A stretch of 64,000 nt of DNA from Methanomassiliicoccales archaeon LGM-RCC1 (GCA_030168575.1 CP115555.1:62001-126000); one strand, 5' to 3'; positions 1 to 64,000 are shown, numbered from the stretch's first letter. Numbers and translations are program-made. Notes: generated by a model not told the origin, from the letters alone.

Positions 1-94
1 CGACAACAAACTGGAGGATGCGACGATAAGGAAAACGAACCTGGAGGACGTCTTCGTGGAATTGACCGGTAAATCGGTAGGTGATCAGAAATGA
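1..94 (+). CDS. ABC transporter ATP-binding protein, C-terminal end (partial)
   Basis: Only the last 30 codons are in the window; the reading frame starts at base 2. The tail contains NLEDVFVELTGK, which matches the usual C-terminal motif (LEDVFLxLTG) of ATPases that drive ABC-2 type exporters. Its TGA stop overlaps the ATG of the following permease in an ATGA junction, so the two are translationally coupled and form one exporter. Substrate cannot be told. Confidence 0.8.
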   Translation, partial: DNKLEDATIRKTNLEDVFVELTGKSVGDQK

Positions 95-879
95 GCGAGA
101 ACGTCAACGGATACAAAAGGTACAACGGGTTCTTCCACCAGGTCTACCACATAGCATGGTCCGACCTGATGTTCCTGAAGCACAACGTCGCGAACATAGT
201 CATCATGACCATCATGAGCCCGCTGCTCTACCTGATAGCTTTCGGTTACGGACTCAGGACCGGAGAAACGGACATAGGCGCATCCTACGTCGCTTTCGTC
301 ATCCCCGGAATCATGGCACTCTCGTCGCTATCGTCCTCGTTCGCCTCCACATCCACGAGGCTGAACGTCCAGAGGTTGTATTACAAGAGCTTCGATGAGA
401 TGATGATGTGCCCTGTGAGCCTTTCCGCCATAGTGTTCGGAAAGAGCGTACTGGGCCTGATCAGGGGAATGATCGGATGCTTCCTGATGTACGCGCTGGG
501 CCTGTTCCTGGCGCCCGAACTCCAGCTCACTCCGCTCGCAATCGTTTCTGTGATTCTGAGCTGCGAGGTGTTCTCTCTGCTTGGAGTCGCCGGAGCGTTG
601 CTGGCCAAGTCACATCAGTCCATGGCGACCTTCAACAGCCTGATCATCCTTCCGATGACCTTCCTGTGCGGTACCTTCTTCTCGGTATCGTCGCTGGACA
701 CCGTCTTCCAGGTTATTCTGTACTGCCTGCCTCTGACCCACAGCAGCCTTTGCATAAGGGCTGCGTGTCTGCCAGAGTACCTTCCAGACTTCCCATGGAT
801 ATCGCTGATCGTGATATTCGCGTTCGGGGTGGCGCTGTTCATATTGAACTATTACCTGCTGAAGACCAGGAAGTTCTGA
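91..879 (+). CDS. ABC-2 type transporter permease
   Basis: A 262-residue integral membrane protein with about six hydrophobic segments, ending in a basic KTRKF tail. The arrangement resembles DrrB/NodJ-type permeases that pair with a separate ATPase to export drugs, polysaccharides or lipids. The central region has the family's conserved feature around residues 108-140 (a segment resembling ...SVLGLIRGMIG). It overlaps the upstream ATPase by four bases and is followed after ten bases by a GC-rich hairpin. The family call is firm; the exported substrate is unknown. Confidence 0.85.
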   Translation: MSENVNGYKRYNGFFHQVYHIAWSDLMFLKHNVANIVIMTIMSPLLYLIAFGYGLRTGETDIGASYVAFVIPGIMALSSLSSSFASTSTRLNVQRLYYKSFDEMMMCPVSLSAIVFGKSVLGLIRGMIGCFLMYALGLFLAPELQLTPLAIVSVILSCEVFSLLGVAGALLAKSHQSMATFNSLIILPMTFLCGTFFSVSSLDTVFQVILYCLPLTHSSLCIRAACLPEYLPDFPWISLIVIFAFGVALFILNYYLLKTRKF

Positions 880-888
880 AAATATTTA

Positions 889-910
889 CCGGGGGGAATA
901 CCCCGGATCT
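889..910. terminator. bidirectional hairpin terminator
   Basis: CCGGGG (889-894) and CCCCGG (901-906) form a 6-bp stem with a 6-base loop between two convergent genes: the ABC permease ending at 879 and the NifK-like gene ending at 914. The T-rich ATCTTTCTC follows on the plus strand. Confidence 0.6.
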
Positions 911-913
911 TTC

Positions 914-2188
914 TCATGAATTGCGAACACCGTGAAGGATCTCGTCCAGGATGTACATGGCGCCCTGGATCCCGTAGATCGGCCTGGGGATCACATCATC
1001 CAATCCCATAGAGGAGTGGCCGATCGGGATTCCAATCTTGCATTCACCGTTGAGTTTCATCGTCAATGCGGTGATACCTTCGCTGAGGACCACATCGGAA
1101 CCGACCAAAGGCTCCTTCCCGAACGAATCCCCATAGTCGATGCTCGCCAGGAACTCCTTTATCTTGGCGATCTCGCCCTCGTCGGAACCAGGATCCGCAT
1201 CTACGGCAATCGGCGCCAGTGCCAGATAATCATAGAGCCACATCGTCATGGGCCTTATTACGGAGGCGATTCCCGCAATGGAGAACCTCAGTCCCTTGAT
1301 ACGTAGAGCGTTGTACTTCATCCCTACGAACTTGCGATAGATCTTGTCCCTGGCCTTGGCGATCCTCATCAAAGGTACGGACGCGTCCTTGCCGGTTGCC
1401 TCAGCGATGGTCTTGTACCAAGCCTCGGTGGCGTCGAAGCCTACTGGAGCGCCGGCATCGGACTCGATGATCTTCAGGCCCGTTGATCTGTAGAATTCGC
1501 ACAGGTCGTGGCATGCCTCCTTACATACGACCACGCAGTACTCGGAATCCACTGATTCCCTCAGGGACTGCAAGTCCGCTCCTGCTCCTAGAATGCTCCT
1601 GACCTTGAGACCCATGGACTCGATGTTCTCCTTGAACTCGTCCAAAGCGCTCTCCCAATCCTTGTCCAGGACGGTCATGCCCAGGATATTGACGGTGTCC
1701 TTCACCGTCTCCCCTTTCTTCGGATCCAGATGCTCCATTATCTCGTGGAGGGTATGGTCGTAGCCCTGAGTGACCGGCATCGAGACTAGAGCCTCGTCCA
1801 TCCAGATCGCACGGTCCTCCATTCCGGCCTCGCGTATTGCCCTCTCATGGTTGTCTCCGATGAGCCCGGCTCCCGGAGAATTAATAATGACCACCAGTCC
1901 GGGTTTCTTGGAATCTATGATCGGAAGCCCTTCCTCCAGCTTATAATAAGCCCCGTTTATGAAATCGTATTCGTCAAGATATGTGGCAGGAACCCTGGGG
2001 TAACCATAGAAATAGGGAATGAAGTAATCGTCATGCTCCTCCAGCCTCATCCTTGGGAAAACAGCGCTGGAGTACACCATGAACCTAACCCTGCATCCTC
2101 CTGGCCCGTGAAGCATCGCCAACGCATCGGATATGCTCTCTACGGCCATCACAGCACCCACGAATCCATCCGGCAGAGTGCGCTTCAT
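914..2188 (-). CDS. Nitrogenase-like component 1 subunit (NifK/NifE-like)
   Basis: A 424-residue protein of the nitrogenase component 1 superfamily, which also includes BchN/B, CfbD and MarD/K. The N-terminus carries LHGPGGC with Cys32, equivalent to the second P-cluster cysteine. The first ligand position is FVGA rather than a Cys motif, and the third site reads NSPGAGLIGD with no Cys. So this subunit offers only one cysteine ligand, an asymmetric arrangement reminiscent of BchB, which supplies a single Asp. It overlaps the upstream NifH-NifD fusion by an ATGA junction, so the two are made together and probably form a heteromeric catalytic component. Substrate is unknown. No nifB, nifE or nifN is nearby. 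Confidence 0.85.
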   Translation of the reverse strand: MKRTLPDGFVGAVMAVESISDALAMLHGPGGCRVRFMVYSSAVFPRMRLEEHDDYFIPYFYGYPRVPATYLDEYDFINGAYYKLEEGLPIIDSKKPGLVVIINSPGAGLIGDNHERAIREAGMEDRAIWMDEALVSMPVTQGYDHTLHEIMEHLDPKKGETVKDTVNILGMTVLDKDWESALDEFKENIESMGLKVRSILGAGADLQSLRESVDSEYCVVVCKEACHDLCEFYRSTGLKIIESDAGAPVGFDATEAWYKTIAEATGKDASVPLMRIAKARDKIYRKFVGMKYNALRIKGLRFSIAGIASVIRPMTMWLYDYLALAPIAVDADPGSDEGEIAKIKEFLASIDYGDSFGKEPLVGSDVVLSEGITALTMKLNGECKIGIPIGHSSMGLDDVIPRPIYGIQGAMYILDEILHGVRNS

Positions 2189-4329
2189 CTCATCTCACCC
2201 CTCTTCCATCCCTCCATGACTGGAAGGCGCATTATGTTCTCAAGATACTGAACATAGTCCAGGACCGGCCTGAGCCCGATACCTATCTTTCCGACCCTGG
2301 CAAAGCGTATGCCGTCATCAGGTCTGGCGATGTCCGATATTATCAGGTCGGGCCTCAGGACCTTCAGGTCCTCCTTCATCTTCTCAGAATCATAATCCTG
2401 CGTTATGATGTCCAGATGCCTGGACACCAGTTCGGCCTTCTTCTTCCTTCCGGAAACCTGGACAGCTACCTTCACCAGGTCAGCTCCCAGATCAATGAGC
2501 AGGTCGATCAGCCAATCGACATTGAATGACAGCTTGTTGAGGATTATGATCTTCTTGCCGTCGAAACGAGGGCGGTGCTCCTCCACGAACACATCGTAGA
2601 TCGCCTGCACCCTCTCAATCTCGGACTTGGCAGTATCCACCATATCTAATTGATCGCCTAGGCGGGACATCCAATCCTCGTAATCGTAAAGCCCGACGGG
2701 CAGAGGAATAGGGAACAGGTCCCTTCCGGTCCTCTCACGGACCAGTTCGTACAGCTCCCTATTGTTCGCGGTATCGTTAAGAAGCATGTCGAAAGAAGCC
2801 CTGCAGAATCCAACGACCTTTTCGGAAGTCGTCTCGTCCAATAGATTGCAGTTGATCCTCAATCCGAACCTGCCCAGCATCTCTTCCAGATCCTCCCTGT
2901 TCCTCTTGGTCTGGACATCGTAGAACGATGTGGCGATGATGTTAACCAATCCCTTCTCCGGCTTGACATCGAGGTCTACGGACTGGAGTATGTTCGATAC
3001 CGCCATCATGAAACCATCGGTGTACTCCCCAGCGATGTCTCCGTCCGCGGGGACATACTGGATTTCGACACTCGGATTCTCTTTCATCATCCTGTCGATG
3101 ACACTTATGCAGTCATCACCGATGATTCCGGGCATGCATGTGGTGACCACAGCTATCTTCCTGTGACCCTCGGCAATTGTGTCATTGAGAGCCTTCTCCA
3201 GATACTTGACTCCGCCAAAAATCGATACGGCATCATCCATCATGGTGCACCTCAGATGATGTGTGGGATCCGTCTTGAAAACATCCCTACCATATAGCTC
3301 CAGGATGGCCTTGCTGCGGGACGTGTCCATGAAATACAGACAGCTCTCCGGACCGTGGAGCACCACTGCGTAATCGCTTAACTTCATGTATGCTGCCAGC
3401 GCACCGTATGCGGCGCACGACATCATGATGCGTGAGTCCCTGATGGATCTCTTGCACCGTGTGCATCCGCCGCAGGGATCTCGAATCGTCCCGGGCTCTC
3501 CTGGGCGTATCTCCCTTCCGGCCGCGAGATCCGATAACTGGTCATCGTTGAGAGGATGCGGGTAGACGCAGGATACCTTTCCCTCGGAAACATCGATGAT
3601 ACGCTGGGCAACCAGATCTATCGATTTGGAGATCTCCGATTCGGGGAATATCTCCCTGACTGTGTGGCCCTGTCCCTCGGCCTCTGCGAACAGGTTGTCA
3701 CGAGGCATGACGGCGATGACCTCCGTACCGGTGGCGGCTGCGAACCTCTTGACGAGCTCTTCCTCCCCATCGACCCCTCTGGAGTTCAGTAGGATACCTA
3801 TCAGGCGCGGGGAGCCCGTGTCAAAATTGGCCAGCCCTTTCATGATGTTGTTCGCGGCGTACATCGCCATGAATTCCCCGGATGTTACCAGGATTATACC
3901 ATCCGCATATTCGCCTCTCAGCGGAACTGCGAAACCTCCGCAGACAACATCCCCCAGGACGTCATAGATCTTCATATCCACGTCCAAGGAGTCAGCGCCG
4001 AGCTTTTTCAGAGTGTCGAATGTTGTGAGGATTCCGCGCCCTGCACACCCTATTCCAGGTTCCGGTCCCCCAGCCTCGGTGCATAATACACCCTCGGTGC
4101 CTTCCATTATGAGATCGTTCAGATCTCTCTTCCCGATTGGTGTGTTCCTTACATACTCAAGCACCGTAGGCTGCGCCTTTCCGCCTAAGAGCAATCTGGT
4201 GGAATCATGTTTCGGATCGCATCCGACCTGCATGACCTTACTTCCTTTCTTGGCGAGAGCGACGGAAATGTTGGCTGCCATGGTGGATTTGCCAATACCT
4301 CCCTTTCCGTAAAGTGCTAGCTGATACAT
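2185..4329 (-). CDS. Fused NifH-like reductase and NifD-like catalytic subunit
   Basis: One 714-residue chain joins a NifH-type ATPase to a component 1 domain. Numbering from the ATG at 4329: P-loop GKGGIGKST (8-16), the [4Fe-4S] ligands Cys95 (IGCAGRG) and Cys130 (DVVCGGF), and switch motif GCDPKHD. A linker has CGGCTRC (Cys286, 289, 292), probably an extra cluster. The D-like domain has all three cluster cysteines: Cys305 (SCAAYG), Cys330 (GPESC) and Cys398 (TTCMPG). Cys509 (GFCRAS) sits near where NifD has its cofactor Cys275. The start at 4329 is preferred over the ATG at 4356 because a TATA box (4358-4366, minus) would start the transcript near 4337, and NifH proteins begin at this Met. 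In canonical systems H and D are separate genes. It is likely an ATP-driven two-component reductase, substrate unassigned. Confidence 0.85.
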   Translation of the reverse strand: MYQLALYGKGGIGKSTMAANISVALAKKGSKVMQVGCDPKHDSTRLLLGGKAQPTVLEYVRNTPIGKRDLNDLIMEGTEGVLCTEAGGPEPGIGCAGRGILTTFDTLKKLGADSLDVDMKIYDVLGDVVCGGFAVPLRGEYADGIILVTSGEFMAMYAANNIMKGLANFDTGSPRLIGILLNSRGVDGEEELVKRFAAATGTEVIAVMPRDNLFAEAEGQGHTVREIFPESEISKSIDLVAQRIIDVSEGKVSCVYPHPLNDDQLSDLAAGREIRPGEPGTIRDPCGGCTRCKRSIRDSRIMMSCAAYGALAAYMKLSDYAVVLHGPESCLYFMDTSRSKAILELYGRDVFKTDPTHHLRCTMMDDAVSIFGGVKYLEKALNDTIAEGHRKIAVVTTCMPGIIGDDCISVIDRMMKENPSVEIQYVPADGDIAGEYTDGFMMAVSNILQSVDLDVKPEKGLVNIIATSFYDVQTKRNREDLEEMLGRFGLRINCNLLDETTSEKVVGFCRASFDMLLNDTANNRELYELVRERTGRDLFPIPLPVGLYDYEDWMSRLGDQLDMVDTAKSEIERVQAIYDVFVEEHRPRFDGKKIIILNKLSFNVDWLIDLLIDLGADLVKVAVQVSGRKKKAELVSRHLDIITQDYDSEKMKEDLKVLRPDLIISDIARPDDGIRFARVGKIGIGLRPVLDYVQYLENIMRLPVMEGWKRGEMR

Positions 4330-4357
4330 AGTATCCTGAATAGAATAATCTAACATG

Positions 4358-4368
4358 GATATAAGTTG
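4358..4368 (-). promoter_or_regulatory. TATA box of the nitrogenase-like operon
   Basis: AACTTATATCC on the minus strand. The expected transcription start about 25 bases downstream is near 4337, between the ATGs at 4356 and 4329, which supports the inner start. Confidence 0.5.
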
Positions 4369-4405
4369 GATGGTACAACCATCAAATTACAAATCTGTTG
4401 GATGG
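4365..4405. promoter_or_regulatory. Operator-like palindrome and direct repeat
   Basis: A perfect inverted repeat GATGGT (4369-4374), spacer ACA, ACCATC (4378-4383) lies immediately upstream of the TATA box of the nitrogenase-like operon. The 9-mer GTTGGATGG occurs at 4365-4373 and again at 4397-4405, 32 bases apart, about three helical turns. This is a plausible binding site for a repressor or activator acting on both divergent genes. Inference from position and symmetry only. Confidence 0.5.
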
Positions 4406-4460
4406 GTTTCTGATGGACAAATATTCCTAGATAGGACATTGCTCATGATGTTACGGATAA

Positions 4461-4470
4461 TCTATATTAT
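4461..4470 (+). promoter_or_regulatory. TATA-like box for the Cys-rich protein gene
   Basis: TCTATATTAT about 31 bases before the predicted transcription start near 4492 and 31 bases ahead of the ATG at 4501. Confidence 0.4.
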
Positions 4471-4500
4471 TGGTCACCGATACCATGCTGGGCGAGCACG

Positions 4501-5223
4501 ATGGGAATCAATATCGGCATCTGTGAAATGGAAGCGAAGAGCGCATCATGCAGAGAACTTAGGTCCACAATAATCAGAGTCCATGTTGACAAGACAGAGG
4601 GCTTTGAGGATATCTTGCAGTACGAGGACATCGTCGATCTCGAAACAGCCAAGAAAGCTGTCGGTGACTGGGATGCCTTCATCAAAAGGAACAGGATCAA
4701 CGAGGAAACCGATGCTGTTTACATGAGCAAGGTCAAGAAGGACGAGGACATCGCACTTCTCCAGCCTCTTTCCAAGAAGGTCTGCACCGGATGGATTGCC
4801 ATGGAGGGTCTCCCCGAGGACAAGAAACAGGCCGTTCTGAAAGTCGCCAGCAAAGACGACATCATCACAGGCTGGGATCAGCTGGAGTTCGATGAGATGA
4901 ACGAGATGTGCGCCAAATGCCCGCTGTCATGGGACAAGGGACGCGGATGCATCGGAGCGTTCGGACCCGACACCAGCAAACTCCCCGAGATCGCTGCCAA
5001 ATACAACTGCCCCATAACGGCTTCAGCACCCGAATCGTCCAAGTCGCACAAGATCTTCACACCCAAGGATGCCGAGGCTCTCCTGAAGGAAGTCGAGATC
5101 CTGAGGGATGCCCTTCCGAAAGAGGGAAAGGTCTTTGTAAACCGCTACGGAGGACCAGTCGACAGAATGGAAGCTGTCGCCAAGATCTCCGTTGCAGAGG
5201 GTTGCGGCTGGTATTTCTTCTGA
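4501..5223 (+). CDS. Conserved-looking Cys-rich protein of unknown function
   Basis: A soluble 240-residue protein I do not recognise. The cysteines Cys137, Cys140, Cys150 and Cys170 (CAKC...GRGC...YNC) are spaced CX2CX9CX19C and could bind an iron-sulfur cluster or zinc. Other cysteines are at 8, 17 and 95, and the C-terminus is AEGCGWYFF. It is divergent from the nitrogenase-like operon across a 171-base region with an operator-like palindrome, and convergent with an iron-sulfur flavoprotein that begins right after its stop. That context suggests, but does not prove, a redox role linked to the nitrogenase-like enzyme. An alternative in-frame ATG lies at 4528. Confidence 0.75.
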   Translation: MGINIGICEMEAKSASCRELRSTIIRVHVDKTEGFEDILQYEDIVDLETAKKAVGDWDAFIKRNRINEETDAVYMSKVKKDEDIALLQPLSKKVCTGWIAMEGLPEDKKQAVLKVASKDDIITGWDQLEFDEMNEMCAKCPLSWDKGRGCIGAFGPDTSKLPEIAAKYNCPITASAPESSKSHKIFTPKDAEALLKEVEILRDALPKEGKVFVNRYGGPVDRMEAVAKISVAEGCGWYFF

Positions 5224-5805
5224 TCAGCGGTAACCGTTCAAACGCAGGATGAGGTCGGTCATGCCCTCTACCAGGGCGCAGACCCCCTTCATCCCCTGCT
5301 TGTCATCCTCATACTGAGGAGAATTCAAGGCATGGACTATCGGCAGAGGATTCGAACCACAGACGACCATGCCGTTGCGGAGCATGAAATCCACCATCTG
5401 ATTGTAAACCAAGGATCCTCCGTCATGGGCGCAGACTGAGAAAGCACCACCCACTTTTCCTTTGAGACCCAGATCTCCCTTCTCGAATACCAATGCCGCC
5501 CTCTCCATGAAAGTCTGAAGGACGCTTGGACAGGCTCCCGCGTAGGTGGGGGATGCCATCAGGATACCATCTGCTGCCCTCATTTTATTGAGGATCCCGT
5601 TGAAGCCATCGTCCTCATCCATGCACCTGCCATCGCCGCGTATTTCACAGGTGAGACAAACGTTGCAGTTCACGAGTTGATACTCGTAGATGTGGATTAC
5701 CTCCATCTCGATGCCTTCCCTGCCGAACATATCCTGCACCTCATTGAGGATGTTGCTGGTGTTGCCGATAGGGCGCGGACTTCCGTTGATGGCGATGACT
5801 TTCAT
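5224..5805 (-). CDS. Iron-sulfur flavoprotein (NADPH-dependent FMN reductase family)
   Basis: A 193-residue flavodoxin-fold protein. The N-terminus VIAINGSPRPIGNTS binds the FMN phosphate, SPTYAGACP is the family's second flavin motif, and Cys47, 50, 53 and 61 form CX2CX2CX7C, the compact [4Fe-4S] motif of the archaeal Isf family. These proteins shuttle electrons between ferredoxin and acceptors, including oxygen or peroxide. The start at 5805 is chosen over the ATG at 5823 because GGGGAAAT precedes it and the flavin motif then begins at residue 2. It ends one base past the stop of the convergent Cys-rich gene. Its place beside the nitrogenase-like genes makes it a candidate electron carrier. 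Confidence 0.85.
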   Translation of the reverse strand: MKVIAINGSPRPIGNTSNILNEVQDMFGREGIEMEVIHIYEYQLVNCNVCLTCEIRGDGRCMDEDDGFNGILNKMRAADGILMASPTYAGACPSVLQTFMERAALVFEKGDLGLKGKVGGAFSVCAHDGGSLVYNQMVDFMLRNGMVVCGSNPLPIVHALNSPQYEDDKQGMKGVCALVEGMTDLILRLNGYR

Positions 5806-5917
5806 GATTTCCCCATCGTCCACGACTTTATTAAGGATTATCGGGCGAAAACCTCCGATTGCTGGAAACCCTAGCCGAACGCTTAATAACAGCGTTAAAA
5901 CTTCTTAACATTCGTAG

Positions 5918-5940
5918 GTGCGGGCGCACGCAATATATAT
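5918..5940 (+). promoter_or_regulatory. suf promoter with adjacent inverted repeat
   Basis: CAATATATAT (5931-5940) is a strong TATA box for sufC. GTGCG (5918-5922), GG, CGCAC (5925-5929) is a perfect 5-bp-arm inverted repeat directly upstream, over the BRE position. It is a candidate site for an iron-sulfur or iron-status regulator. AAGGTG before the sufC ATG is a usable ribosome binding site. Confidence 0.5.
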
Positions 5941-5975
5941 GAAAACGCAATCGCACAGACATTCAAGGTGTATCC

Positions 5976-6692
5976 ATGACAGACATGCTGAAGATCGTCG
6001 ACCTCCATGTGGAAGCAGGCGGAAGGAAGATCCTCAAAGGCGTTAACCTCACAGTCAAAGAGGGTGAGACCAGCGTTCTCTTCGGTCCCAACGGATCAGG
6101 GAAATCCACCCTTCTGGCCAGCATTATGGGCTACAGCACGGTGACGGTCACGCAGGGAGAGATCATCTTCAAAGGGAAGAACATCACAGAGCTCCCGGTC
6201 GACGAGCGCGCCAAGCTCGGCATAGGCATGATGATGCAGAGACCTCCGAACATCTACGGGGTCAAGCTCGGCGACCTTCTCAAGGCCACAGCTGACAATC
6301 CCGAGAAAGCCATCTCCGAAGCTGACAGGTTCAGGATGGAGAAGTTCATGGAGAGAGAGGTCAACGTAGGATTCTCCGGAGGAGAGATCAAGAGATCAGA
6401 GCTCCTCCAGCTCACAGCGCAGAGCCCAGGGCTCCTGCTCCTGGACGAACCGGAATCCGGAGTCGACCTAGAATCCATAGACCTGATCGGACAGAAGGTC
6501 CACGACCTGCTGGAAGAGGGAAAGGATTCAAACGGAAGACACGTCTCATCATTGGTCATAACACACACCGGACAGATCATGGACTACATAGGTGCGAAGT
6601 ACGGCTACGTCATGAGGGACGGAGTTATCGACCGCGTTGGAGACCCGATGGAGCTCCTGAAGGAGATCAGGGCCCACGGATACGGAGAGTGA
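5976..6692 (+). CDS. sufC: Fe-S cluster assembly ATPase SufC
   Basis: A 238-residue ABC-type ATPase. Walker A is GPNGSGKST (37-45), the signature is VGFSGGEIKRSE, Walker B is GLLLLDEPESGVD, and the H-loop His is in VITHTG. The signature GFSGGEIKR and the DEPESGVD stretch are typical of SufC rather than of transport ATPases. SufC powers the SufBC(D) scaffold that builds iron-sulfur clusters in the cytosol. It begins a two-gene operon with sufB, the minimal SUF set common in methanogens, and its stop lies eight bases before the preferred sufB start. Confidence 0.95.
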   Translation: MTDMLKIVDLHVEAGGRKILKGVNLTVKEGETSVLFGPNGSGKSTLLASIMGYSTVTVTQGEIIFKGKNITELPVDERAKLGIGMMMQRPPNIYGVKLGDLLKATADNPEKAISEADRFRMEKFMEREVNVGFSGGEIKRSELLQLTAQSPGLLLLDEPESGVDLESIDLIGQKVHDLLEEGKDSNGRHVSSLVITHTGQIMDYIGAKYGYVMRDGVIDRVGDPMELLKEIRAHGYGE

Positions 6693-6697
6693 TTCGG

Positions 6698-7903
6698 ATG
6701 CCAGAGAGTCAGACAGTGAAGGAAGCGCTCAACAAGAAGGCAGCGTACGGAAAGGATCTGGATTTGGAGCACTACGATGTCGAGGCCAATGAACAGGTTG
6801 TGGTCGATGACCTGAAGACGTCGGATTACAAGAGGTACATGGAGAATGTCGGAATCGTCGCTGACGAGATCGCACGCTCCGGAACACTGATGTTCATCGA
6901 CAACAAGCCCAGCCACTGCTCTCCGAAGGTCCAGGAAGGACTTGAAATATCAACGGTCAAGGAGGCTCTGGAAAAGTACGACGGCCTCAGGGACCACTAC
7001 TGGAAAGCCATGGACCCTACCAAGGACAAGTACACGGCCACGACCTATCTCGAAGACGGTGACGGATACTTCGTCAGGGTGAAGTCCGGATACCACATCA
7101 AGTATCCTCTGCAGACCTGCATGCTCCTCAACACCAACAGGGCCACACAGCACGTCCACAACATCGTCATCGTCGAGGACAATGCATCCCTGGAGATGAT
7201 CACCGGATGCTCCACCGCCCACCATGCGGACGATTCACTTCACGTCGGTGTTTCCGAGATATACATCGGGGACAACGCCGATCTCACATTCAGCATGATC
7301 CACAGCTGGGGAAAGACCACCGGTGTACGTCCGAGGACCAACACCATAGTCGGGAAGAACTCGCACTACACAAACAACTACGTCATCCTCAACCCCGTGG
7401 GATCGCTCCAGAGCTTCCCTGTGGCAACACTGGGAGATAACTCGTCCGCGACATACAACACGATGTGCATCGCACATGAGAGCTCGGACATCGATACCGG
7501 CGGAATGGTCTACCTCAACGGAAGGAAGTCCAGGGCCGAGATCATGAGCAGATCCATCTCCATGGGCGGAAGGATGTGCGCCCGCGGACGCATGGTCGGA
7601 AACGCTCCAGAGGCCAAGGGACATCTGGAATGCAGGAGCATCATCCTCAAAGACGGCGGAACAACTCTGGCCATCCCGGAGCTCGAGGCACACGTCGCAG
7701 ATGTCGAGATGACTCACGAAGCTGCTGTAGGTAAGGTTGCAAGGGACCAGATCGAGTACCTGATGTCCAGAGGGCTCAGCGAGGATGAGGCCGTCAGCAT
7801 GATCGTCAAAGGATTCCTCTCAGGAGGATCGATCAACGGTCTTCCCCCAGAGCTCCAGAAGGAGCTCGACGAAGCCATCGCTGCAGCTAACGTCGGCGAC
7901 TAA
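6698..7903 (+). CDS. sufB: Fe-S cluster assembly scaffold SufB/SufD family protein
   Basis: A 401-residue scaffold of the SufB/D family with the beta-helix core and the C-terminal EAAVGKVARDQIEYLMSRGLSEDEA region that forms the dimer and SufC interface. In many archaea one SufB-like protein replaces both SufB and SufD. The ATG at 6698 is preferred to the GTG at 6689 because GGAG at 6684-6687 is at proper spacing from it. A TTCG-loop hairpin terminator follows. Confidence 0.92.
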   Translation: MPESQTVKEALNKKAAYGKDLDLEHYDVEANEQVVVDDLKTSDYKRYMENVGIVADEIARSGTLMFIDNKPSHCSPKVQEGLEISTVKEALEKYDGLRDHYWKAMDPTKDKYTATTYLEDGDGYFVRVKSGYHIKYPLQTCMLLNTNRATQHVHNIVIVEDNASLEMITGCSTAHHADDSLHVGVSEIYIGDNADLTFSMIHSWGKTTGVRPRTNTIVGKNSHYTNNYVILNPVGSLQSFPVATLGDNSSATYNTMCIAHESSDIDTGGMVYLNGRKSRAEIMSRSISMGGRMCARGRMVGNAPEAKGHLECRSIILKDGGTTLAIPELEAHVADVEMTHEAAVGKVARDQIEYLMSRGLSEDEAVSMIVKGFLSGGSINGLPPELQKELDEAIAAANVGD

Positions 7904-7917
7904 AACTAAACTATCAA

Positions 7918-7941
7918 GGGGCTTCGGCCCCATTCTTCTCA
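7918..7941 (+). terminator. sufCB terminator
   Basis: GGGGC (7918-7922), loop TTCG, GCCCC (7927-7931), then ATTCTTCTC. It sits between convergent genes and could work in both directions. Confidence 0.65.
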
Positions 7942-8340
7942 ATTCTTGAATTCAGCACCCGTCTCGATGAGATGGATGATGTTGGCGTCGTCATCCTTTA
8001 TCGAACAGAATGTGCCGAACGGTCCGCGTTTGGGTTCCTGCACGAACACCACACCTTCGTCTATCAAACGCCTGCGGGTGTTGTATGGAGAATCGACTCC
8101 GAAGTACAGGCCGGTATCGATGCCGGTTGCATCGGACCTCTTGAGAATGATCCTGCAGTTGCCTCTGACAAGGAACGCCTGATCATCATCTTTCGAGAGC
8201 AACTCCATAGAAAGTATGTCTACATAGAAACCCACGGCCCTTGAGATGTCCTTCGCCGGTATCGTGCATACGTGGATCGATTCCGGCAGACCTTCCACCG
8301 TGTACTCGAAATTAGCTCCGTGCGGATCCCCTAAAGGCAT
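7939..8340 (-). CDS. VOC superfamily (glyoxalase/bleomycin resistance-like) protein
   Basis: A 133-residue single VOC domain: ESIHVCTIPAKDISRAVGFYVDIL opens the first beta-alpha-beta-beta-beta unit (split here as ESIHVCTI and GFYVDILSMEL), and DDANIIHLIETG closes the second. Such proteins bind a divalent metal and act as isomerases, dioxygenases or binding proteins; the substrate cannot be told. The start at 8340 is chosen because a TATA box at 8363-8370 (minus) puts the transcription start at or next to this ATG, giving a leaderless message. The ATG at 8403 would add 21 residues of unlikely sequence. Confidence 0.75.
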   Translation of the reverse strand: MPLGDPHGANFEYTVEGLPESIHVCTIPAKDISRAVGFYVDILSMELLSKDDDQAFLVRGNCRIILKRSDATGIDTGLYFGVDSPYNTRRRLIDEGVVFVQEPKRGPFGTFCSIKDDDANIIHLIETGAEFKN

Positions 8341-8362
8341 GCAACGAGCATCGGGGAATACG

Positions 8363-8370
8363 GTTATAAA
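8363..8370 (-). promoter_or_regulatory. TATA box of the VOC gene
   Basis: TTTATAAC on the minus strand, about 25 bases before the ATG at 8340. Confidence 0.45.
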
Positions 8371-8418
8371 CGCTCTCAGCCGGGGATGCTGGATGGCAGA
8401 CATCGCTTACCCCCAAGA

Positions 8419-8428
8419 GTTATATATG
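8419..8428 (+). promoter_or_regulatory. TATA box of tRNA-Asp
   Basis: GTTATATATG, centred about 28 bases before the first base of the tRNA gene. Confidence 0.6.
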
Positions 8429-8451
8429 TGCCCATTATACACTGGAATGTT

Positions 8452-8524
8452 GCCCTGGTAGTGTAGCGGCCTATCATGAAGCCCTGTCGAGGCTTCGACA
8501 CGGATTCAAATTCCGTCCAGGGCG
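8452..8524 (+). tRNA. tRNA-Asp (anticodon GTC)
   Basis: A 73-base cloverleaf without encoded CCA. Acceptor stem GCCCTGG pairs with CCAGGGC, discriminator G. Anticodon stem AAGCC/GGCTT encloses loop CTGTCGA, so the anticodon is GTC. T stem ACGGA/TCCGT encloses TTCAAAT. The D arm (GTG...CAT) is the short form usual in archaeal tRNA-Asp. No intron. Confidence 0.95.
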
Positions 8525-8584
8525 CTCATCTTCTATTACATCAAAAATTCCATCGTTCTGAAGCAGTTATCCATACGATTTGTT

Positions 8585-8602
8585 TCGTGGGGCTCCCCAC
8601 GA
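8585..8602 (-). terminator. Terminator of the metal-chelate ABC operon
   Basis: Perfect 8-bp stem TCGTGGGG (8585-8592) / CCCCACGA (8595-8602) with a 2-base spacer, 22 bases past the ABC ATPase stop on the minus strand. Confidence 0.6.
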
Positions 8603-8624
8603 TCATTAGAATCGGGTGAAGGGA

Positions 8625-9413
8625 TTACCTTCTCTTCACCGAACCGTGCAGGAACACCGTGTTCTCGTTGGTCTTGTCATCGAACACCAGTTCCGCATCT
8701 ACTCCGAACACGTCGGCCATGTTCTCGGGGGTGAGGACCTCCTCCGGCGTGCCTATCGCCAAGATCGTGTGGTCCTTGATCAGGAGGACACGGTCGCAGT
8801 ACCTTGCGACCATCCCCAGATCGTGGGACACGATGACGACCGTGAGCCCGTCATTCCTCGAAAGGTCCCTGACGAGGTCCAGCACATCGAACTGGGTGTT
8901 GATATCCAGGTGCAGAGTCGGTTCATCCATCAGAAGGATCTGCGGGGTCTGGGCGAGGGCTCTTGCGATGATCACCCTCTGCCTCTCCCCTCCGCTCATG
9001 ACGTTGATGTGCCTATCGGCGAAATCGGACAGGCCCACGCGCTCCAGGGCCGCATCCACGATGGTCTCGTCGCTGGTCGACATCCCCTCCATGAGCCCTT
9101 GGAACGGCATTCTGCCCATGGAAACGATGTCCCTGACCGTGAACGAGAACCTGACCTCGTTGGTCTGCGGGACCACGGCCACCTTCTTCGCGATGTCCTT
9201 CTTGGAGATGTCCTCTAGATCCTCGCCGTCCAGCAGGACGCATCCAGTCTGCGGCGACAGGTTCTTGTTTAGGTTCTTGAGCAGAGTGGTCTTCCCGCAG
9301 CCGTTCGGCCCGAGGATCCCGATGATCTCCCCCTCCCTGACCTGGAGGTCCACATCCTCAAGGACCGGCCGCTTGGAGTACGTGTACGACAGCCCTCTGG
9401 TCTCCAGCGTCAA
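8625..9413 (-). CDS. Iron/cobalamin-type ABC importer ATP-binding protein
   Basis: A 262-residue FecE/BtuD-family ATPase with Walker A GPNGCGKTT, signature MSGGERQRV, Walker B ILLMDEPT and the H-loop in IVSHD. The start is a TTG at 9413 that overlaps the permease stop (TTGA); GGAGGTG lies 9 bases upstream, and the protein then begins MTLETRGLSYTY as in the family. A longer reading frame upstream is only read-through inside the permease gene. It works with the permease and the anchored binding protein upstream to import an iron chelate, heme or corrinoid; which one is not decidable from sequence. Confidence 0.88.
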   Translation of the reverse strand: MTLETRGLSYTYSKRPVLEDVDLQVREGEIIGILGPNGCGKTTLLKNLNKNLSPQTGCVLLDGEDLEDISKKDIAKKVAVVPQTNEVRFSFTVRDIVSMGRMPFQGLMEGMSTSDETIVDAALERVGLSDFADRHINVMSGGERQRVIIARALAQTPQILLMDEPTLHLDINTQFDVLDLVRDLSRNDGLTVVIVSHDLGMVARYCDRVLLIKDHTILAIGTPEEVLTPENMADVFGVDAELVFDDKTNENTVFLHGSVKRR

Positions 9414-10444
9414 TTCCAGCCCACCTCCTTCTTCCTCCTGATGAGCAGGTAGATGAACAATGGAGCTCCGATCAGCGATGTGACCACTCCGATAGGCAGC
9501 GTGCCGTAATACGGCGCTATGACGTGAGTCAGATAGTCGCATATCAAAATGAAGCATGATCCGGCAACCATCGCCAGAGGCATGATGACCCTGTTGTCCG
9601 GGCCCAGCAGGATCCTTAGGATGTGCGGGATCACCAGACCTATGAATCCTATGACACCGACGAACGACACCGCTGCCGCGACGACCACCGTCGTCAGTAT
9701 GAGGATGAACAGCCTGGTCTTCCTGACGTCGACCCCCAGGTCCATGGCGTGGGCGTCCCCGAGCATGAGGACGTTCAGGTTCTTGGCCTGCGTTATCAGC
9801 AATGCAGATGCGACCGTGATGATCGGTGCAGCGAAGGCTATCTCGCCCCAGTCGGCGTTGCCAAGGTTACCCATGGACCAGAACACTATGCCCTCCAGCT
9901 TCTCGCCGGAGATGAACGTGAGGAAAGACACCAGTGCTGAAAGCAACGCCGAGACGGCCACTCCCGATAGGATGAGCGTCTCGGTCCTGACCACGTTCCC
10001 GGTGCGGGCCATGGTGTACACCAGGGCCATCGTGAGGAAACATGTGACGAATGCGAGCACAGGGGTAGTTATGGCGACCGGTATGAACGGTATGACGAAG
10101 AGCATGCTGATCGCGGCCCCGAGAGATGCTCCCGAGGACAGACCGAGGATGTAGGGTGATGCGAGGGGGTTCTTGAACACCGCCTGCATGGCCGCTCCCG
10201 TGACCGCAAGTCCGGCACCCACGAAGATGCCTATGACCACCCTGGGTGCGTTGATGCCCAATATGATGATGTTCTGGGACCAGGTTCCCTTTCCCATAAG
10301 GGTGTCTATGACTTCCTGGAAGGTGTATGAGTTGCCCTCCGAGACCCAAGACAGGTCGAGGAGCACACAGAAAACGGTAAGGGCCAGGGTCGCCACCAAA
10401 GTGATGGCGAACCCTTTGGTCCTGAATAGTTTGGTCCCGTTCAT
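9410..10444 (-). CDS. FecCD/BtuC-family ABC permease
   Basis: A 344-residue polytopic protein with about ten membrane segments. Family motifs are present: GAxLAVTGAAMQAVFKNPLA, the GLSSGASLGA segment, and VGVIGFIGLVIPHILR near the C-terminus, the coupling-helix region that meets the ATPase. (Motifs are quoted in part.) Its ATG overlaps the stop of the binding-protein gene by one base and its stop overlaps the TTG of the ATPase, so the three genes are one translationally coupled operon. Confidence 0.92.
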   Translation of the reverse strand: MNGTKLFRTKGFAITLVATLALTVFCVLLDLSWVSEGNSYTFQEVIDTLMGKGTWSQNIIILGINAPRVVIGIFVGAGLAVTGAAMQAVFKNPLASPYILGLSSGASLGAAISMLFVIPFIPVAITTPVLAFVTCFLTMALVYTMARTGNVVRTETLILSGVAVSALLSALVSFLTFISGEKLEGIVFWSMGNLGNADWGEIAFAAPIITVASALLITQAKNLNVLMLGDAHAMDLGVDVRKTRLFILILTTVVVAAAVSFVGVIGFIGLVIPHILRILLGPDNRVIMPLAMVAGSCFILICDYLTHVIAPYYGTLPIGVVTSLIGAPLFIYLLIRRKKEVGWN

Positions 10445-11568
10445 CAGTCATTCCTCTTCGAGGCCTTACCTGAGGACCTCATGAAGAAGAATGCGACAGC
10501 CAGTATAATAACGACCGCTACAGCACCGGCGATTATGTACATCATCGTGGTGTCGGTGGAGCCTCCGGCCTCGGGGACGTCACCGCTGAACAGATCGGGG
10601 TACATGGCGCAGGCCATGGTCCAGACGCCCGTGGCGCTCTCGATGGAGAAGTTGTTCCATATGCCGTCCAATGCGATGATCTTCTGATCGTTGCCGAATA
10701 TTCCCCTGAGGTAGTTCATATGGTCCTGGCTGTCGGCGATCTGACTGTCGGCGAAGATCATGACGTCGGGATAGTTCTCCTTCAACATGGGGAGACTTAC
10801 CTCTATCGTGCTAGCACTCTTGGAATCGTCCTTGGTGACGACCTTTCCGCCGGCGGTCTCAATCATTATCGTCGTGATGGAGCTCGTATTACCGACCTTG
10901 TATACGCCGCTCGAGTAGGTGATGTAGAATGCCTCCTTCGGGGCCTTGTTCACCTTGGACAGCGTCTCGGAGATCGTGTCCGCCACGAGGCTCATCCTCT
11001 TGGCGTTGTCGTCCACCTTGCCGTTGCATACCATGGAGATCGTCTCCACGAATGCGATGATGTCGTCGTAGGTCTTCACGCTGCTGTCCCAATAGAGGAC
11101 GTTCTTGAACCCGTAGGTGTCCAGGAAGGCGAGGTTTGCCTTGTACGACGGGGAGACGATGGCTATGACGACATCCTTATCCTTGTCGAACTTGCCCTTG
11201 GTGGGTTCGGCGGCATCGACGATGTCCGTCTCCAGCTGGGCCTTTCCGCTGCTGTAGATGTTACCGTTGGCGGCGATCCTGCCCTCCTCGATGTATGCCC
11301 TGAGCTTGTCGAAGACGGAGCTGGCATTGGTCTTCGAGTAGGAATCACACACCACAATCTTGTCGAGTGCGCCCACTCCGATGGCTGTAGCGGTGGCGCC
11401 GACGCCTATGGTCATTATGTGGTCGACGGGGCCGTCGAACGTGAATTCCGTCCCCTCTCCGTCCTTGACTGTGAACGCCGCATCCGAATCCTCGCCAGAT
11501 AACACTATGGATACGGATGCGAAAATCATAATGGCCACCATGGCCAGAGCTGTTAATTTGGTGTTCAT
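10444..11568 (-). CDS. Membrane-anchored metal-chelate ABC substrate-binding protein
   Basis: A 374-residue periplasmic-binding-protein-like lipoprotein relative. It has an N-terminal signal helix (MNTKLTALAMVAIMIFASVS), a likely cleavage or anchor zone at GEDSDAAF, the binding fold, and a C-terminal membrane helix (IIAGAVAVVIILAVAFFFM) followed by basic residues. A tether at the C-terminus is common in archaeal binding proteins, which lack a periplasm. The start at 11568 is chosen because the signal peptide begins there; an ATG 63 bases upstream gives a poor N-terminus. First gene of the importer operon. Confidence 0.85.
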   Translation of the reverse strand: MNTKLTALAMVAIMIFASVSIVLSGEDSDAAFTVKDGEGTEFTFDGPVDHIMTIGVGATATAIGVGALDKIVVCDSYSKTNASSVFDKLRAYIEEGRIAANGNIYSSGKAQLETDIVDAAEPTKGKFDKDKDVVIAIVSPSYKANLAFLDTYGFKNVLYWDSSVKTYDDIIAFVETISMVCNGKVDDNAKRMSLVADTISETLSKVNKAPKEAFYITYSSGVYKVGNTSSITTIMIETAGGKVVTKDDSKSASTIEVSLPMLKENYPDVMIFADSQIADSQDHMNYLRGIFGNDQKIIALDGIWNNFSIESATGVWTMACAMYPDLFSGDVPEAGGSTDTTMMYIIAGAVAVVIILAVAFFFMRSSGKASKRND

Positions 11569-11596
11569 AATATCACTTATTGGAGGAAAAATATTA

Positions 11597-11621
11597 CAAG
11601 TTAATAATACTATTGAACTTG
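11597..11621 (-). promoter_or_regulatory. Operator-like inverted repeat before the metal importer
   Basis: CAAGTT (11597-11602) and AACTTG (11616-11621) with a 13-base AT-rich spacer; the near-match continues inward (AATA / TATT). It lies 29 bases before the binding-protein ATG, in the promoter zone, and may be a metal-responsive repressor site. Inference. Confidence 0.45.
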
Positions 11622-11635
11622 AAAGTAACACCCAT

Positions 11636-11657
11636 ATGCGATATTGATAAATCGCAT
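11636..11657 (+). promoter_or_regulatory. Inverted repeat over the panD promoter
   Basis: ATGCGAT (11636-11642), 8-base spacer containing the TATA-like ATTGATAA, then ATCGCAT (11651-11657). The ATG of panD is 18 bases further on. A protein bound here would block TATA access. Confidence 0.4.
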
Positions 11658-11674
11658 CAGATTATCGAGGTATC

Positions 11675-12022
11675 ATGCGTTGGATGCTCCGCAGCAAGAT
11701 TCACAGGGCGACAGTCACCGAGACCCGTCTAGATTATGAGGGGAGCATCACCATCGACGAGGACCTTGTTGAGAAGTCTGGGATGTGGAGCGGGGAGAAG
11801 GTTCTGGTCGCCAACGTCAACAACGGCAACCGCTTCGAGACCTATGTCATCCCCGGAAAGAGAGGATCGGGCATCATCGCCATCAACGGCGCCTCAGCCC
11901 ATCTGTGCAAGGAAGGGGACAAGGTCATCATCATGGGATTCGAGCTCACCGATGAGCCCATCGGGGCGTATGTGCTCCTGGTCGATGATTCGAACAAGAT
12001 CTCAAGGGAACTGTTGTACTGA
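11675..12022 (+). CDS. panD: Aspartate 1-decarboxylase (pyruvoyl-dependent, bacterial type)
   Basis: A 115-residue PanD proenzyme. RSKIHRATVT at the N-terminus and YEGSITID with the self-cleaving Gly23-Ser24 bond are diagnostic; Ser24 becomes the pyruvoyl group. It makes beta-alanine from aspartate for pantothenate and coenzyme A. Archaea normally use a PLP-dependent aspartate decarboxylase for this, so the bacterial type suggests transfer. Its stop overlaps the ATG of the RNase H gene by one base. Confidence 0.93.
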   Translation: MRWMLRSKIHRATVTETRLDYEGSITIDEDLVEKSGMWSGEKVLVANVNNGNRFETYVIPGKRGSGIIAINGASAHLCKEGDKVIIMGFELTDEPIGAYVLLVDDSNKISRELLY

Positions 12023-12498
12023 TGTTCACTTTTTATTCCGACGGGGGGTCCAGGGGAAATCCCGGGAAATCCGCTTACGCGATAGTGGTAGTCGAGGACG
12101 GGGAGGTCATCCATGAGCATTCGGAATACCTCGGCATCCATACCAACAACTATGCGGAATACCGCGGGCTGATAGCGGGGATTGCCAAGGTGCTCGAGTA
12201 CAAAGGCACCGATGCGGAGTTCGTGATGGACTCCGAACTGGTCATCAAGCAGATGACCGGGAAGTACAAGGTCAAGAACCCGGATATGAAGGGCCTCTAC
12301 GAAGACGCCAGGGCCCTTTGCTCAATGATACCGAATGTGAGATTCCGCAACGTCCGCAGGTCACAGGAACTTATCCCTAGAGCAGATATTCTCTTGAACG
12401 AAGAGCTGGACAGGCACCGATCACTGGATGCTCGATACGAGCTCCGAGATCTTCACCAGTTTCTGCTCTCCGGTTGCCATGTCCCTGAGGGTGACTGA
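12022..12498 (+). CDS. rnhA: Ribonuclease H (type HI fold)
   Basis: A 158-residue RNase H. Catalytic residues are Asp7 (SDGGSRGNPG), Glu46 (NNYAEYRGL), Asp70 (VMDSELV) and Asp122 (PRADILLNE). It removes RNA from RNA-DNA hybrids. The usual domain ends near residue 130; residues 134-158 are encoded by DNA that also encodes, on the other strand, the last 26 codons of hisS including its stop. This tail has no family counterpart that I recognise. Coupled to panD. Confidence 0.88.
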   Translation: MFTFYSDGGSRGNPGKSAYAIVVVEDGEVIHEHSEYLGIHTNNYAEYRGLIAGIAKVLEYKGTDAEFVMDSELVIKQMTGKYKVKNPDMKGLYEDARALCSMIPNVRFRNVRRSQELIPRADILLNEELDRHRSLDARYELRDLHQFLLSGCHVPEGD

Positions 12499-13665
12499 AT
12501 CCTCTTCGAGTTCCTTGGCACCGATGATGACGGCATACTTGGCCCTTACATCTGACGCATACTTCAACGCCTTGCCCATCTTACGGCCCATGATGTCTAT
12601 GTCGGACGGAATACCTGCTGCACGGAGCATCGCCACGATCTCGGCCGATTTGATCCTGACCTCATCGGAGACGGGGACGACGTAAGCGCTTATGCCTTTG
12701 GGCTCATAGACCTGCCCCTCCTTCTCGATGGCCAGAAGGATCCTGTCGAATCCGATGGCGAATCCGGTGGAGAATACCTTCTCTCCTCCGAACAGCTCTG
12801 AGAGCGTGTACGAGCCTCCTCCGCAGATCTGCTTCTCCGCTCCGAGAGCTGGAGCCTCTGCTTCGAAGACCATTCCGGTGTAATAATCGAGTCCACGGAC
12901 CACTCCGAGATCGATATCGAAGTTGTCAACTCCCATGGCATGCATGTACGATGTGACCTGTCTCAGATAATCTCCAGCCTCTCCGGGGACCTTGGACAGG
13001 ACCTCGATTCCTCCGACCGTCTCAGTCAGCGTGAAGATGGAATCGATGACGTCGGATGCGACACCCATATCCTCGAGCAGAGGGCGGGCCTCGTCGTAAA
13101 GCTTCTTGTCCAGCTTCTGCAGGACCTCTGCCGTTCTCTCCTTGGGGACTCCGGCATCCGCTATTGCTTGCCTCAGAACTCCGATGTGTCCGATGTGTAT
13201 CTTGTAATCCTTCAGACCGAGCTGCTTGATCATGGCGGCTGCCATGCAGATGACCTCTGCATCGGTCTCGGGTGTAGCCGAACCAATGAGCTCAGCACCG
13301 AACTGGAAGAACTCCCTGTACCTTCCGCTCTGAGGCCTCTCGTACCTGAAGCACTGTCCGAAGTAGAATATCTTGATCGGTTTGGGGTCGTTGCTCATAC
13401 CGTTGACGAACATCCTGATCGCAGGAGCTGTCATCTCGGGACGGAGCGCTATGTCCCTGTCACCCTTGTCCTTGAAAGCATAGAGCTCCTTCAGAACATT
13501 GGGTCCCGACCTCAATATGAACAATTCAGCGTCTTCGAAAATGGGCGTCTCAATCTCCCTGAATCCGAAGGTCTGCGCAGTATGCCTGAGCCTGTTCTCA
13601 TAGAACCTGCGTTTCTCCATCTCATCCGGGAGGAAATCCCTAGTACCGCGCGGACACTGAATCAT
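12421..13665 (-). CDS. hisS: Histidyl-tRNA synthetase
   Basis: A 414-residue class II synthetase that charges tRNA-His. Motif 1 region RGTRDFLPDE, motif 2 with FRYERPQSGRYREFFQFG (HisRS-specific), HisA motif GLDYYTGMVFE, motif 3 GFAIGFDRIL and a C-terminal anticodon-binding domain. The ATG at 13665 is chosen because the family begins MIQxPRGTRDF and the TATA box TTTTATAC (13688-13694, minus) is centred about 26 bases upstream, giving a leaderless mRNA. Its 3' end overlaps the convergent RNase H gene by 78 bases. Confidence 0.95.
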   Translation of the reverse strand: MIQCPRGTRDFLPDEMEKRRFYENRLRHTAQTFGFREIETPIFEDAELFILRSGPNVLKELYAFKDKGDRDIALRPEMTAPAIRMFVNGMSNDPKPIKIFYFGQCFRYERPQSGRYREFFQFGAELIGSATPETDAEVICMAAAMIKQLGLKDYKIHIGHIGVLRQAIADAGVPKERTAEVLQKLDKKLYDEARPLLEDMGVASDVIDSIFTLTETVGGIEVLSKVPGEAGDYLRQVTSYMHAMGVDNFDIDLGVVRGLDYYTGMVFEAEAPALGAEKQICGGGSYTLSELFGGEKVFSTGFAIGFDRILLAIEKEGQVYEPKGISAYVVPVSDEVRIKSAEIVAMLRAAGIPSDIDIMGRKMGKALKYASDVRAKYAVIIGAKELEEDSVTLRDMATGEQKLVKISELVSSIQ

Positions 13666-13711
13666 GTTCCGAGCAACATCAGAGGAGTATAAAAGGACTA
13701 TAATCGAAAGA

Positions 13712-13732
13712 GGGGGCATGGCCCCCATGTTT
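13712..13732. terminator. Hairpin between stomatin gene and hisS
   Basis: GGGGGC (13712-13717), ATG, GCCCCC (13721-13726). It lies after the stomatin stop on the minus strand and ahead of the hisS promoter, so it separates the two units. Confidence 0.55.
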
Positions 13733-13733
13733 T

Positions 13734-14801
13734 TCAGATTTTGTCGTCAGGGAGGACATCGTCCTCCATCTTGGCGGCTTCGGCACTGGCCTTTGAAGAT
13801 TCTGCGGCGATATCCTCCATCGACGGGATGGGTCCGAGCACATCGTCGGGATCCCCGACCGCCTTGCGGATGGAATCCACATCAGAGACTTCCCTGTCAG
13901 GAACGTTCTTGGCGGTGCCCAGGTATTCGGATACGCCCTCGACAAGCTTGGTGACTTCCATGGGGAAGAATATCTTCGATGACTCTCCCTCTCCGACCTT
14001 CTGAAGGGTCTGCATGGAAAGCACGGACATGGCCTTGGAATCCATGGTTGCGGCTCCGACTGAGAGGATCCTCAGCTTCTGGGCCTCTCCCTGTCCCTCC
14101 AGGATGGTTGCCAGCCTCTTTCCCTCTGCCTCGAGGATCATGGACTGCCTCAGACCCTCTGCCTCGAGGATACGGGACCTCTTCTTTCCCTCGGCTTCCA
14201 GGATGGCCGCCCTCTTCTGTCCGTCCGCCTCGAGGATGGCTGCACGTCTCTTCCTCTCCGCCGAGGTCTGCTCCTCCATGGAGTCCTTGACCTTCCTAGC
14301 GGGGTTGACTTCCCTGATCTCGACGGCCTCGATCTTGACTCCCCACTTGTCGGTGTTCTCATCGAGGATGTCTCTGAGGCTGACGTTGATCTTCTCTCTC
14401 GAGGACAGGATCTCGTCGAGCTCCATGTCTCCGATGATGGACCTCAGGGTAGTCTGTGCCAGATTGACGGTTGCGAATCTGTAGTTGGAGACCTCGAAAT
14501 ATGCGTTCTTGGGATCGGTCACCTTGATGTAAATGACCGCATCTACCTCCACGGGGGAGTTGTCCTTCGTGATGACTTCCTGCTTGGGAACGTCCAGGAC
14601 CTCGGTACGGAGATCCATCTTGACGACCTCGTTGATAAGCGGGAATACCACATTCAGTCCCTGGTTCAGAACCCTGACGAACTTTCCGAGCCTCATATAG
14701 ATGGCTTGTTCGTAGGGCCTGACGATCTTGATTCCGCTCGATATTACGAGCACCACAGCGATGATCACCACCGCTGTCATGATCATTATCATCTCATCCA
14801 T
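13734..14801 (-). CDS. Stomatin/prohibitin-like SPFH protein
   Basis: A 355-residue membrane-anchored band-7 protein. One N-terminal membrane helix (residues 4-21) is followed by the SPFH core (RPYEQAIYMRLGKF, QTTLRSIIGDMELDEIL). Residues 187-241 are five tandem 11-residue units of the form xxILEAEGxxR, a long charged coiled coil for ring assembly. The C-terminal 80 residues are acidic and unlike other stomatins. SPFH proteins form large membrane rings that organise membrane proteases. It is preceded by an NfeD-type gene, its standard partner, nine bases upstream. Confidence 0.9.
   Translation of the reverse strand: MDEMIMIMTAVVIIAVVLVISSGIKIVRPYEQAIYMRLGKFVRVLNQGLNVVFPLINEVVKMDLRTEVLDVPKQEVITKDNSPVEVDAVIYIKVTDPKNAYFEVSNYRFATVNLAQTTLRSIIGDMELDEILSSREKINVSLRDILDENTDKWGVKIEAVEIREVNPARKVKDSMEEQTSAERKRRAAILEADGQKRAAILEAEGKKRSRILEAEGLRQSMILEAEGKRLATILEGQGEAQKLRILSVGAATMDSKAMSVLSMQTLQKVGEGESSKIFFPMEVTKLVEGVSEYLGTAKNVPDREVSDVDSIRKAVGDPDDVLGPIPSMEDIAAESSKASAEAAKMEDDVLPDDKI
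14079..14243 (-). repeat. Five tandem 33-bp coding repeats
   Basis: Within the stomatin gene, five in-frame units each encode 11 residues with an ILEA/EGxxG core: AAILEADGQKR, AAILEAEGKKR, SRILEAEGLRQ, SMILEAEGKRL, ATILEGQGEAQ. Confidence 0.8.
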
Positions 14802-14810
14802 TTGAACACC

Positions 14811-15254
14811 TCATGCTCTGCGGACGTGGACATGCACGCCTTCGCTACTCTCGACTACTACTTCCGTTCCTTCCTCGATGGGCTCGTCGGATGTCGCTGA
14901 CCAGAGATCGCCGCTGATCCTGACCTTGCCCTTCATATTTCCCATCTCCGTGGCCACCGTGACCACTCCCGTCTTACCGACCAGAGATTCCGCAACCGTT
15001 GTCGACGGAGGCTCCGGTTTCGCCAGGTATTGGTAAGCCTTGAGCGTGATCAGAGTCACGGGTATTGCTACGACCAATGCGATCACGGGAGACCAGATGC
15101 TCATCAGGATGTCCGGCCAGAAGAGACCGACCACACCGAGGACCAACAGGACCACTCCCGGGATCACGCAGAAGCCGCCTGGTGCGAACACCTCATACAC
15201 GAGGAACGCTGCACCTGCGATCAGTATTATGCAGGATATCATGAACGGATCCAT
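14811..15254 (-). CDS. NfeD-like membrane protein
   Basis: A 147-residue short NfeD protein with two or three membrane helices in residues 5-80 and a C-terminal OB-fold domain (LVGKTGVVTVATEMGNMKGKV...GDLWSATSDEPIEEGTEV, typical of the NfeD C-terminal domain). It lacks the N-terminal ClpP-like protease of long NfeD forms. NfeD and stomatin are encoded together in most genomes and act as one membrane complex. Quoted motif is in two parts. Confidence 0.85.
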   Translation of the reverse strand: MDPFMISCIILIAGAAFLVYEVFAPGGFCVIPGVVLLVLGVVGLFWPDILMSIWSPVIALVVAIPVTLITLKAYQYLAKPEPPSTTVAESLVGKTGVVTVATEMGNMKGKVRISGDLWSATSDEPIEEGTEVVVESSEGVHVHVRRA

Positions 15255-15292
15255 GGTTCCGTATCAGCATGAGCATAGATTAACCTATTTCT

Positions 15293-15309
15293 GATAATCA
15301 AAGATTATC
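15293..15309. promoter_or_regulatory. AT-rich inverted repeat before nfeD
   Basis: GATAATC (15293-15299), AAA, GATTATC (15303-15309): a perfect 7-bp-arm repeat between the ABC exporter stop and nfeD. It could be an operator about 40 bases ahead of nfeD or a weak terminator for the exporter operon. Confidence 0.35.
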
Positions 15310-15333
15310 GAGTACAGTTGAATCGGAAGCCTA

Positions 15334-17100
15334 TCATGCTGTGTCGGCCGCATCGAACTGGCTGATGAAGAGGTCCTTGTAGAATCCGCCCTTCTTCAAC
15401 AGCTCTTCATGCCTGCCGGTCTCGACGATCTCTCCGTCCCTGACGACAAGGATCAGATCGGCATCCACAATGGTGGATAACCTGTGGGCAATGACGAATG
15501 ACGTCCTGTTATCCATCATGCGGTCGGTGGCCTGTTTGATGAGCTTCTCGGTCAGCGGGTCCACAGAGCTGGTCGCCTCATCGAGGATTATCATCTTGGG
15601 ATCGTCGATCATCGCCCTTGCGATGGCTATCTGCTGCTTCTGGCCCACCGATATTGATTCCGCATCACCCATCTTCGTGTCGTAGCCTTGCGGCAACGAT
15701 GCGACCAGGTGATTGAGGCCGACGGCCTTGCATACCTCATCGAGCTTATTGTCGGTTATGCCTTCGGCATTGAACACGATGTTCTCCCTCAACGTCCCTT
15801 CGAACGTCCATGTCTCCTGAAGAACCATTCCGAACAGGCTCCTGACCTGTTCCCTGGTCATTTCCTTGACAGGTATGCCATCGATCAGTATCTCTCCCGA
15901 ATCTACCTCGTAGAACCTCATGAGGAGGTTTATGAGAGTGGTCTTACCAGCACCGGTCGGTCCTACTATGGCAACCTTCTGCCCGGATTCCACGGAAAGG
16001 GACAGATTGTTGATCACCTTCTTCTCATCGTAACCGAAGCTGACGTCCCTGAACTCCACCTTTCCTTTGATGCCCGATATGTCCACAACCTCCCTCTCCT
16101 GAGGCATCTCGTCATAGCCCAGGAATATGAACACCCTCTCCGCCGCTGCCGCTACGGACTGCATGCTGACGATGGCATTGGAAATCTGCGAGAAGGCGCT
16201 GGTGAACATCTTGACGTAGATCATGAACGCCACGATGACTCCGAAGGTTATCGTTCCGTTCATGTACAGCAGCGCCCCGGCGACACAGATCAGTACGTAG
16301 GCCACATTGCTGATCAGACCGCTGAGATATGCTGAGACGCTTCCCAGGAACTGGGACCTGAAAGCGGTGTGCCCAAGCTCGTCGTTGATCTTGTTGAACC
16401 TGTCCATGGCCTCCTTCTGGCCTGCGTAGATGGTGACTACAGCATGCCCAGTGTACTGCTCTTCGACAAGTCCGTTCATGGCACCGAGGTTCTTCTGCTG
16501 CGACCTGAAGTATTTCTGGGTGCGTTTGGCGATGGTCTTCACCAGGATGAAACCGACAACGGCTATCGCCACTGAGAGTATGGTAAGATGGATGTCCAGG
16601 AACACCATCAGGATGAATGCCATGCTCAGAGTCGTTATGGCGGTCACCAAAGACCCTATGCATTGGTTCATAGACATACCGAGCGTGTCCACATCATTGG
16701 TGACACGGCTCATCACATCCCCTTTCGATGACTGGTCGAAGTACCTGAGGGGGATCCTGTTCATCTTCCTTGAGATGTCCCTGCGGAACATCTGTGCGCA
16801 TCTCTGAGACACTGTGGCCATCAGATAGTTCTCGAAGAAATTCAGCAACCCGCTGACCACGTAAATCGTGATCAGCAGGTAACCGATGGATATGACGGAA
16901 TCATAATCCATCACGGTCTCGAGTCCTTCCTTGATGAGGTTGGTCATGTCGCTGATGTAATAGGGACCGAGCAAGGCAAGTCCGGAAGATATCGCGGACA
17001 GCGCAGCGGTCACCACGAACAGATACTTGTAGCGCTTGATGTATCTGAAGATGTCCTTCCAGGCCTCGGTGAAATTCTCAGGCTTCTTGGAATCCATCAT
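15334..17100 (-). CDS. ABC exporter half-transporter (membrane + ATPase), second subunit
   Basis: A 588-residue type IV ABC exporter: six-helix membrane domain (about residues 25-320) and ATPase domain with Walker A GPTGAGKTT, signature ISVGQKQQIAIARAM, Walker B MIILDEATSSVD. The signature starts with SVGQ rather than SGGQ. The ATG at 17100 overlaps the stop of the partner gene (ATGA). The pair resembles MdlAB/YheIH-type heterodimers for drugs or lipids. Substrate unknown. Confidence 0.9.
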   Translation of the reverse strand: MMDSKKPENFTEAWKDIFRYIKRYKYLFVVTAALSAISSGLALLGPYYISDMTNLIKEGLETVMDYDSVISIGYLLITIYVVSGLLNFFENYLMATVSQRCAQMFRRDISRKMNRIPLRYFDQSSKGDVMSRVTNDVDTLGMSMNQCIGSLVTAITTLSMAFILMVFLDIHLTILSVAIAVVGFILVKTIAKRTQKYFRSQQKNLGAMNGLVEEQYTGHAVVTIYAGQKEAMDRFNKINDELGHTAFRSQFLGSVSAYLSGLISNVAYVLICVAGALLYMNGTITFGVIVAFMIYVKMFTSAFSQISNAIVSMQSVAAAAERVFIFLGYDEMPQEREVVDISGIKGKVEFRDVSFGYDEKKVINNLSLSVESGQKVAIVGPTGAGKTTLINLLMRFYEVDSGEILIDGIPVKEMTREQVRSLFGMVLQETWTFEGTLRENIVFNAEGITDNKLDEVCKAVGLNHLVASLPQGYDTKMGDAESISVGQKQQIAIARAMIDDPKMIILDEATSSVDPLTEKLIKQATDRMMDNRTSFVIAHRLSTIVDADLILVVRDGEIVETGRHEELLKKGGFYKDLFISQFDAADTA

Positions 17101-18833
17101 TCCATCACCTCGTAGTCCTGGATCCTGGCCATCTCCCTGTAGATATCGCAATCCTTCAGGAGCTGTTCGTGCTTGCCGTTACCGACCATCTTTCCGTCGG
17201 AAAGGACTATTATCCTGTCGGCATCGGCTATCGTCCCTATCCTTTGCGATACGATGAGTATGGTGGAACCCGAAGTCTCCTTCTTCAGGTTCCTGCGAAC
17301 CTGAGCGTCCGTCTTGAAATCCAATGCGGAGAAGGTATCGTCGAAGATGTAGATCTCCGGACGCTTGCAGACCGCTCTGGCGATGGAGATCCTCTGCCTC
17401 TGTCCACCCGAGAGGTTGCTTCCCATCTGCTCGACGACGGTATCCAATCCTTCCTTCGATTGCAGGAATGTGTCTATGCATGCCACGCGGGCTGCGGCCA
17501 TCATCTCATCATCGGAACAATCAGATCTGCCGTATCCGATGTTGAATCTCGCCGTTCCCGAGAAGAGCATTGGTTTCTGGGTTGCGTAACCGATCTTCGA
17601 ACGGAGAACGTCCAGATCATAGTCCTTGACATCGATGCCATCGATCACCACCTTGCCTGAGGTGGCGTCGAACATGCGGGGGACCAGATTGACCAGCGAT
17701 GTCTTTCCTGAACCGGTCTGTCCTATGACTGCGACGGTCTCTCCCCTGCGCACATCGAACGATATGCCGGAAAGAGCCTCTGCCTTGCTGCCAGGATAGG
17801 CGAACGCGACATCCTTGAACGAGATGCAAACATCGGTATCCTCTGATTCGGTGACGGTTCCGTTCAGGATTGTGGTGTCGGTATCGATGACTTCTCTGAC
17901 CCTCCTTCCGCAGATAATAGCTCTGGGCAATCCCATCGCGACATGGGCCAGAAGGATGAAGGCGGATACGACGTACATGATGTACGAGGAGAATACGATC
18001 ATATTCGAGAACACTATGAGCGCGTCATCGGCCGAAGCGGCTAATATGATCCCTGCGCCCAGCATGTATATGGCCACGGTCAGTATGTTTTGGACCACAC
18101 CGTTGAAAGGGCGGGTGAACGCCAGCAGACGAGATGCGTAGAGATTGTTCTCTGTGAGTTCATCGTTAGCGTCATCGGCCTTCTTGTTCTGATAATCCTC
18201 TGCGTTGAAGGCACGGATGACCCTCACTCCGGAGAGACCTTCCCTCACGGTCCTGTTCATCTCGTCGGTGTATCCCTGGACCTTCCTGTAGCGCGGTATG
18301 ACGTAGTAAAGCATGAAGATCTGGACGATGATGATGGCGGTGATTCCGACAGCTGTGACCTCGGTCCATTCCCAGCTTCCGGTAGCCACCTTGCTCAACG
18401 CTATGTATGTCATCACCGGGACCATGACGATAAGCTTGGATGTCCTGCCCATGGCCAGCTGAACCTGGGTGACATCATTGGTCGAACGGGTTATGAGACT
18501 GTAGATGTTGAATCTGCCCATCTCCTCCGGCGAGAAGGATTGTACCTTCTCGAACTGCTTCTTCCTGAGGATCTTCGCGAACTCCGATGCGACATATGCA
18601 GCGATGCCTCCGGCAGCGACGGAACAGAACACACTGGCGATGGAACATCCAATCATGGCAAGCCCCTCGTCCATGATCAGATTGGCAGGGCTGCTCTGAC
18701 TGAGAAGGACCGTGATTCTGGCCATGTATCCCGGGATCTCCAGGTCGAAGAATACCTGAGTGGAAATCACTACGGTCATGAGGGCCAGCAGTGCCCAGTG
18801 TGAAGGTTTCAGGAATCTCAGTACGCTCTTCAG
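17097..18833 (-). CDS. ABC exporter half-transporter (membrane + ATPase), first subunit
   Basis: Type IV ABC exporter half with Walker A GQTGSGKTS, signature NLSGGQRQRISIARAV and a Walker B of YIFDDTFSALD, where the catalytic Glu is replaced by Asp, marking the degenerate half of a heterodimer. The first ATG is at 18779, inside the first membrane helix. The frame stays open upstream and encodes LKSVLRFLKPSHWALLALM, the expected family N-terminus, back to a stop at 18846-18848, without any ATG, GTG or TTG. A CTG at 18831-18833 has GAGGGG seven bases upstream, so I extend the gene to it. The alternative is a one-base deletion after an out-of-frame ATG at 18836-18838. Confidence 0.85.
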   Translation of the reverse strand: MKSVLRFLKPSHWALLALMTVVISTQVFFDLEIPGYMARITVLLSQSSPANLIMDEGLAMIGCSIASVFCSVAAGGIAAYVASEFAKILRKKQFEKVQSFSPEEMGRFNIYSLITRSTNDVTQVQLAMGRTSKLIVMVPVMTYIALSKVATGSWEWTEVTAVGITAIIIVQIFMLYYVIPRYRKVQGYTDEMNRTVREGLSGVRVIRAFNAEDYQNKKADDANDELTENNLYASRLLAFTRPFNGVVQNILTVAIYMLGAGIILAASADDALIVFSNMIVFSSYIMYVVSAFILLAHVAMGLPRAIICGRRVREVIDTDTTILNGTVTESEDTDVCISFKDVAFAYPGSKAEALSGISFDVRRGETVAVIGQTGSGKTSLVNLVPRMFDATSGKVVIDGIDVKDYDLDVLRSKIGYATQKPMLFSGTARFNIGYGRSDCSDDEMMAAARVACIDTFLQSKEGLDTVVEQMGSNLSGGQRQRISIARAVCKRPEIYIFDDTFSALDFKTDAQVRRNLKKETSGSTILIVSQRIGTIADADRIIVLSDGKMVGNGKHEQLLKDCDIYREMARIQDYEVME

Positions 18834-18878
18834 TCCATCGCCCCTCTATAGTTGACTAAGCAACCATCTTCATTAGCG

Positions 18879-18888
18879 GATATATATC
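18879..18888 (-). promoter_or_regulatory. TATA box of the ABC exporter operon
   Basis: GATATATATCC on the minus strand, giving a predicted start near 18856, upstream of the proposed CTG start at 18833. Confidence 0.45.
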
Positions 18889-19000
18889 TTCTACCTTCCA
18901 CAATACTGGCGCTCCCGCCAACAACATATAAAAACAATGAAACATACCCACCCCTTACAAAATTAAATCCCAGCCGGCGAGGTATGTCGACGGGTCGATA

Positions 19001-20764
19001 GTGATTGAAATGAAGGCTTTGTACAACGACGGCAGCGTCAACGAGTGCGAAGATGACCTGAAGGTCATAAGGCACACGGCTGCCCACGTGATGGCCCAGG
19101 CGGTGCAGAGGCTGTACCCTGGGACCAAATTGGCGATTGGACCTGCGATCGAAGACGGATTCTACTACGATTTCGACAAGGAGGGCGGTTTCGTCCCCGA
19201 GGACCTCGAGAAGATCGAGGCCGAGATGAAGAAGATCGTAAAGGAGAACCTGAAACTCGAGACATACACAATGTCGAGGCAGGAAGCCATCGATTATCTG
19301 AAATCCAAAGGCGAGATCTACAAGGTCCAGCTCGTGGTCGAGCTACCCCAGGACGCTAGCATCAGCTTCTACAAGCAGGGCGAGTTCGTAGATCTCTGTG
19401 CAGGACCCCACGCTCTATACACGAAAGCGGTCAAAGAGTTCAAACTCACATCCATAGCCGGTGCCTACTGGAGAGGCGACGAGAACAACAAGATGCTCTC
19501 CCGTATCTACGGTACCGCATGGGATTCCAAGGAGGCGCTGGACAAGTACCTCACCATGCTCGAGGAGGCCAAGAAGAGAGACCACAGGAAGCTCGGAAAG
19601 GAGCTCGGTCTCTTCACCATCATGGAGGAGGGACAGGGATTCCCGTTCTACCTCCCCAAGGGAATGGTCCTCAGGAACACCCTCATCGAATACTGGAGGG
19701 AGCTCCACACCCGCGAGAACTACTACGAGATCTCCACCCCGCTCATCCTGGACCAGCAGCTTTGGCTGAGGTCCGGTCACTGGGATCACTACAAGGAGAA
19801 CATGTACACCACTGTCATCGATGACGCGATCCACTGCATCAAGCCTATGAACTGCCCAGGAGGCATCCTCGTCTACAAGAACGAGAACCACTCCTACAAG
19901 GAGCTGCCTCTGAGGCTCGGAGAGCTCGGAACCGTGCACAGGCACGAGAGGTCCGGAACCCTCCACGGTCTGTTCAGAGTAAGATGCTTCACCCAGGATG
20001 ATGCACACATCTTCATGACCCCCGAGCAGATCCCTGACGAGATCGCAGGAGTCGTCAGGCTCGTCGATGAGGTCTATTCCAAATTCGGATTCAACTACCA
20101 CATCGAACTCTCCACCAGGCCCGAGAACTCCATGGGAACCGACGAGGAGTGGGAGATGGCGACCAACGGTCTCAAGAAGGCACTGGACTCGCTTGGACGC
20201 GAGTACGCCATCCACGAGGGTGACGGAGCGTTCTACGGACCCAAGATCGACTTCCACGTCGAGGACTCTCTCGGAAGGACCTGGCAGTGCGGAACCATCC
20301 AGCTGGACTTCCAGCTGCCCCAGAGGTTCGACATCAACTACATCGGAGCCGACGGAGAGAAGCACAGGCCCATCATGATCCACCGTGTCATCTACGGATC
20401 CATCGACAGGTTCATGGGAATCCTCATCGAGCACTACGGAGGAAAGTTCCCCACCTGGCTCGCACCCGTTCAGGTCAGGGTCCTCTCGGTCTCCGAGAAG
20501 TCCTTCGACTATGCCGAGCAGGTGGCTGCCAAGCTGAAGGCTGCCGGAATCAGGGTCAAGCTGGACAACAGAGGCGAGAAGATCGGATACAAGATCCGTG
20601 AGGCTCAGCTCCAGAAGGTCCCCTACATGCTGGTCCTCGGAGAGAACGAGGTCCAGGACGGAACCATAGTCACCGTCAGGAAGAGGGACGGAGGAGACCA
20701 GGGTACCGTCAAGCTCGATGACTTCATCGCCGACCTCCAGAAAGAGATCGCCGACAGGGTCTGA
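19001..20764 (+). CDS. thrS: Threonyl-tRNA synthetase, bacterial type without TGS domain
   Basis: A 587-residue ThrRS (584 if the ATG at 19010 is used instead of GTG at 19001). It has the bacterial editing domain with HTAAH (HXXXH) and CAGPH, YWRGDENNKMLSRIYGTAW in pieces, motif 2 RHERSGTLHGLFRVR, motif 3 and an anticodon-binding domain. The bacterial enzyme usually has a TGS domain of about 60 residues before the editing domain; here only about 20 residues precede it. Most euryarchaea instead have an archaeal ThrRS with a DTD-like editing domain, so this gene probably came from bacteria. Confidence 0.93.
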   Translation: MIEMKALYNDGSVNECEDDLKVIRHTAAHVMAQAVQRLYPGTKLAIGPAIEDGFYYDFDKEGGFVPEDLEKIEAEMKKIVKENLKLETYTMSRQEAIDYLKSKGEIYKVQLVVELPQDASISFYKQGEFVDLCAGPHALYTKAVKEFKLTSIAGAYWRGDENNKMLSRIYGTAWDSKEALDKYLTMLEEAKKRDHRKLGKELGLFTIMEEGQGFPFYLPKGMVLRNTLIEYWRELHTRENYYEISTPLILDQQLWLRSGHWDHYKENMYTTVIDDAIHCIKPMNCPGGILVYKNENHSYKELPLRLGELGTVHRHERSGTLHGLFRVRCFTQDDAHIFMTPEQIPDEIAGVVRLVDEVYSKFGFNYHIELSTRPENSMGTDEEWEMATNGLKKALDSLGREYAIHEGDGAFYGPKIDFHVEDSLGRTWQCGTIQLDFQLPQRFDINYIGADGEKHRPIMIHRVIYGSIDRFMGILIEHYGGKFPTWLAPVQVRVLSVSEKSFDYAEQVAAKLKAAGIRVKLDNRGEKIGYKIREAQLQKVPYMLVLGENEVQDGTIVTVRKRDGGDQGTVKLDDFIADLQKEIADRV

Positions 20765-20775
20765 TCAAACTAATT

Positions 20776-20804
20776 CCGCACCTTCGGGTGCGGTCTTTTT
20801 CTTC
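20776..20804 (+). terminator. thrS terminator
   Basis: CCGCACC (20776-20782), loop TTCG, GGTGCGG (20787-20793), followed by TCTTTTTCTTC. A textbook hairpin plus T-run. Confidence 0.85.
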
Positions 20805-20890
20805 TAGAAGTCATCACAATGGATAATGCTGCCAATACATACGATACGCCGTTATGTCATTCAGACCGAATGCGTAGTTTTATCGAAGTT

Positions 20891-20953
20891 TTTCGTATAA
20901 TATATTCCGATTTTCGAATAATTACTATCGTATTTCGAATAATTGTCCTTTAT
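20891..20953 (+). promoter_or_regulatory. Three tandem repeats at exact 21-bp spacing
   Basis: TTTCGTATAATA (20891), TTTCGAATAATT (20912) and TTTCGAATAATT (20933) start exactly 21 bases apart, two DNA turns, so all three face the same side of the helix. A weak fourth copy may start at 20870. They end just before a TATA-like TTATAAAC (about 20956-20963) that serves the antiporter gene. This is the pattern of a cooperative regulator array, possibly responding to salt, pH or osmotic state. No known consensus is recognised. Confidence 0.65.
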
Positions 20954-21000
20954 CATTATAAACAAAAAAGGAATCCGCGAATCGTTATAGGTGAATGTCT

Positions 21001-22740
21001 ATGAGTTTGACAAATACAAAGCACAAGCCATTGCTTCTGCTGGTGATAAGCCTGCTCGTTGCAGCGATCGCTGTGGTAGCGTTCGTTACAACACCGGCCA
21101 TTGAGGGAGGGAACAGGTTCTACGGAACGTTCTGGGCTCTTGTGCCTCCAATTGTCGCCATCGTCTTGGCATTGGCTACGAAAGATGTGTATACATCGCT
21201 GTTCGTCGGAATAGTGCTGGCAGCAATATTCGTCGGCGACGGAAACTTCGAAGCAACGCTTATCTCCATCATGGATGGAAGCACCTCACACACTGTCATC
21301 GATGCAGTGACTGGAGAGGAGATCGAGATCATCGACGACACCTGGGGATTCCTGGGATCGCTCGATACTGGAATCCTGTTCTTCCTGGTGGCCCTCGGTA
21401 TCATCGGATGCCTCCTGCTGATCAGTGGAGGAAGCCGCGCATACGGAGAGTGGGCCCTGTCCCACATCAAGAGCCGCAAGGGAGCACAGCTCATGACCGC
21501 TTTCCTCGGAATCCTGATCTTCGTGGACGATTACTTCAACTGTCTGACAGTCGGTCAAGTCATGAGATCGGTATCTGATAAATTCCAGATCTCCCGTGCA
21601 AAGCTCGCATACCTCATCGACTCGATGGCTGCCCCCATCTGTATCATCGCGCCCATCAGTTCTTGGGCGGCTGCGGTTTCTTCCTATCTTCCGGACGGAA
21701 CCGATGGATTCGGACTCTTCATCGAATCAATCCAGTACAACTTCTACGCACTGTTCACCATCGTGATGGTCATCACGATTGCCCTCATCGACCTGGACTT
21801 CGGTCCGATGAAGGTCCATGAGACCAACGCTAGAGAGAAGGGTGACCTCTTCACAACCGAGGAGAGACCCTACGAGAATGAGAAAGTGGAAGAGGGCAAC
21901 CCCAAGGGAAGGGTCGCAGACCTCATCATTCCCATCTTCCTGTTCCTGGTCCCTGCGAGCATCATCATGCTCATCTGGTCCGGCGGATTCTTCGACCCCA
22001 GCTCGGACTACTACATGGACATCTTCGGAGCCTTCGGAGACGCGTCTGCATCCTCCGCTCTCGCATACGGTTCACTCATCGCGCTGATCCTCACAGTCAT
22101 TTACGTGCTCTGCAGGAGGACGGTCTCGTTCGATCAGACCATGGAGTGCATCCCCCGCGGATTCCGTAACATGGTCCCTGCGATCTCCATCCTAATCTTC
22201 GCATGGTGTATCTGCAGCCTTACCAGATACGGACTCGGAGCGCCCGAATTCGTCGACTCCCTTGTCGGAGAGGGTGCTGAGGCCCTGATGAACTTCCTGC
22301 CCGCAGTCTTCATGCTGCTGGCCTGTTTCATCGCGTTCTCCACCGGAACCTCATGGGGAACCTTCGGTATCCTGCTTCCCATCGTGTACGCGGTGTTCAT
22401 CCACGACCCCGCCCTCATGATTGTTGGAATCAGTGCCTGCTTGTCCGGAGCCGTCTTCGGAGACCACTGCTCGCCCATTTCCGACACCACCATCATGTCG
22501 TCGGCCGGAGCCCAGTGTAGTCACCTGAACCACGTCGGTACCCAGGTCTACTACGCACTGCTGGTCGCAGGAGTATCCTTCGTGTTCTTCCTCATCGCTG
22601 GATTCTGGCAGAGCCCCATCGTCACCGTCATCGGAATCGTGACCATGGTCGTCATACTGCTCTTCATCAAGAAATACCAGAACAGAGGAGTCAAGCTCGT
22701 CGATACCCCTGAAGGGGTTGAGCCTCCAGTAATGGAGTGA
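21001..22740 (+). CDS. NhaC-family Na+/H+ antiporter
   Basis: A 579-residue protein with about eleven to twelve membrane helices. FVDDYFNCLTVGQVMR and the SPISDTTIMSSAGAQC segment are hallmarks of the NhaC family, where the DD and SDTT residues take part in ion exchange. It swaps sodium for protons, or related solutes, across the membrane. Start at 21001 is favoured over the ATG at 20995 because AGGTGA (20989-20994) then has a six-base spacing. It stands alone behind its own repeat-bearing promoter. Confidence 0.9.
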   Translation: MSLTNTKHKPLLLLVISLLVAAIAVVAFVTTPAIEGGNRFYGTFWALVPPIVAIVLALATKDVYTSLFVGIVLAAIFVGDGNFEATLISIMDGSTSHTVIDAVTGEEIEIIDDTWGFLGSLDTGILFFLVALGIIGCLLLISGGSRAYGEWALSHIKSRKGAQLMTAFLGILIFVDDYFNCLTVGQVMRSVSDKFQISRAKLAYLIDSMAAPICIIAPISSWAAAVSSYLPDGTDGFGLFIESIQYNFYALFTIVMVITIALIDLDFGPMKVHETNAREKGDLFTTEERPYENEKVEEGNPKGRVADLIIPIFLFLVPASIIMLIWSGGFFDPSSDYYMDIFGAFGDASASSALAYGSLIALILTVIYVLCRRTVSFDQTMECIPRGFRNMVPAISILIFAWCICSLTRYGLGAPEFVDSLVGEGAEALMNFLPAVFMLLACFIAFSTGTSWGTFGILLPIVYAVFIHDPALMIVGISACLSGAVFGDHCSPISDTTIMSSAGAQCSHLNHVGTQVYYALLVAGVSFVFFLIAGFWQSPIVTVIGIVTMVVILLFIKKYQNRGVKLVDTPEGVEPPVME

Positions 22741-22753
22741 TGACAAACATTTT

Positions 22754-22770
22754 CCGGGGCCTAGCCCCGG
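22754..22770 (+). terminator. Antiporter gene terminator
   Basis: CCGGGGC (22754-22760), CTA, GCCCCGG (22764-22770), 14 bases after the stop. Confidence 0.6.
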
Positions 22771-22815
22771 CCAATTCTACCAATCGTTATCTATTACATA
22801 CCTAATGGACGAAGC

Positions 22816-24177
22816 ATGACCGCGGAGGACAGGGTATCGATTCTTCTGGGAAATCCCAGGAAAGCCGTCGTAGCGATGGCCATACCCATCGTCATATCCC
22901 TGCTGGTCTCCCAGGCCAACGTTCTCGCGGACCGTGCGTGGTGCGCCGGACTGGGCGACGATGCGATGTCCGCCATCGCAGTGGTCATGCCCGTGTACAT
23001 GACTCTCGTCGGCCTGGGAAGCGGCCTCGGTGTCGGTGCATCGGCAGTCATCTCGAGAATGATCGGTGCCGAAAGGAAGAGAGATGCATCGAGCTCCGCA
23101 GTTCAGGCGATCCTTTTCGCAGTCATATTCGGCATAGTGATGACGCCCATCATGGTCTTCGGACAGACGGGACTGCTCACCATACTGGGCAAGGAGAACA
23201 TACTGGAGCTCACATGCGTCTACATGCTGCCCTACTCCGTATTCACGATGTTCATCATCTTCAACGGAGTGGTGGGCGGGATCCTGAACGGACAGGGCGC
23301 GACCCAATATTCCACCCTCCTCATGGCCATCCAGGCAGTCCTGAACATTATCCTCGATCCGATTTTCATTTACACCATGGGCATGGGGTTGCAGGGTGCG
23401 GCGATTGCGACTGTCATATCCACGATAGCCTCATTGGCAGTAGGGATACTTCTGCTGATCAGCAAGAGGACCTATCTTCCCATTTCGAAGAGGGATCTGC
23501 TATATGACAGACTATGCATGGGCATGCTCCTCAAAGCAGGCGTTCCGCAGATGCTGGAGTACACGGTGATGTACTTCATGGATGCCATCCTGAACCTCAT
23601 CGTCCTGATGTCCGCTGCAGGTTCGCACGCTTTGACGCTGTATTCGGTCCCTGACAACCTTATGAACCTGATCGTGATCCCTGCGATAGCCATCGGTTCC
23701 GCATTGGTCCCCGTGGCATCGTCCGCTCTGGGCCAGAAAGATGTTGGCCGTATGAGGGAATCCTTCAGGTTCGCTTTCACCAGGGGGATCCTTATTGTGG
23801 TCATCCTCGCAATAATCCTGGAGATCTTCCCAGACCAGAGCCTCTACATCTTCTCGTATTCGGGAGAGATGCTGGACAACCGTCCCGAGATGGTGGAGAT
23901 GCTGAAGGTCATGTGCCTGTACATCGGGTTCTTCGCATTCACGCCGCTGTGCTCCGGATACATGCAGGCCATGGGCCATCCCAACAGGTCCCTGATCATG
24001 GCCCTGTGGAGGAACGCTGTCCTCATAACATTCTACCTGATCGCCATCCAGCAGACGGAACTGACGGCGATCGCATGGGCCCTCGTCTTCGGCCACATGA
24101 TCGGTGCGTTCTCCATCCTGGCTGTAACTCTTTATACGGACAGACAGGTCGCAAGACATCTGAACGGACAACGGTGA
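22816..24177 (+). CDS. MATE family multidrug efflux protein
   Basis: A 453-residue, twelve-helix transporter of the MATE/polysaccharide-exporter fold: two related halves of six helices, with the DinF-like N-terminus RKAVVAMAIPIVISLLVSQ and VDRAWxAGLG-like segment ADRAWCAGLGDDAM. It would export cationic drugs using a sodium or proton gradient. An AT-rich TATA-like stretch at about 22786-22796 precedes the ATG, suggesting a leaderless message. Nothing recognisable lies in the 124 bases between this gene and the convergent DRG gene. Confidence 0.9.
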   Translation: MTAEDRVSILLGNPRKAVVAMAIPIVISLLVSQANVLADRAWCAGLGDDAMSAIAVVMPVYMTLVGLGSGLGVGASAVISRMIGAERKRDASSSAVQAILFAVIFGIVMTPIMVFGQTGLLTILGKENILELTCVYMLPYSVFTMFIIFNGVVGGILNGQGATQYSTLLMAIQAVLNIILDPIFIYTMGMGLQGAAIATVISTIASLAVGILLLISKRTYLPISKRDLLYDRLCMGMLLKAGVPQMLEYTVMYFMDAILNLIVLMSAAGSHALTLYSVPDNLMNLIVIPAIAIGSALVPVASSALGQKDVGRMRESFRFAFTRGILIVVILAIILEIFPDQSLYIFSYSGEMLDNRPEMVEMLKVMCLYIGFFAFTPLCSGYMQAMGHPNRSLIMALWRNAVLITFYLIAIQQTELTAIAWALVFGHMIGAFSILAVTLYTDRQVARHLNGQR

Positions 24178-24301
24178 ACGGTGGCTGCTATGGACTTTAT
24201 CTTCGATCCGATTTCAACATCGATAAGGCCAGCGCACCCTTTGAAAGCTTCCTCCCAGCCCCCGCACATACCAGCATCGACGGACGGAATCGGGACCAGG
24301 A

Positions 24302-25408
24302 TCAGGTTCTCTTCACGATGATGCAGAGGATGTCCTTGTCCGCGACCTTGTGGTCGAGGCCCACGGTCTGACCAGGGAACTTGGCGCTCGTCCCCCAGAC
24401 CATAGCATATCTGAAGTTGTTCTTAAAATCCCTGTGGATCAGCTCGCAGACGTCCCCAACCGTGTTGCCGCGCTTGACGATGAGGGGGACCTCCAGATCC
24501 GCTTCCTGCCCCTGAGGCTTCAGGTATATGCGGATCATGTCGATGGTGTCGTACATGGCCTGCTTCAGCTCCTCCATACCGTATCCGGTCGCTGCCGAAA
24601 CGGGAACGCAACGGAACTGCTTGTGCATCTCAAGGACCTCTTCGAGCTGTCCGGGCTTCGCCAGGTCGACCTTGTTAATCGCCATGATCGCCTTGATGTA
24701 AACCCTGTTCCCCGCCAGTACATCCAGCATCTGCTCGACGTCGATGTCCTCACGGACGACGACGGTGGCGTTGATATGCCCGTATGCGGCGGTCATATCC
24801 TTGATGATCTCCGGTGTGATCTTCGTGAGTTTCACGGTCGGCTTAACCAGGATTCCTCCCTGGTCAGAACGGCTGATGACCACGTCGGGCTTCGTCTGGT
24901 TGAGACGAATGGCCGCGTTGTAAAGTTCCTTGAAGAGGACGTTCATGTTTGGATTGAAGATATCGACGACCAGGAGGATGACGTCTGCGGATCTTGCGGC
25001 CGCGATGACCTCCCTTCCCCTTCCCTTTCCGCGGGATGCGTCCTTGATCAGTCCAGGCATATCCAGGATCTGGATCTTGGCATGGTTGTAAACCATGACT
25101 CCGGGAACGACATCCAGTGTTGTGAAGTGATACGCCCCGACCTCGGATTTGGCACCGGTTAGCTGATTGAGAAGGGTGGACTTTCCCACTGACGGGAATC
25201 CTACCAGTGCAACTGTTGCATTACCTGCCTTCTTGACATAGAATCCTTTGGTGTTGCCACCCTTGGAGGCACGCCTCTTCTCCTCTTCCTCATTGAGACG
25301 TGCTATCTTCGCCTTGAGCTTTCCAATGTGACCTTCGGTAGCCTTGTTATATTTGGTCTTGGAGATCTGCTCCTCCAACTCCTTTATTTGCTCCTCGATG
25401 GTCGCCAT
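24302..25408 (-). CDS. DRG/Rbg family GTPase with TGS domain
   Basis: A 368-residue OBG-HflX superfamily GTPase. An N-terminal coiled segment (IKELEEQISKTKYNKATEGH) is the DRG-specific helix-turn-helix; G1 is GFPSVGKST, G2 TTLDV, G3 DMPGLI, G4 NKVD; the last 75 residues form a TGS domain (DVCELIHRDFKNNFRYAMVWG). Every archaeon has one DRG protein, which acts on stalled ribosomes. Single gene. Confidence 0.95.
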   Translation of the reverse strand: MATIEEQIKELEEQISKTKYNKATEGHIGKLKAKIARLNEEEEKRRASKGGNTKGFYVKKAGNATVALVGFPSVGKSTLLNQLTGAKSEVGAYHFTTLDVVPGVMVYNHAKIQILDMPGLIKDASRGKGRGREVIAAARSADVILLVVDIFNPNMNVLFKELYNAAIRLNQTKPDVVISRSDQGGILVKPTVKLTKITPEIIKDMTAAYGHINATVVVREDIDVEQMLDVLAGNRVYIKAIMAINKVDLAKPGQLEEVLEMHKQFRCVPVSAATGYGMEELKQAMYDTIDMIRIYLKPQGQEADLEVPLIVKRGNTVGDVCELIHRDFKNNFRYAMVWGTSAKFPGQTVGLDHKVADKDILCIIVKRT

Positions 25409-25445
25409 GTACTGTCCGTTGGGATGTATAACCCGTATTTAAGGT

Positions 25446-27458
25446 TCAGGAGCTCATCAGGTAATCGTCCAGGAAGCGGTCGATAGCATGCTTCGCCTTC
25501 ATGATGGAGTTAGATTTGGGATTGTACGGCGCATCGTCGTCCTCGAACATCGCCTCGTTGACCTTGCTGGCCATGTCCGAATATGCGTCCATGCTGGCCG
25601 CCCAATGTCCTGCTAGATATCCTATCTTCTCGTCATTCATTCCTGCGGTGCGGCCATCTATGGATGACAACATGTGCCTCAGCAGATCGTTGTAGGTCCT
25701 GACGTAGTCCGATACATCCTGCTTGAGGTTGCTGCTGTCCTTCTTGATCGAATCGTTGCCTGCCCTGATGGCATCTACCAGATCCAAGAGCTTTGAGCAG
25801 GTCTCCTTGAGGTGCCTCAGACTGGTGGAATGCATGATCTCGAAGGAGAATACCGGGTTGACCATCATCGATGCCTGGAATCCCTTCACGGAATCATCGA
25901 AGGATGCTTTGGATACCCTGTCCACGAGGGCGAGGGATATGTTGCAGTCCTTGGCGGGGGAACGGTCCAGAGCTTCGAACAGCACATGCATGAACATCAT
26001 GGACATGGGGTCGGGGTCACCGCTCATTATGGATTCGCTCAGTATGTCGAGCAGACAGTCCCTGAACTCCTTCCTGTCCTTCTGGTCGAGGTGCTCTGAT
26101 GCCTGTGTGAAAAGCATTATCGATTCCCCTATCTGGCCGTCGATCGCGCATGACGAAGCCAATGAGACGAAACCGTACCAATTGTTCTCATCAAACTCCA
26201 GGATCCTCTCCCCGATGTTATTGAGCATCTTGGGATCCCTGTCCAGGAATGCCTTCCTGCCCATCATCACCAGTGCAGGGACGTTCTCCGGGAGGTCATC
26301 GATATCTGCGGTCGCGATCCTGCTCTTGAATCCACACTCGCACTTGATCACTCCGTCCTCGTCCGCTATCAGGTACTTGCCGCAATCGGGGCAGATCCTG
26401 TCATAGTCCAAAGCACCTTCCTCCATCTCCGAGGTAAGTCCCTCGTCGAGGGGTTTCCTGAATGCCGTCTCGTAATCTGACAGCGCCTTGTCCCTCTTCT
26501 TCTGTATGCCCTTGTTGCGCTTGCCGGACATCATGAATCCGAGATGGAACTCGAAGGCATTCTGCAGCAGTCCGAAGACCGCCTCGTAATCGTTCACTCC
26601 CCAGTACTCGCAGAGGGAGAACATCTCCTCGTCGGAGTATTGGGCAACGATCTTGTCCCCTCCGTCGATCAGCATCTGGAGGAACTCCGAGAATCCGGAT
26701 CCCCAGATCTTCACGGTGTTGGGTGCCATCGAGCCGTCCTGTGCCTTCGCCTGCATCGCCTCGTCCACGGAATCGATGCTGGATTTCGCGTTGTTGAGAA
26801 GATTCTGACGGTCCTCCACGAACAGGTTGCCGGACATGTAGTCCATGACTATCATCATGATCTCCTTTATCAGAGATGCACCCATCCTTGCGGTCTCGAT
26901 GGAATCCGACAGGGTGCCCAGCCTCAGGATGAGATCGCACATGAAGTCCTGCTCGCAGAGATGCTCGAAGCGTTCGAACAGAGCTCCTGTGAAATCCACC
27001 AGGGTCGTATCCTCGGTGCTCCAGTCCTTATCCTCCCTGGCAGCATCCTCTATGGATTCCAGCACGGCGTCCATCGCGAGCTCGTAGAACTCGTCGAAGT
27101 TCTCCTCGTCCAGGAACAATGCCGCGAGCTTGAAATCGTCGAATGCTGGACCTGTCCTGCCTTCCTGCAGGTCAGACCATCCTACGCAGAACCATGCGTA
27201 CCATGACGATATCCCTGCGTTGGCCACCTCTTCGGCTAGGGATGACATCTTCTCCCTGTCCTTATCGCCGTATGCCTTCTCCAGGCGTCCGATGTACTGC
27301 TCCGACAGGCTATCGCGCCTGGTCTCGGCTTCCGAGATCTCCTTCTCGTTGAACGCCTGTTCCTTTCCGCAGGCCACACACTCTCCCTTGCTCATCTCGG
27401 TGTTGAGGAGCATGAAATTGGAGTCGCAATGAGGGCATTTTGTCAAGAGGATGGTCAT
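25446..27458 (-). CDS. Large zinc-ribbon protein of unknown function
   Basis: A 670-residue soluble protein I do not recognise. It starts MTILLTKCPHCDSN, with a zinc ribbon CPHC...CVAC in the first 37 residues, and has a second ribbon near residue 330 (CPDCGKYL...CECGFKS). The rest is mostly acidic and alpha-helical, with repeat-like helices that could form a solenoid. The ATG at 27458 is chosen because the zinc ribbon begins right after it and AAGGTGT precedes it; an upstream ATG at 27527 adds an unlikely leader. It is divergent from another zinc-ribbon protein, and they may share a promoter region of 68 bases. Confidence 0.7.
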   Translation of the reverse strand: MTILLTKCPHCDSNFMLLNTEMSKGECVACGKEQAFNEKEISEAETRRDSLSEQYIGRLEKAYGDKDREKMSSLAEEVANAGISSWYAWFCVGWSDLQEGRTGPAFDDFKLAALFLDEENFDEFYELAMDAVLESIEDAAREDKDWSTEDTTLVDFTGALFERFEHLCEQDFMCDLILRLGTLSDSIETARMGASLIKEIMMIVMDYMSGNLFVEDRQNLLNNAKSSIDSVDEAMQAKAQDGSMAPNTVKIWGSGFSEFLQMLIDGGDKIVAQYSDEEMFSLCEYWGVNDYEAVFGLLQNAFEFHLGFMMSGKRNKGIQKKRDKALSDYETAFRKPLDEGLTSEMEEGALDYDRICPDCGKYLIADEDGVIKCECGFKSRIATADIDDLPENVPALVMMGRKAFLDRDPKMLNNIGERILEFDENNWYGFVSLASSCAIDGQIGESIMLFTQASEHLDQKDRKEFRDCLLDILSESIMSGDPDPMSMMFMHVLFEALDRSPAKDCNISLALVDRVSKASFDDSVKGFQASMMVNPVFSFEIMHSTSLRHLKETCSKLLDLVDAIRAGNDSIKKDSSNLKQDVSDYVRTYNDLLRHMLSSIDGRTAGMNDEKIGYLAGHWAASMDAYSDMASKVNEAMFEDDDAPYNPKSNSIMKAKHAIDRFLDDYLMSS

Positions 27459-27526
27459 GCGACACCTTACCCCATCCCCACTAAAAAAGAATACCCTTAT
27501 TATTCGGTGTTCGATAACAGTAGGCA

Positions 27527-28642
27527 ATGACAGAATACGCTGAAGCCAAGGTGTCTCTGCTGGATGAGTTCAAGGGACTCACCAAGAAGCAGTGGGCATC
27601 CATTGCCTGTGCGTTCGCTCTGAGCGCGATCCTGACAGGTTTCGGGATGGGAGCGGAATGCTTAGGATTCCTCATTGTGGCGGTTTTCCTGTATATGGTC
27701 CCCCACATGATGGGCGTCACGTCCCCCAAAATCAAGGCCGTCATAGGTGCGGTCTTCATAGTCGTAATGCTGATAGTCGGTACGTTCGCGTACTCGGATT
27801 CGTTCAAGGACATGGAATCCAAATCCACTGCTCTGGCCGAAGCGGAGATCCTAGACGTCTACTACGATGACGGATACATCGTCATCGAATCGTACAACAA
27901 GGATCTGTCCCCGGTCGTGGAGGTAAGCACGATCACCGTGATGTCCTTCGGAAGGCCGTACAACAATTCGGACAATGTCAAGGAATACACGGACTTCGAC
28001 TATGCTGACGGCAAATACAAGCAGAAAGTGAAGCTCGTCGAGGATGACTACAACTGCATCTACGTCGGTTACAAGAAGGACGTGACCAAGGACCAGTACT
28101 CGTATATCTACGTGAAGCTGGTGAACACCGGAATAACGCCCGACAAGATCCGCAGCGCCTGTTTCATGGGTGCTGTCGAGATGCTGGCCTACATCGGTGC
28201 CGTGTTCTATGTGATGCTGATCTTCTCCGAGCTCATGAGAAGGAGCGCGATGAAGGCCCGCAAGAAGATGGAGGCCGAGGGAAGGCTGTACCCCCAGGGA
28301 TACGGCAAGTGCAAGAAATGCGGCGCGATGGTCCTCCCCGGAGAGATAAACTGCAGGAAGTGCGGAACCCCCATCGAGGTCCCCGAAGAGATCAAGGTCC
28401 TCCACAAGAAGGACTTCTTCGAGTGCTCGGAGTGCGGAACAGAAGTCCCTATGGATGCCAAGATGTGTCCTAAGTGCGGTGCGGTATTCGACGAGAAGGA
28501 CGAAGCTGAGATCGAGCACGCGGACGGAACCGTGGATGTCTCGGACGAGACCTTCGAGTGCTCGGAGTGCGGAAAGGTCGTCCCTGCTAATGCGAAGAGA
28601 TGCCCCTACTGCGGCGCTGACTTCGACGAGGACGACGAGTGA
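27527..28642 (+). CDS. Membrane protein with three C-terminal zinc-ribbon units
   Basis: A 371-residue protein of unknown function. Two to three helices lie in residues 23-85, an extracytoplasmic domain of about 110 residues follows, then another helix (near 207-227, MLAYIGAVFYVMLIFSELM), and the cytoplasmic tail holds three CxxC...CxxC ribbons (CKKCGAM..CRKCGTP, CSECGTE..CPKCGAV, CSECGKV..CPYCGAD). The last two are near duplicates followed by acidic stretches. The tail is of the zinc_ribbon_2/double zinc ribbon type seen in scaffold or regulatory proteins. Confidence 0.75.
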   Translation: MTEYAEAKVSLLDEFKGLTKKQWASIACAFALSAILTGFGMGAECLGFLIVAVFLYMVPHMMGVTSPKIKAVIGAVFIVVMLIVGTFAYSDSFKDMESKSTALAEAEILDVYYDDGYIVIESYNKDLSPVVEVSTITVMSFGRPYNNSDNVKEYTDFDYADGKYKQKVKLVEDDYNCIYVGYKKDVTKDQYSYIYVKLVNTGITPDKIRSACFMGAVEMLAYIGAVFYVMLIFSELMRRSAMKARKKMEAEGRLYPQGYGKCKKCGAMVLPGEINCRKCGTPIEVPEEIKVLHKKDFFECSECGTEVPMDAKMCPKCGAVFDEKDEAEIEHADGTVDVSDETFECSECGKVVPANAKRCPYCGADFDEDDE

Positions 28643-28650
28643 AACTCATT

Positions 28651-28670
28651 CCCCCGCTTAGGCGGGGGTT
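28651..28670 (+). terminator. Hairpin terminator
   Basis: CCCCCGC (28651-28657), TTAG, GCGGGGG (28662-28668), then TTAACAC. After the zinc-ribbon membrane protein gene. Confidence 0.65.
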
Positions 28671-28756
28671 AACACATATTTTGTTAAGATGCCATCGTTC
28701 ATTCGGAGATGACCAAGGCGAACCGTTTTAACATTGAATAAGCATCACTCCAGCGG

Positions 28757-30787
28757 ATGCCCTCGAACGAAGATGTTACTAAGAAAGCCGCACCGAAGGA
28801 AAAGACGGTCACTGCGCACAAATTGGAATCGAAGCAGCAGGAGATCTCGGTCACCGAATTCTTCGAGAAGAACAAACAGATCCTCGGATTCGATTCAAGG
28901 TCGAAGTCCCTGCTCATGGGAATCAAGGAAGCTGTCGACAACTCGTTGGATAACTGTGAGGAAGCCAACATCCTGCCGGAGGTTACGGTCAGGATCGAGA
29001 GGCTCAACGACGAGGACTACAGAGTCTCCATCGAGGATAACGGTACAGGTATCACCCATAAGGCCATGCCCAACGTATTCGGAAGGCTCCTGTACGGTTC
29101 CAGATTCCATGCTCTGAGGCAGTCCAGAGGACAGCAGGGTATCGGAATTTCAGCTACGATCATGTACGGAAACATCACCACCGGCAAACCCGCCCATGCC
29201 ATATCCAAGATCGAGGGTAAGGACGAGGTTGCCTGGGAGATGGACATCTTCATCGACACGAAGACCAACAGACCGGTCATCACCAACGATAGGGCATTCA
29301 CATGGGAAGGGAAGGAACACGGTACCAAGATCGAGTACACGACCAAGGGAAGGTACATCACCGGAAAGCAGTCGATCTTCGAATACCTGAAGGAGACCGC
29401 TATCGTCAACCCCCATGCCCAGATCACATTCTACGACCCCGACAACACCAAGACCGTGTTCGAGAGGGCCACTGACATCATGCCTCCGAGGCCCAAGGAG
29501 ATCAAGCCCCACCCGGAGGGCATGGAGATAGGAGACCTGTTCAAGTATGCCGCCAACACGCAGCAGAAGACACTCAAGGCCTTCCTGAAGAACGACTTCT
29601 CCAGGATCACGGACAGGCTCGCGACCGAGATATTCGAAATCGCCAAAGTGGATCCGGACAAGAAGCCGGACAAGCTCACAAGGGAGGAGGCCATCGCCAT
29701 CCTCGATGCGATCACCAAGGTCAAGATCATGGCCCCGCCGACGGATTGCCTGTCGCCTATCGGGGATACGCTGATCAAGAAGGGTCTGATGCACGTCCTG
29801 GACGGACTGAGGCCCGAATACTACGCTACGCCCGTCACACGTTCTCCTAAGGCCGTGAACGGAAACCCGTTCGTAGTAGAAGCAGGAATCGTCTACGGCG
29901 GAGATATCCCCTCGGACGGTCAGGTTCAGATCTATAGGTTCGCGAACCGCGTCCCGCTGCTGTTCAAACAGGGAGACTGCGCCATAACGAAGGCGATTTC
30001 CGACATGGACTGGAGGAGGTACGGACTGGAGCAGAGAGGTGGAAAGGGAATCCCGTACGGTCCCGCCATCATCCTTGTTCATGTTGCATCCACGAAGGTT
30101 CCGTTCACATCCGAGGGAAAGGAGGCTGTGGCTTCGTTCCCCGAGCTGCAGAGCGAGATAGGACTGGCGCTCAGACTATGCGCCAGGAACCTCAAGAGCC
30201 ATCTGAACAAGCAGGAGAGGAAGAACAAGACCCATGCCAAGTTCGAGATCGTGCAGGAGATCCTGCCCGACATGGCGAAGAAGGTAGCGGACCATCTGAA
30301 CAAGCCCGTTCCCGATCTCAGCAGGACCATCACCAAAATCATGAACGTGGTCTGGGTGGAGCCCGAGGTGAAGAAGGAGAACAAGAAGCTCCGCACCATC
30401 ACCTACACGGTTTACAATTACACTACACAACCCCGCAGCATAAGGTTGCACGCACAGGTCCCGAAGGAGGCCGTCAACCTATCGCTGTTCTCGGGAGAGT
30501 ACTTCCTTGACATGAACGAAGAGGGCAAGGCCAACTGGGAGATCAAGGATCTGGCCCCGTCCACATCCACCAAGATATCTTTCGAGCTCGCAGGCGAGAT
30601 GGCGGACACCTTCGATGCAGACGACATCTACTTCTCCGGACTCAACCCGGTGATCGTGATGGGTGCGGAAATGCTCCCGGGAGACTGGGGAATAAAGGGA
30701 CTGGACATCGTCCAGACCTCGGAGGATGACCTCGTGTCCGATGACGAGGAGGAGACACAGGAGGCGGAAGACCTTGACGATGAATGA
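28757..30787 (+). CDS. top6B: DNA topoisomerase VI subunit B
   Basis: A 676-residue GHKL ATPase subunit of the type IIB topoisomerase that relaxes and decatenates DNA in archaea. Bergerat fold motifs: EAVDNSLDNC (N box), EDNGTGI (G1), GQQGIGISA (G2), then an H2TH and transducer domain, and a C-terminal Ig-like domain with an acidic tail. About 130 residues longer than the Sulfolobus protein, as in other euryarchaea. It overlaps top6A by eight bases. Confidence 0.97.
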   Translation: MPSNEDVTKKAAPKEKTVTAHKLESKQQEISVTEFFEKNKQILGFDSRSKSLLMGIKEAVDNSLDNCEEANILPEVTVRIERLNDEDYRVSIEDNGTGITHKAMPNVFGRLLYGSRFHALRQSRGQQGIGISATIMYGNITTGKPAHAISKIEGKDEVAWEMDIFIDTKTNRPVITNDRAFTWEGKEHGTKIEYTTKGRYITGKQSIFEYLKETAIVNPHAQITFYDPDNTKTVFERATDIMPPRPKEIKPHPEGMEIGDLFKYAANTQQKTLKAFLKNDFSRITDRLATEIFEIAKVDPDKKPDKLTREEAIAILDAITKVKIMAPPTDCLSPIGDTLIKKGLMHVLDGLRPEYYATPVTRSPKAVNGNPFVVEAGIVYGGDIPSDGQVQIYRFANRVPLLFKQGDCAITKAISDMDWRRYGLEQRGGKGIPYGPAIILVHVASTKVPFTSEGKEAVASFPELQSEIGLALRLCARNLKSHLNKQERKNKTHAKFEIVQEILPDMAKKVADHLNKPVPDLSRTITKIMNVVWVEPEVKKENKKLRTITYTVYNYTTQPRSIRLHAQVPKEAVNLSLFSGEYFLDMNEEGKANWEIKDLAPSTSTKISFELAGEMADTFDADDIYFSGLNPVIVMGAEMLPGDWGIKGLDIVQTSEDDLVSDDEEETQEAEDLDDE

Positions 30788-31871
30788 CAGACAGAAAGTT
30801 GCACTTGACAGCCTCACCGGCGTCATCTCCAACATCTACGATCAGCTGGACAACGGAGACATCCCCGCCATGAACCTCCCCATGAGGTCGAAGAAGAACA
30901 TCGAGTTCGATTCCAGGCACAACGTCTGGACATACGGTGACCTGAAGACCGCACGTACCGCCAAGACTGTGCAGGGAGCGGTCTCCATGCTCAGGACCGC
31001 CTACACCACGGATTTCATCAACGAGATGATCAGGGAGGGAAAATCATCCACCTTAAGGGAAATGTACTACATCTCCGAGGGATGGCATAACGCCAAGTTC
31101 CACACGCAGGATGAGAGCAACCTGCTGGCAGAGGATCTGGAGACAATCACAGGATGCATGAGGGAGGACTTCAAGCTCCGTCCCGAGGAATCCGGAGCCC
31201 ACGTCTACGGTGACCTCAACTTCACCACGATAACCACCAAGGGAACTTGGAAGACCAACAACTGCATCGACGATGTCCCCGAGACGGGATTCGCGGTGCC
31301 TTACAAGGTCGAGGAGGACACATTCAAGATCAAGCCCGGGAACGTGAAGTTCATCATGGCGATCGAGACAGGAGGAATGTTCGCCCGTCTCATCGAGAAC
31401 GGGTTCCCAGAGCAGTACAACTGCGCCCTTGTGCACCTCTCCGGTCAGCCTGCAAGATCCACCAGGCGTCTTATCAAGAGACTCAACGAGGAATACAACC
31501 TCCCCGTCACCGTGTTCACCGACGGAGATCCCTGGTCATTCAGGATCTATGCATCGGTAGCATATGGTGCGATCAAGACAGCACACATCTCAGAGTATCT
31601 GGCGACGCCGACGGCACAGTTCATCGGAATCACTCCATCGGACATCCTCAACTACGACCTGCCGACCGACAAGCTATCTGACAAGGATATCGGTGCGCTC
31701 AACGCAGAGCTCTCCGACCCCAGGTTTGCAGACGAATACTGGGTGAACGAGATTCAGGCCATGCTCCACATGGGCAAGAAGGCTGAGCAGCAGGCGCTGG
31801 CCAAGTACGGTCTGGAGTACGCCACCGGAACGTACCTTCCAGAGAAGCTCACTGACATGGGCATACTCTGA
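30780..31871 (+). CDS. top6A: DNA topoisomerase VI subunit A (Spo11-like)
   Basis: A 363-residue cleavage subunit. The winged-helix domain has REMYYISEG with the catalytic Tyr (Tyr96 or Tyr97), and the Toprim domain has MAIETGGMF (metal-binding Glu) and FTDGDPW (DxD). The start at 30780 matches the family N-terminus; a frame open 54 bases further upstream lies inside top6B. Forms an A2B2 enzyme with the upstream gene product. Confidence 0.97.
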   Translation: MNDRQKVALDSLTGVISNIYDQLDNGDIPAMNLPMRSKKNIEFDSRHNVWTYGDLKTARTAKTVQGAVSMLRTAYTTDFINEMIREGKSSTLREMYYISEGWHNAKFHTQDESNLLAEDLETITGCMREDFKLRPEESGAHVYGDLNFTTITTKGTWKTNNCIDDVPETGFAVPYKVEEDTFKIKPGNVKFIMAIETGGMFARLIENGFPEQYNCALVHLSGQPARSTRRLIKRLNEEYNLPVTVFTDGDPWSFRIYASVAYGAIKTAHISEYLATPTAQFIGITPSDILNYDLPTDKLSDKDIGALNAELSDPRFADEYWVNEIQAMLHMGKKAEQQALAKYGLEYATGTYLPEKLTDMGIL

Positions 31872-31878
31872 TCAAAAC

Positions 31879-31897
31879 GGGGCAACCGCCCCATTTT
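31879..31897 (+). terminator. top6BA terminator
   Basis: GGGGC (31879-31883), AACC, GCCCC (31888-31892), then ATTTTCATT; between convergent genes. Confidence 0.65.
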
Positions 31898-33078
31898 CAT
31901 TCTAATCCTTTGAGCGTAGTGCCCCTTATCTTCATGACAGCCCAGAGGACTGCATATACCACTAAGAAAAGAGTGAAACAGAATGCGACGCTCTCGATGT
32001 AAGAACCGAAGGGCAGGTTGACCACCACGATCATCCCTGCGGTCGCGAACAGGAAGTGGATGAAATTCAGTACGGAGGATATCGCTCCAGAGTTACCAAC
32101 ATCCTGCGCCAGAAGTATGTTGAAACCGAAGGAACGAGCGATCGATGATGCGGCGATGAAGGGAACTATTCCTGCGAAGAATAAGAGCGGGTTCTCGGCT
32201 CCAAGCAACCAGAGGATCGCCGTAGCTATGACGATGAGTGCGAACATGACCGCGATATGAGTCTTGTTGCTCATTCTGAACCTCTCGATGATCAGCATGA
32301 GAACTACTCCCATGATCATCGCTCCCGCAAGATAGAATGAGTAAGCATCGCCGACATCGAATCCCTTCTCCTTGTAGATGTATTCGGAAACGGATACGTA
32401 GGCCAGGATTCCGAAGGCGAACATGTTCATCATTATCGTGAATCTTCTGAAGTCCCCGTTCTTCAGGATGGGGACCATGGTCTTCACGGAACCCATGATC
32501 GATCCCTTGTATCTCTCAGTCGGGATCTCCGAGGGCAGCATCAGGGCCATGAGCGCACATATCAATGCCACGATGGCTGGTGCCCAGAACGTGGCCCTCC
32601 AATCCATTGCCCATATCATGACCTGACCGAGAACCGGCGCGATGACCGGACCCAAAACTCCGATCACAGCAACGATGGTAAGGACCTTCGATCTCCTCTC
32701 GCCGTCAAAGCAATCCCTGATGAGCGCGACGGACGTTGCCATCGCTCCTCCGGCACCTACAGCCTGCAGCATTCTGAACAGAATCATAAGGACTATGGAG
32801 TTCACGACACTGCACAGAAAACTGGATGCAATGAACAGTGCCAAAGAACCGATTAGAACGGATCTTCTCCCATATTTGTCGCTGACAGGGCCCAGGAAAA
32901 GGACACCGATGGCGAGGAATAGCATGAACATGTACATCGTCATGCTGAAGGTGGCCTCGTCGGTCTCGAAATATTCCACCATCTCATCAAGAGCCGGCAG
33001 GAACATATCGGTGGCCAGCGGAGCGAACATGCTGAGCATTATGATTAGAACAATCAACGCTCCGTCACTCAGCTTCAT
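31897..33078 (-). CDS. MFS drug efflux protein, Bcr/CflA-like
   Basis: A 393-residue twelve-helix major facilitator. The N-terminus has APLATDMFLPALDEM, the Bcr/CflA signature of the first helix, and loop 2-3 has GPVSDKYGRRSVLIGS (motif A). It probably expels drugs by proton antiport. Single gene, convergent with top6A. Confidence 0.9.
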   Translation of the reverse strand: MKLSDGALIVLIIMLSMFAPLATDMFLPALDEMVEYFETDEATFSMTMYMFMLFLAIGVLFLGPVSDKYGRRSVLIGSLALFIASSFLCSVVNSIVLMILFRMLQAVGAGGAMATSVALIRDCFDGERRSKVLTIVAVIGVLGPVIAPVLGQVMIWAMDWRATFWAPAIVALICALMALMLPSEIPTERYKGSIMGSVKTMVPILKNGDFRRFTIMMNMFAFGILAYVSVSEYIYKEKGFDVGDAYSFYLAGAMIMGVVLMLIIERFRMSNKTHIAVMFALIVIATAILWLLGAENPLLFFAGIVPFIAASSIARSFGFNILLAQDVGNSGAISSVLNFIHFLFATAGMIVVVNLPFGSYIESVAFCFTLFLVVYAVLWAVMKIRGTTLKGLE

Positions 33079-33121
33079 ATTTGGGCCTCTGGAGAGCGCG
33101 AAAGAGTCCCGATTAATAAAT

Positions 33122-35086
33122 TTAGTCGAACCAGTGCATCATCGGTTTACCCGATGCTCTGACGATTACGGTGGCGCCGCGGAACACCTTCTTCCCCTTG
33201 CCTTCCACGTCTATGAGCATCTCGACGACTTTGCTCTCGATGTTCACCTCTGCGGCTCCGGATTCTATCGCTCTCGCAGTGGCGATCCTCGTTGCCTCCT
33301 GGACAGCGAAATCTATTGCCTCATCCTTCTCAGGGAAATCGAACGCCTCCTCACCGTTGTAGACGGTGCATTCCGGATCCTCGGAGAAATCCTGGAATCC
33401 TGCACGCACGGTTAATTCTACAGTCTCGGTGACTGAACTGGAGATGGCACCTATGGCGTTCCCTACATCGTAGTTATCAGGAAGGATCAGTTCCGTCTGT
33501 AGTATCTCCGACACGGCTGGCAGCCATGCACCTACTGGGGCGCCGATGCCGACTATGGGCATCTTCAATTTCATCCCCACGTTGTATTCCGATGAGTCCC
33601 TGAGGACCTCCTCAATGATGGCCTCATCCGTTTTCGACAGCTCATCCTTTCCGGTCTCTGCCCTGATCATGTGGTCCATGATGCATCTGACGATCTTCTT
33701 GACGATAGCCTTCTTGGCGGACTCGATGAACACATTCGTGGACATGCCCGACTTCGATGCCAGCATAGATACTGCCTTGACCGATGCCTCGGTATCGTAC
33801 TCCTTGTAGGTCCCTTCGGCCGCCAATATGTCCGTTGGAGTAATGCCTATGCGTGTGACATATCCCTCCGATTCCAGATCCCTCAGGCAGAATCTCTCGA
33901 ACGGGATCTCCAGCACCTCTGATGCCTCTCTTACGGAATAAGGCCTCTCTTCGATGAGCTTGAGGAACTTCCTGTCAGCCTCGGTCAGATACGAAAGCTC
34001 GGTGTTGGATGCCCTCGTGTAGAATTCGCAATCGGATACGGTATCCGAAGGAGATTGATCCAATGACTGCAGGCCATCGACCCATTCCTTGACGCTGGGC
34101 CATTTGGATGCAGCTATGCAGACGGGGATGATGCGTATTGCGGACAGCAATATGTTACCCTTCTCTACGGAGATGCGGCTGTCACCGCCCATTCCGTAGG
34201 TGCTGACGTCTGCTGCACGTACCCTCGTCCTGTGTCCGCCCACCAGGGCGCCGGTGTCCAGAGTGCGAACGAAACCGCCGTGGATGATCCCCAGATCCGT
34301 GGTCGTTCCTCCGATGTCGGCGATGAGCGCGTCCTGGATTCCTGTATGGACCATGGCGCTGGTCAGACTGGATGCCGGCCCGGACATGATGGTCTCAATG
34401 GGTCTCCTGATCGCCGTGTTGGTGTTCATGATGGATCCGTCGCCCTTGACGATCATCAAAGGGGCGTCGATTCCGAGATCCTCCAAAGCCTTCGTCACCG
34501 CCTTGATCAGATCGATGATCGTCGGGATCAGTCCCGCATTGATTATGGCAGTATTGGCCCTCTGCTCGAACCCTAGTTTGGATGTCAGCTCGTGAGCGCA
34601 GACGACGGGGATCCCGAGCATCTTCTCCGCCAGATTCCTCACGGTATCTTCGTGGCTCGGATTACGGACGCTCATGTATCCTACGACAGCTAGGACGTCC
34701 ACCTTTCCACGCATCGATTCTACAGCAGCCTTGGCCTCATCCATGTTGAGCTTCTTGACAGTCCTGCCCTTAAGGTCCAGCTGCGCATCGATGTATGCAT
34801 AATTCGCTATGTTCACGGTATGGCCGAACTTCTTGCCCAGGACTATCAGTCCGACACGGCAGCTCTTCCCTTCGACGATAGAATTCGTGGCAAGGGTGGA
34901 TGACAATGAAACGATTGAGATCCCATCGGTCTTGGAGAGGCCCTTGAGAGAAGAGACTATCCCCTTGATCAGGTCATCGCGGGTGGTGAGGGCCTTGGAA
35001 CGGCAGACTATCTCCTTCGTATCGATGTCGATGACAACGGAGTCCGTATAGGTTCCTCCGGTGTCTATCCCCAAGCCTAGGACCAT
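33122..35086 (-). CDS. Hydantoinase/oxoprolinase family protein (HyuA-like)
   Basis: A 654-residue ASKHA-fold protein. GLGIDTGGTYTDSVV is the phosphate-1 motif, DIGGTTTDLG the second, and MSGPASS and YGMGGDSRI are further HyuA landmarks. HyuA-type enzymes open cyclic amides with ATP, usually with a HyuB partner; none is nearby, and methanogen homologues have no tested substrate. The start at 35086 (MVLGLGIDTGG) is chosen by homology; an ATG 99 bases earlier gives unrelated sequence. Confidence 0.85.
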   Translation of the reverse strand: MVLGLGIDTGGTYTDSVVIDIDTKEIVCRSKALTTRDDLIKGIVSSLKGLSKTDGISIVSLSSTLATNSIVEGKSCRVGLIVLGKKFGHTVNIANYAYIDAQLDLKGRTVKKLNMDEAKAAVESMRGKVDVLAVVGYMSVRNPSHEDTVRNLAEKMLGIPVVCAHELTSKLGFEQRANTAIINAGLIPTIIDLIKAVTKALEDLGIDAPLMIVKGDGSIMNTNTAIRRPIETIMSGPASSLTSAMVHTGIQDALIADIGGTTTDLGIIHGGFVRTLDTGALVGGHRTRVRAADVSTYGMGGDSRISVEKGNILLSAIRIIPVCIAASKWPSVKEWVDGLQSLDQSPSDTVSDCEFYTRASNTELSYLTEADRKFLKLIEERPYSVREASEVLEIPFERFCLRDLESEGYVTRIGITPTDILAAEGTYKEYDTEASVKAVSMLASKSGMSTNVFIESAKKAIVKKIVRCIMDHMIRAETGKDELSKTDEAIIEEVLRDSSEYNVGMKLKMPIVGIGAPVGAWLPAVSEILQTELILPDNYDVGNAIGAISSSVTETVELTVRAGFQDFSEDPECTVYNGEEAFDFPEKDEAIDFAVQEATRIATARAIESGAAEVNIESKVVEMLIDVEGKGKKVFRGATVIVRASGKPMMHWFD

Positions 35087-35183
35087 GGGTACGAATGTCC
35101 GATAAGGCCTAAAAGCATATCGAGGATAATTGCGCACTATGTGGTAACAGTGAATTCTGGAACTCACTTCTAGATACCCATTC

Positions 35184-35479
35184 AAAAACTCATCTCCTGC
35201 CGGTTCCCGGACTTTTGGTCCGGTACAAACGGACTAAAGTCCTATCAGGGTGTCGACCCCGGGGGACTGACAGGAGGTGAGAATACGTTTAATACCACCT
35301 TTTGCCGTAGTCCGCAAGGCGGATTCCGGCTGACTATAACGGTGGGTCCATTGACCATCGTTATCGAATAGTCATAAACCATCGGCGTAGAAAAAGATTG
35401 ACATCGGCTGAATGATGTCGGAGGCTCGAAAGGTCGACCCCTTTAGAAGAAGGGCTCAGAGCCTCCTAACCGCCCATAA
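35184..35479 (-). ncRNA. Candidate structured RNA, family not recognised
   Basis: Domain 1: an 11-bp stem, CTCATCTCCTG (35189-35199) with CAGGAGGTGAG (35271-35281, one mismatch on the DNA level that is G-U on one strand), encloses three hairpins: CCGGAC/GTCCGG (35207-35223), GGACT/AGTCC (35231-35242) and GGGT/ACCC (35248-35259), i.e. a four-way junction. Domain 2: GACTAT-AACGGTGG (35332-35345) with CCATCGTT (35355-35362) and ATAGTC (35368-35373). Domain 3: GACATC/GATGTC (35400-35419) and GGAGGCTC/GAGCCTCC (35420-35427, 35459-35466). The minus strand is favoured because the domain 1 stem is then followed by T5 (35184-35188) and CTATAAAA at about 35543-35550 could be its TATA box. Not RNase P or SRP RNA by motif search. 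Confidence 0.5.
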
Positions 35480-35540
35480 TACTCGCTGATTCTTTCCAAA
35501 ATCCAAAACAATTAGTTCACGACAAATCAATTTTAATAAT

Positions 35541-35550
35541 TTTTTTATAG
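35541..35550 (+). promoter_or_regulatory. htpG TATA box
   Basis: TTTTTTATAG, with an AATAATTT stretch ahead of it; predicted transcription start near 35572, 29 bases before the ATG. Confidence 0.5.
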
Positions 35551-35600
35551 AAGTTCTAACTCTATTTCATCTCAGAAGATTGAAGCTAGAGGTTCTTGAA

Positions 35601-37508
35601 ATGGCAAAGAAACAATTCAAGGCAGAATCGAAACAGCTGCTCGACCTGATGATCAACTCCATCTACACGCACAGGGAGATATTCCTCAGAGAAATCATCT
35701 CCAACGCATCGGATGCCATCGACAAGCTGCATTACAAATCCATAACGGAGTCCGACGTTCCCGTCGCAAGGGAAGACTTCCGCATCGACGTCACGATCGA
35801 CAGGGACGCCGGAACGGTCACCGTATCCGATAACGGTATAGGGATGACCAAAGAGGATATGGATGCTAATCTCGGAGTCATCGCCCACAGCGGTTCCCTG
35901 GACTTCAAGAAGAACCTTGAGGAAGGCAAGGATGTGGACATCATCGGCCAGTTCGGTGTCGGATTCTACTCTTCGTTCCTTGTCTCCGACAAGGTAACTG
36001 TCATCTCCAAGGCATACGGAGAGGACAAGGCATGGAGATGGACCAGCGAAGGCGCTGACGGATATACCATCAAGGAATGCGAGAGAGACTCTCACGGAAC
36101 CGATGTCATCATGCATATCCGGAAGGACGATGAGAATGAGACGTTCAGCTCGTACCTCGACGAATACACCCTGGAGGACCTCATCAAGAAGTATTCCGAC
36201 TATGTCCGCTGGCCTATCCACATGGAGCTCGAGAAGGGCGCGATGGAAGAGACCGGCGAAAAGAACGAGGACGGCACCCCCAAGAAGGAATGGAGATCAC
36301 ACATGGAGGACACCGTGGTCAACAGCATGGTGCCCATCTGGCAGAGGGACAAGTCGAGCGTATCCGACGAGGACTGCAAGGAATTCTACAAGGAGAAGTT
36401 CCATGACTATGAGGAACCCATATCCGTCATCCGCATCAACGCGGAAGGAACCGTCAGTTACAAGGCAATGCTGTTCATCCCCAAGGTCGCACCCTACAAC
36501 TTCTACAGCAGGGAATTCGAGCCCGGGCTGCAGCTTTACTCCTCGGGAGTCATGATCATGGACAAGTGCAAGGACCTGCTGCCAGACTGCTTCAGGTTCG
36601 TCAGGGGTGTCGTGGATTCACCGGACCTCTCGCTGAACATCTCGAGGGAGATGCTCCAGCACGATCGTCAGCTCAGCATGATCAGGAGCAACCTGGAGAA
36701 GAAGATCAAGAACGATCTGGAAAGGATCCTCAAGGATGACAGGGAAACATATGAGGCGTTCCACAAGAACTTTGGACCGCAGCTCAAGTACGGCATCGTC
36801 GAGAACTGGGGCGCTAAGGCCGACCTGCTGAAGGACCTCATCATGTTCCCCTCGGTAGAGAAGGACAAACCCATCACGCTGCAGGAATACGTCTCCGACA
36901 TGAAGGAGGGTCAGGACAAGATCTACTACGCATCAGCGGAGAGCGTCTCTAGGGCGAAGCAGATCCCCCAGGCCGAACAGGTACGTGAGAAAGGATATGA
37001 CATAATCTGTCTCACCGAGGAACTGGACGAGTTCACTCTCAAGACCCTCAGGAACTACAACGAGAAGGAGTTCTGCGACATCAACAGCAACGGCCTCGAC
37101 CTGGGTACCGAGGAGGAGAAGAAGGAGGCAGAAGCAAAGGAGGAGGAATCCAAGGAGCTTCTGGACTTCGTAAAGGAGACCCTCGGGGACAAGGTGGATT
37201 CCGTCAAACTCTCCAGGAAACTGAAGACTCATGCGGTATGCCTGAGCTCCGAAGGGGACGTATCCTTCGAGATGGAGAAGTATTTCGCCAGCCTGCCGGG
37301 GTCCCCGAATGAGGGTATGAAAGCGAAGCGCGTGCTGGAGATAAACCCGAACCACTCGGCTTTCGAATCCCTGAAAAAGGCATACTCTGAGGATAAGGAC
37401 AAAGCCAAATCGATGTGCTCCATCATGCTCGATCAGGCGCTTCTCCTGGCCGGAATGCCTGTAGAGGACCTTCTGAACTACTCCGAGAACGTGTTTAAAC
37501 TGTTCTGA
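35601..37508 (+). CDS. htpG: Hsp90-family chaperone HtpG
   Basis: A 635-residue Hsp90. GHKL ATPase motifs are REIISNASDAIDKL, DNGIGM and GQFGVGFYS; NISREMLQ and the middle and dimerisation domains are complete, without the eukaryotic MEEVD tail. It refolds client proteins in the cytosol. The start at 35601 (MAKKQFKAESK) matches the family and has GAGGT eight bases ahead. Hsp90 is absent from most archaea, so the gene is probably acquired from bacteria. A terminator follows closely. Confidence 0.95.
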   Translation: MAKKQFKAESKQLLDLMINSIYTHREIFLREIISNASDAIDKLHYKSITESDVPVAREDFRIDVTIDRDAGTVTVSDNGIGMTKEDMDANLGVIAHSGSLDFKKNLEEGKDVDIIGQFGVGFYSSFLVSDKVTVISKAYGEDKAWRWTSEGADGYTIKECERDSHGTDVIMHIRKDDENETFSSYLDEYTLEDLIKKYSDYVRWPIHMELEKGAMEETGEKNEDGTPKKEWRSHMEDTVVNSMVPIWQRDKSSVSDEDCKEFYKEKFHDYEEPISVIRINAEGTVSYKAMLFIPKVAPYNFYSREFEPGLQLYSSGVMIMDKCKDLLPDCFRFVRGVVDSPDLSLNISREMLQHDRQLSMIRSNLEKKIKNDLERILKDDRETYEAFHKNFGPQLKYGIVENWGAKADLLKDLIMFPSVEKDKPITLQEYVSDMKEGQDKIYYASAESVSRAKQIPQAEQVREKGYDIICLTEELDEFTLKTLRNYNEKEFCDINSNGLDLGTEEEKKEAEAKEEESKELLDFVKETLGDKVDSVKLSRKLKTHAVCLSSEGDVSFEMEKYFASLPGSPNEGMKAKRVLEINPNHSAFESLKKAYSEDKDKAKSMCSIMLDQALLLAGMPVEDLLNYSENVFKLF

Positions 37509-37515
37509 AACTCAT

Positions 37516-37541
37516 GGGGGTCTCCCCCTTCTTTTTTATTT
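37516..37541 (+). terminator. htpG terminator
   Basis: GGGGG (37516-37520), TCT, CCCCC (37524-37528), followed by TTCTTTTTTATTT. Confidence 0.8.
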
Positions 37542-37594
37542 CTACAATTCAGTCCAGACCTCGTTGGAACCGAACGGTTCGAAGGAGGCCACAT

Positions 37595-38485
37595 ATGAAA
37601 TCGAAAGTCTACTTCATGAAGGAAATCACGCCCGAGAACGTAGTGAAGATGTACGAGGCGTTGAACATAGAACTGAAGGGAAAGGTGGCCGTTAAGGTCC
37701 ACTCCGGAGAGAAGGGAAACTTCAACTTCCTCAAACCCGAGTTCTGGAAGCCGGTCATCGACAAGGTCGGCGGTCGCGTCGTGGAGTGCAACACGGCCTA
37801 CGGAGACAGATTCGTCGGCGTCAGGGACCACACGGACTCCCACAGGAAGCTCCTCGAGGAGCACGGATGGAGCAAGTACTTCGACGTGGACCTCATGGAT
37901 GCCGAGGGACCAGATGTGGAATTCGACATCCCCGCCGGCAAACAGCTCAAGAAGAACTATGTCGGAAAGAACCTGAAGAACTACGATTCCATGCTTGTAC
38001 TGGCACACTTCAAGGGACACCCTAACGGAGGATATGGCGGAGCACTCAAACAGCTCTCTATCGGATGTGCTTCGAAGACAGGAAAGATCCTCATACACAC
38101 CTGTGGAAAATCCACCGATCCCGTCGCAGGATGGGACGTCCATGCCAGTGATCCTGCGTTCTGCGAGGGTATGGCCGAAGCGGCATCAACCGTGGTCAAA
38201 TACTTCAACGGGAACATGGCCTTCATCAACGTCATGAAGAACCTGTCCGTGGACTGCGACTGCGTTGCGACCCCGGACCCCCCTTGCATGAAGGACATCG
38301 GGATATTATCATCTCTCGACCCCGTTGCTATCGACCAGGCCTGTCTGGACCTCGTCGTGGCATCAGATGACCCCGGAAAAGAACACTTCATGGAGAGAGT
38401 CAACAGCAAGAGCGGATTCCACACCATCGAACATGCAGCAGAGATGGGTTACGGATCACGCGAATACGAATTGATAAAACTGTAA
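37595..38485 (+). CDS. DUF362 domain protein
   Basis: A 296-residue DUF362 protein: VAVKVHSGEKGNFNFLKPEF, VVECNTAYG, LAHFKGHPNGGYGGALKQLSIGCAS (given in parts) and SLDPVAIDQACLDLV are the family's conserved blocks. The conserved Cys-rich stretch DCDCVATPDPPCMKDIG may bind a metal or cluster. Function is unknown; DUF362 proteins are often fused to ferredoxins, here not. The start at 37595 has GGAGG at six-base spacing. Confidence 0.85.
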   Translation: MKSKVYFMKEITPENVVKMYEALNIELKGKVAVKVHSGEKGNFNFLKPEFWKPVIDKVGGRVVECNTAYGDRFVGVRDHTDSHRKLLEEHGWSKYFDVDLMDAEGPDVEFDIPAGKQLKKNYVGKNLKNYDSMLVLAHFKGHPNGGYGGALKQLSIGCASKTGKILIHTCGKSTDPVAGWDVHASDPAFCEGMAEAASTVVKYFNGNMAFINVMKNLSVDCDCVATPDPPCMKDIGILSSLDPVAIDQACLDLVVASDDPGKEHFMERVNSKSGFHTIEHAAEMGYGSREYELIKL

Positions 38486-38489
38486 ATCA

Positions 38490-38513
38490 GCGGGGGGGGG
38501 GGGAATCCCCCGC
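38490..38513. terminator. Convergent terminator with a 12-G run
   Basis: G-C then twelve G (38492-38503), AAT, CCCCCGC (38507-38513). The stem uses only five of the Gs. Such a run is prone to slippage. Confidence 0.6.
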
Positions 38514-38520
38514 ATATTTC

Positions 38521-40008
38521 TCAGAAACTTTCGTGGAAGAGACACTTGGTCTGATGCTCGGGCTCACTGGATGTGCTCATACCGAGCTTCTTGTACACTC
38601 CCTCGTCCACGGCGGAAAGGATCACCGAGGAGTGCACGTCGCATCCCCTCAGCAGGGGGAGCATCGCGAATGCCTTCTCCGCGTTCTTGTCGGTCCTTGC
38701 GATTATGGAAAGGGCTACAAGCATCTCATCGAGATGCATGCGGGGGTTCTTGTACCCGAGGTTGTTGACCTTCAGCCTGTGGACCGATTCGATGACCTCC
38801 TTGGAAATCAGAGTGACGGAATCGTCTATGCCCGCGAGCTCCTTCAGCATGTTCAAAAGAAGCGATGAGGATGCTGTGGTCAACGGGGTGGCCTTTCCAG
38901 TGACCAGCCTTCCGTCATCCAGCTCTGCTGCGACTATGGGCCTTTCCGTCTCTGTCATCAGCTGCCTGACGGTTGCTACGGTCTTGCGGTACTCCGGGGT
39001 GATACCGGCATTCTTCATGTAGATCTCGGACTTCAGAAGGGTCTCTGCCGATGCTCTGCCCTCCCTGCGGTCCCTGAGGGTCGAGAAGTAACGTCTGATG
39101 ATCTCATAGTTCGCTGCTTTCCTGACGAACTCGTCGTCGACAATACAGTTGCCCGCCATGTTCACTCCCATGTCCGTAGGGGACTTGTAGGGAGAGTTTC
39201 CCAGAACACCTTCGAGGATCGCGTTCACAACGGGGAATATCTCGATGTCCCTGTTGTAGTTGACCGTGGTCTCTCCGTATGCTTCCAGATGGAACGGGTC
39301 GATCATGTTGACATCCGCCAGGTCCACCGTGGCCGCCTCATAGGCGATGTTCACCGGATGCTTCAGCGGGATATTCCAAATCGGGAAGGTCTCGAACTTC
39401 GCATATCCTGCGGACACGCCTCTCTTCTTCTCGTTGTAGAGTTGCGAGAGGCAGACAGCCATCTTTCCGCTTCCAGGTCCGGGAGCGGTGACAACGACTA
39501 GCGGTTTGGTGGTCGGGACGAACTCATCCTTTCCGAATCCTTCGTCGGATGCGATGAGGTCGACATTGGAGGGATATCCGTCTATCAGGTAGTGCCTGTA
39601 GACCTTCAGACCGTTGGACTCGGCTTTCTTCTGGAATGCCTCTGCCTCGGCCTGTCCGTTGAAATGCGTGATGACCAGACCGCACACTCCGATGCCCCTG
39701 TCGAGGAACATGTCCACGAGCCTGAACACCTCGGAGTCGTATCCTACGCTGAAGTCCTTGCGTATCTTCTTCTTGACGATGTCCTCGGCATTGATGACCA
39801 CGATCGCCTCAGCGTCCTGACCGAACTCCATGAGCATCCTGATCTTACTGTCGGGCATGAAACCGGGAAGGACCCTTGATGCGTGATAATCGTCGAAAAG
39901 CTTGCCACCAAACTCGAGATACAGCTTACCTCCGAACTTCTGGATGCGTTCCCTGATATGTTCGGACTGCGTCTTGAGGTACATGTCGTTGTCGAAACCG
40001 ACCTTCAT
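38521..40008 (-). CDS. DUF1846 family protein
   Basis: A 495-residue protein with the DUF1846 landmarks MKVGFDNDMYLKTQS, FGGKLYLEFGGKLFDDYHASRVLPGF (in parts), GPGSGKMAVCLSQLYNE (a P-loop-like GPGSGK) and PTDMGVNMAGNCI. The family is common in Firmicutes and other gut bacteria; its reaction is not established. The ATG at 40008 is chosen from homology, and TTTTATAG at about 40032-40039 (minus) gives a near-leaderless mRNA. Probably gained from bacteria. Confidence 0.88.
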   Translation of the reverse strand: MKVGFDNDMYLKTQSEHIRERIQKFGGKLYLEFGGKLFDDYHASRVLPGFMPDSKIRMLMEFGQDAEAIVVINAEDIVKKKIRKDFSVGYDSEVFRLVDMFLDRGIGVCGLVITHFNGQAEAEAFQKKAESNGLKVYRHYLIDGYPSNVDLIASDEGFGKDEFVPTTKPLVVVTAPGPGSGKMAVCLSQLYNEKKRGVSAGYAKFETFPIWNIPLKHPVNIAYEAATVDLADVNMIDPFHLEAYGETTVNYNRDIEIFPVVNAILEGVLGNSPYKSPTDMGVNMAGNCIVDDEFVRKAANYEIIRRYFSTLRDRREGRASAETLLKSEIYMKNAGITPEYRKTVATVRQLMTETERPIVAAELDDGRLVTGKATPLTTASSSLLLNMLKELAGIDDSVTLISKEVIESVHRLKVNNLGYKNPRMHLDEMLVALSIIARTDKNAEKAFAMLPLLRGCDVHSSVILSAVDEGVYKKLGMSTSSEPEHQTKCLFHESF

Positions 40009-40096
40009 GCAAAGAAATAACGGCAGAATCCTATAAAAGACGCACGGACTGACAGTTATTTTATGATTGAGAGCTATACTGGAGCAGGTAGTTCTG

Positions 40097-42367
40097 ATGG
40101 CATTCAATCCGTACGAGGAAAGACGCGAATACAACGTCAACGATCTTCTATCCCAGATCGAGGAGTACAGGGACAGGCACGGAGAGGAATGCGAGTACAT
40201 CAGGTGCGAGCACAGGAATGCCGATTACTCCGTCATGGACCGCCAACAGAGAGCATACTACCTTTACTGGAGGGACGAGCTGTCCCGCGGGAACTGCCTC
40301 AAGTCCGACAGGGGATATGCAAAGCTCAGAGTGGTCGAGATCATCAACTCCGATATGGATCCTGCCGAAGGCATCAGAGAGCTCAGGCTGCTCTACGAGA
40401 ACACCAGGATGCACGGCATGCCCCAGTCCGATCTGGGATCGGTGATGTTCGATTATGCCGTGGTTCACGACCTGGACCTCCCCGTCATGTGGCTTGGAAA
40501 GGGATCCGTAAGATCGTTCATGGTCACATCAGAGATAATGTCCTTCCCGACGAGAAGGCTCAACAGGGAGCTGATCTGGTATCTGTCGGGAGGCCCGAAG
40601 GTGCACGCCGACGGCGTGGACAACCTCAGACATGTTTCACTTTTCAACGACAGCCTCATCGCCATAGACCGTTTCCTGATGGAGAATACGGGCAAGGGAA
40701 TCGCCAAGACCTACTCCGAAGGGATGGTCTCCGAGCTGTTCAAGGTCTTCATGTACCTCCCATACGGAAAGGACAAGGACTATCAGGTCACCTATGAGAA
40801 GCTCCGCACTGATGGTGTCTTCGGAGAGTTCATGCTCGGACTGTTCTCGTACACCAGGAAGGTCCTGTGCAAGGAGATCGGTGAGAAGGGCCCTGCCACC
40901 CCCAGCTCGTTCAATAAGGAGTTCAGGGGAATTGTCGACAGGATATTCTCGGAAGGGCCCGGAGAATACGAGCGCATCCCGAAGGAATGGAGAGGCACCA
41001 CCAGGGTCCCGATGTCCTCTAAGGAAAGGGCGCTTGTCGATATGGGAGCGCATCTGGAAGCACAATACGGAACCGCGGAGAAGCCTAAGCCCATACTCAA
41101 CATCGACAAGAACGCTGAGAAGCAGCATGTGAGCCCGCACCTCAAGACAGATATCGAGAGGAATTGGAACGTGGAGATCAAGGAGAAGCAGGAGTACATC
41201 CCGTCCGGATTCACGAACCCCGACTGGAGGTCGTTCACCGAGCCTCAGAGGAAATGCTACGTATACTGGCGTGACCAGACCCGCAAAGGCAACTACGGAG
41301 AGACCGACTGGGGATACCTATGGCTGTACCTTTGCGAACTCATCAATGTCAAGGAGGATCCCCAGAAGAACCTGGACCAGCTGATAGCACTCCACAAGGC
41401 CTACGGTTCGGCCGATGAGGAGAAGCTCATCGGAAAGACCTGCTTCGAGTACTCCGTGGTCCACAAGCTACCGTTCCCTGAGCCTTCCATCAGCGAATCC
41501 AACATAACCGCCTGTCTGGTCATGGACCAGTTCCTCAAGGGAATGAACGTCAGGCCTGACAAGACACTGCTCCTGTTCCTATCGGGCATCAACGATAAGA
41601 CGATGACCAGGGAGTTCGACCCCGACTGTGTCGGGATCACCAACATGTCCATACGCGGCGTTCAGGCAACGTTGAAAGCGGAAGGCACATCGATCGAGGA
41701 ACTGTGCGACCCCGAGAAGGTCAACACCGTCATCAATGTCTTCGAGGGCCTGAAGTACTTCAAGGAGATCAGGAAGGCCAGATTCACCTATCTCAACTAC
41801 ATCTACAACGGAATGTTCGACGACTCTCTGAAGGAGATAGTCAAAGCCGTGTTCTCAGCAGTGCGCATGAAGAGGACCAGAAAGGCGGTCAAGATCGGCA
41901 AGGTGGCCGCGTTTGGAATGGACTGCAAGGATATCGTATCCAAGAGTGTTTCCGCATGGTACGAGAATAAGGCCATAGAGGAGATCAAAGAAAGAGCCAG
42001 CAACATGAAACTGGATCTCGAGGCGGTGTCTGGTGCACAGGCTGCCCTCAAAGAAGTCACCGAGATGATGAAGGTCGGAAACGACGAGGAGATAGTTCCC
42101 GAGATTGTCACCAAGCCTGTCGAGCCCGTGAGAGCGATTTCCAACACATGGCAGGGCCTTTCCGAGGCTCTGGATGATGACCAGAAAGGATACCTCGAAG
42201 CCGCTCTCGAAGGCAAGGCGAAACAGTATCTCAAGGACAAGGGGCTGCTGATGACCAGGATAGAAGAGGCTATCAACACTCTCGCCATGGATTCAGTGGG
42301 CGACAGCATCGTTGAGGACGGAAACGTCTTCGAGGACTATGCGGACGACGTTAGATCGTTGCTCTGA
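40097..42367 (+). CDS. sngA: TerB-domain protein, SngA-like (Shango defence system)
   Basis: A 756-residue protein with TerB_N-type sequence and a helical C-terminal region of TerB_C type, rich in charged helices and ending EDYADDVRSLL. The N-terminal module is present twice: residues near 50-85 (QQRAYYLYWRDELSRGN...GYAKLRVVEIIN) and near 383-418 (PQRKCYVYWRDQTRKGN...GYLWLYLCELIN), about 333 residues apart. In bacteria a TerB-domain protein, an ATPase and a helicase in this order make up Shango, an antiphage system. The start at 40097 is chosen over a TTG at 40067 because AGGT lies seven bases upstream. Confidence 0.8.
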   Translation: MAFNPYEERREYNVNDLLSQIEEYRDRHGEECEYIRCEHRNADYSVMDRQQRAYYLYWRDELSRGNCLKSDRGYAKLRVVEIINSDMDPAEGIRELRLLYENTRMHGMPQSDLGSVMFDYAVVHDLDLPVMWLGKGSVRSFMVTSEIMSFPTRRLNRELIWYLSGGPKVHADGVDNLRHVSLFNDSLIAIDRFLMENTGKGIAKTYSEGMVSELFKVFMYLPYGKDKDYQVTYEKLRTDGVFGEFMLGLFSYTRKVLCKEIGEKGPATPSSFNKEFRGIVDRIFSEGPGEYERIPKEWRGTTRVPMSSKERALVDMGAHLEAQYGTAEKPKPILNIDKNAEKQHVSPHLKTDIERNWNVEIKEKQEYIPSGFTNPDWRSFTEPQRKCYVYWRDQTRKGNYGETDWGYLWLYLCELINVKEDPQKNLDQLIALHKAYGSADEEKLIGKTCFEYSVVHKLPFPEPSISESNITACLVMDQFLKGMNVRPDKTLLLFLSGINDKTMTREFDPDCVGITNMSIRGVQATLKAEGTSIEELCDPEKVNTVINVFEGLKYFKEIRKARFTYLNYIYNGMFDDSLKEIVKAVFSAVRMKRTRKAVKIGKVAAFGMDCKDIVSKSVSAWYENKAIEEIKERASNMKLDLEAVSGAQAALKEVTEMMKVGNDEEIVPEIVTKPVEPVRAISNTWQGLSEALDDDQKGYLEAALEGKAKQYLKDKGLLMTRIEEAINTLAMDSVGDSIVEDGNVFEDYADDVRSLL

Positions 42368-42389
42368 TGCCCGCAGAACAGCGATAAAA

Positions 42390-42410
42390 GTATATGCGCG
42401 CATTATATAC
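42390..42410 (+). promoter_or_regulatory. sngB promoter with palindrome
   Basis: GTATA-TGCGCGCA-TTATATAC: an 8-bp perfect palindrome (42395-42402) flanked by GTATA and TATAC, with TATA box TTATATA (42403-42409) 25-30 bases before the sngB ATG. It suggests a separate leaderless transcript for sngBC. Confidence 0.5.
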
Positions 42411-42433
42411 GGCGCCCCGAAGGGAATTCTACC

Positions 42434-43708
42434 ATGACAGAAACCGTCCCAAAGAGAACTCTGATCGGAATGATGAACGCTCTATCCTCTGGTGTCGTAC
42501 CTAGAAGGGGATTGGAGTACATCGCGGTAGGTAGGAAGAAGGAGACCGAGACGTTCGTCAACGACCTGGAGGACACCGCTGCAGGCGGAGGAGCATTCAG
42601 ATTCATCTCCGGCCGCTTCGGTAACGGTAAGAGCTTCATGACGCAGATGATACGCAACTACGCCATGGAGAACGGCTTCGTTGTCATGGATGCCGATCTC
42701 GCCATCAACAGGAGACTCACTGGTTCCAAGAGCGAGGGGCTCAACACGTACAAGGAGCTCCTCAGGAACATAGCATACAAGGCCAGACCCGACGGGGGAG
42801 CACTGGAGTCCCTTCTCCAGAACTGGATCTCCAACACACAGGAGAAACTGGGCGGATCCCCATCCAAAGAGGATATCGAGAAGGCCATGCGTGCTGATGT
42901 CGCGGACATCTCCAGCTATCAGAACTATCAGGACTTCATGAGGGTCATCGTCTGCTACACCAACGATTTCCTCGACGGCAAGGACGACATCACCGCCCTC
43001 AGGTGGCTGAAGGGAGAACTGGACCTCAAGAAGGAGTCCAGGAAGAGCCTCGGCACCAACGTCGTCATAGACGACAGCAACTGGTACGACATGATCAAGA
43101 TCTGGTCAGGCATCTTCAAGAGGCTCGGATACAAGGGACTCATCGTCTTCATCGACGAAGGGGTCATCCTCTACAAGCTGCAGAACAAGGTCTCCAGGGC
43201 CAACAACTACGAGCGTCTGCTGACCATGTTCAACGACATCATGCAGGGCAAGACGCAGTACATGTCCATCTACGTCTGCGGGACACCCGAGTTCATCGAG
43301 GACCCCAACAGGGGACTGTACAGCTATGAGGCACTCAGGTCCAGGCTCGTCGCCGGACGCTACGAGAACGGATTCGACAACTACCTCGGGCCGATCATCA
43401 ACCTCAAGCCCCTGACGAACGAGGAGGTCTTCGTCCTCCTCAAGACGATCAAGGACCTCCACGAGCAGAGGTACGAGTACAAATCGCAGATCACCGACGA
43501 GATGCTGGAGACATACCTCAGGACGATCATGTCCAACGTCGTCTCTACCGCTATGATCACCCCCAGGGAGATCACAAGGGACCTCATCAGCCTTCTGGAC
43601 ACCATGCACCAGAACGGGGACCTGAACTTCATGGACCTGATTGAGGGAAGGCTCGTCAAGGCCGATGACAACCCCGACGATGAGATCATCGAGGACCTCG
43701 AGGTATGA
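42434..43708 (+). CDS. sngB: ATPase, SngB-like (DUF2791/BrxD-related)
   Basis: A 424-residue P-loop ATPase. Walker A is GRFGNGKSF and Walker B is GLIVFIDEGVIL; the N-terminal VPRRGLEYIAVGR and RSRLVAGRYEN (an arginine-finger-like stretch) match the DUF2791/BrxD type, a AAA+-like family found next to Lhr-type helicases in defence loci. It lies between the TerB-domain gene and the helicase gene, and its stop overlaps the helicase ATG (ATGA). It probably drives or loads the helicase. Confidence 0.88.
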   Translation: MTETVPKRTLIGMMNALSSGVVPRRGLEYIAVGRKKETETFVNDLEDTAAGGGAFRFISGRFGNGKSFMTQMIRNYAMENGFVVMDADLAINRRLTGSKSEGLNTYKELLRNIAYKARPDGGALESLLQNWISNTQEKLGGSPSKEDIEKAMRADVADISSYQNYQDFMRVIVCYTNDFLDGKDDITALRWLKGELDLKKESRKSLGTNVVIDDSNWYDMIKIWSGIFKRLGYKGLIVFIDEGVILYKLQNKVSRANNYERLLTMFNDIMQGKTQYMSIYVCGTPEFIEDPNRGLYSYEALRSRLVAGRYENGFDNYLGPIINLKPLTNEEVFVLLKTIKDLHEQRYEYKSQITDEMLETYLRTIMSNVVSTAMITPREITRDLISLLDTMHQNGDLNFMDLIEGRLVKADDNPDDEIIEDLEV

Positions 43709-45846
43709 GCGAGTACTTCGATAAGCTGCCTTGGTTCGTCAAAGAGTACATCCACAACTGCAGATGGTCCGGCTTCAGGGAGATCCAGAACCAGACCTTC
43801 GAGGCATTCTATTCCACGGATGACCACATACTGATCTCAGCGGGAACGTCCAGCGGTAAGACCGAGGCAGCGATGTTCCCGGTCATAGGTTCGCTCTACA
43901 GCAATCCCCCCGAGAGCGTGGGGGCGCTGTACATCGGTCCGCTGAAGGCACTGATCAACGACCAGTTCGAGAGGATGGGGCCGGTTCTAGGGGAATCGGA
44001 ACTCAAGATTACAGGATGGCACGGAGATATCGCCAAGAGTTCCAAGGACAAACTCGTCGCTGAACCCAGCGGGATACTCCAGATTACACCTGAATCCCTT
44101 CAGAACATCGTTTCGTATAACCCTGAGGAAGTGGAGAGGCTTTTCGGGGATCTCAGGTTCATCATCATCGACGAAGTGCATGCATTCATGGATTCCGACA
44201 GGGGACTGCAGCTGCTGTGCTGTCTCCAGAGATTGGAGCTCCTCGCCCACTGCGATCCGAGAAGGATAGGGCTTTCAGCGACCATTGCGAACAGGGAGGA
44301 TGCCGCAGAATGGCTGAAGGCTGATACTGGCCGCTACGTCAGTATCGTCTACGATAAGGCCAGTAACCAGCGCAACATACGCATCAAGTACAACGCCTTC
44401 CCTCTTCCGGATCCAGAGACTGACAGCGTGGACAGGAAGAAGGCCATCACATCGTACTACCTGGACCTGTTCAGGGAGACGCATGGCTACAACTGCATCG
44501 TGTTCACCAACAGCAGGCACAGCGCCGAGATGGCTGCCAAATCCCTTAGGATCGTCTCGGAGAAGAAAGGCTATCCAGACGAGGTCACGATCCATCACGG
44601 CAGCATATCCAAGGAGTACCGCAAGATAGCGGAGGACAGATTGAAGAACCCCATGGTCAAGAACACGACCGTGGCTACGGTCACTTTGGAGCTGGGGATA
44701 GACGTAGGGGATCTGGATAGGATAGTCCAGATCGATGCCCCGTACACATGTTCGGGCCTGGTCCAGAGGATGGGCCGTTCCGGAAGGAGAGGAAACGGAC
44801 AGAACCTTATCCTCATGTGCAACGAGGACGCCGAGGAATGGTGGGCGACTTTGGATGGCGTTTCCATGAGTCTGGTCAAGGCCGTCGCGATGTCGGAGCT
44901 CGTCCTGAATGAGGGGTGGACCGAACCGGCAGAGCAGAACTCCATGCCGTTCGGACTCCTCTACCACCAGACGATGGAATACCTCCGTTCCGGGATCGGG
45001 GCCAAATTCTCGCTGCTAGCTTCGGACGTGCTCTCGATGTACCCGTTCAGGAACATCTCGAAGGAGCAGTACAGACTGATGATCAAGCATCTGGTCAACA
45101 TAGGCCACTTAGAGGTCATGTCAGACCAGACGATCCTGATTGGCCAGAATGCTGAACGTGTTGTGTTCAACCGCGACTTCTGCTCTGTGTTCACCACTAA
45201 GAAAGAGGTCATGGTGAAATGCGACGGCCACATGGTCGGTTCGATACAGAATATGCCCTCAGAAGATGATTTCATCCAATTGGCCGGACGCGTATGGAGG
45301 GTCATCAAGGCCTCCAAGGAGAAATCTACGGTCGAGGTGGAGGAATGCGACGGAGAGGCGTGCAACCCCTGGAAATCAGGAACCCCGCCGACACACAACC
45401 GCGTCATGAAGAAGATGTTGGAGGTTCTAGAGAGCGATGAGGAGTACCACTATCTGGACGATGCCGCGAAAGCTCGTCTCCAAGAGAGCAGGGCCATCGC
45501 CAGGGAGAACGGGATGACCACCTTGTTCTCGGAGAGGAAAGGCGGATACAGGATGTACCCCTGGCTGGGGACGAAACAGTTCGACACCCTCAGGAGGATC
45601 CTCCAGAAAGTGATCGGCACAGATTCCATCAGGGCCTATCAGCCCTACTACATCGACATCAGGACCAAACTGTCAGAGGACCAGATAATCGACAGGGTGC
45701 TGAGGTACGTCGAGGAGAGGGACCTCGCTCCGCTGATCTACGACGAGGACCTTCTGAAATACGGGAAATACGACAGATACATCCCCGAATCCCTGCTTGT
45801 AAGGGAGTTCGTTGCGGATAAGCTGGATACAGGCCTCGAACTCTAA
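43705..45846 (+). CDS. sngC: DEAD/DEAH-box helicase, SngC-like (Lhr/BrxHI-related)
   Basis: A 713-residue superfamily 2 helicase with motif I ISAGTSSGKTEAA, motif II IIIDEVHAF (DEVH), motif III GLSATIA, motif V ATVTLELGIDVGDLD and motif VI VQRMGRSGRRG. The C-terminal 300 residues resemble the winged-helix and wall region of Lhr-type enzymes. It closes the three-gene operon with the TerB protein and the ATPase, coupled to the latter by a four-base overlap. Expected to act on phage or virus DNA. The Lhr-like helicase of BREX type 2 is a relative, but no pglX or pglZ is here. Confidence 0.9.
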   Translation: MSEYFDKLPWFVKEYIHNCRWSGFREIQNQTFEAFYSTDDHILISAGTSSGKTEAAMFPVIGSLYSNPPESVGALYIGPLKALINDQFERMGPVLGESELKITGWHGDIAKSSKDKLVAEPSGILQITPESLQNIVSYNPEEVERLFGDLRFIIIDEVHAFMDSDRGLQLLCCLQRLELLAHCDPRRIGLSATIANREDAAEWLKADTGRYVSIVYDKASNQRNIRIKYNAFPLPDPETDSVDRKKAITSYYLDLFRETHGYNCIVFTNSRHSAEMAAKSLRIVSEKKGYPDEVTIHHGSISKEYRKIAEDRLKNPMVKNTTVATVTLELGIDVGDLDRIVQIDAPYTCSGLVQRMGRSGRRGNGQNLILMCNEDAEEWWATLDGVSMSLVKAVAMSELVLNEGWTEPAEQNSMPFGLLYHQTMEYLRSGIGAKFSLLASDVLSMYPFRNISKEQYRLMIKHLVNIGHLEVMSDQTILIGQNAERVVFNRDFCSVFTTKKEVMVKCDGHMVGSIQNMPSEDDFIQLAGRVWRVIKASKEKSTVEVEECDGEACNPWKSGTPPTHNRVMKKMLEVLESDEEYHYLDDAAKARLQESRAIARENGMTTLFSERKGGYRMYPWLGTKQFDTLRRILQKVIGTDSIRAYQPYYIDIRTKLSEDQIIDRVLRYVEERDLAPLIYDEDLLKYGKYDRYIPESLLVREFVADKLDTGLEL

Positions 45847-45892
45847 CGCGCGCCCACGATTACTTTTATTTACAGAAGGTATGACCCGCACC

Positions 45893-47017
45893 ATGCAGAT
45901 CTCCAACAGGATACACGACATCCCGATGTCAGGTATCAGAAAGATGTTCGACATGGCTGGCCCGGATTCCATCAATCTAGGCCTGGGTGAACCCGATCTC
46001 GCACCGCCCAAGGAAGCCGTAGAGGGCATGAACAAGGCCGCTTCAGAGGGACGTAACAAGTACGGCCCTACCGCCGGAATACCCGAGCTCAGGAAGGCTG
46101 TTGCCGACAGGTTCAGGAAATACGGTGACATCACGGGTGACAACATAATGATCACTCCCAGCGGATCATCGGCATTGTTGGAGATCACAATGAGCGTGGT
46201 GAACCCGGGCGACGATGTTCTCGTTCCCAGCCCCGGTTTCGTCATCTACGGGCCGCACGCGCAGCTCGCAGGCGGCACGTTCACCGAATACAAGCTCACG
46301 GACGGGGACTTCCAGCCCGACATCGACGACATACAGTCGAAGATCACTTCCAAGACGAAGATGCTGGTCATTACCACTCCCTCCAATCCTACCGGGGGCG
46401 TTCTGAACGAGGAGAGCTACAAGGCCCTTTGCGACATCGCCGCCGACAAGAACATAACCATCCTGGCCGACGAGGTGTACGAGTCCTTCATCTACGAGGG
46501 CAAGCACCTGTCATTCATGAACCAGCTGGATAAGGCTATTGTCGCCAGCGGATTCTCCAAGATGATGGCGGTGACCGGCTGGAGGATGGGATTCCTCTGC
46601 GCCAGCAAGGAGATGATGGAATACCTGATCAAGATGCAGTACCATGTCTGCGCTAGCCCCAACATGCCCGCCATGTACGGCATACTGGATGCCTTGCCCA
46701 GCATAGACCCTTACCTGGAGAACGCCAGGAACGTCTACAAGGCCAGAAGGGACCTGATATGCAAGAGGCTAAACGAGATCCCCGGATTCAGCATCGAACC
46801 TCCGAAGGGAGCATTCTACGCATTCCCCTCGTTCGACATGAAGATCAGCTCCCAGGAACTGGCAGGGGAACTGGTCAAAGCTGGGCTCATATGCACCCCG
46901 GGATCGGCATTCGGAAAGTACGGAGAAGGCCATCTGAGGTTCTCCTACGCAGCAGACGAAACAAAGATCAACAAAGGAATGGACATCCTTGAGTCCACAG
47001 TCAAGAAACTAAGGTGA
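45893..47017 (+). CDS. Class I/II pyridoxal-phosphate aminotransferase
   Basis: A 374-residue aspartate-aminotransferase-fold enzyme. GxGEPD-type LGLGEPDLAPP, the NPTGG motif, ADEVYESF, and the lysine in SGFSKMMAVTGWRMGF, which binds PLP, are all present. Amino donor and acceptor are not decidable. The ATG at 45893 (MQISNRIHDIPMSGIRK) is chosen because a TATA box at 45863-45872 points to it; an ATG at 45881 is also possible. It ends four bases ahead of a small unknown gene, starting a run of four plus-strand genes. Confidence 0.9.
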   Translation: MQISNRIHDIPMSGIRKMFDMAGPDSINLGLGEPDLAPPKEAVEGMNKAASEGRNKYGPTAGIPELRKAVADRFRKYGDITGDNIMITPSGSSALLEITMSVVNPGDDVLVPSPGFVIYGPHAQLAGGTFTEYKLTDGDFQPDIDDIQSKITSKTKMLVITTPSNPTGGVLNEESYKALCDIAADKNITILADEVYESFIYEGKHLSFMNQLDKAIVASGFSKMMAVTGWRMGFLCASKEMMEYLIKMQYHVCASPNMPAMYGILDALPSIDPYLENARNVYKARRDLICKRLNEIPGFSIEPPKGAFYAFPSFDMKISSQELAGELVKAGLICTPGSAFGKYGEGHLRFSYAADETKINKGMDILESTVKKLR

Positions 47018-47021
47018 GATA

Positions 47022-47543
47022 ATGTCTAACGATTTCGACCCCAATGCGGGCCTCTTCGGAGAGCCCGAACCAGAGAAGAGCCCGGAAGAGATACTGAACG
47101 AGTACTCCTTCGGAAAGAACCCCAACAGGGCGGTTGCCATCGAGACACTGTTCGGAAAGAGGCTCATGGACGAGACCATGGCCGACGACAAGCTGCCGGT
47201 CGAAGGCAAGATGTCCTTCGTCTTCAAGGCCACGGTGCACGGGGTGCTGGACATGATCATGGAGAGCCTCCAGCCTGAGTACAGGGAAGAGGTTGCCACC
47301 AGCTTGGACTCGTTCATTGGACTGAACCTGGTCAACCAGAGATTCGGAGTGGACCTCGTCAACACGGTCATGGAGGAGCTCAGCAAGATCGAGCCCCAGG
47401 CCGGGGAATCGGACGACATGTTCGAGAAGAGACTGATGGACATGGAGGAGGCATGGTGGAACATCCCCCAGCCTCTCCTGAACGGACGCAACCCCAACGA
47501 TGCCATCAGGGAAGAGATGAACAAATACGGATTGAATCAGTGA
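47022..47543 (+). CDS. Hypothetical acidic protein
   Basis: A 173-residue, acidic, helical, soluble protein without a family I recognise. It begins MSNDFDPNAGLFGEPEPEK and contains AWWNIPQPLLNGRNP. The TGA overlaps the mevalonate kinase ATG (TGATG), and it starts four bases after the aminotransferase, so it is part of the same transcript. Confidence 0.75.
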   Translation: MSNDFDPNAGLFGEPEPEKSPEEILNEYSFGKNPNRAVAIETLFGKRLMDETMADDKLPVEGKMSFVFKATVHGVLDMIMESLQPEYREEVATSLDSFIGLNLVNQRFGVDLVNTVMEELSKIEPQAGESDDMFEKRLMDMEEAWWNIPQPLLNGRNPNDAIREEMNKYGLNQ

Positions 47544-48520
47544 TGACGACGCAATGGGTGACCGCCTCTGCTCCCGGGAAGTTCGTGGTGCTCGGAGAGC
47601 ATTCAGTAGTCTATGGCAAACCGGCCATCGTCCTTGCTACGGACCGCAGGATATACTGCAGTGTCCATAGGAGCAGGAAGTTCACGGTCAACGGTGACAG
47701 TCTCGACCTGAGCAGGCAGCCCCATTTCAACTATCTCACCAGAGGGATGAACTACGCCCTCGATTTCCTCACCACCAGCCAACTGCCCTCGGGAGCAGGC
47801 ATGGGTTCCTCTGCCGCCTTATCGGCCGCCTTGGCACTGGCGATCCGCACAGAGAGGGGAGAGTTCCCCACTGAGCTGTCGCTGGTAGAAGAGGCGTACG
47901 GCGCAGAATTGCATGCCCAGGGAGGCGGATCGCCTATGGATGCATCCGCATGCGTCCACGGAGGAGGAGTCGCCATCAACATGGACGATGACTCCAAGGA
48001 ACTGTGGACCATATCCCGCGGAGAGCGCACATGGAGGGTCACGGACATCAAAGTGCCTGATCTGTCATTCGTCATCGGGAACACCGGAGTCAAAGCACCC
48101 ACAGGACCTCAGGTGGACAAGGTCAGAAGATACATGAGCAGGAACAGCTTCGCATCCGATATCATCGATGAGATCGGGATGCTCACGTTGGAAGGATACA
48201 AGGCCCTCAAGAATGGCGACAAAGAAGCTCTGGGCCGTCTGATGACCAAGGATCACAAGCTGCTGTCCATCCTGGGAGTGTCCTGCAAGGAACTCAACAA
48301 ACTGGTCAACGCATCGCTCCCATACTCTTACGGGGCGAAGCTAACCGGATCCGGAGGCGGAGGGTGCATGGTCGCCCTTACGGACAAGCCGGATAAAGTG
48401 GCTGAAGCCATCGCATCGAGAGGCGGAACGCCGATGATAATCAAGAGCGGGGCGGAAGGAGCCCGCATGGAGACGGAGATGGCAAAGGGAGAACCTTTGG
48501 ATGTCCCGATGATGAAGTGA
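47543..48520 (+). CDS. mvk: Mevalonate kinase
   Basis: A 325-residue GHMP kinase. APGKFVVLGEHSVVYG is motif 1, LPSGAGMGSSAALS motif 2 (phosphate-binding), and KLTGSGGGGCMVAL motif 3; SPMDASACVHGGG is characteristic of mevalonate kinase. It phosphorylates mevalonate on the way to isopentenyl units for archaeal lipids. The family N-terminus fits the ATG at 47543. It is placed directly before an HdrD-like gene and near lipid genes. Confidence 0.93.
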   Translation: MTTQWVTASAPGKFVVLGEHSVVYGKPAIVLATDRRIYCSVHRSRKFTVNGDSLDLSRQPHFNYLTRGMNYALDFLTTSQLPSGAGMGSSAALSAALALAIRTERGEFPTELSLVEEAYGAELHAQGGGSPMDASACVHGGGVAINMDDDSKELWTISRGERTWRVTDIKVPDLSFVIGNTGVKAPTGPQVDKVRRYMSRNSFASDIIDEIGMLTLEGYKALKNGDKEALGRLMTKDHKLLSILGVSCKELNKLVNASLPYSYGAKLTGSGGGGCMVALTDKPDKVAEAIASRGGTPMIIKSGAEGARMETEMAKGEPLDVPMMK

Positions 48521-48524
48521 TACT

Positions 48525-49571
48525 ATGGGAATGATCGAGGACGAGATCGCCAGACTCATGCAGAAATGCATCAGCTGCGGAAAATGCACACCATACTGCC
48601 CCTCCCACAAATACGGAGGTGTGGATCCCCACGAGATCATGATAGGGGGAGAGGACGACGTGTCCAAGTGCATCCTATGCGGTACCTGCTCTCAGGTATG
48701 CAGGAGGAGCGATCCGTTCACCGTCATGAGGGACCTGAAGGCTTTGGCCAACAACCTCCATGTATCCGATGCTTACAAACAGACGGGGCTGGCCATGCCT
48801 CAGGCTGACCATCCCTCGCGCACCGAGCTAGAATACGAATGGAACGGGGATGATGCCTACATCATGCCCGGATGCGTCGTCAAGTGCAAGGCGCCCTACC
48901 TGGAATATGCTGCATTGACAGCAGTGAAGACTGTCGGCAAGACGTGCTCGGAACTGAAGGATTCCGGATGCTGCATGCGCCCTCCCCAATTCAGGGAGAT
49001 GGCAGGTACCGACAGGCATGACGCCGTCGTGAAGATGGTCGCCAACGCTCACGGGAAGGAGCTGATCACCCTTTGCGGGGGATGCACCGATGCGCTCGTC
49101 AGCGAGGGGCAGAAGACCACGAACATGATCGAGTTCCTGTACAACAACATCGACAAGCTCCCGAAGTTCGATAGGAAGTTCAAGGTGGCCCTGGAGCCTG
49201 GATGCTCTTGCATGCCCTTGAAGAAGAACATGATCGCCATCGTCGAGGCCCTAGGATGCGAGTTCGTGGACAACGGGATGGGGTGCTGCGGAAAGGACAC
49301 GGAACTGGCCGAGACCATGATGGCCGACAGGGAGAAGGAGTGCGGCAACGGATGCATGATCATCGTCGCCTGTCCCAAGTGCTTCACGAAATACGATGCC
49401 CAACCGGACGGGATGCCCGTTCTGTTCCTCTCGGAGCTTGTGGCCTGGGCTGCAGGACACACAGAGACGTTCAAGTATCACAACATCCCCATAGAACCGG
49501 ATAAAGAGGAATTCTACAAACCGAGGTTCGAAGGTTTCATCCCCAAGGAATCCAAGGGAATGCGCTGGTGA
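48525..49571 (+). CDS. HdrD-like iron-sulfur reductase with two CCG domains
   Basis: A 348-residue protein in the heterodisulfide reductase B/D family. Two [4Fe-4S] ferredoxin motifs are CISCGKCTPYCP (14-25) and CILCGTCSQVCR (near 49-60). Two complete CCG domains follow: PGCVVKC...GCCMRP...CGGC and PGCSC...MGCCG...CPKC, each able to hold a noncubane cluster as in HdrB. HdrD reduces CoM-S-S-CoB, but the length and setting next to mevalonate kinase and the lipid operon leave open another disulfide or an electron supply to lipid reductases. Likely last gene of the operon that starts with the aminotransferase. Confidence 0.85.
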   Translation: MGMIEDEIARLMQKCISCGKCTPYCPSHKYGGVDPHEIMIGGEDDVSKCILCGTCSQVCRRSDPFTVMRDLKALANNLHVSDAYKQTGLAMPQADHPSRTELEYEWNGDDAYIMPGCVVKCKAPYLEYAALTAVKTVGKTCSELKDSGCCMRPPQFREMAGTDRHDAVVKMVANAHGKELITLCGGCTDALVSEGQKTTNMIEFLYNNIDKLPKFDRKFKVALEPGCSCMPLKKNMIAIVEALGCEFVDNGMGCCGKDTELAETMMADREKECGNGCMIIVACPKCFTKYDAQPDGMPVLFLSELVAWAAGHTETFKYHNIPIEPDKEEFYKPRFEGFIPKESKGMRW

Positions 49572-49772
49572 ACCTCACTCGGGTTCAGATTCAGACAATT
49601 CTTCCGCCAGCTCTTCCTTGCTTTCACGGTTCACGCCATTAAGGGACACATCACCCATCAGTGGGCATACGAGGAGAAGCTCCTTGAGGCCGTAGCGAAG
49701 AACGAGGGCGCCGTGGACGTCGAACTGGTAGGAAAGAAAGGCCTGGTCGAGAAATACGTCAGAAGGAAATGA
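49572..49772 (+). pseudogene. In-frame coding remnant after the HdrD-like gene
   Basis: Immediately after the HdrD-like stop (49569-49571) the same frame stays open for 66 codons up to TGA at 49770-49772, without a Met. The last 40 codons use the local codon style (AAG, GAG, GTC, AGG) and end VELVGKKGLVEKYVRRK. It may be the tail of a lost gene, or an extension if the HdrD stop is a sequence error. No protein family recognised. Confidence 0.35.
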
Positions 49773-49791
49773 TGTATTCTTGAAAAAGTGA

Positions 49792-49809
49792 AAGGGGCCG
49801 GAGCCCCTT
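49792..49809. terminator. Bidirectional terminator at the lipid operon end
   Basis: AAGGGGC (49792-49798), CGGA, GCCCCTT (49803-49809), followed on the minus strand by TTCACTTTTTCAAG; it ends the GGR gene ten bases before 49809. Confidence 0.7.
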
Positions 49810-49818
49810 GAAAGGTTT

Positions 49819-51009
49819 TCAGATAAGGTCCTCGAATCCCTCGACGACCTTGGGGTACTTCTCCTTGATAGCCTTGAGGAGGTTGTACACGGTGACGTTG
49901 GAGATCTTTGAGGTCTTGACCATCTTGATGATGTCGTCGATGGTATCGTCGTCCAGGGTGGCGAGCTTCTCTTTGGCCATCCAGTTCCTGAATAGCTTGT
50001 CCTCCATCCTGTCCCTCCATCTCTTCTCGTAGGGCTGCAACGCCTTCTTGGAGAAGTCTCCGGTCTTGTTGCACTCGGAGAGCACCTGACCGGCGTACAT
50101 ACCGGTCCTGCATGCGTGGCAGATTCCTCCGCCTGTGATGGGGTCGATGATCCTTGCGGCATCTCCGACGAGGACGATGTTGTCGTCGACTGCGGAATCG
50201 AGTCCGGGGCATGTGGAGACGAATCCTCCCATGATCTCCAGGATCTGTCCGTTCTTGAATCTGGGATCCTCGGCGATCCACTTGTCGAGGTAGTACTTGG
50301 CATCGGCACCCTTCTTGCAGAGGTGTCCGGCGACTCCAATACCGACGTTTGCGACCTTCTCTCCCTTGGGGAACACCCAGATGTATCCTCCGGGCGCTGC
50401 GGATCCGATGACGAACTCGCAGTAGTCGGGCGTGATGTCGATGTTGCACATCCTGTACTGGATGCATGAGTCGATGTCACTCAGCTTCAGTGTGGTGTCG
50501 ATTCCGGCCCACCTTCCGACCTGCGACTCGTATCCGTCGGCTGCGACGACGACCTTGGCGCGGATCTCGATCTCCTCGCCCATGCTCTTCGCCTTGATTC
50601 CGACGATCTTGCCGTCCTCGCGGATGATACCTGTGCATGATGTCCTCATCATGATCTTGGCACCGGCGTTGGCGGCATCCCTGGCGAGGGCCTTGTCGAA
50701 GAGGTGCCTCTCCAGCACGTATCCGACCTCGTTTCCTGCCTTGGACTCGTCCAGCTGGTATGTGGTTCCCTTGGTGGATTTGATGATCGCACCCTTCATG
50801 TCCGCCCTTATCCATGTGGAGTCGGGCTTGATGCCGACCTCGTCCAGCCAGGATTTGGAGACTCCCTCTGCGCACCTGAGGGGTGCACCGATCTCTGCCT
50901 TCTTCTCGATGAGGATGACATCCATGCCTCCCTGGGCACAGTACTTGGCCGCCATGCTTCCGCCGGGTCCTGCCCCGACGATGACCGCGTCGCATGTGTA
51001 GGTCTTCAT
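49819..51009 (-). CDS. Geranylgeranyl reductase (digeranylgeranylglycerophospholipid reductase)
   Basis: A 396-residue FAD flavoprotein. VIVGAGPGGSMAAKYCAQGG is the dinucleotide-binding site, APLRCAEGVS the GGR-specific loop, and LVGDAARIIDPITGGGI the second flavin motif. It saturates the geranylgeranyl chains of archaeal membrane lipids. Archaeal GGR takes electrons from a ferredoxin, and a two-cluster ferredoxin gene ends four bases ahead of this ATG. The start at 51009 is chosen because it leaves the family N-terminus MKTYTCDAVIVGAG. The family call is firm; the exact lipid substrate is inferred. Confidence 0.92.
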   Translation of the reverse strand: MKTYTCDAVIVGAGPGGSMAAKYCAQGGMDVILIEKKAEIGAPLRCAEGVSKSWLDEVGIKPDSTWIRADMKGAIIKSTKGTTYQLDESKAGNEVGYVLERHLFDKALARDAANAGAKIMMRTSCTGIIREDGKIVGIKAKSMGEEIEIRAKVVVAADGYESQVGRWAGIDTTLKLSDIDSCIQYRMCNIDITPDYCEFVIGSAAPGGYIWVFPKGEKVANVGIGVAGHLCKKGADAKYYLDKWIAEDPRFKNGQILEIMGGFVSTCPGLDSAVDDNIVLVGDAARIIDPITGGGICHACRTGMYAGQVLSECNKTGDFSKKALQPYEKRWRDRMEDKLFRNWMAKEKLATLDDDTIDDIIKMVKTSKISNVTVYNLLKAIKEKYPKVVEGFEDLI

Positions 51010-51013
51010 GTTA

Positions 51014-51181
51014 TCACACCTTCGTAAGGGCACCAACGGGGCAGAGCTTCACGCAAATACCGCAGTTGATGCAATCGCTGTTGAACTCAAGGACGAAATC
51101 GTTGAGGTAGATCGCGTTCTTGGGGCACGAACCAACGCACCCTCCGCAATGGAGACATTTGTCCACGTTGACTTGAATCAT
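51014..51181 (-). CDS. Two-cluster [4Fe-4S] ferredoxin
   Basis: A 55-residue ferredoxin with two CxxCxxCxxxCP motifs: CLHCGGCVGSCP (residues 9-20) and CINCGICVKLCP (37-48). The frame is read from MIQVNVDK to ALTKV followed by TGA. It lies 15 bases after the tes stop and four bases before the geranylgeranyl reductase ATG, in one operon, and so is the expected electron donor for the reductase, possibly also for Tes. Confidence 0.95.
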   Translation of the reverse strand: MIQVNVDKCLHCGGCVGSCPKNAIYLNDFVLEFNSDCINCGICVKLCPVGALTKV

Positions 51182-51196
51182 GTTATCACTCCTTGA

Positions 51197-52828
51197 TCAC
51201 TCGGGGCCCCTCTCGTCCTCGGGGACGATGAGTGCCGCGTCGATCTTGTCGGCCTCTTCCTTGTGGAGCTTCTTCCACTCCTCCAGAGGTATGGAGAACT
51301 TCGCCTCGATCTCCCTGCGGAACTCGGGGCCGCTGTTGTAAGCGCAGAAGGGGTACAGGCGGCAGTCGGGTGTGATGTAGTGAACACCACAGCGCCTAAC
51401 CCTCTCGATATCGTAGTTATAGCTGTCCTGGAAGTGCATTCCTGCAAGGAGCATCATCTTCCAGGAGAAGTTTGCCAGAGCGGTCTTGGAATCGCTTCCC
51501 ATGACGCCTGAGATCATATCGACGAACTTCTTCTTGGTAAGTCCCTCGGGCATCTTGCTCTCATCGATGCAGCTGTTGAGCAGCTTGATGAGCTTGATCG
51601 CGTAGAGCTTCTTGAACCTAGCCTTCTCCATTTTGTCGGAGATCTTGTTGAGCTCTCTGGAGAACTTATCGATGTCCACGAACCTGGGGAAGGGGACGAC
51701 GTTGCCCTTCTCGTCCTGGAACAGATATGTCGCGATTCCGCAGTGGGGGTGGGTTGTGAAAGTGACCTTGGTCTTTCCCAGCAGGATCGAAGCGAACTTG
51801 GAGATGGGTGCTACGACAGGGACGGGGTACCAATCGTCCTTGTTAGCGTATCCGGTCTGCTTCTCGACCCTGTCGACAAGGTCTGTGAGGGTGAACCTTC
51901 CTGACTCGATCTCCTCCTTCGTCACCCTTCCGGTGAACGCTACGGGCTGGAAGTTGACCGCCCTTATGATGTCGGAGTTGTCGAAGGCGAACTTGACTAT
52001 GTCGCCGACCAGGTTGTCGTTGACACCGTTGATGATGACGGGGACCAGCACGATGGAAGGGCTGTGGAGACCGTCTTCCTGAAGCTTCCTGCAGTTCTCG
52101 AGGACCTTCTGCTTGTTGGCCCACATCTTCCTTCCCCTGACCCTGAGGTAAATCTCGTCGTCCATTCCGTCGAACTGGAGATAAATGGTGTTGAGACCTG
52201 CTTCCTTAGCGGCCTTGAGGAAATCGTAGTGGTATGCGAACTCGAGACCGTTGGTGGCGACCTGGATCTGGGCGAATCCCAGCTTCTTGGCATCTGCGAT
52301 GATGTCGATGAACCTGGGGTGGACAGTGGGCTCTCCACCGGCGAACTGCACCGCAGTGTTGGCGATGGGTTTCTCGGACCTGAGTGCGACGAGCATCTTG
52401 TGGACCTCCTCGAAGGAGGGCTCATAGACATATCCCTGGTCGTTCGCGTTTGCGAAACAGATGGGGCAGTGCATGTTGCACCTGTTGGTCAGATCGACGT
52501 TGGCGATCATCGTACAGGACAGCATGTCGATCTTCTCGTTGTCGATGACGATGCGTGCGGTGTCGTCGTTGTCCTTGATTGTCTCGTTCATTGAATTGTG
52601 GATTCCGATTCCGTCGGTTGCGTACTTCTCAGCCTTGAGGTAGAGATCGACATCGGTCCAGATCTTGTCGCTGTAGTGACCGTGCTCCGGACAGTCCTTC
52701 TCCATCATGACCATTCCATTCTTCTCGAGGATGGTGGCTTCGATAATCTTTCCACATTCAGGGCAAATTGACTTTGTCTTTTTGGGAAGACCAGTCTTTG
52801 CCGTGTATTCAACTGACGTTCTAGTCAT
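51197..52828 (-). CDS. tes: Tetraether lipid synthase (radical SAM, Tes/MJ0619-like)
   Basis: A 543-residue radical SAM enzyme. Two N-terminal cysteines pairs (CPECGK, DCPEHG) form an extra metal site, and the radical SAM triad is CNMHCPICFAN (Cys117, 121, 124, CX3CX2C) with the CPxCFA signature of the family that includes Tes and MJ0619. AGGEPTVHPRF is the GGE motif; the C-terminal YITPDCRLYPFCAY adds cluster ligands. It joins the ends of two archaeol chains to make GDGT tetraethers. First gene of an operon with ferredoxin and geranylgeranyl reductase. TATA box TTTTATAT lies near 52861-52868. Confidence 0.9.
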   Translation of the reverse strand: MTRTSVEYTAKTGLPKKTKSICPECGKIIEATILEKNGMVMMEKDCPEHGHYSDKIWTDVDLYLKAEKYATDGIGIHNSMNETIKDNDDTARIVIDNEKIDMLSCTMIANVDLTNRCNMHCPICFANANDQGYVYEPSFEEVHKMLVALRSEKPIANTAVQFAGGEPTVHPRFIDIIADAKKLGFAQIQVATNGLEFAYHYDFLKAAKEAGLNTIYLQFDGMDDEIYLRVRGRKMWANKQKVLENCRKLQEDGLHSPSIVLVPVIINGVNDNLVGDIVKFAFDNSDIIRAVNFQPVAFTGRVTKEEIESGRFTLTDLVDRVEKQTGYANKDDWYPVPVVAPISKFASILLGKTKVTFTTHPHCGIATYLFQDEKGNVVPFPRFVDIDKFSRELNKISDKMEKARFKKLYAIKLIKLLNSCIDESKMPEGLTKKKFVDMISGVMGSDSKTALANFSWKMMLLAGMHFQDSYNYDIERVRRCGVHYITPDCRLYPFCAYNSGPEFRREIEAKFSIPLEEWKKLHKEEADKIDAALIVPEDERGPE

Positions 52829-52922
52829 AGTACCCTATAAGAGCCGATACCCTAATAATATAAAATAGACACCCAATAAACTTCGACGTTTGGCGTATCC
52901 TTTTTTCACCTATCAGCCAGTA

Positions 52923-52958
52923 GCAGTCAGCATGACTGCAGTATCGGCGTTTTTTATA
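52923..52958 (+). promoter_or_regulatory. Inverted repeat and TATA box of the 1298-residue protein
   Basis: GCAGTCA (52923-52929), GCA, TGACTGC (52933-52939): a 7-bp-arm repeat, then TTTTTTATA (52950-52958), which is centred about 27 bases before the ATG at 52982, so the message is leaderless. Only 95 bases separate it from the divergent tes gene. Confidence 0.5.
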
Positions 52959-52981
52959 CCCCTACGAAGAAAGAGGCAGTC

Positions 52982-55900
52982 ATGTATGGAGACAAGCGTG
53001 GAAACATGCCTTTCTCGGTCATTGCAGTAACGATCCTGCTGCTTTCATCGGTCGCCGGGATCGTTGTCGCGGACCACATGAGGTCCGGGAACGGCGTAGA
53101 AGAGACGGCTGAGGGGACCAGGGCGTTGGATTCCTCGTTGGAAGAGATCTCATCATACGTCAACCAAGAGCTGGGAGTCTTGATCCTCGACATATCCAGG
53201 GACGGTGACCTCGGCTCCCTGGAAGACAGAGCAACGGTGTTCAAGGAGCGGTCGGACAGTTGGTTCGATTACACTTTCCCTATGAGGAGCAACGGAGTCA
53301 GAACGGAACTTGTGGACGTCAGCGTAGACCTTGGAGCAGAATCCATGGAGGTCCTTGACGGAGAAAGCCCCGTTGGCGGGTACATCCCCGCCTATCTCAA
53401 GGGAAGCGGGACGATGACTGTCAGCGCATCATCCGGATTCGGCGGCTCCGTCCGCGATATCGTTATCTCCACGGACGGCAGCTATGCCCTCCCCCTTGCG
53501 GCGGAACAGGGATCTCTGTTCGAGAGGATGGTCGAGGACGGAGGCATCTCCATCTCGCAGATCATGTCCTATGAACTCGAATCATTGGCGCAGTACCGTG
53601 TCCTCAACGGCTACGGGTCCAGGACTCAGTTCGGAGTTGCCGGGACGATGTCCATCATCACCGAATCGGACGTCTCGAAGGCATACCGTAATGCGCTGGA
53701 CATCATAGGAACCATGTGCTTCCGCAACGGGCAGAGCGAACAGATCGATGCCGCAGACATCGTATGCGGCACCGTCGTGATAGACAGGTCGGCTTTCTAC
53801 GGACAGTGCCTGATGTCGATCTTGGACGACGCCGTCCTGAAATGGTACGACTATCTGCGGTTGGACTACATCACAGAGAAGAACGACAGGGAGGGAGGTC
53901 TTCGCACACTAGCGGCCGAATGTCTGGTGAAGTTCTTCACTGGAGAGGATGCCTTCGGAGCAGGGGATTACATCGTCAGATTCATGGACGAACATGGCAT
54001 CGAGGAGCAAAGGTACCGTTTCCCGGGATCGGGGACCACTTCAGTGACCATTGATGGATTCACTCTGACTGTCGACAATCCCGTCATAGACATATTGGAT
54101 CAGGGATGGATCAGGTTCTTCAATGTCCACTACAGGCTCACGGAGAATTACATAACGGACACACTTAGAAGCGCTCTCAATACGGCCGCTGCGAGATTAT
54201 TCGAACAGGATCTGGAGGATGTCATCGTCCGTACCGATCCGTATGATGATGTCTCTTTCATCAGGGAGATGTCCGAAGCATACAAAGGGGTGACAGATGG
54301 TTTCTCCGACAGCCTGAACGCCGTGCTGGTTGACTCCATAGCATCGCAGGACAGTTACGATCCATTCTATGCATCCATAGCTGAGACCGTGATGTCTCAT
54401 GCGGACGACCTCTGCGATACTGTTGCTCTCCGTGGATCCATTGAGGAGAAACTGTTCGCATTGTTCGGAGACGATGCAGAAAGTCTGATCTCCTCACCGG
54501 AGATAGATAGCGCGATTCACGGATACATAGCGAAGCTGCATGATGATCTTTCGGTCTACGACTCGCTGAGATATGTCCAGGGAAATGGCCCAAGCATCCT
54601 CCAGAGCATACTCACTGAGATTGCATCAGGCTATATCGGAACGCTCGGGTTGCAGGAGCTGGTCGAGGACAGAGTTGATGTCCTGCTGTCTGAGGTCATC
54701 GACAACATGTCCTCTAACCCCTATTCGGAGATAGTCCGGATGAGGGGAACAGACGGGTTCATCCTGGCGGATGGGGCCGGGAACCTCACTCGTGAGAGAC
54801 TGGACTTCTATTTCGATTCCGATCCTGTGATCAGCGCACCGACCGTGGTCACAAGCAAATGCACCCACATGACCGGATTCAGGGAATCCATGAGCGCCGG
54901 ATACTCCACAACCTTCGAGATACGCCTCAGGGACTGCATTGATTACCGCATAGAATCATCAAACTCCCTGTCCTCCGCCATGGGCTCCTCCGTCACTGCC
55001 GCCTGCAAAGGGATGTTTACGAACGACATCATGCTGGAGATAAGCGTCGCCAGCGGTTGGGCACTGGCAGGCGTCCAGTACAAGGCCAGTGAGACCATTT
55101 ATGACGACATTTGGAACAGGCTGTCCGTCTATCTCGAGCCGATCATTGAGCCTCTCCGCAAGGTGATGGCCATCGTGAAGGAGATAGTGGATGAGATAAA
55201 CGCCTGCATTATGGAGATCTCCAGATATGTTTCCGATATAGTAGTGAGACTGTTCGAAAGGGTTACGGCCCCGCTGACGGAGATGGCGGAATGGCTGGAG
55301 ACCATGGTATCGCAGGTATTCGGTGACGATGTACTGGACATGTTCTACAGTCTCAATCTCAAGGAGCAGACCATAGGGTTCGAATACCTAGGATACACCT
55401 TCCAGCTGAAGTTCGATGCGGCCTCTCTGACTTCTAACGTCAAGACTCTATTCGTGGCATCGCTGACCGGACCGGTCGCAGGCATGGATCTGAAAGCAGA
55501 GATCACAGCTAAGGTGAAGGGTGAGATGCACATCAACAACACCTTCGTCACCGGAAAGGCCTCCGTCGAAAATGAGGATTGGAAGGTCAAAATATCCGTT
55601 GATCCGCTTATGAAGAGCAGCAAGCATCTGCTGACGGTATCGGCAAACGTCCGCGGAGCAGACATCACGGCGATCCTGCCGGATTTGGACGACTACAACG
55701 AGATCGGGATGACTCTCAGCAAAATCCCCGGGATAGGTCAGGCACTGAGCAGCATCCCCTTACCGGGGCTCGGGGTTAACATAGGGCTGGATGCGGGCAT
55801 CGGGATAAAGTACACCGCGCCCATGGCGGAGGGCATCCTGATCAACGAATACGAATCCAATCCTGCAGGAGATGACTCGGGGAAGGAATGGATAGAGCTG

Positions 55901-56878
55901 TTCAACAATTCTGACAAGACCATAGACTTGGATGGGTACAGCATCGTAGCATCTTCGGACTTCTCAAAGAAGAAAATGACCTTATCTGGCACAATATCTC
56001 CCGGCGAGTTCCTGGTGCTCAATTCTACATTCCTCATGGTGAACTCCCAGGGAAAGACGACGAAGAACGGAGAGGGTCTCACCCTCAAGGATCCGGACGG
56101 GAACATCGTGGACCGGACGGGCACGCATAAGGACGAATCCGACAACGGGAAGACTTGGCAGAGGACCTACGACGCTTCAGGGGAATGGGAATTCAAGGAA
56201 GGGACCATAGGGCGCTCCAACGGCTCATACATCTCCACCAACCTGATGACCTGCGAGATCGCCAAGGAGATCGTATGGGATTCCGTCCAGTCAGCGTTCG
56301 ACAAGGTCGGTGCGATAACAGACACCGATTCCCTGCAGGAGGTCATCAAGCTCACTGTGAAGAACTCGATCGACAAGGTCATCAAGAAGGTGGCCGGCTG
56401 TCTGGTGGAAGCCTCGGTATTCATCAAAGTGGACGTCACCGACCCGACCTCCACTGCCAAATCAGGGGTTCGCGTTGCGCTGAGATGCGACTCCGAGCTT
56501 GTGGAGGATGTGCTGAAGTACATAGCGGGCAAGATCGAATCCGTAGCGCTGTCGATGAAGAACCCCTACAGGATCGACGGTGTGGCCGCATTCACAGACA
56601 ACATAGATCTCGAGGTCACATTCGATGTTGGGATACAGTACCCGCGTCTGCTGGCCCGTTCGCTCGATGATGCTCCGAAGGTGGATCTGGGCGTGACATT
56701 CAGGGCCAATGTATCTGCTTTGAGCAGGATCTATGGGAAAGATGTGGGGACTCCAGGGATCGAGTGTGGGATCCGCATCATAGACTGTCCGCTCGAGATT
56801 ATTCCCTCCAAACTATCCCCGAAGAAGGGCATGGACCACGATCTATGGCTTTTCAGGATCAACATAGAATGGGCGTGA
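52982..56878 (+). CDS. 1298-residue exported protein with lamin-tail domain, function unknown
   Basis: The N-terminus DKRGNMPFSVIAVTILLLSSVAGIVVADH (read in two parts) has a basic head and one hydrophobic helix at about residues 9-30, like a type IV pilin or secreted-anchor signal. The middle, about 900 residues, is mostly beta and helix without recognised family. Residues about 950-1050 contain LINEYESNPAGDDSGKEWIE and LDGYSIVASS, a lamin-tail domain (LTD), a beta-sandwich often on secreted proteins. The C-terminus returns to an amphipathic beta region. The gene is leaderless, alone and stands beside the tes promoter. A surface or envelope structural role is a guess. Confidence 0.75.
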   Translation: MYGDKRGNMPFSVIAVTILLLSSVAGIVVADHMRSGNGVEETAEGTRALDSSLEEISSYVNQELGVLILDISRDGDLGSLEDRATVFKERSDSWFDYTFPMRSNGVRTELVDVSVDLGAESMEVLDGESPVGGYIPAYLKGSGTMTVSASSGFGGSVRDIVISTDGSYALPLAAEQGSLFERMVEDGGISISQIMSYELESLAQYRVLNGYGSRTQFGVAGTMSIITESDVSKAYRNALDIIGTMCFRNGQSEQIDAADIVCGTVVIDRSAFYGQCLMSILDDAVLKWYDYLRLDYITEKNDREGGLRTLAAECLVKFFTGEDAFGAGDYIVRFMDEHGIEEQRYRFPGSGTTSVTIDGFTLTVDNPVIDILDQGWIRFFNVHYRLTENYITDTLRSALNTAAARLFEQDLEDVIVRTDPYDDVSFIREMSEAYKGVTDGFSDSLNAVLVDSIASQDSYDPFYASIAETVMSHADDLCDTVALRGSIEEKLFALFGDDAESLISSPEIDSAIHGYIAKLHDDLSVYDSLRYVQGNGPSILQSILTEIASGYIGTLGLQELVEDRVDVLLSEVIDNMSSNPYSEIVRMRGTDGFILADGAGNLTRERLDFYFDSDPVISAPTVVTSKCTHMTGFRESMSAGYSTTFEIRLRDCIDYRIESSNSLSSAMGSSVTAACKGMFTNDIMLEISVASGWALAGVQYKASETIYDDIWNRLSVYLEPIIEPLRKVMAIVKEIVDEINACIMEISRYVSDIVVRLFERVTAPLTEMAEWLETMVSQVFGDDVLDMFYSLNLKEQTIGFEYLGYTFQLKFDAASLTSNVKTLFVASLTGPVAGMDLKAEITAKVKGEMHINNTFVTGKASVENEDWKVKISVDPLMKSSKHLLTVSANVRGADITAILPDLDDYNEIGMTLSKIPGIGQALSSIPLPGLGVNIGLDAGIGIKYTAPMAEGILINEYESNPAGDDSGKEWIELFNNSDKTIDLDGYSIVASSDFSKKKMTLSGTISPGEFLVLNSTFLMVNSQGKTTKNGEGLTLKDPDGNIVDRTGTHKDESDNGKTWQRTYDASGEWEFKEGTIGRSNGSYISTNLMTCEIAKEIVWDSVQSAFDKVGAITDTDSLQEVIKLTVKNSIDKVIKKVAGCLVEASVFIKVDVTDPTSTAKSGVRVALRCDSELVEDVLKYIAGKIESVALSMKNPYRIDGVAAFTDNIDLEVTFDVGIQYPRLLARSLDDAPKVDLGVTFRANVSALSRIYGKDVGTPGIECGIRIIDCPLEIIPSKLSPKKGMDHDLWLFRINIEWA

Positions 56879-56927
56879 TGGAGAGAGTGGCAACAACCTT
56901 AATTTATAGGTAGGGAATCCTGTAAAC

Positions 56928-57926
56928 ATGGCCGGAATAGATTTCAAGATACCCACTGTTTTGACGTCGGAAGAGCTCATGGAGAAGGCTTTCCACAGGG
57001 CATCCAAGATCTATAAGAACGGCACCAACACCTTGGATACCCGCAAGAAGACCGCCTTGGCGAAGGTAACCGCTGCCGGGGACATCGTCGTCACCGCTCT
57101 CCAGGGATACGTCGACAGATTCCCGAGGATGGAGAAGGAGGGAGACTTCTTCCCAGAACTGGTGGACATCGTCATAGGCATCGACAGGTACAAGAAGGCT
57201 CTAGGAGCAGTCAACTGGTGCGCCACCAAGGCCGAGAAGCTCAAGAACGAGACACTCAGGGACATCCGCCGCACGAAGGACCCGGAGATAATCGAGTCGC
57301 TTAGAAGAGGATTCTACGGTAGGCTGAACTCCTACGTCGATCGCATATCCGACGACCTCCTCTTCCTTCAAGATGCCAAGAACAAGTTCAGGAAGCTTCC
57401 CGCCATCGATCCCGCCATCCCCACGATCGTGGTAGCTGGATTCCCCAATGTGGGAAAGAGCAATCTGGTCACTGTGATGTCGACGGCAGAGCCTGAGATC
57501 GCACCTTATCCGTTCACGACCAAGGGAATCATCGTAGGTCACATTCAAGACGACTGGAGGAAATACCAGATCGTCGACACCCCCGGACTCCTGGACAGGG
57601 AGTTCGAGAAGAGGAACGACATCGAGAAGCAGGCTGTCCTCGCGCTGAGGTACCTGACCGATGTCATGCTTTTCGTCATCGACCCCTCGGAGACATGCGG
57701 CTTCAACCGCGATGTGCAGGAGAAGCTGCTGGCCAATGTCCAGGAGAACTTCGGTGACGTCACTATCATAGTCGCAGAGAGCAAGAGCGACATTCTTAAG
57801 ACCGGGGACGGAAGGCTGTTCTTCTCAGCCCAGTCGGGAGAGAACATGGAGGCTCTCACCGAGACGGTCATCAAAGAGATGAGGGAGATCACCCGCAGGA
57901 AAGCGGTTGAAGCGGAAGTGGAATGA
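56928..57926 (+). CDS. NOG1-family GTPase
   Basis: A 332-residue GTPase of the Nog1/OBG group: an N-terminal helical domain of about 160 residues, then G1 GFPNVGKSN, G2 TTKG, G3 DTPGLLDREF, and a degenerate G4 region near AESKSD. NOG1 helps build the large ribosomal subunit. The stop overlaps the polC ATG (ATGATG), so the two are co-translated. Archaeal Nog1 is shorter than the eukaryotic protein. Confidence 0.93.
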   Translation: MAGIDFKIPTVLTSEELMEKAFHRASKIYKNGTNTLDTRKKTALAKVTAAGDIVVTALQGYVDRFPRMEKEGDFFPELVDIVIGIDRYKKALGAVNWCATKAEKLKNETLRDIRRTKDPEIIESLRRGFYGRLNSYVDRISDDLLFLQDAKNKFRKLPAIDPAIPTIVVAGFPNVGKSNLVTVMSTAEPEIAPYPFTTKGIIVGHIQDDWRKYQIVDTPGLLDREFEKRNDIEKQAVLALRYLTDVMLFVIDPSETCGFNRDVQEKLLANVQENFGDVTIIVAESKSDILKTGDGRLFFSAQSGENMEALTETVIKEMREITRRKAVEAEVE

Positions 57927-60900
57927 TGGCCGGCCCGGTATTCAGCGAGGCGATGGCCCAATACTTCACGGAACTCAACGCCAAGAAGGATGAGATCTAC
58001 GCGATCGCCACCAAAGCGAGAGCGATGGGATACGATCCCGAGGACTATGTGGATGTCCCTCAGGCTGAGGACCTTGCTTCCAGATGCGAGGAGCTACTCA
58101 AGGATTACAACGTCAGGGGCGTGGCCGAGGTCATCAGGGAGAAGACCAAGGAGGCAGGAAACCGTGAGGTCGCCTGTCTGCTGACCGCCAAGGAAGTCGC
58201 CAAATGGCCCGCTGACAGTTTGGAGCAGGCTCTGGACAGGGCAACGAGGGTGGGATTGGCCGTTCTGACCGAGGGGATCCTGGTCGCTCCGCTTGAAGGT
58301 ATAGCGGAGACGAGGATAAGGAAGAACGACGACGGATCATCTTATGTCGACCTTCTGTTCGCCGGACCCATCCGTGCCGCGGGAGGAACCGCTCAGGCAA
58401 TGAGCGTCCTCATCGCGGACGTCGTGAGGAGGGAGCTCGGTATCGGGAAGTACATCCCCACAGAGGGAGAGATCAAGAGATTCGACGAGGAGATCCCGCT
58501 CTACAAGCAATGTCAGCACCTTCAGTACTCCCCCACGGCAGAAGAGATCCACCTCATCGTCAGCAACTGCCCCATATGCGTCGATGGAGAAGGAACGGAA
58601 CAGATCGAGATCTCAGGATTCAGGGACCTGCCCAGGATAGACACCAACCGTGTCAGGGGAGGAGCCGTTCTGGTCATTGCCGAGGGTATGTGTCAAAAGG
58701 CTGCGAAGCTGAAGAAGCACGTCGACAAGCTGAACATCCCCGGATGGGAGTTCATCGGACAGTACCTTGACGCACACAAGACCAAGGAGCCTGAGAAAAA
58801 GGCGGAAGATAAGCCCGTGGAGAAGAAGGTGCAGCCTCTGGACAAGTACCTCAGGGACATCGTCGCAGGCCGTCCGATCTTCGGTCATCCGTGCCGCGTA
58901 GGAGGATTCAGACTCAGATACGGGAGGGCCAGGACATCGGGTCTTGCCTCCCTTGCCTACAGCACCGCCAGCATGTACGTCATGGACGACTTCATGGCCA
59001 TCGGTACACAGCTAAAGATCGAGAGGCCCGGAAAGGCATGTGTCGTCACACCATGTGACGTCCTGGAAGGGCCGACGGTCCTCCTGAAGAACGGAGACGT
59101 CGTATACTGTCAGACCAAGGAAGAGGTTCTTGCAGTCAGAAGCAGGATCTCCGAGATCCTGGACAATGGAGAGATCCTTGTCCCCTTCGGAGAGTTCTGC
59201 GAGAACAACCATACATTGGTTCCCTGCGGATACCCTGTGGAATGGCATAAGCTGGAGATTCAGAAGAAGGGAGACCTTCCAGCGGACTGGATGGATCCCA
59301 CGTACGAGCGTGCTAAGGAGATGTGCGCACAGCTAGGCGTCCCCCTTCATCCCAAGTTCAACATGTTCTGGTCGGATATGCAGCTGGACGACATCAAGCT
59401 CCTGAGGGAACATGTCATCGCCACGGGAACGTTCGACGGAAAGAACCTGACAGTAGACCTAGAGCCGGAATCCAAGAAAGTACTGCAGGACATCTGCGTA
59501 CCCCACCGCGTGGTCGAGAAGAAGGTCATCATCGACGAGAGATACTCAGAACCCATGCTGGACGGCATGGGCATCAAACATGACGGAGGAAAGCTCACCG
59601 CAGGCCCGGAGCTCGAAGGAAGCTCCACATTGGAAGCTGTCAGCAAGGCTGCAGGATACGAGGTCAGGGCAAGGGCCATGACCCGCGTAGGCACTAGGAT
59701 GGGCCGCCCCGAGAAAGCGAAGGAGCGTGAGCTTCAGCCCAAGTTGCACTGTGTGTTCCCCGTTGGGGACGACCCCAAGGCGGGCAGGGAGATCGGTGCT
59801 GCCATCAGCCTGCTTTCATCCACTCTCCGCAGCGAGAGCAGGTCTGCCAAGCTGAGAGCCACCGTGGGCAACAGAAGATGTCCGGAATGCAAAAAGATGA
59901 CCTTCAGGAACTGGTGCAGGGACTGCAAAGTCCACACAGTGTACACACCGGTGAAATCCGATTTCGGAGGATCCGGACCTGCCGAGATGGAGATCGACCT
60001 CCAACAGGAGCTGGATGCAGCTTGCGAGAACCTCGGGATCAAGAACCCGGGCGACGTCAAGTGCACCGACACCCTCATCTCCAAACTGAAAACGGTCGAG
60101 CCTCTGGAGAAGGGAATCCTGAGGAGCAAGAACGGCATATCTGTGTTCAAGGACGGTACCGTCCGTTTCGATATGACCGACATCCCACTCACACACTTCA
60201 AACCGAGGGAGATCGGCCTCTCCATCGAGAAGGCTCATGAGCTCGGCTATACCACAGATTGGAACGGAGACCCGTTGGTGGACCCTGAGCAGATCTGCGA
60301 GATCAAAGTTCAGGATGTCGTTCCCGCCAAGGACTGCGGGGACTACCTTGCAAGGGTCGCCACATATCTGGATGACGAGCTGGAGATGCTGTATCACCTC
60401 CCGCGCTACTACAACGTCAACAACAGGACCGACCTGATAGGGAACCTGGTCTTCGGACTCGCGCCCCACACTTCCGGTTGCATCCTGTGCCGTATCATAG
60501 GGTATGCGGATGTCCGCGGATGTTACGGACACCCATTCTTCCACGCTGCGAAGAGAAGGAACTGCGACGGTGACGAGGACTGTCTCATGCTCGGACTGGA
60601 CGCTTTGCTGAACTTCTCCAGGAGCTTCCTGCCGGACAGGAGAGGAGGACTCATGGATGCACCTCTGGTTCTGACCACCAGGCTTGATCCAAACGAGATC
60701 GACAAGGAGGCTCACAACGTGGATTGCTTGAGGGAATACCCGCTTGAGCTCTATGAGGCTGCCATGGCCATGAAGGAACCCAAGGAAATAGAGAAGTGCA
60801 TGGACCTCATCGCAGGACGCATCGGGACATACAGGCAATACGAGGGACTCGGATTCACCCATGACACCAACGATATCGCCAACGGCCCGAAGTACTCGGC

Positions 60901-61315
60901 ATACACCACATTGGAATCCATGAAGGACAAGATGGATGCACAGCTAATGCTCGGGAAGAAGCTTCGCGCCGTCGACGAGAAGGATGTGGCCGTCCGTGTC
61001 CTGAACAAGCACTTCATGCCCGACATGATCGGAAACCTCAGGAGCTTCTCCACGCAGACCGTAAGATGCACCAACTGCGGCGCCAAATACCGCAGGATGA
61101 CCTTGAGCGGATGCTGCTACAAGTGCAAGAACCCTCTGAACCTCACCGTTCACGAGGCATCCGTCAAGAAGTACCTGGAGATCTCCAAGAACATCGGGGA
61201 GAAGTACGGTCTCGATGCCTACACCAGGGAAAGGATCGACATCCTCGAGATGAACATGAACTCGGTTTTCGAGAACGACAAGGTCAAGAAGTGCAAGCTC
61301 TCCGATTTCTTCTGA
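57923..61315 (+). CDS. polC: DNA polymerase D large subunit DP2
   Basis: A 1130-residue catalytic subunit of family D polymerase, unique to archaea. GPIRAAGGTAQAMSVL marks the N-terminal DP2 domain, the catalytic Asp pair is in RNCDGDEDCLMLGLDALLNFSRSFLP (in pieces), and C-terminal zinc-binding sites include CPECKK...CRDCK and CTNCGAKYRRM...CYKCK. No intein is seen; length is normal. The small subunit DP1 is not in the window. Translationally coupled to nog1. Confidence 0.97.
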   Translation: MMAGPVFSEAMAQYFTELNAKKDEIYAIATKARAMGYDPEDYVDVPQAEDLASRCEELLKDYNVRGVAEVIREKTKEAGNREVACLLTAKEVAKWPADSLEQALDRATRVGLAVLTEGILVAPLEGIAETRIRKNDDGSSYVDLLFAGPIRAAGGTAQAMSVLIADVVRRELGIGKYIPTEGEIKRFDEEIPLYKQCQHLQYSPTAEEIHLIVSNCPICVDGEGTEQIEISGFRDLPRIDTNRVRGGAVLVIAEGMCQKAAKLKKHVDKLNIPGWEFIGQYLDAHKTKEPEKKAEDKPVEKKVQPLDKYLRDIVAGRPIFGHPCRVGGFRLRYGRARTSGLASLAYSTASMYVMDDFMAIGTQLKIERPGKACVVTPCDVLEGPTVLLKNGDVVYCQTKEEVLAVRSRISEILDNGEILVPFGEFCENNHTLVPCGYPVEWHKLEIQKKGDLPADWMDPTYERAKEMCAQLGVPLHPKFNMFWSDMQLDDIKLLREHVIATGTFDGKNLTVDLEPESKKVLQDICVPHRVVEKKVIIDERYSEPMLDGMGIKHDGGKLTAGPELEGSSTLEAVSKAAGYEVRARAMTRVGTRMGRPEKAKERELQPKLHCVFPVGDDPKAGREIGAAISLLSSTLRSESRSAKLRATVGNRRCPECKKMTFRNWCRDCKVHTVYTPVKSDFGGSGPAEMEIDLQQELDAACENLGIKNPGDVKCTDTLISKLKTVEPLEKGILRSKNGISVFKDGTVRFDMTDIPLTHFKPREIGLSIEKAHELGYTTDWNGDPLVDPEQICEIKVQDVVPAKDCGDYLARVATYLDDELEMLYHLPRYYNVNNRTDLIGNLVFGLAPHTSGCILCRIIGYADVRGCYGHPFFHAAKRRNCDGDEDCLMLGLDALLNFSRSFLPDRRGGLMDAPLVLTTRLDPNEIDKEAHNVDCLREYPLELYEAAMAMKEPKEIEKCMDLIAGRIGTYRQYEGLGFTHDTNDIANGPKYSAYTTLESMKDKMDAQLMLGKKLRAVDEKDVAVRVLNKHFMPDMIGNLRSFSTQTVRCTNCGAKYRRMTLSGCCYKCKNPLNLTVHEASVKKYLEISKNIGEKYGLDAYTRERIDILEMNMNSVFENDKVKKCKLSDFF

Positions 61316-61347
61316 GCTTACAATATTGATAATGGATAGAGAATAAG

Positions 61348-61365
61348 CCCCTCCTTACGGAGGGG
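61348..61365. terminator. Bidirectional terminator between polC and rpo3
   Basis: CCCCTCC (61348-61354), TTAC, GGAGGGG (61359-61365), between two convergent genes. Confidence 0.65.
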
Positions 61366-61374
61366 TGAAATGTT

Positions 61375-62217
61375 TCAAAGTGCAGCGATGTCGCCTGCGA
61401 AGTCCTTTGCCTCTTTGGAGAGGACTTCCAAAGCGATATCGAGCGCCTGCTGAGCGGTAAGGGAACCGTCTGTCTCGTACTTGAACAGGAAGTTGGAGTC
61501 ATCCCAGTTGACGGCGATTCCTTCTGTCTCGTCCAGTTTCTCGAGGCATCCCCTTGCGTATCCGCATGCGACGGGGTCCTTGACGACCAGCTTCTTTCCC
61601 TTGACTTCGAGTCCGGCAGGGCAGAGCTCTGCGCACTCGATGACCTGGGGATCGGCAGCGTGCTTGGGGTCGATCTCGATGACGGGCATGTACTTGTATC
61701 CGACACCGTTGCAGACCTGCCACTTCACATGCTTCTTGGCCGTTCCCATTACAGCTTTCGCGTACACGGTGATACCCTGATCCGCGGTCAGCTCGACGAT
61801 CGGGATGAACTCATCGACGATCCTGAGCTTCTCCGGGTTGGGTCCGAGAGGCTGCAGGTCAGAGGACAGGACCGTTGCGGGTCCGGTCTTCTTCAGGCTG
61901 TAGATGATGGTACAGCTGGGGCAACCCTCTCCTCCGCATTCGCACTCGCTCTTGGGTACGAACAGATCAAGATCAGTGGGTACAGGGAGCATTCCCATCC
62001 TGTGGGCGATGATCTCCTCGAACAAGGGCGTGATGCTCTCATACTCCTTACCGTCGTCACCCTCGATCTTACCGGTGTAGAATTCCACACTGTCGATAGC
62101 CATCTTGGGTATGTCGGACAGGAGCGTTCTCCTGAGCGCATTCGCCATGGCCGGGGAAGAGTTCCTGAGTACGAACTTTGCCTTCCTGTCGGCCATTTCG
62201 ATAATCTCTATGTCCAT
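61375..62217 (-). CDS. rpo3: DNA-directed RNA polymerase subunit D (Rpo3)
   Basis: A 280-residue alpha-like assembly subunit of archaeal RNA polymerase. NALRRTLLSDIPKMAIDSVE is the alpha-type dimerisation motif. It keeps ferredoxin-like cysteines: CECGGEGCPSC near 100, and CAELCPAG plus CGYARGC near 200, so it may bind one or two [4Fe-4S] clusters. Last gene of the rps13-rps4-rps11-rpo3 operon; in most archaea rpl18e, rpl13 and rps9 follow, here the convergent polC does. Confidence 0.97.
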   Translation of the reverse strand: MDIEIIEMADRKAKFVLRNSSPAMANALRRTLLSDIPKMAIDSVEFYTGKIEGDDGKEYESITPLFEEIIAHRMGMLPVPTDLDLFVPKSECECGGEGCPSCTIIYSLKKTGPATVLSSDLQPLGPNPEKLRIVDEFIPIVELTADQGITVYAKAVMGTAKKHVKWQVCNGVGYKYMPVIEIDPKHAADPQVIECAELCPAGLEVKGKKLVVKDPVACGYARGCLEKLDETEGIAVNWDDSNFLFKYETDGSLTAQQALDIALEVLSKEAKDFAGDIAAL

Positions 62218-62229
62218 GGGATATCCCCC

Positions 62230-62619
62230 TCAGACCCTGCGTCCTCTGCGTCCGCCCTTCTTCTTGGTTCCGTCGTGCGGTATGGGTGTGACATCCTCGA
62301 TGCGACCGATCTTGAGTCCGGCCCTTGTGAGAGCACGGATTGCGGCCTGAGCACCGGGTCCAGGCGATACGGACTTGTTTCCTCCGGGAGCACGTACCCT
62401 GACGTGGATTCCGACGTACTCCTTCTCCTTAGCGACCTCGGCAATCTTCTCGGCTGCCCTCTGTGCCGCGTAAGGCGAAGACTGGTCCTTCGCCTGCTTT
62501 ACGACCATTCCACCGGTGACCTTTGCAACGGTCTCTGCTCCGGTGATGTCTGTCAATGTGATCATGACGTTGTTGTAGCTAGCAAAGATGTTAGCGACTC
62601 CCCATTTTGCGGCCATCAC
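62230..62619 (-). CDS. rps11: Ribosomal protein uS11
   Basis: A 129-residue small-subunit protein. [20 protein letters not shown] and the [18 protein letters not shown] stretch with a basic tail [11 protein letters not shown] are diagnostic. It overlaps the uS4 stop by four bases. Confidence 0.97.
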
Positions 62620-63263
62620 TGCTCACCATCCTCGATTGTAATTCCTGCCTCTTCCGCGTCTGCCTTTGCTGCTGCGGCGGCTGCGGCCTCTGCTTCTGCC
62701 TCCGACTTGGCCCTGATTGCGGCGTTCTCTGCTGCCTGCTCTGCCGAGATCCTCATGGGGTGCATCTCGTCGGTGAAGGGCGAGGAGGGGTTGTACTCGA
62801 TTGAGGACTCCTCCTTCCTGGTGACGATGTATCCTGGAACGGTAACCTTGTGTCCGTTCACGAAGATGTGTCCGTGAGTGATCATCTGCCTTGCCTGCTT
62901 GATTGTGCTGGACAGTCCCTTCTCGTAGACGATAGTCTGGAGACGGCGTGAGAGAACATCCTCGTCCTTCAGTGTGAGGATGTCGTTCAGGGTAGCGTCA
63001 GTGGTGAGGAATCCGAGCCTTCCGCACTTTGCGAGAAGGGCGTCTGCCTCGATCTTTGCCTGCGCATCGCCTGTTCTGAGACGTGCCTGGAGTGTCCTGG
63101 ACTGGCCCCTCAGGTTCCTGAGGACGGTCTGAGCCTTCCAAACCTCTCTCTTGTTCTTGAGTCCGAAGGCGTTGACGACCTCGACCTCAGCCTTGATCCT
63201 CTCTCCCTGCCAGGGGTGCGAGGGGGTGTCATATGTCTTTCTTGAAAACTTAGGATCTCCCAT
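62616..63263 (-). CDS. rps4: Ribosomal protein uS4
   Basis: A 215-residue small-subunit protein with the S4 domain in the centre ([12 protein letters not shown]...[23 protein letters not shown], in pieces). The last 42 residues are an alanine/glutamate-rich tail, longer than typical. Fourth residue region [15 protein letters not shown] matches archaeal uS4. Confidence 0.97.
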
Positions 63264-63274
63264 TCAAACCACCT

Positions 63275-63748
63275 TCATTTCTTGGAGACTCCCATGGTGA
63301 GTCCGTGTCTTCCGTTCGAGCGAGTCCTCTGACCCCTTACCTTGTGGTGGGTCTCATGCCTGATTCCGCGGTAGCAGCGGATCATCTTCATCCTGTTGAC
63401 ATCCTCTTTCTGGATGATCTCCAGGTCCTGTCCGAACAGGTGCATGTCGGCTCCGGTCTCGTAGTCCATCTGCCTGTTGATAGCCCATGTGGGGGCGTAC
63501 TCGACGTAGGACTTGACGAGTGCCTCGATCTCTTTCACTTTGTCGTCGGGGAGGGATCCGATCTTGACGGACGGGTCGACCTGTGCCTTCTTGGCAACGA
63601 TCTGTGCGACCCTCTTTCCGACTCCCTTGATGCTCTGAAGGCCGATGACTGTCCTCTTCTGACCGTCGATATCGGAGTTGACGATACGGACGATGTAGTT
63701 GAAGTTCTCATCCTCGGTCTGCTGCGAGTCTTTCTTCGCTTTGGCCAT
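63275..63748 (-). CDS. rps13: Ribosomal protein uS13
   Basis: A 157-residue small-subunit protein. GLQSIKGVGKRVAQIVAKKA is the helix-hairpin-helix, and CYRGIRHETHHKVRGQRTRSNGR the rRNA- and tRNA-contacting tail (in pieces). GGAGG lies eight bases before its ATG. First gene of the ribosomal protein/rpo3 operon. Confidence 0.97.
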   Translation of the reverse strand: MAKAKKDSQQTEDENFNYIVRIVNSDIDGQKRTVIGLQSIKGVGKRVAQIVAKKAQVDPSVKIGSLPDDKVKEIEALVKSYVEYAPTWAINRQMDYETGADMHLFGQDLEIIQKEDVNRMKMIRCYRGIRHETHHKVRGQRTRSNGRHGLTMGVSKK

Positions 63749-63814
63749 TTTTCATTCCTCCGTAAATGATCCCCAAAGGGATTCAATCAAGCTCTTTTCC
63801 TTCCGGAAAGGGCT

Positions 63815-63862
63815 CTCAGTTTTCACTCCCATTTAGAGAGTGGGTCCTGAGTTTACGTAAAC
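63815..63862 (-). promoter_or_regulatory. Structured leader and palindrome of the rps13 operon
   Basis: Stem CTCAG (63815-63819)/CTGAG (63847-63851) and CACTC (63824-63828)/GAGTG (63838-63842) form an interrupted hairpin. GTTTACGTAAAC (63851-63862) is a perfect 12-bp palindrome placed at the transcription start predicted from the TATA box at 63881-63889. These could mediate operon-level control by a ribosomal protein or transcription factor. Confidence 0.5.
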
Positions 63863-63880
63863 GGCGGGATGTTCTTCTTA

Positions 63881-63922
63881 TTTATAAAACAGTAGGTCGC
63901 GTAAGAGTTATCTTATTATAAA
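63881..63922 (-). promoter_or_regulatory. Two TATA boxes of the rps13 operon
   Basis: TTTTATAAAT (63881-63890) and TTTATAATA (63914-63922) on the minus strand, giving predicted starts near 63859 and 63892. The second follows CCCC, a possible BRE. Confidence 0.55.
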
Positions 63923-63931
63923 GGGGTTGGA

Positions 63932-63953
63932 CGAGGGGGGGTCTCCCCCCTCG
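63932..63953. terminator. GC-rich terminator upstream of the rps13 operon
   Basis: CGAGGGGGG (63932-63940), GTCT, CCCCCCTCG (63945-63953), a 9-bp perfect stem after the stop of the partial gene on the minus strand. Confidence 0.65.
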
Positions 63954-63961
63954 AAACAGTT

Positions 63962-64000
63962 TCACTCCTTGTCGTAATTCCTTTCAACATTCATGTAGTT
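63962..64000 (-). CDS. C-terminal end of an unidentified protein (partial)
   Basis: The minus strand reads NYMNVERNYDKE followed by TGA at 63962-63964, with a strong terminator right after. Too little is present to name the gene. Confidence 0.45.
   Translation of the reverse strand, partial: NYMNVERNYDKE

Follow-up and report, generated by a model that had tools for sequence, protein, structure and literature searches.

The window analysed here is a stretch of 64,000 nucleotides (G000:C1:62001-126000) from the single-contig, 1.66 Mb genome of Methanomassiliicoccales archaeon LGM-RCC1. The relatives of this genome belong to the Methanomethylophilaceae, order Methanomassiliicoccales, and are mostly MAGs from the rumen and gut. 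A match to PylS above its cut-off is present in the source genome. At 914-4329 of the window, on the minus strand, there is a two-gene unit, made up of HD, in which NifH- and NifD-like domains are fused, followed by the NifK-like K. The open reading frame of HD extends over 2185-4356 (723 aa). Its start was placed at Met10 (base 4329, the end coordinate of the sequence-only reading), where the homologs also start, giving a protein of 714 aa (2185-4329, minus strand).

All features of the unit are on the minus strand and residues of HD are counted in the ORF. The NifH domain (residues 10-279; 3520-4329) matches Fer4_NifH over residues 12-279 (E = 3.8e-88) and has an Fe-protein fold. Its Walker A motif, GKGGIGKST (residues 17-25; 4282-4308), is invariant in 14 of 14 aligned sequences, and the two predicted [4Fe-4S] ligands, Cys104 (4045-4047) and Cys139 (3940-3942), are invariant in the alignment as well. 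A linker of low pLDDT, variable in the family (residues 280-313; 3418-3519), leads to the NifD-like domain (residues 314-723; 2188-3417), which matches Oxidored_nitro over residues 314-677 (E = 1.3e-51). Within it, Cys314 (3415-3417), Cys339 (3340-3342) and Cys407 (3136-3138) are the equivalents of NifD Cys62, Cys88 and Cys154, and all three are invariant in the fused family. K (424 aa; 914-2188; Oxidored_nitro, 5.5e-38) overlaps HD by 4 bp (ATGA) and has a single cluster cysteine, Cys32 (2093-2095), equivalent to Cys95 and invariant in 26 of 26 K proteins. With PF00142 and PF00148 domains and the cluster cysteines in place, HD-K is a member of the nitrogenase-like superfamily.

A CxxCxxC motif between the H and D domains had been noted in the sequence-only reading. 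It is present, at residues 295-301 of the linker (3454-3474), although the third cysteine occurs only in the nearest relatives, the window subclade; in the broader gut clade the motif is CxxC, and the proteins from Syntrophomonas and SAR324 have no cysteine here. As other members have CxxC or no cysteine, an extra conserved cluster of the family was rejected. In the structure model of HD (pTM 0.53) the linker is disordered, with pLDDT below 50 at model residues 279-303, and the listed fold matches are all Fe proteins; because of the pTM, the domain arrangement was left uninterpreted. The model of K has a pTM of 0.83 and its best PDB fold matches are to BchB of DPOR, closely followed by chains of nitrogenase and Mar. 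BchB is also the best NCBIfam match of K, at 9e-16, although its 57.7 bits are below the cut-off of 490.

Downstream of K there is a convergent ABC-2 export permease gene (91-879, plus strand), conserved in relatives. On the other side, a divergent gene (4501-5223, plus strand) encodes a 240-aa protein that is conserved in 8 loci and has no Pfam or NCBIfam match. It is followed by another conserved neighbour, a flavodoxin-fold FMN reductase (5224-5823, minus strand; FMN_red, 6e-26). A BtuCDF/FecBCD-type importer, consisting of an ATPase, a FecCD permease and a substrate-binding protein, is encoded at 8625-11631 (minus strand), and its permease is the FecCD match at 71437-72378 of the source genome. 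At 25-66 kb of this genome there is a region that closes with the HD-K unit; it includes ABC-2 exporters and, within 40 kb, three CobN genes, a ChlI/D-like AAA protein, BtuC-like permeases and dockerin-type binding proteins.

Distribution and phylogeny of the fusion

That the NifH- and NifD-like domains are on one chain, as had been read from the window, is confirmed by the Fer4_NifH and Oxidored_nitro matches and by over 30 homologs that are fused in the same way. In one scan of genomes it was present, as full-length fused frames or matches, in 11 Methanomethylophilaceae/Thermoplasmata MAGs, two Syntrophomonas and one SAR324. Since it recurs in over 30 loci, throughout the Methanomassiliicoccales and in both bacterial groups, an assembly error as the source of the fusion is rejected. 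A survey of its frequency had been proposed. With a K profile, 91 of the 147 genomes searched in the order proved to have the family, and a single genome can have as many as 8 matches; among 295 sampled genomes of the phylum, K is confined to the Methanomassiliicoccales. At the paralog loci examined, H and D are again fused. Some frames are not intact: L134 is broken, in L120, L125 and L189 the fused frame is interrupted by an in-frame TAG, L019 is a full-length match with a broken frame, and L020 is cut by a contig end. The 1142-aa ORF of L019 reads HD out of frame and does not support an H-D-K triple fusion, and L071 was rejected as a fused member because its H and D are separate ORFs. LarB/LarC genes are found near the L018 and Syntrophomonas loci.

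In the tree the H domains are monophyletic (SH-aLRT 100), and the bacterial members are nested among them. The D domains and the K proteins each form one clade as well (100/99 each), apart from the Nif, Bch, Cfb and Mar/Isr-like proteins, so that the comparison with known groups that had been called for places the unit with neither CfbCD nor the Mar/Isr-like proteins. The sister of the H clade consists of CfbC and NifH-like proteins encoded beside FecBCD importers, with moderate support (87) in a quick tree search. Given that H, D and K are each monophyletic, the fusion most likely arose once and then spread. The window unit, with its fused H and D, its place in all three clades and its 3+1 cysteines, belongs to this family.

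The fusion was mentioned in 2012 by Dos Santos et al. (PMC3464626), in Archaea, Firmicutes and Deltaproteobacteria, in a single sentence with data not shown; it was left out of the tree, and clade, copy number, ligand set and context were not given. For Ca. M. intestinalis, Borrel et al. (2014; PMC4153887) gave the entry 'fused nifH/nifE'. Very probably both refer to the family described here. HD-K is real rather than an artefact; among nitrogenase-like enzymes it is a variant of its own, one that has been noticed before but left undescribed. In the literature searched, which did not include most subscription journals, neither the presence of up to 8 copies per genome, the CobN co-occurrence and adjacency, nor the tie to BtuC/FecCD copy number was found.

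Cluster ligands and the catalytic site

The three cluster cysteines in D and the one in K that had been seen in the window are family-wide, being conserved without exception in 26 proteins of each kind (for L017 the first D cysteine is outside the trimmed row and was taken from a separate alignment). The likeness to BchNB that had been drawn from this 3+1 pattern holds, but it is not specific: the set is also that of BchY and BchZ, which were aligned together with the family, and at the column of the K cluster cysteine BchZ has Cys where BchB has Asp.

The column of NifD Cys275 is Cys in 8 of 8 Nif- and Mar/Isr-like D rows (NifD, NifE, Vnf-like and five Mar/Isr-like, the last named from gene context and family matches rather than from identity to characterised proteins). 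In the fused D rows it is Cys in 0 of 26, and it is also absent from BchN, BchY and CfbD; His442 is likewise not kept in the fused D. As this position is not Cys in any of these four groups, a FeMoco- or L-cluster-type cofactor seems unlikely in the fused D. A 3+1 ligand site without the FeMoco cysteine is the arrangement of DPOR and COR, and a DPOR/COR/CfbD-type mode, in which the organic substrate itself would enter the cavity, is the natural reading of the alignment.

The source genome has separate cfbC, cfbD and cfbB genes, and CfbC and the fused protein are its only PF00142 matches above the cut-off. The fused enzyme is thus present on top of the F430 enzyme, with the fused H domain as the obvious donor. 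HD-K is almost certainly an ATP-driven reductase. The earlier proposal of a poorly described reductase with a tethered electron donor and a substrate other than N2 thus gains support from the apparent single origin of the fusion, the separate D and K clades, the separate cfbCD genes, the lack of any free NifH other than CfbC in the source genome and the missing FeMoco ligands.

Chelatases, importers and the candidate substrate

The distribution of K follows that of CobN-type chelatases. Over 147 genomes, 80 have both, 11 have K only, 4 have CobN only and 52 have neither, with odds ratios of 95 overall and 83 within the family, although the genomes are related and the p-values thus overstate independence. 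Within the genus, the copy number of K is correlated with that of CobN (rho 0.85) and with that of the FecCD permease (rho 0.84). Ten K genes in eight genomes are less than 1 kb from CobN; others are at distances of 2-19 kb, and some show no linkage. In Methanomassiliicoccales the genes share a strand in the order CobN-HD-K at L191 and L131 and HD-K-CobN at L124, and in SAR324 (L023) HD-K is followed on the same strand, after a 7-bp gap, by a CobN-type chelatase, with FecCD importer genes on the flanks. One of the CobN-like genes passes the TIGR02257 CobN cut-off. The complete congener G076 has neither HD-K nor CobN, indicating that the system is dispensable. Methanothrix-related genomes have unfused HDK genes next to CobN and to dockerin-type proteins of the same kind, and the link to CobN therefore recurs outside the fused clade. 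No published link between CobN and nitrogenase-like genes was found in the same literature search.

The cysteine set shared with BchYZ, the lack of a FeMoco cysteine, the BchB-like K, the closeness of the H domain to CfbC and the CobN/FecCD association together suggest that HD-K is probably a metallo-tetrapyrrole reductase that works with a CobN-type chelatase. In such a scheme, ferredoxin would reduce a [4Fe-4S] cluster that two H domains share, and ATP hydrolysis would drive electrons on to a single [4Fe-4S] cluster where D and K meet, bound by three cysteines of D and one of K. From there they would pass directly to the organic substrate, in the cavity where nitrogenase holds FeMoco. The substrate would be a heme, corrinoid or related ring entering through the BtuCDF/FecBCD-type importers, and the chelatase would remove or insert the metal, making a system for the salvage or remodelling of tetrapyrroles or their metals. 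We consider the chances evenly balanced for an imported metallo-tetrapyrrole as the substrate class, and equally so for the whole assembly of a two-component, ATP-dependent reductase with a tethered Fe-protein, an importer and a chelatase. Corrinoids are favoured by the BtuC-like permeases and by the CobO/BtuR-like gene that accompanies one CobN (by eye); the gut-bacterial relatives beside FecBCD, once near FeoB, speak for iron or heme. A broader view, in which gut methanogens and some bacteria run parallel cycles of tetrapyrrole salvage (or of tetrapyrrole metallophores) through an importer, a CobN-type chelatase and a ring-reducing tethered enzyme, is possible but doubtful.

In nitrogenase the ratio of H to D is 2:1. 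The fusion sets it to 1:1, and from the geometry of nitrogenase no more than one Fe-protein dimer could assemble in cis within an (HD-K)2 complex; pairing between complexes could be the alternative.

Several observations count against a tetrapyrrole. The window HD-K is 10.5 kb from the nearest CobN, a closeness with a 7% probability of arising by chance, several K copies are far from any CobN, and some of the 11 K genomes without CobN are near complete. No substrate-specific residue was identified in HD-K, and FecCD importers also transport siderophores. The Syntrophomonas HD-K is beside Fur and a Znu-type importer rather than CobN, and unfused HDK genes of gut-bacterial relatives are with substrate-binding protein and FecCD genes, once near FeoB, but have no CobN. 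These two contexts, and the way in which FecCD copy number follows K copy number, would also suit a reductive release of metal, with the importer bringing in Fe(III) or another metal chelate of a non-tetrapyrrole metallophore and HD-K reducing it to free the metal. This would leave the CobN co-occurrence and operons, and the like-for-like link in Methanothrix, unexplained, and a DPOR-type ATP-driven donor seems excessive for the reduction of Fe(III); we regard it as rather unlikely. It is less likely still that HD-K activates corrinoids, making Co(I) from cob(II)amide for adenosylation, remodelling or methyl transfer while the ring stays intact. In its favour, the permeases encoded near CobN resemble BtuC most, and ahead of one CobN there are a CobO/BtuR-like gene and an FMN reductase (by eye). 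The 2012 survey, in which nitrogenase-like genes next to ABC transporters were reported, also proposed that some NflD reduce cobalamin (PMC3464626). Such an activator would have no need of a chelatase and would hardly explain up to 8 copies, and in the mapped loci no link to methyltransferase genes was seen.

The remaining explanations draw on relatives within the superfamily. Sulfur compounds had been among the substrates first put forward, and reductases for the C-S bonds of methylthio-alkanes or isethionate belong to the same superfamily and likewise act on substrates other than N2 (PMC12552129, PMC11423573). The idea is now disfavoured and appears very improbable: HD-K is in clades separate from the Mar/Isr-like proteins, the Cys275 ligand of their D subunits is absent, and the cysteine pattern of IsrDK is the opposite, 1+3. 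In addition, the HD-K loci that were mapped differ from L071 and L169 in having no NifB-like radical SAM gene, O-acetylhomoserine sulfhydrylase or sulfonate importer. A second, CfbCD-like reductase of the F430 pathway would fit the position of the H domain near CfbC in the tree and its top NCBIfam match, which is also CfbC. This match is below the cut-off (319 against 402 bits), a complete cfbC-cfbD-cfbB set is present elsewhere in the source genome, CfbD has no K partner and is in a clade of its own, and HD-K is missing from the complete congener; there is accordingly little to recommend such a role. Least credible of all is a true nitrogenase or FeMoco scaffold, for which only the shared PF00142/PF00148 domains and a NifB homolog in the genome could be cited. 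The FeMoco ligands Cys275 and His442 of the Nif, Vnf and Anf enzymes are missing from D, the source genome gave no NifE or NifN match and has three PF00148 matches in all, and NifB is equally frequent in congeners without HD-K. Indeed, NifB is found in all good-quality congeners, so its absence was unusable as an argument against an L-cluster.

Relation to known systems

This clade seems to have been mentioned once or twice and then set aside, and it is common and multi-copy in the methanogens of the rumen and gut. These hosts make methane in livestock, which gives the supply of their cofactors a practical interest. The fixed 1:1 ratio of donor to catalyst offers a test of how Fe-protein dimers must dock. 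The tie to a CobN-type chelatase and a B12/heme-type importer points to a concrete class of substrate. If the salvage cycles exist, they would add a new reaction to the superfamily and give the orphan archaeal CobN homologs a role.

Among the known systems, MarHDK and IsrHDK resemble HD-K in being nitrogenase-like HDK reductases, but they have a separate H and a NifB-like partner gene, and HD-K has neither the clade, the Cys275 nor the partner that would place it in this group IV. CfbCD is the tetrapyrrole reductase of the same organism and has a related H domain, whereas it is unfused, without a K subunit and at another locus and in another clade, and HD-K is below the CfbC and CfbD cut-offs. 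DPOR (BchLNB) shares the 3+1 layout and provides the nearest fold and family matches for K; it differs in the Asp of BchB, in its separate BchL and in its separate clades, and K is far below the BchB cut-off. Class I chelatases of the CobN/ChlH/HmuS type come into the comparison through the CobN-like genes that co-occur with HD-K, whose sequences resemble CobN and ChlH more than HmuS. In gut bacteria HmuS takes the iron out of heme, and the role of archaeal CobN/HmuS homologs was called unclear in the 2025 paper on HmuS (PMC12583661); the association with HD-K bears on that role. COR (BchXYZ) has the same heteromeric DK, with three cysteines in the D-type and one in the K-type subunit and no FeMoco cysteine, although its BchX is separate, its hosts are photosynthetic and it belongs to another clade.

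In-frame TAG codons and copy number

In the PylS-bearing lineage there are genes for CobN-type chelatases (CobN) and for the fused NifH-NifD-like protein (HD) that are intact apart from in-frame TAG codons. One such gene is at locus L195 12599-16447 (about 48.6-52.4 kb in the LGM-RCC1 genome, G000), with others at the HD paralog loci L120, L125 and L189 and at L213-L218. Because the TAG positions mostly differ between genomes, with one common to G000 and genome G040, the sequences suggest that UAG is read through as pyrrolysine at scattered places, and not that the residue is functional and conserved.

Genomes G090, G088 and G092 (1.5-2.4 Mb) each have 7-8 matches to the profile of the NifK-like partner (K); gene fragments or D-domain cross-hits could account for some of them. 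This is a strong, lineage-specific expansion. FecCD-type importer permeases reach 43 in this K-rich group (in G090).

Genes adjoining the HD-K unit

A 240-aa protein (window 4501-5223) adjoins the HD-K unit and is kept there in 8 relatives. It has no match in Pfam or NCBIfam, and one stretch of it, CAKCPLSWDKGRGC, is rich in Cys. Genes of the LarB/LarC type, for the nickel pincer cofactor, are 2-7 kb from HD-K in a methanogen and in Syntrophomonas (L018 14442-15943; Syntrophomonas L021 9431-11559 and L022 18413-20579), possibly by coincidence.

Unfused nitrogenase-like sets

Substrate-binding protein (SBP) and FecCD genes adjoin unfused NifH-D-K sets at many loci (L024-L063) of Lachnospiraceae, Treponema, Phascolarctobacterium and Clostridium, with FeoB close to one (L024). 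CobN is absent beside these gut-bacterial sets, which look like uptake systems for metal, heme or cobamide. In Methanothrix and Methanosarcinales, unfused nitrogenase-like H adjoins CobN and dockerin-type SBP arrays (L056, L068, L070); at L056 and L070 the D and K genes are present as well. This set is a parallel to the fused HD-K system.
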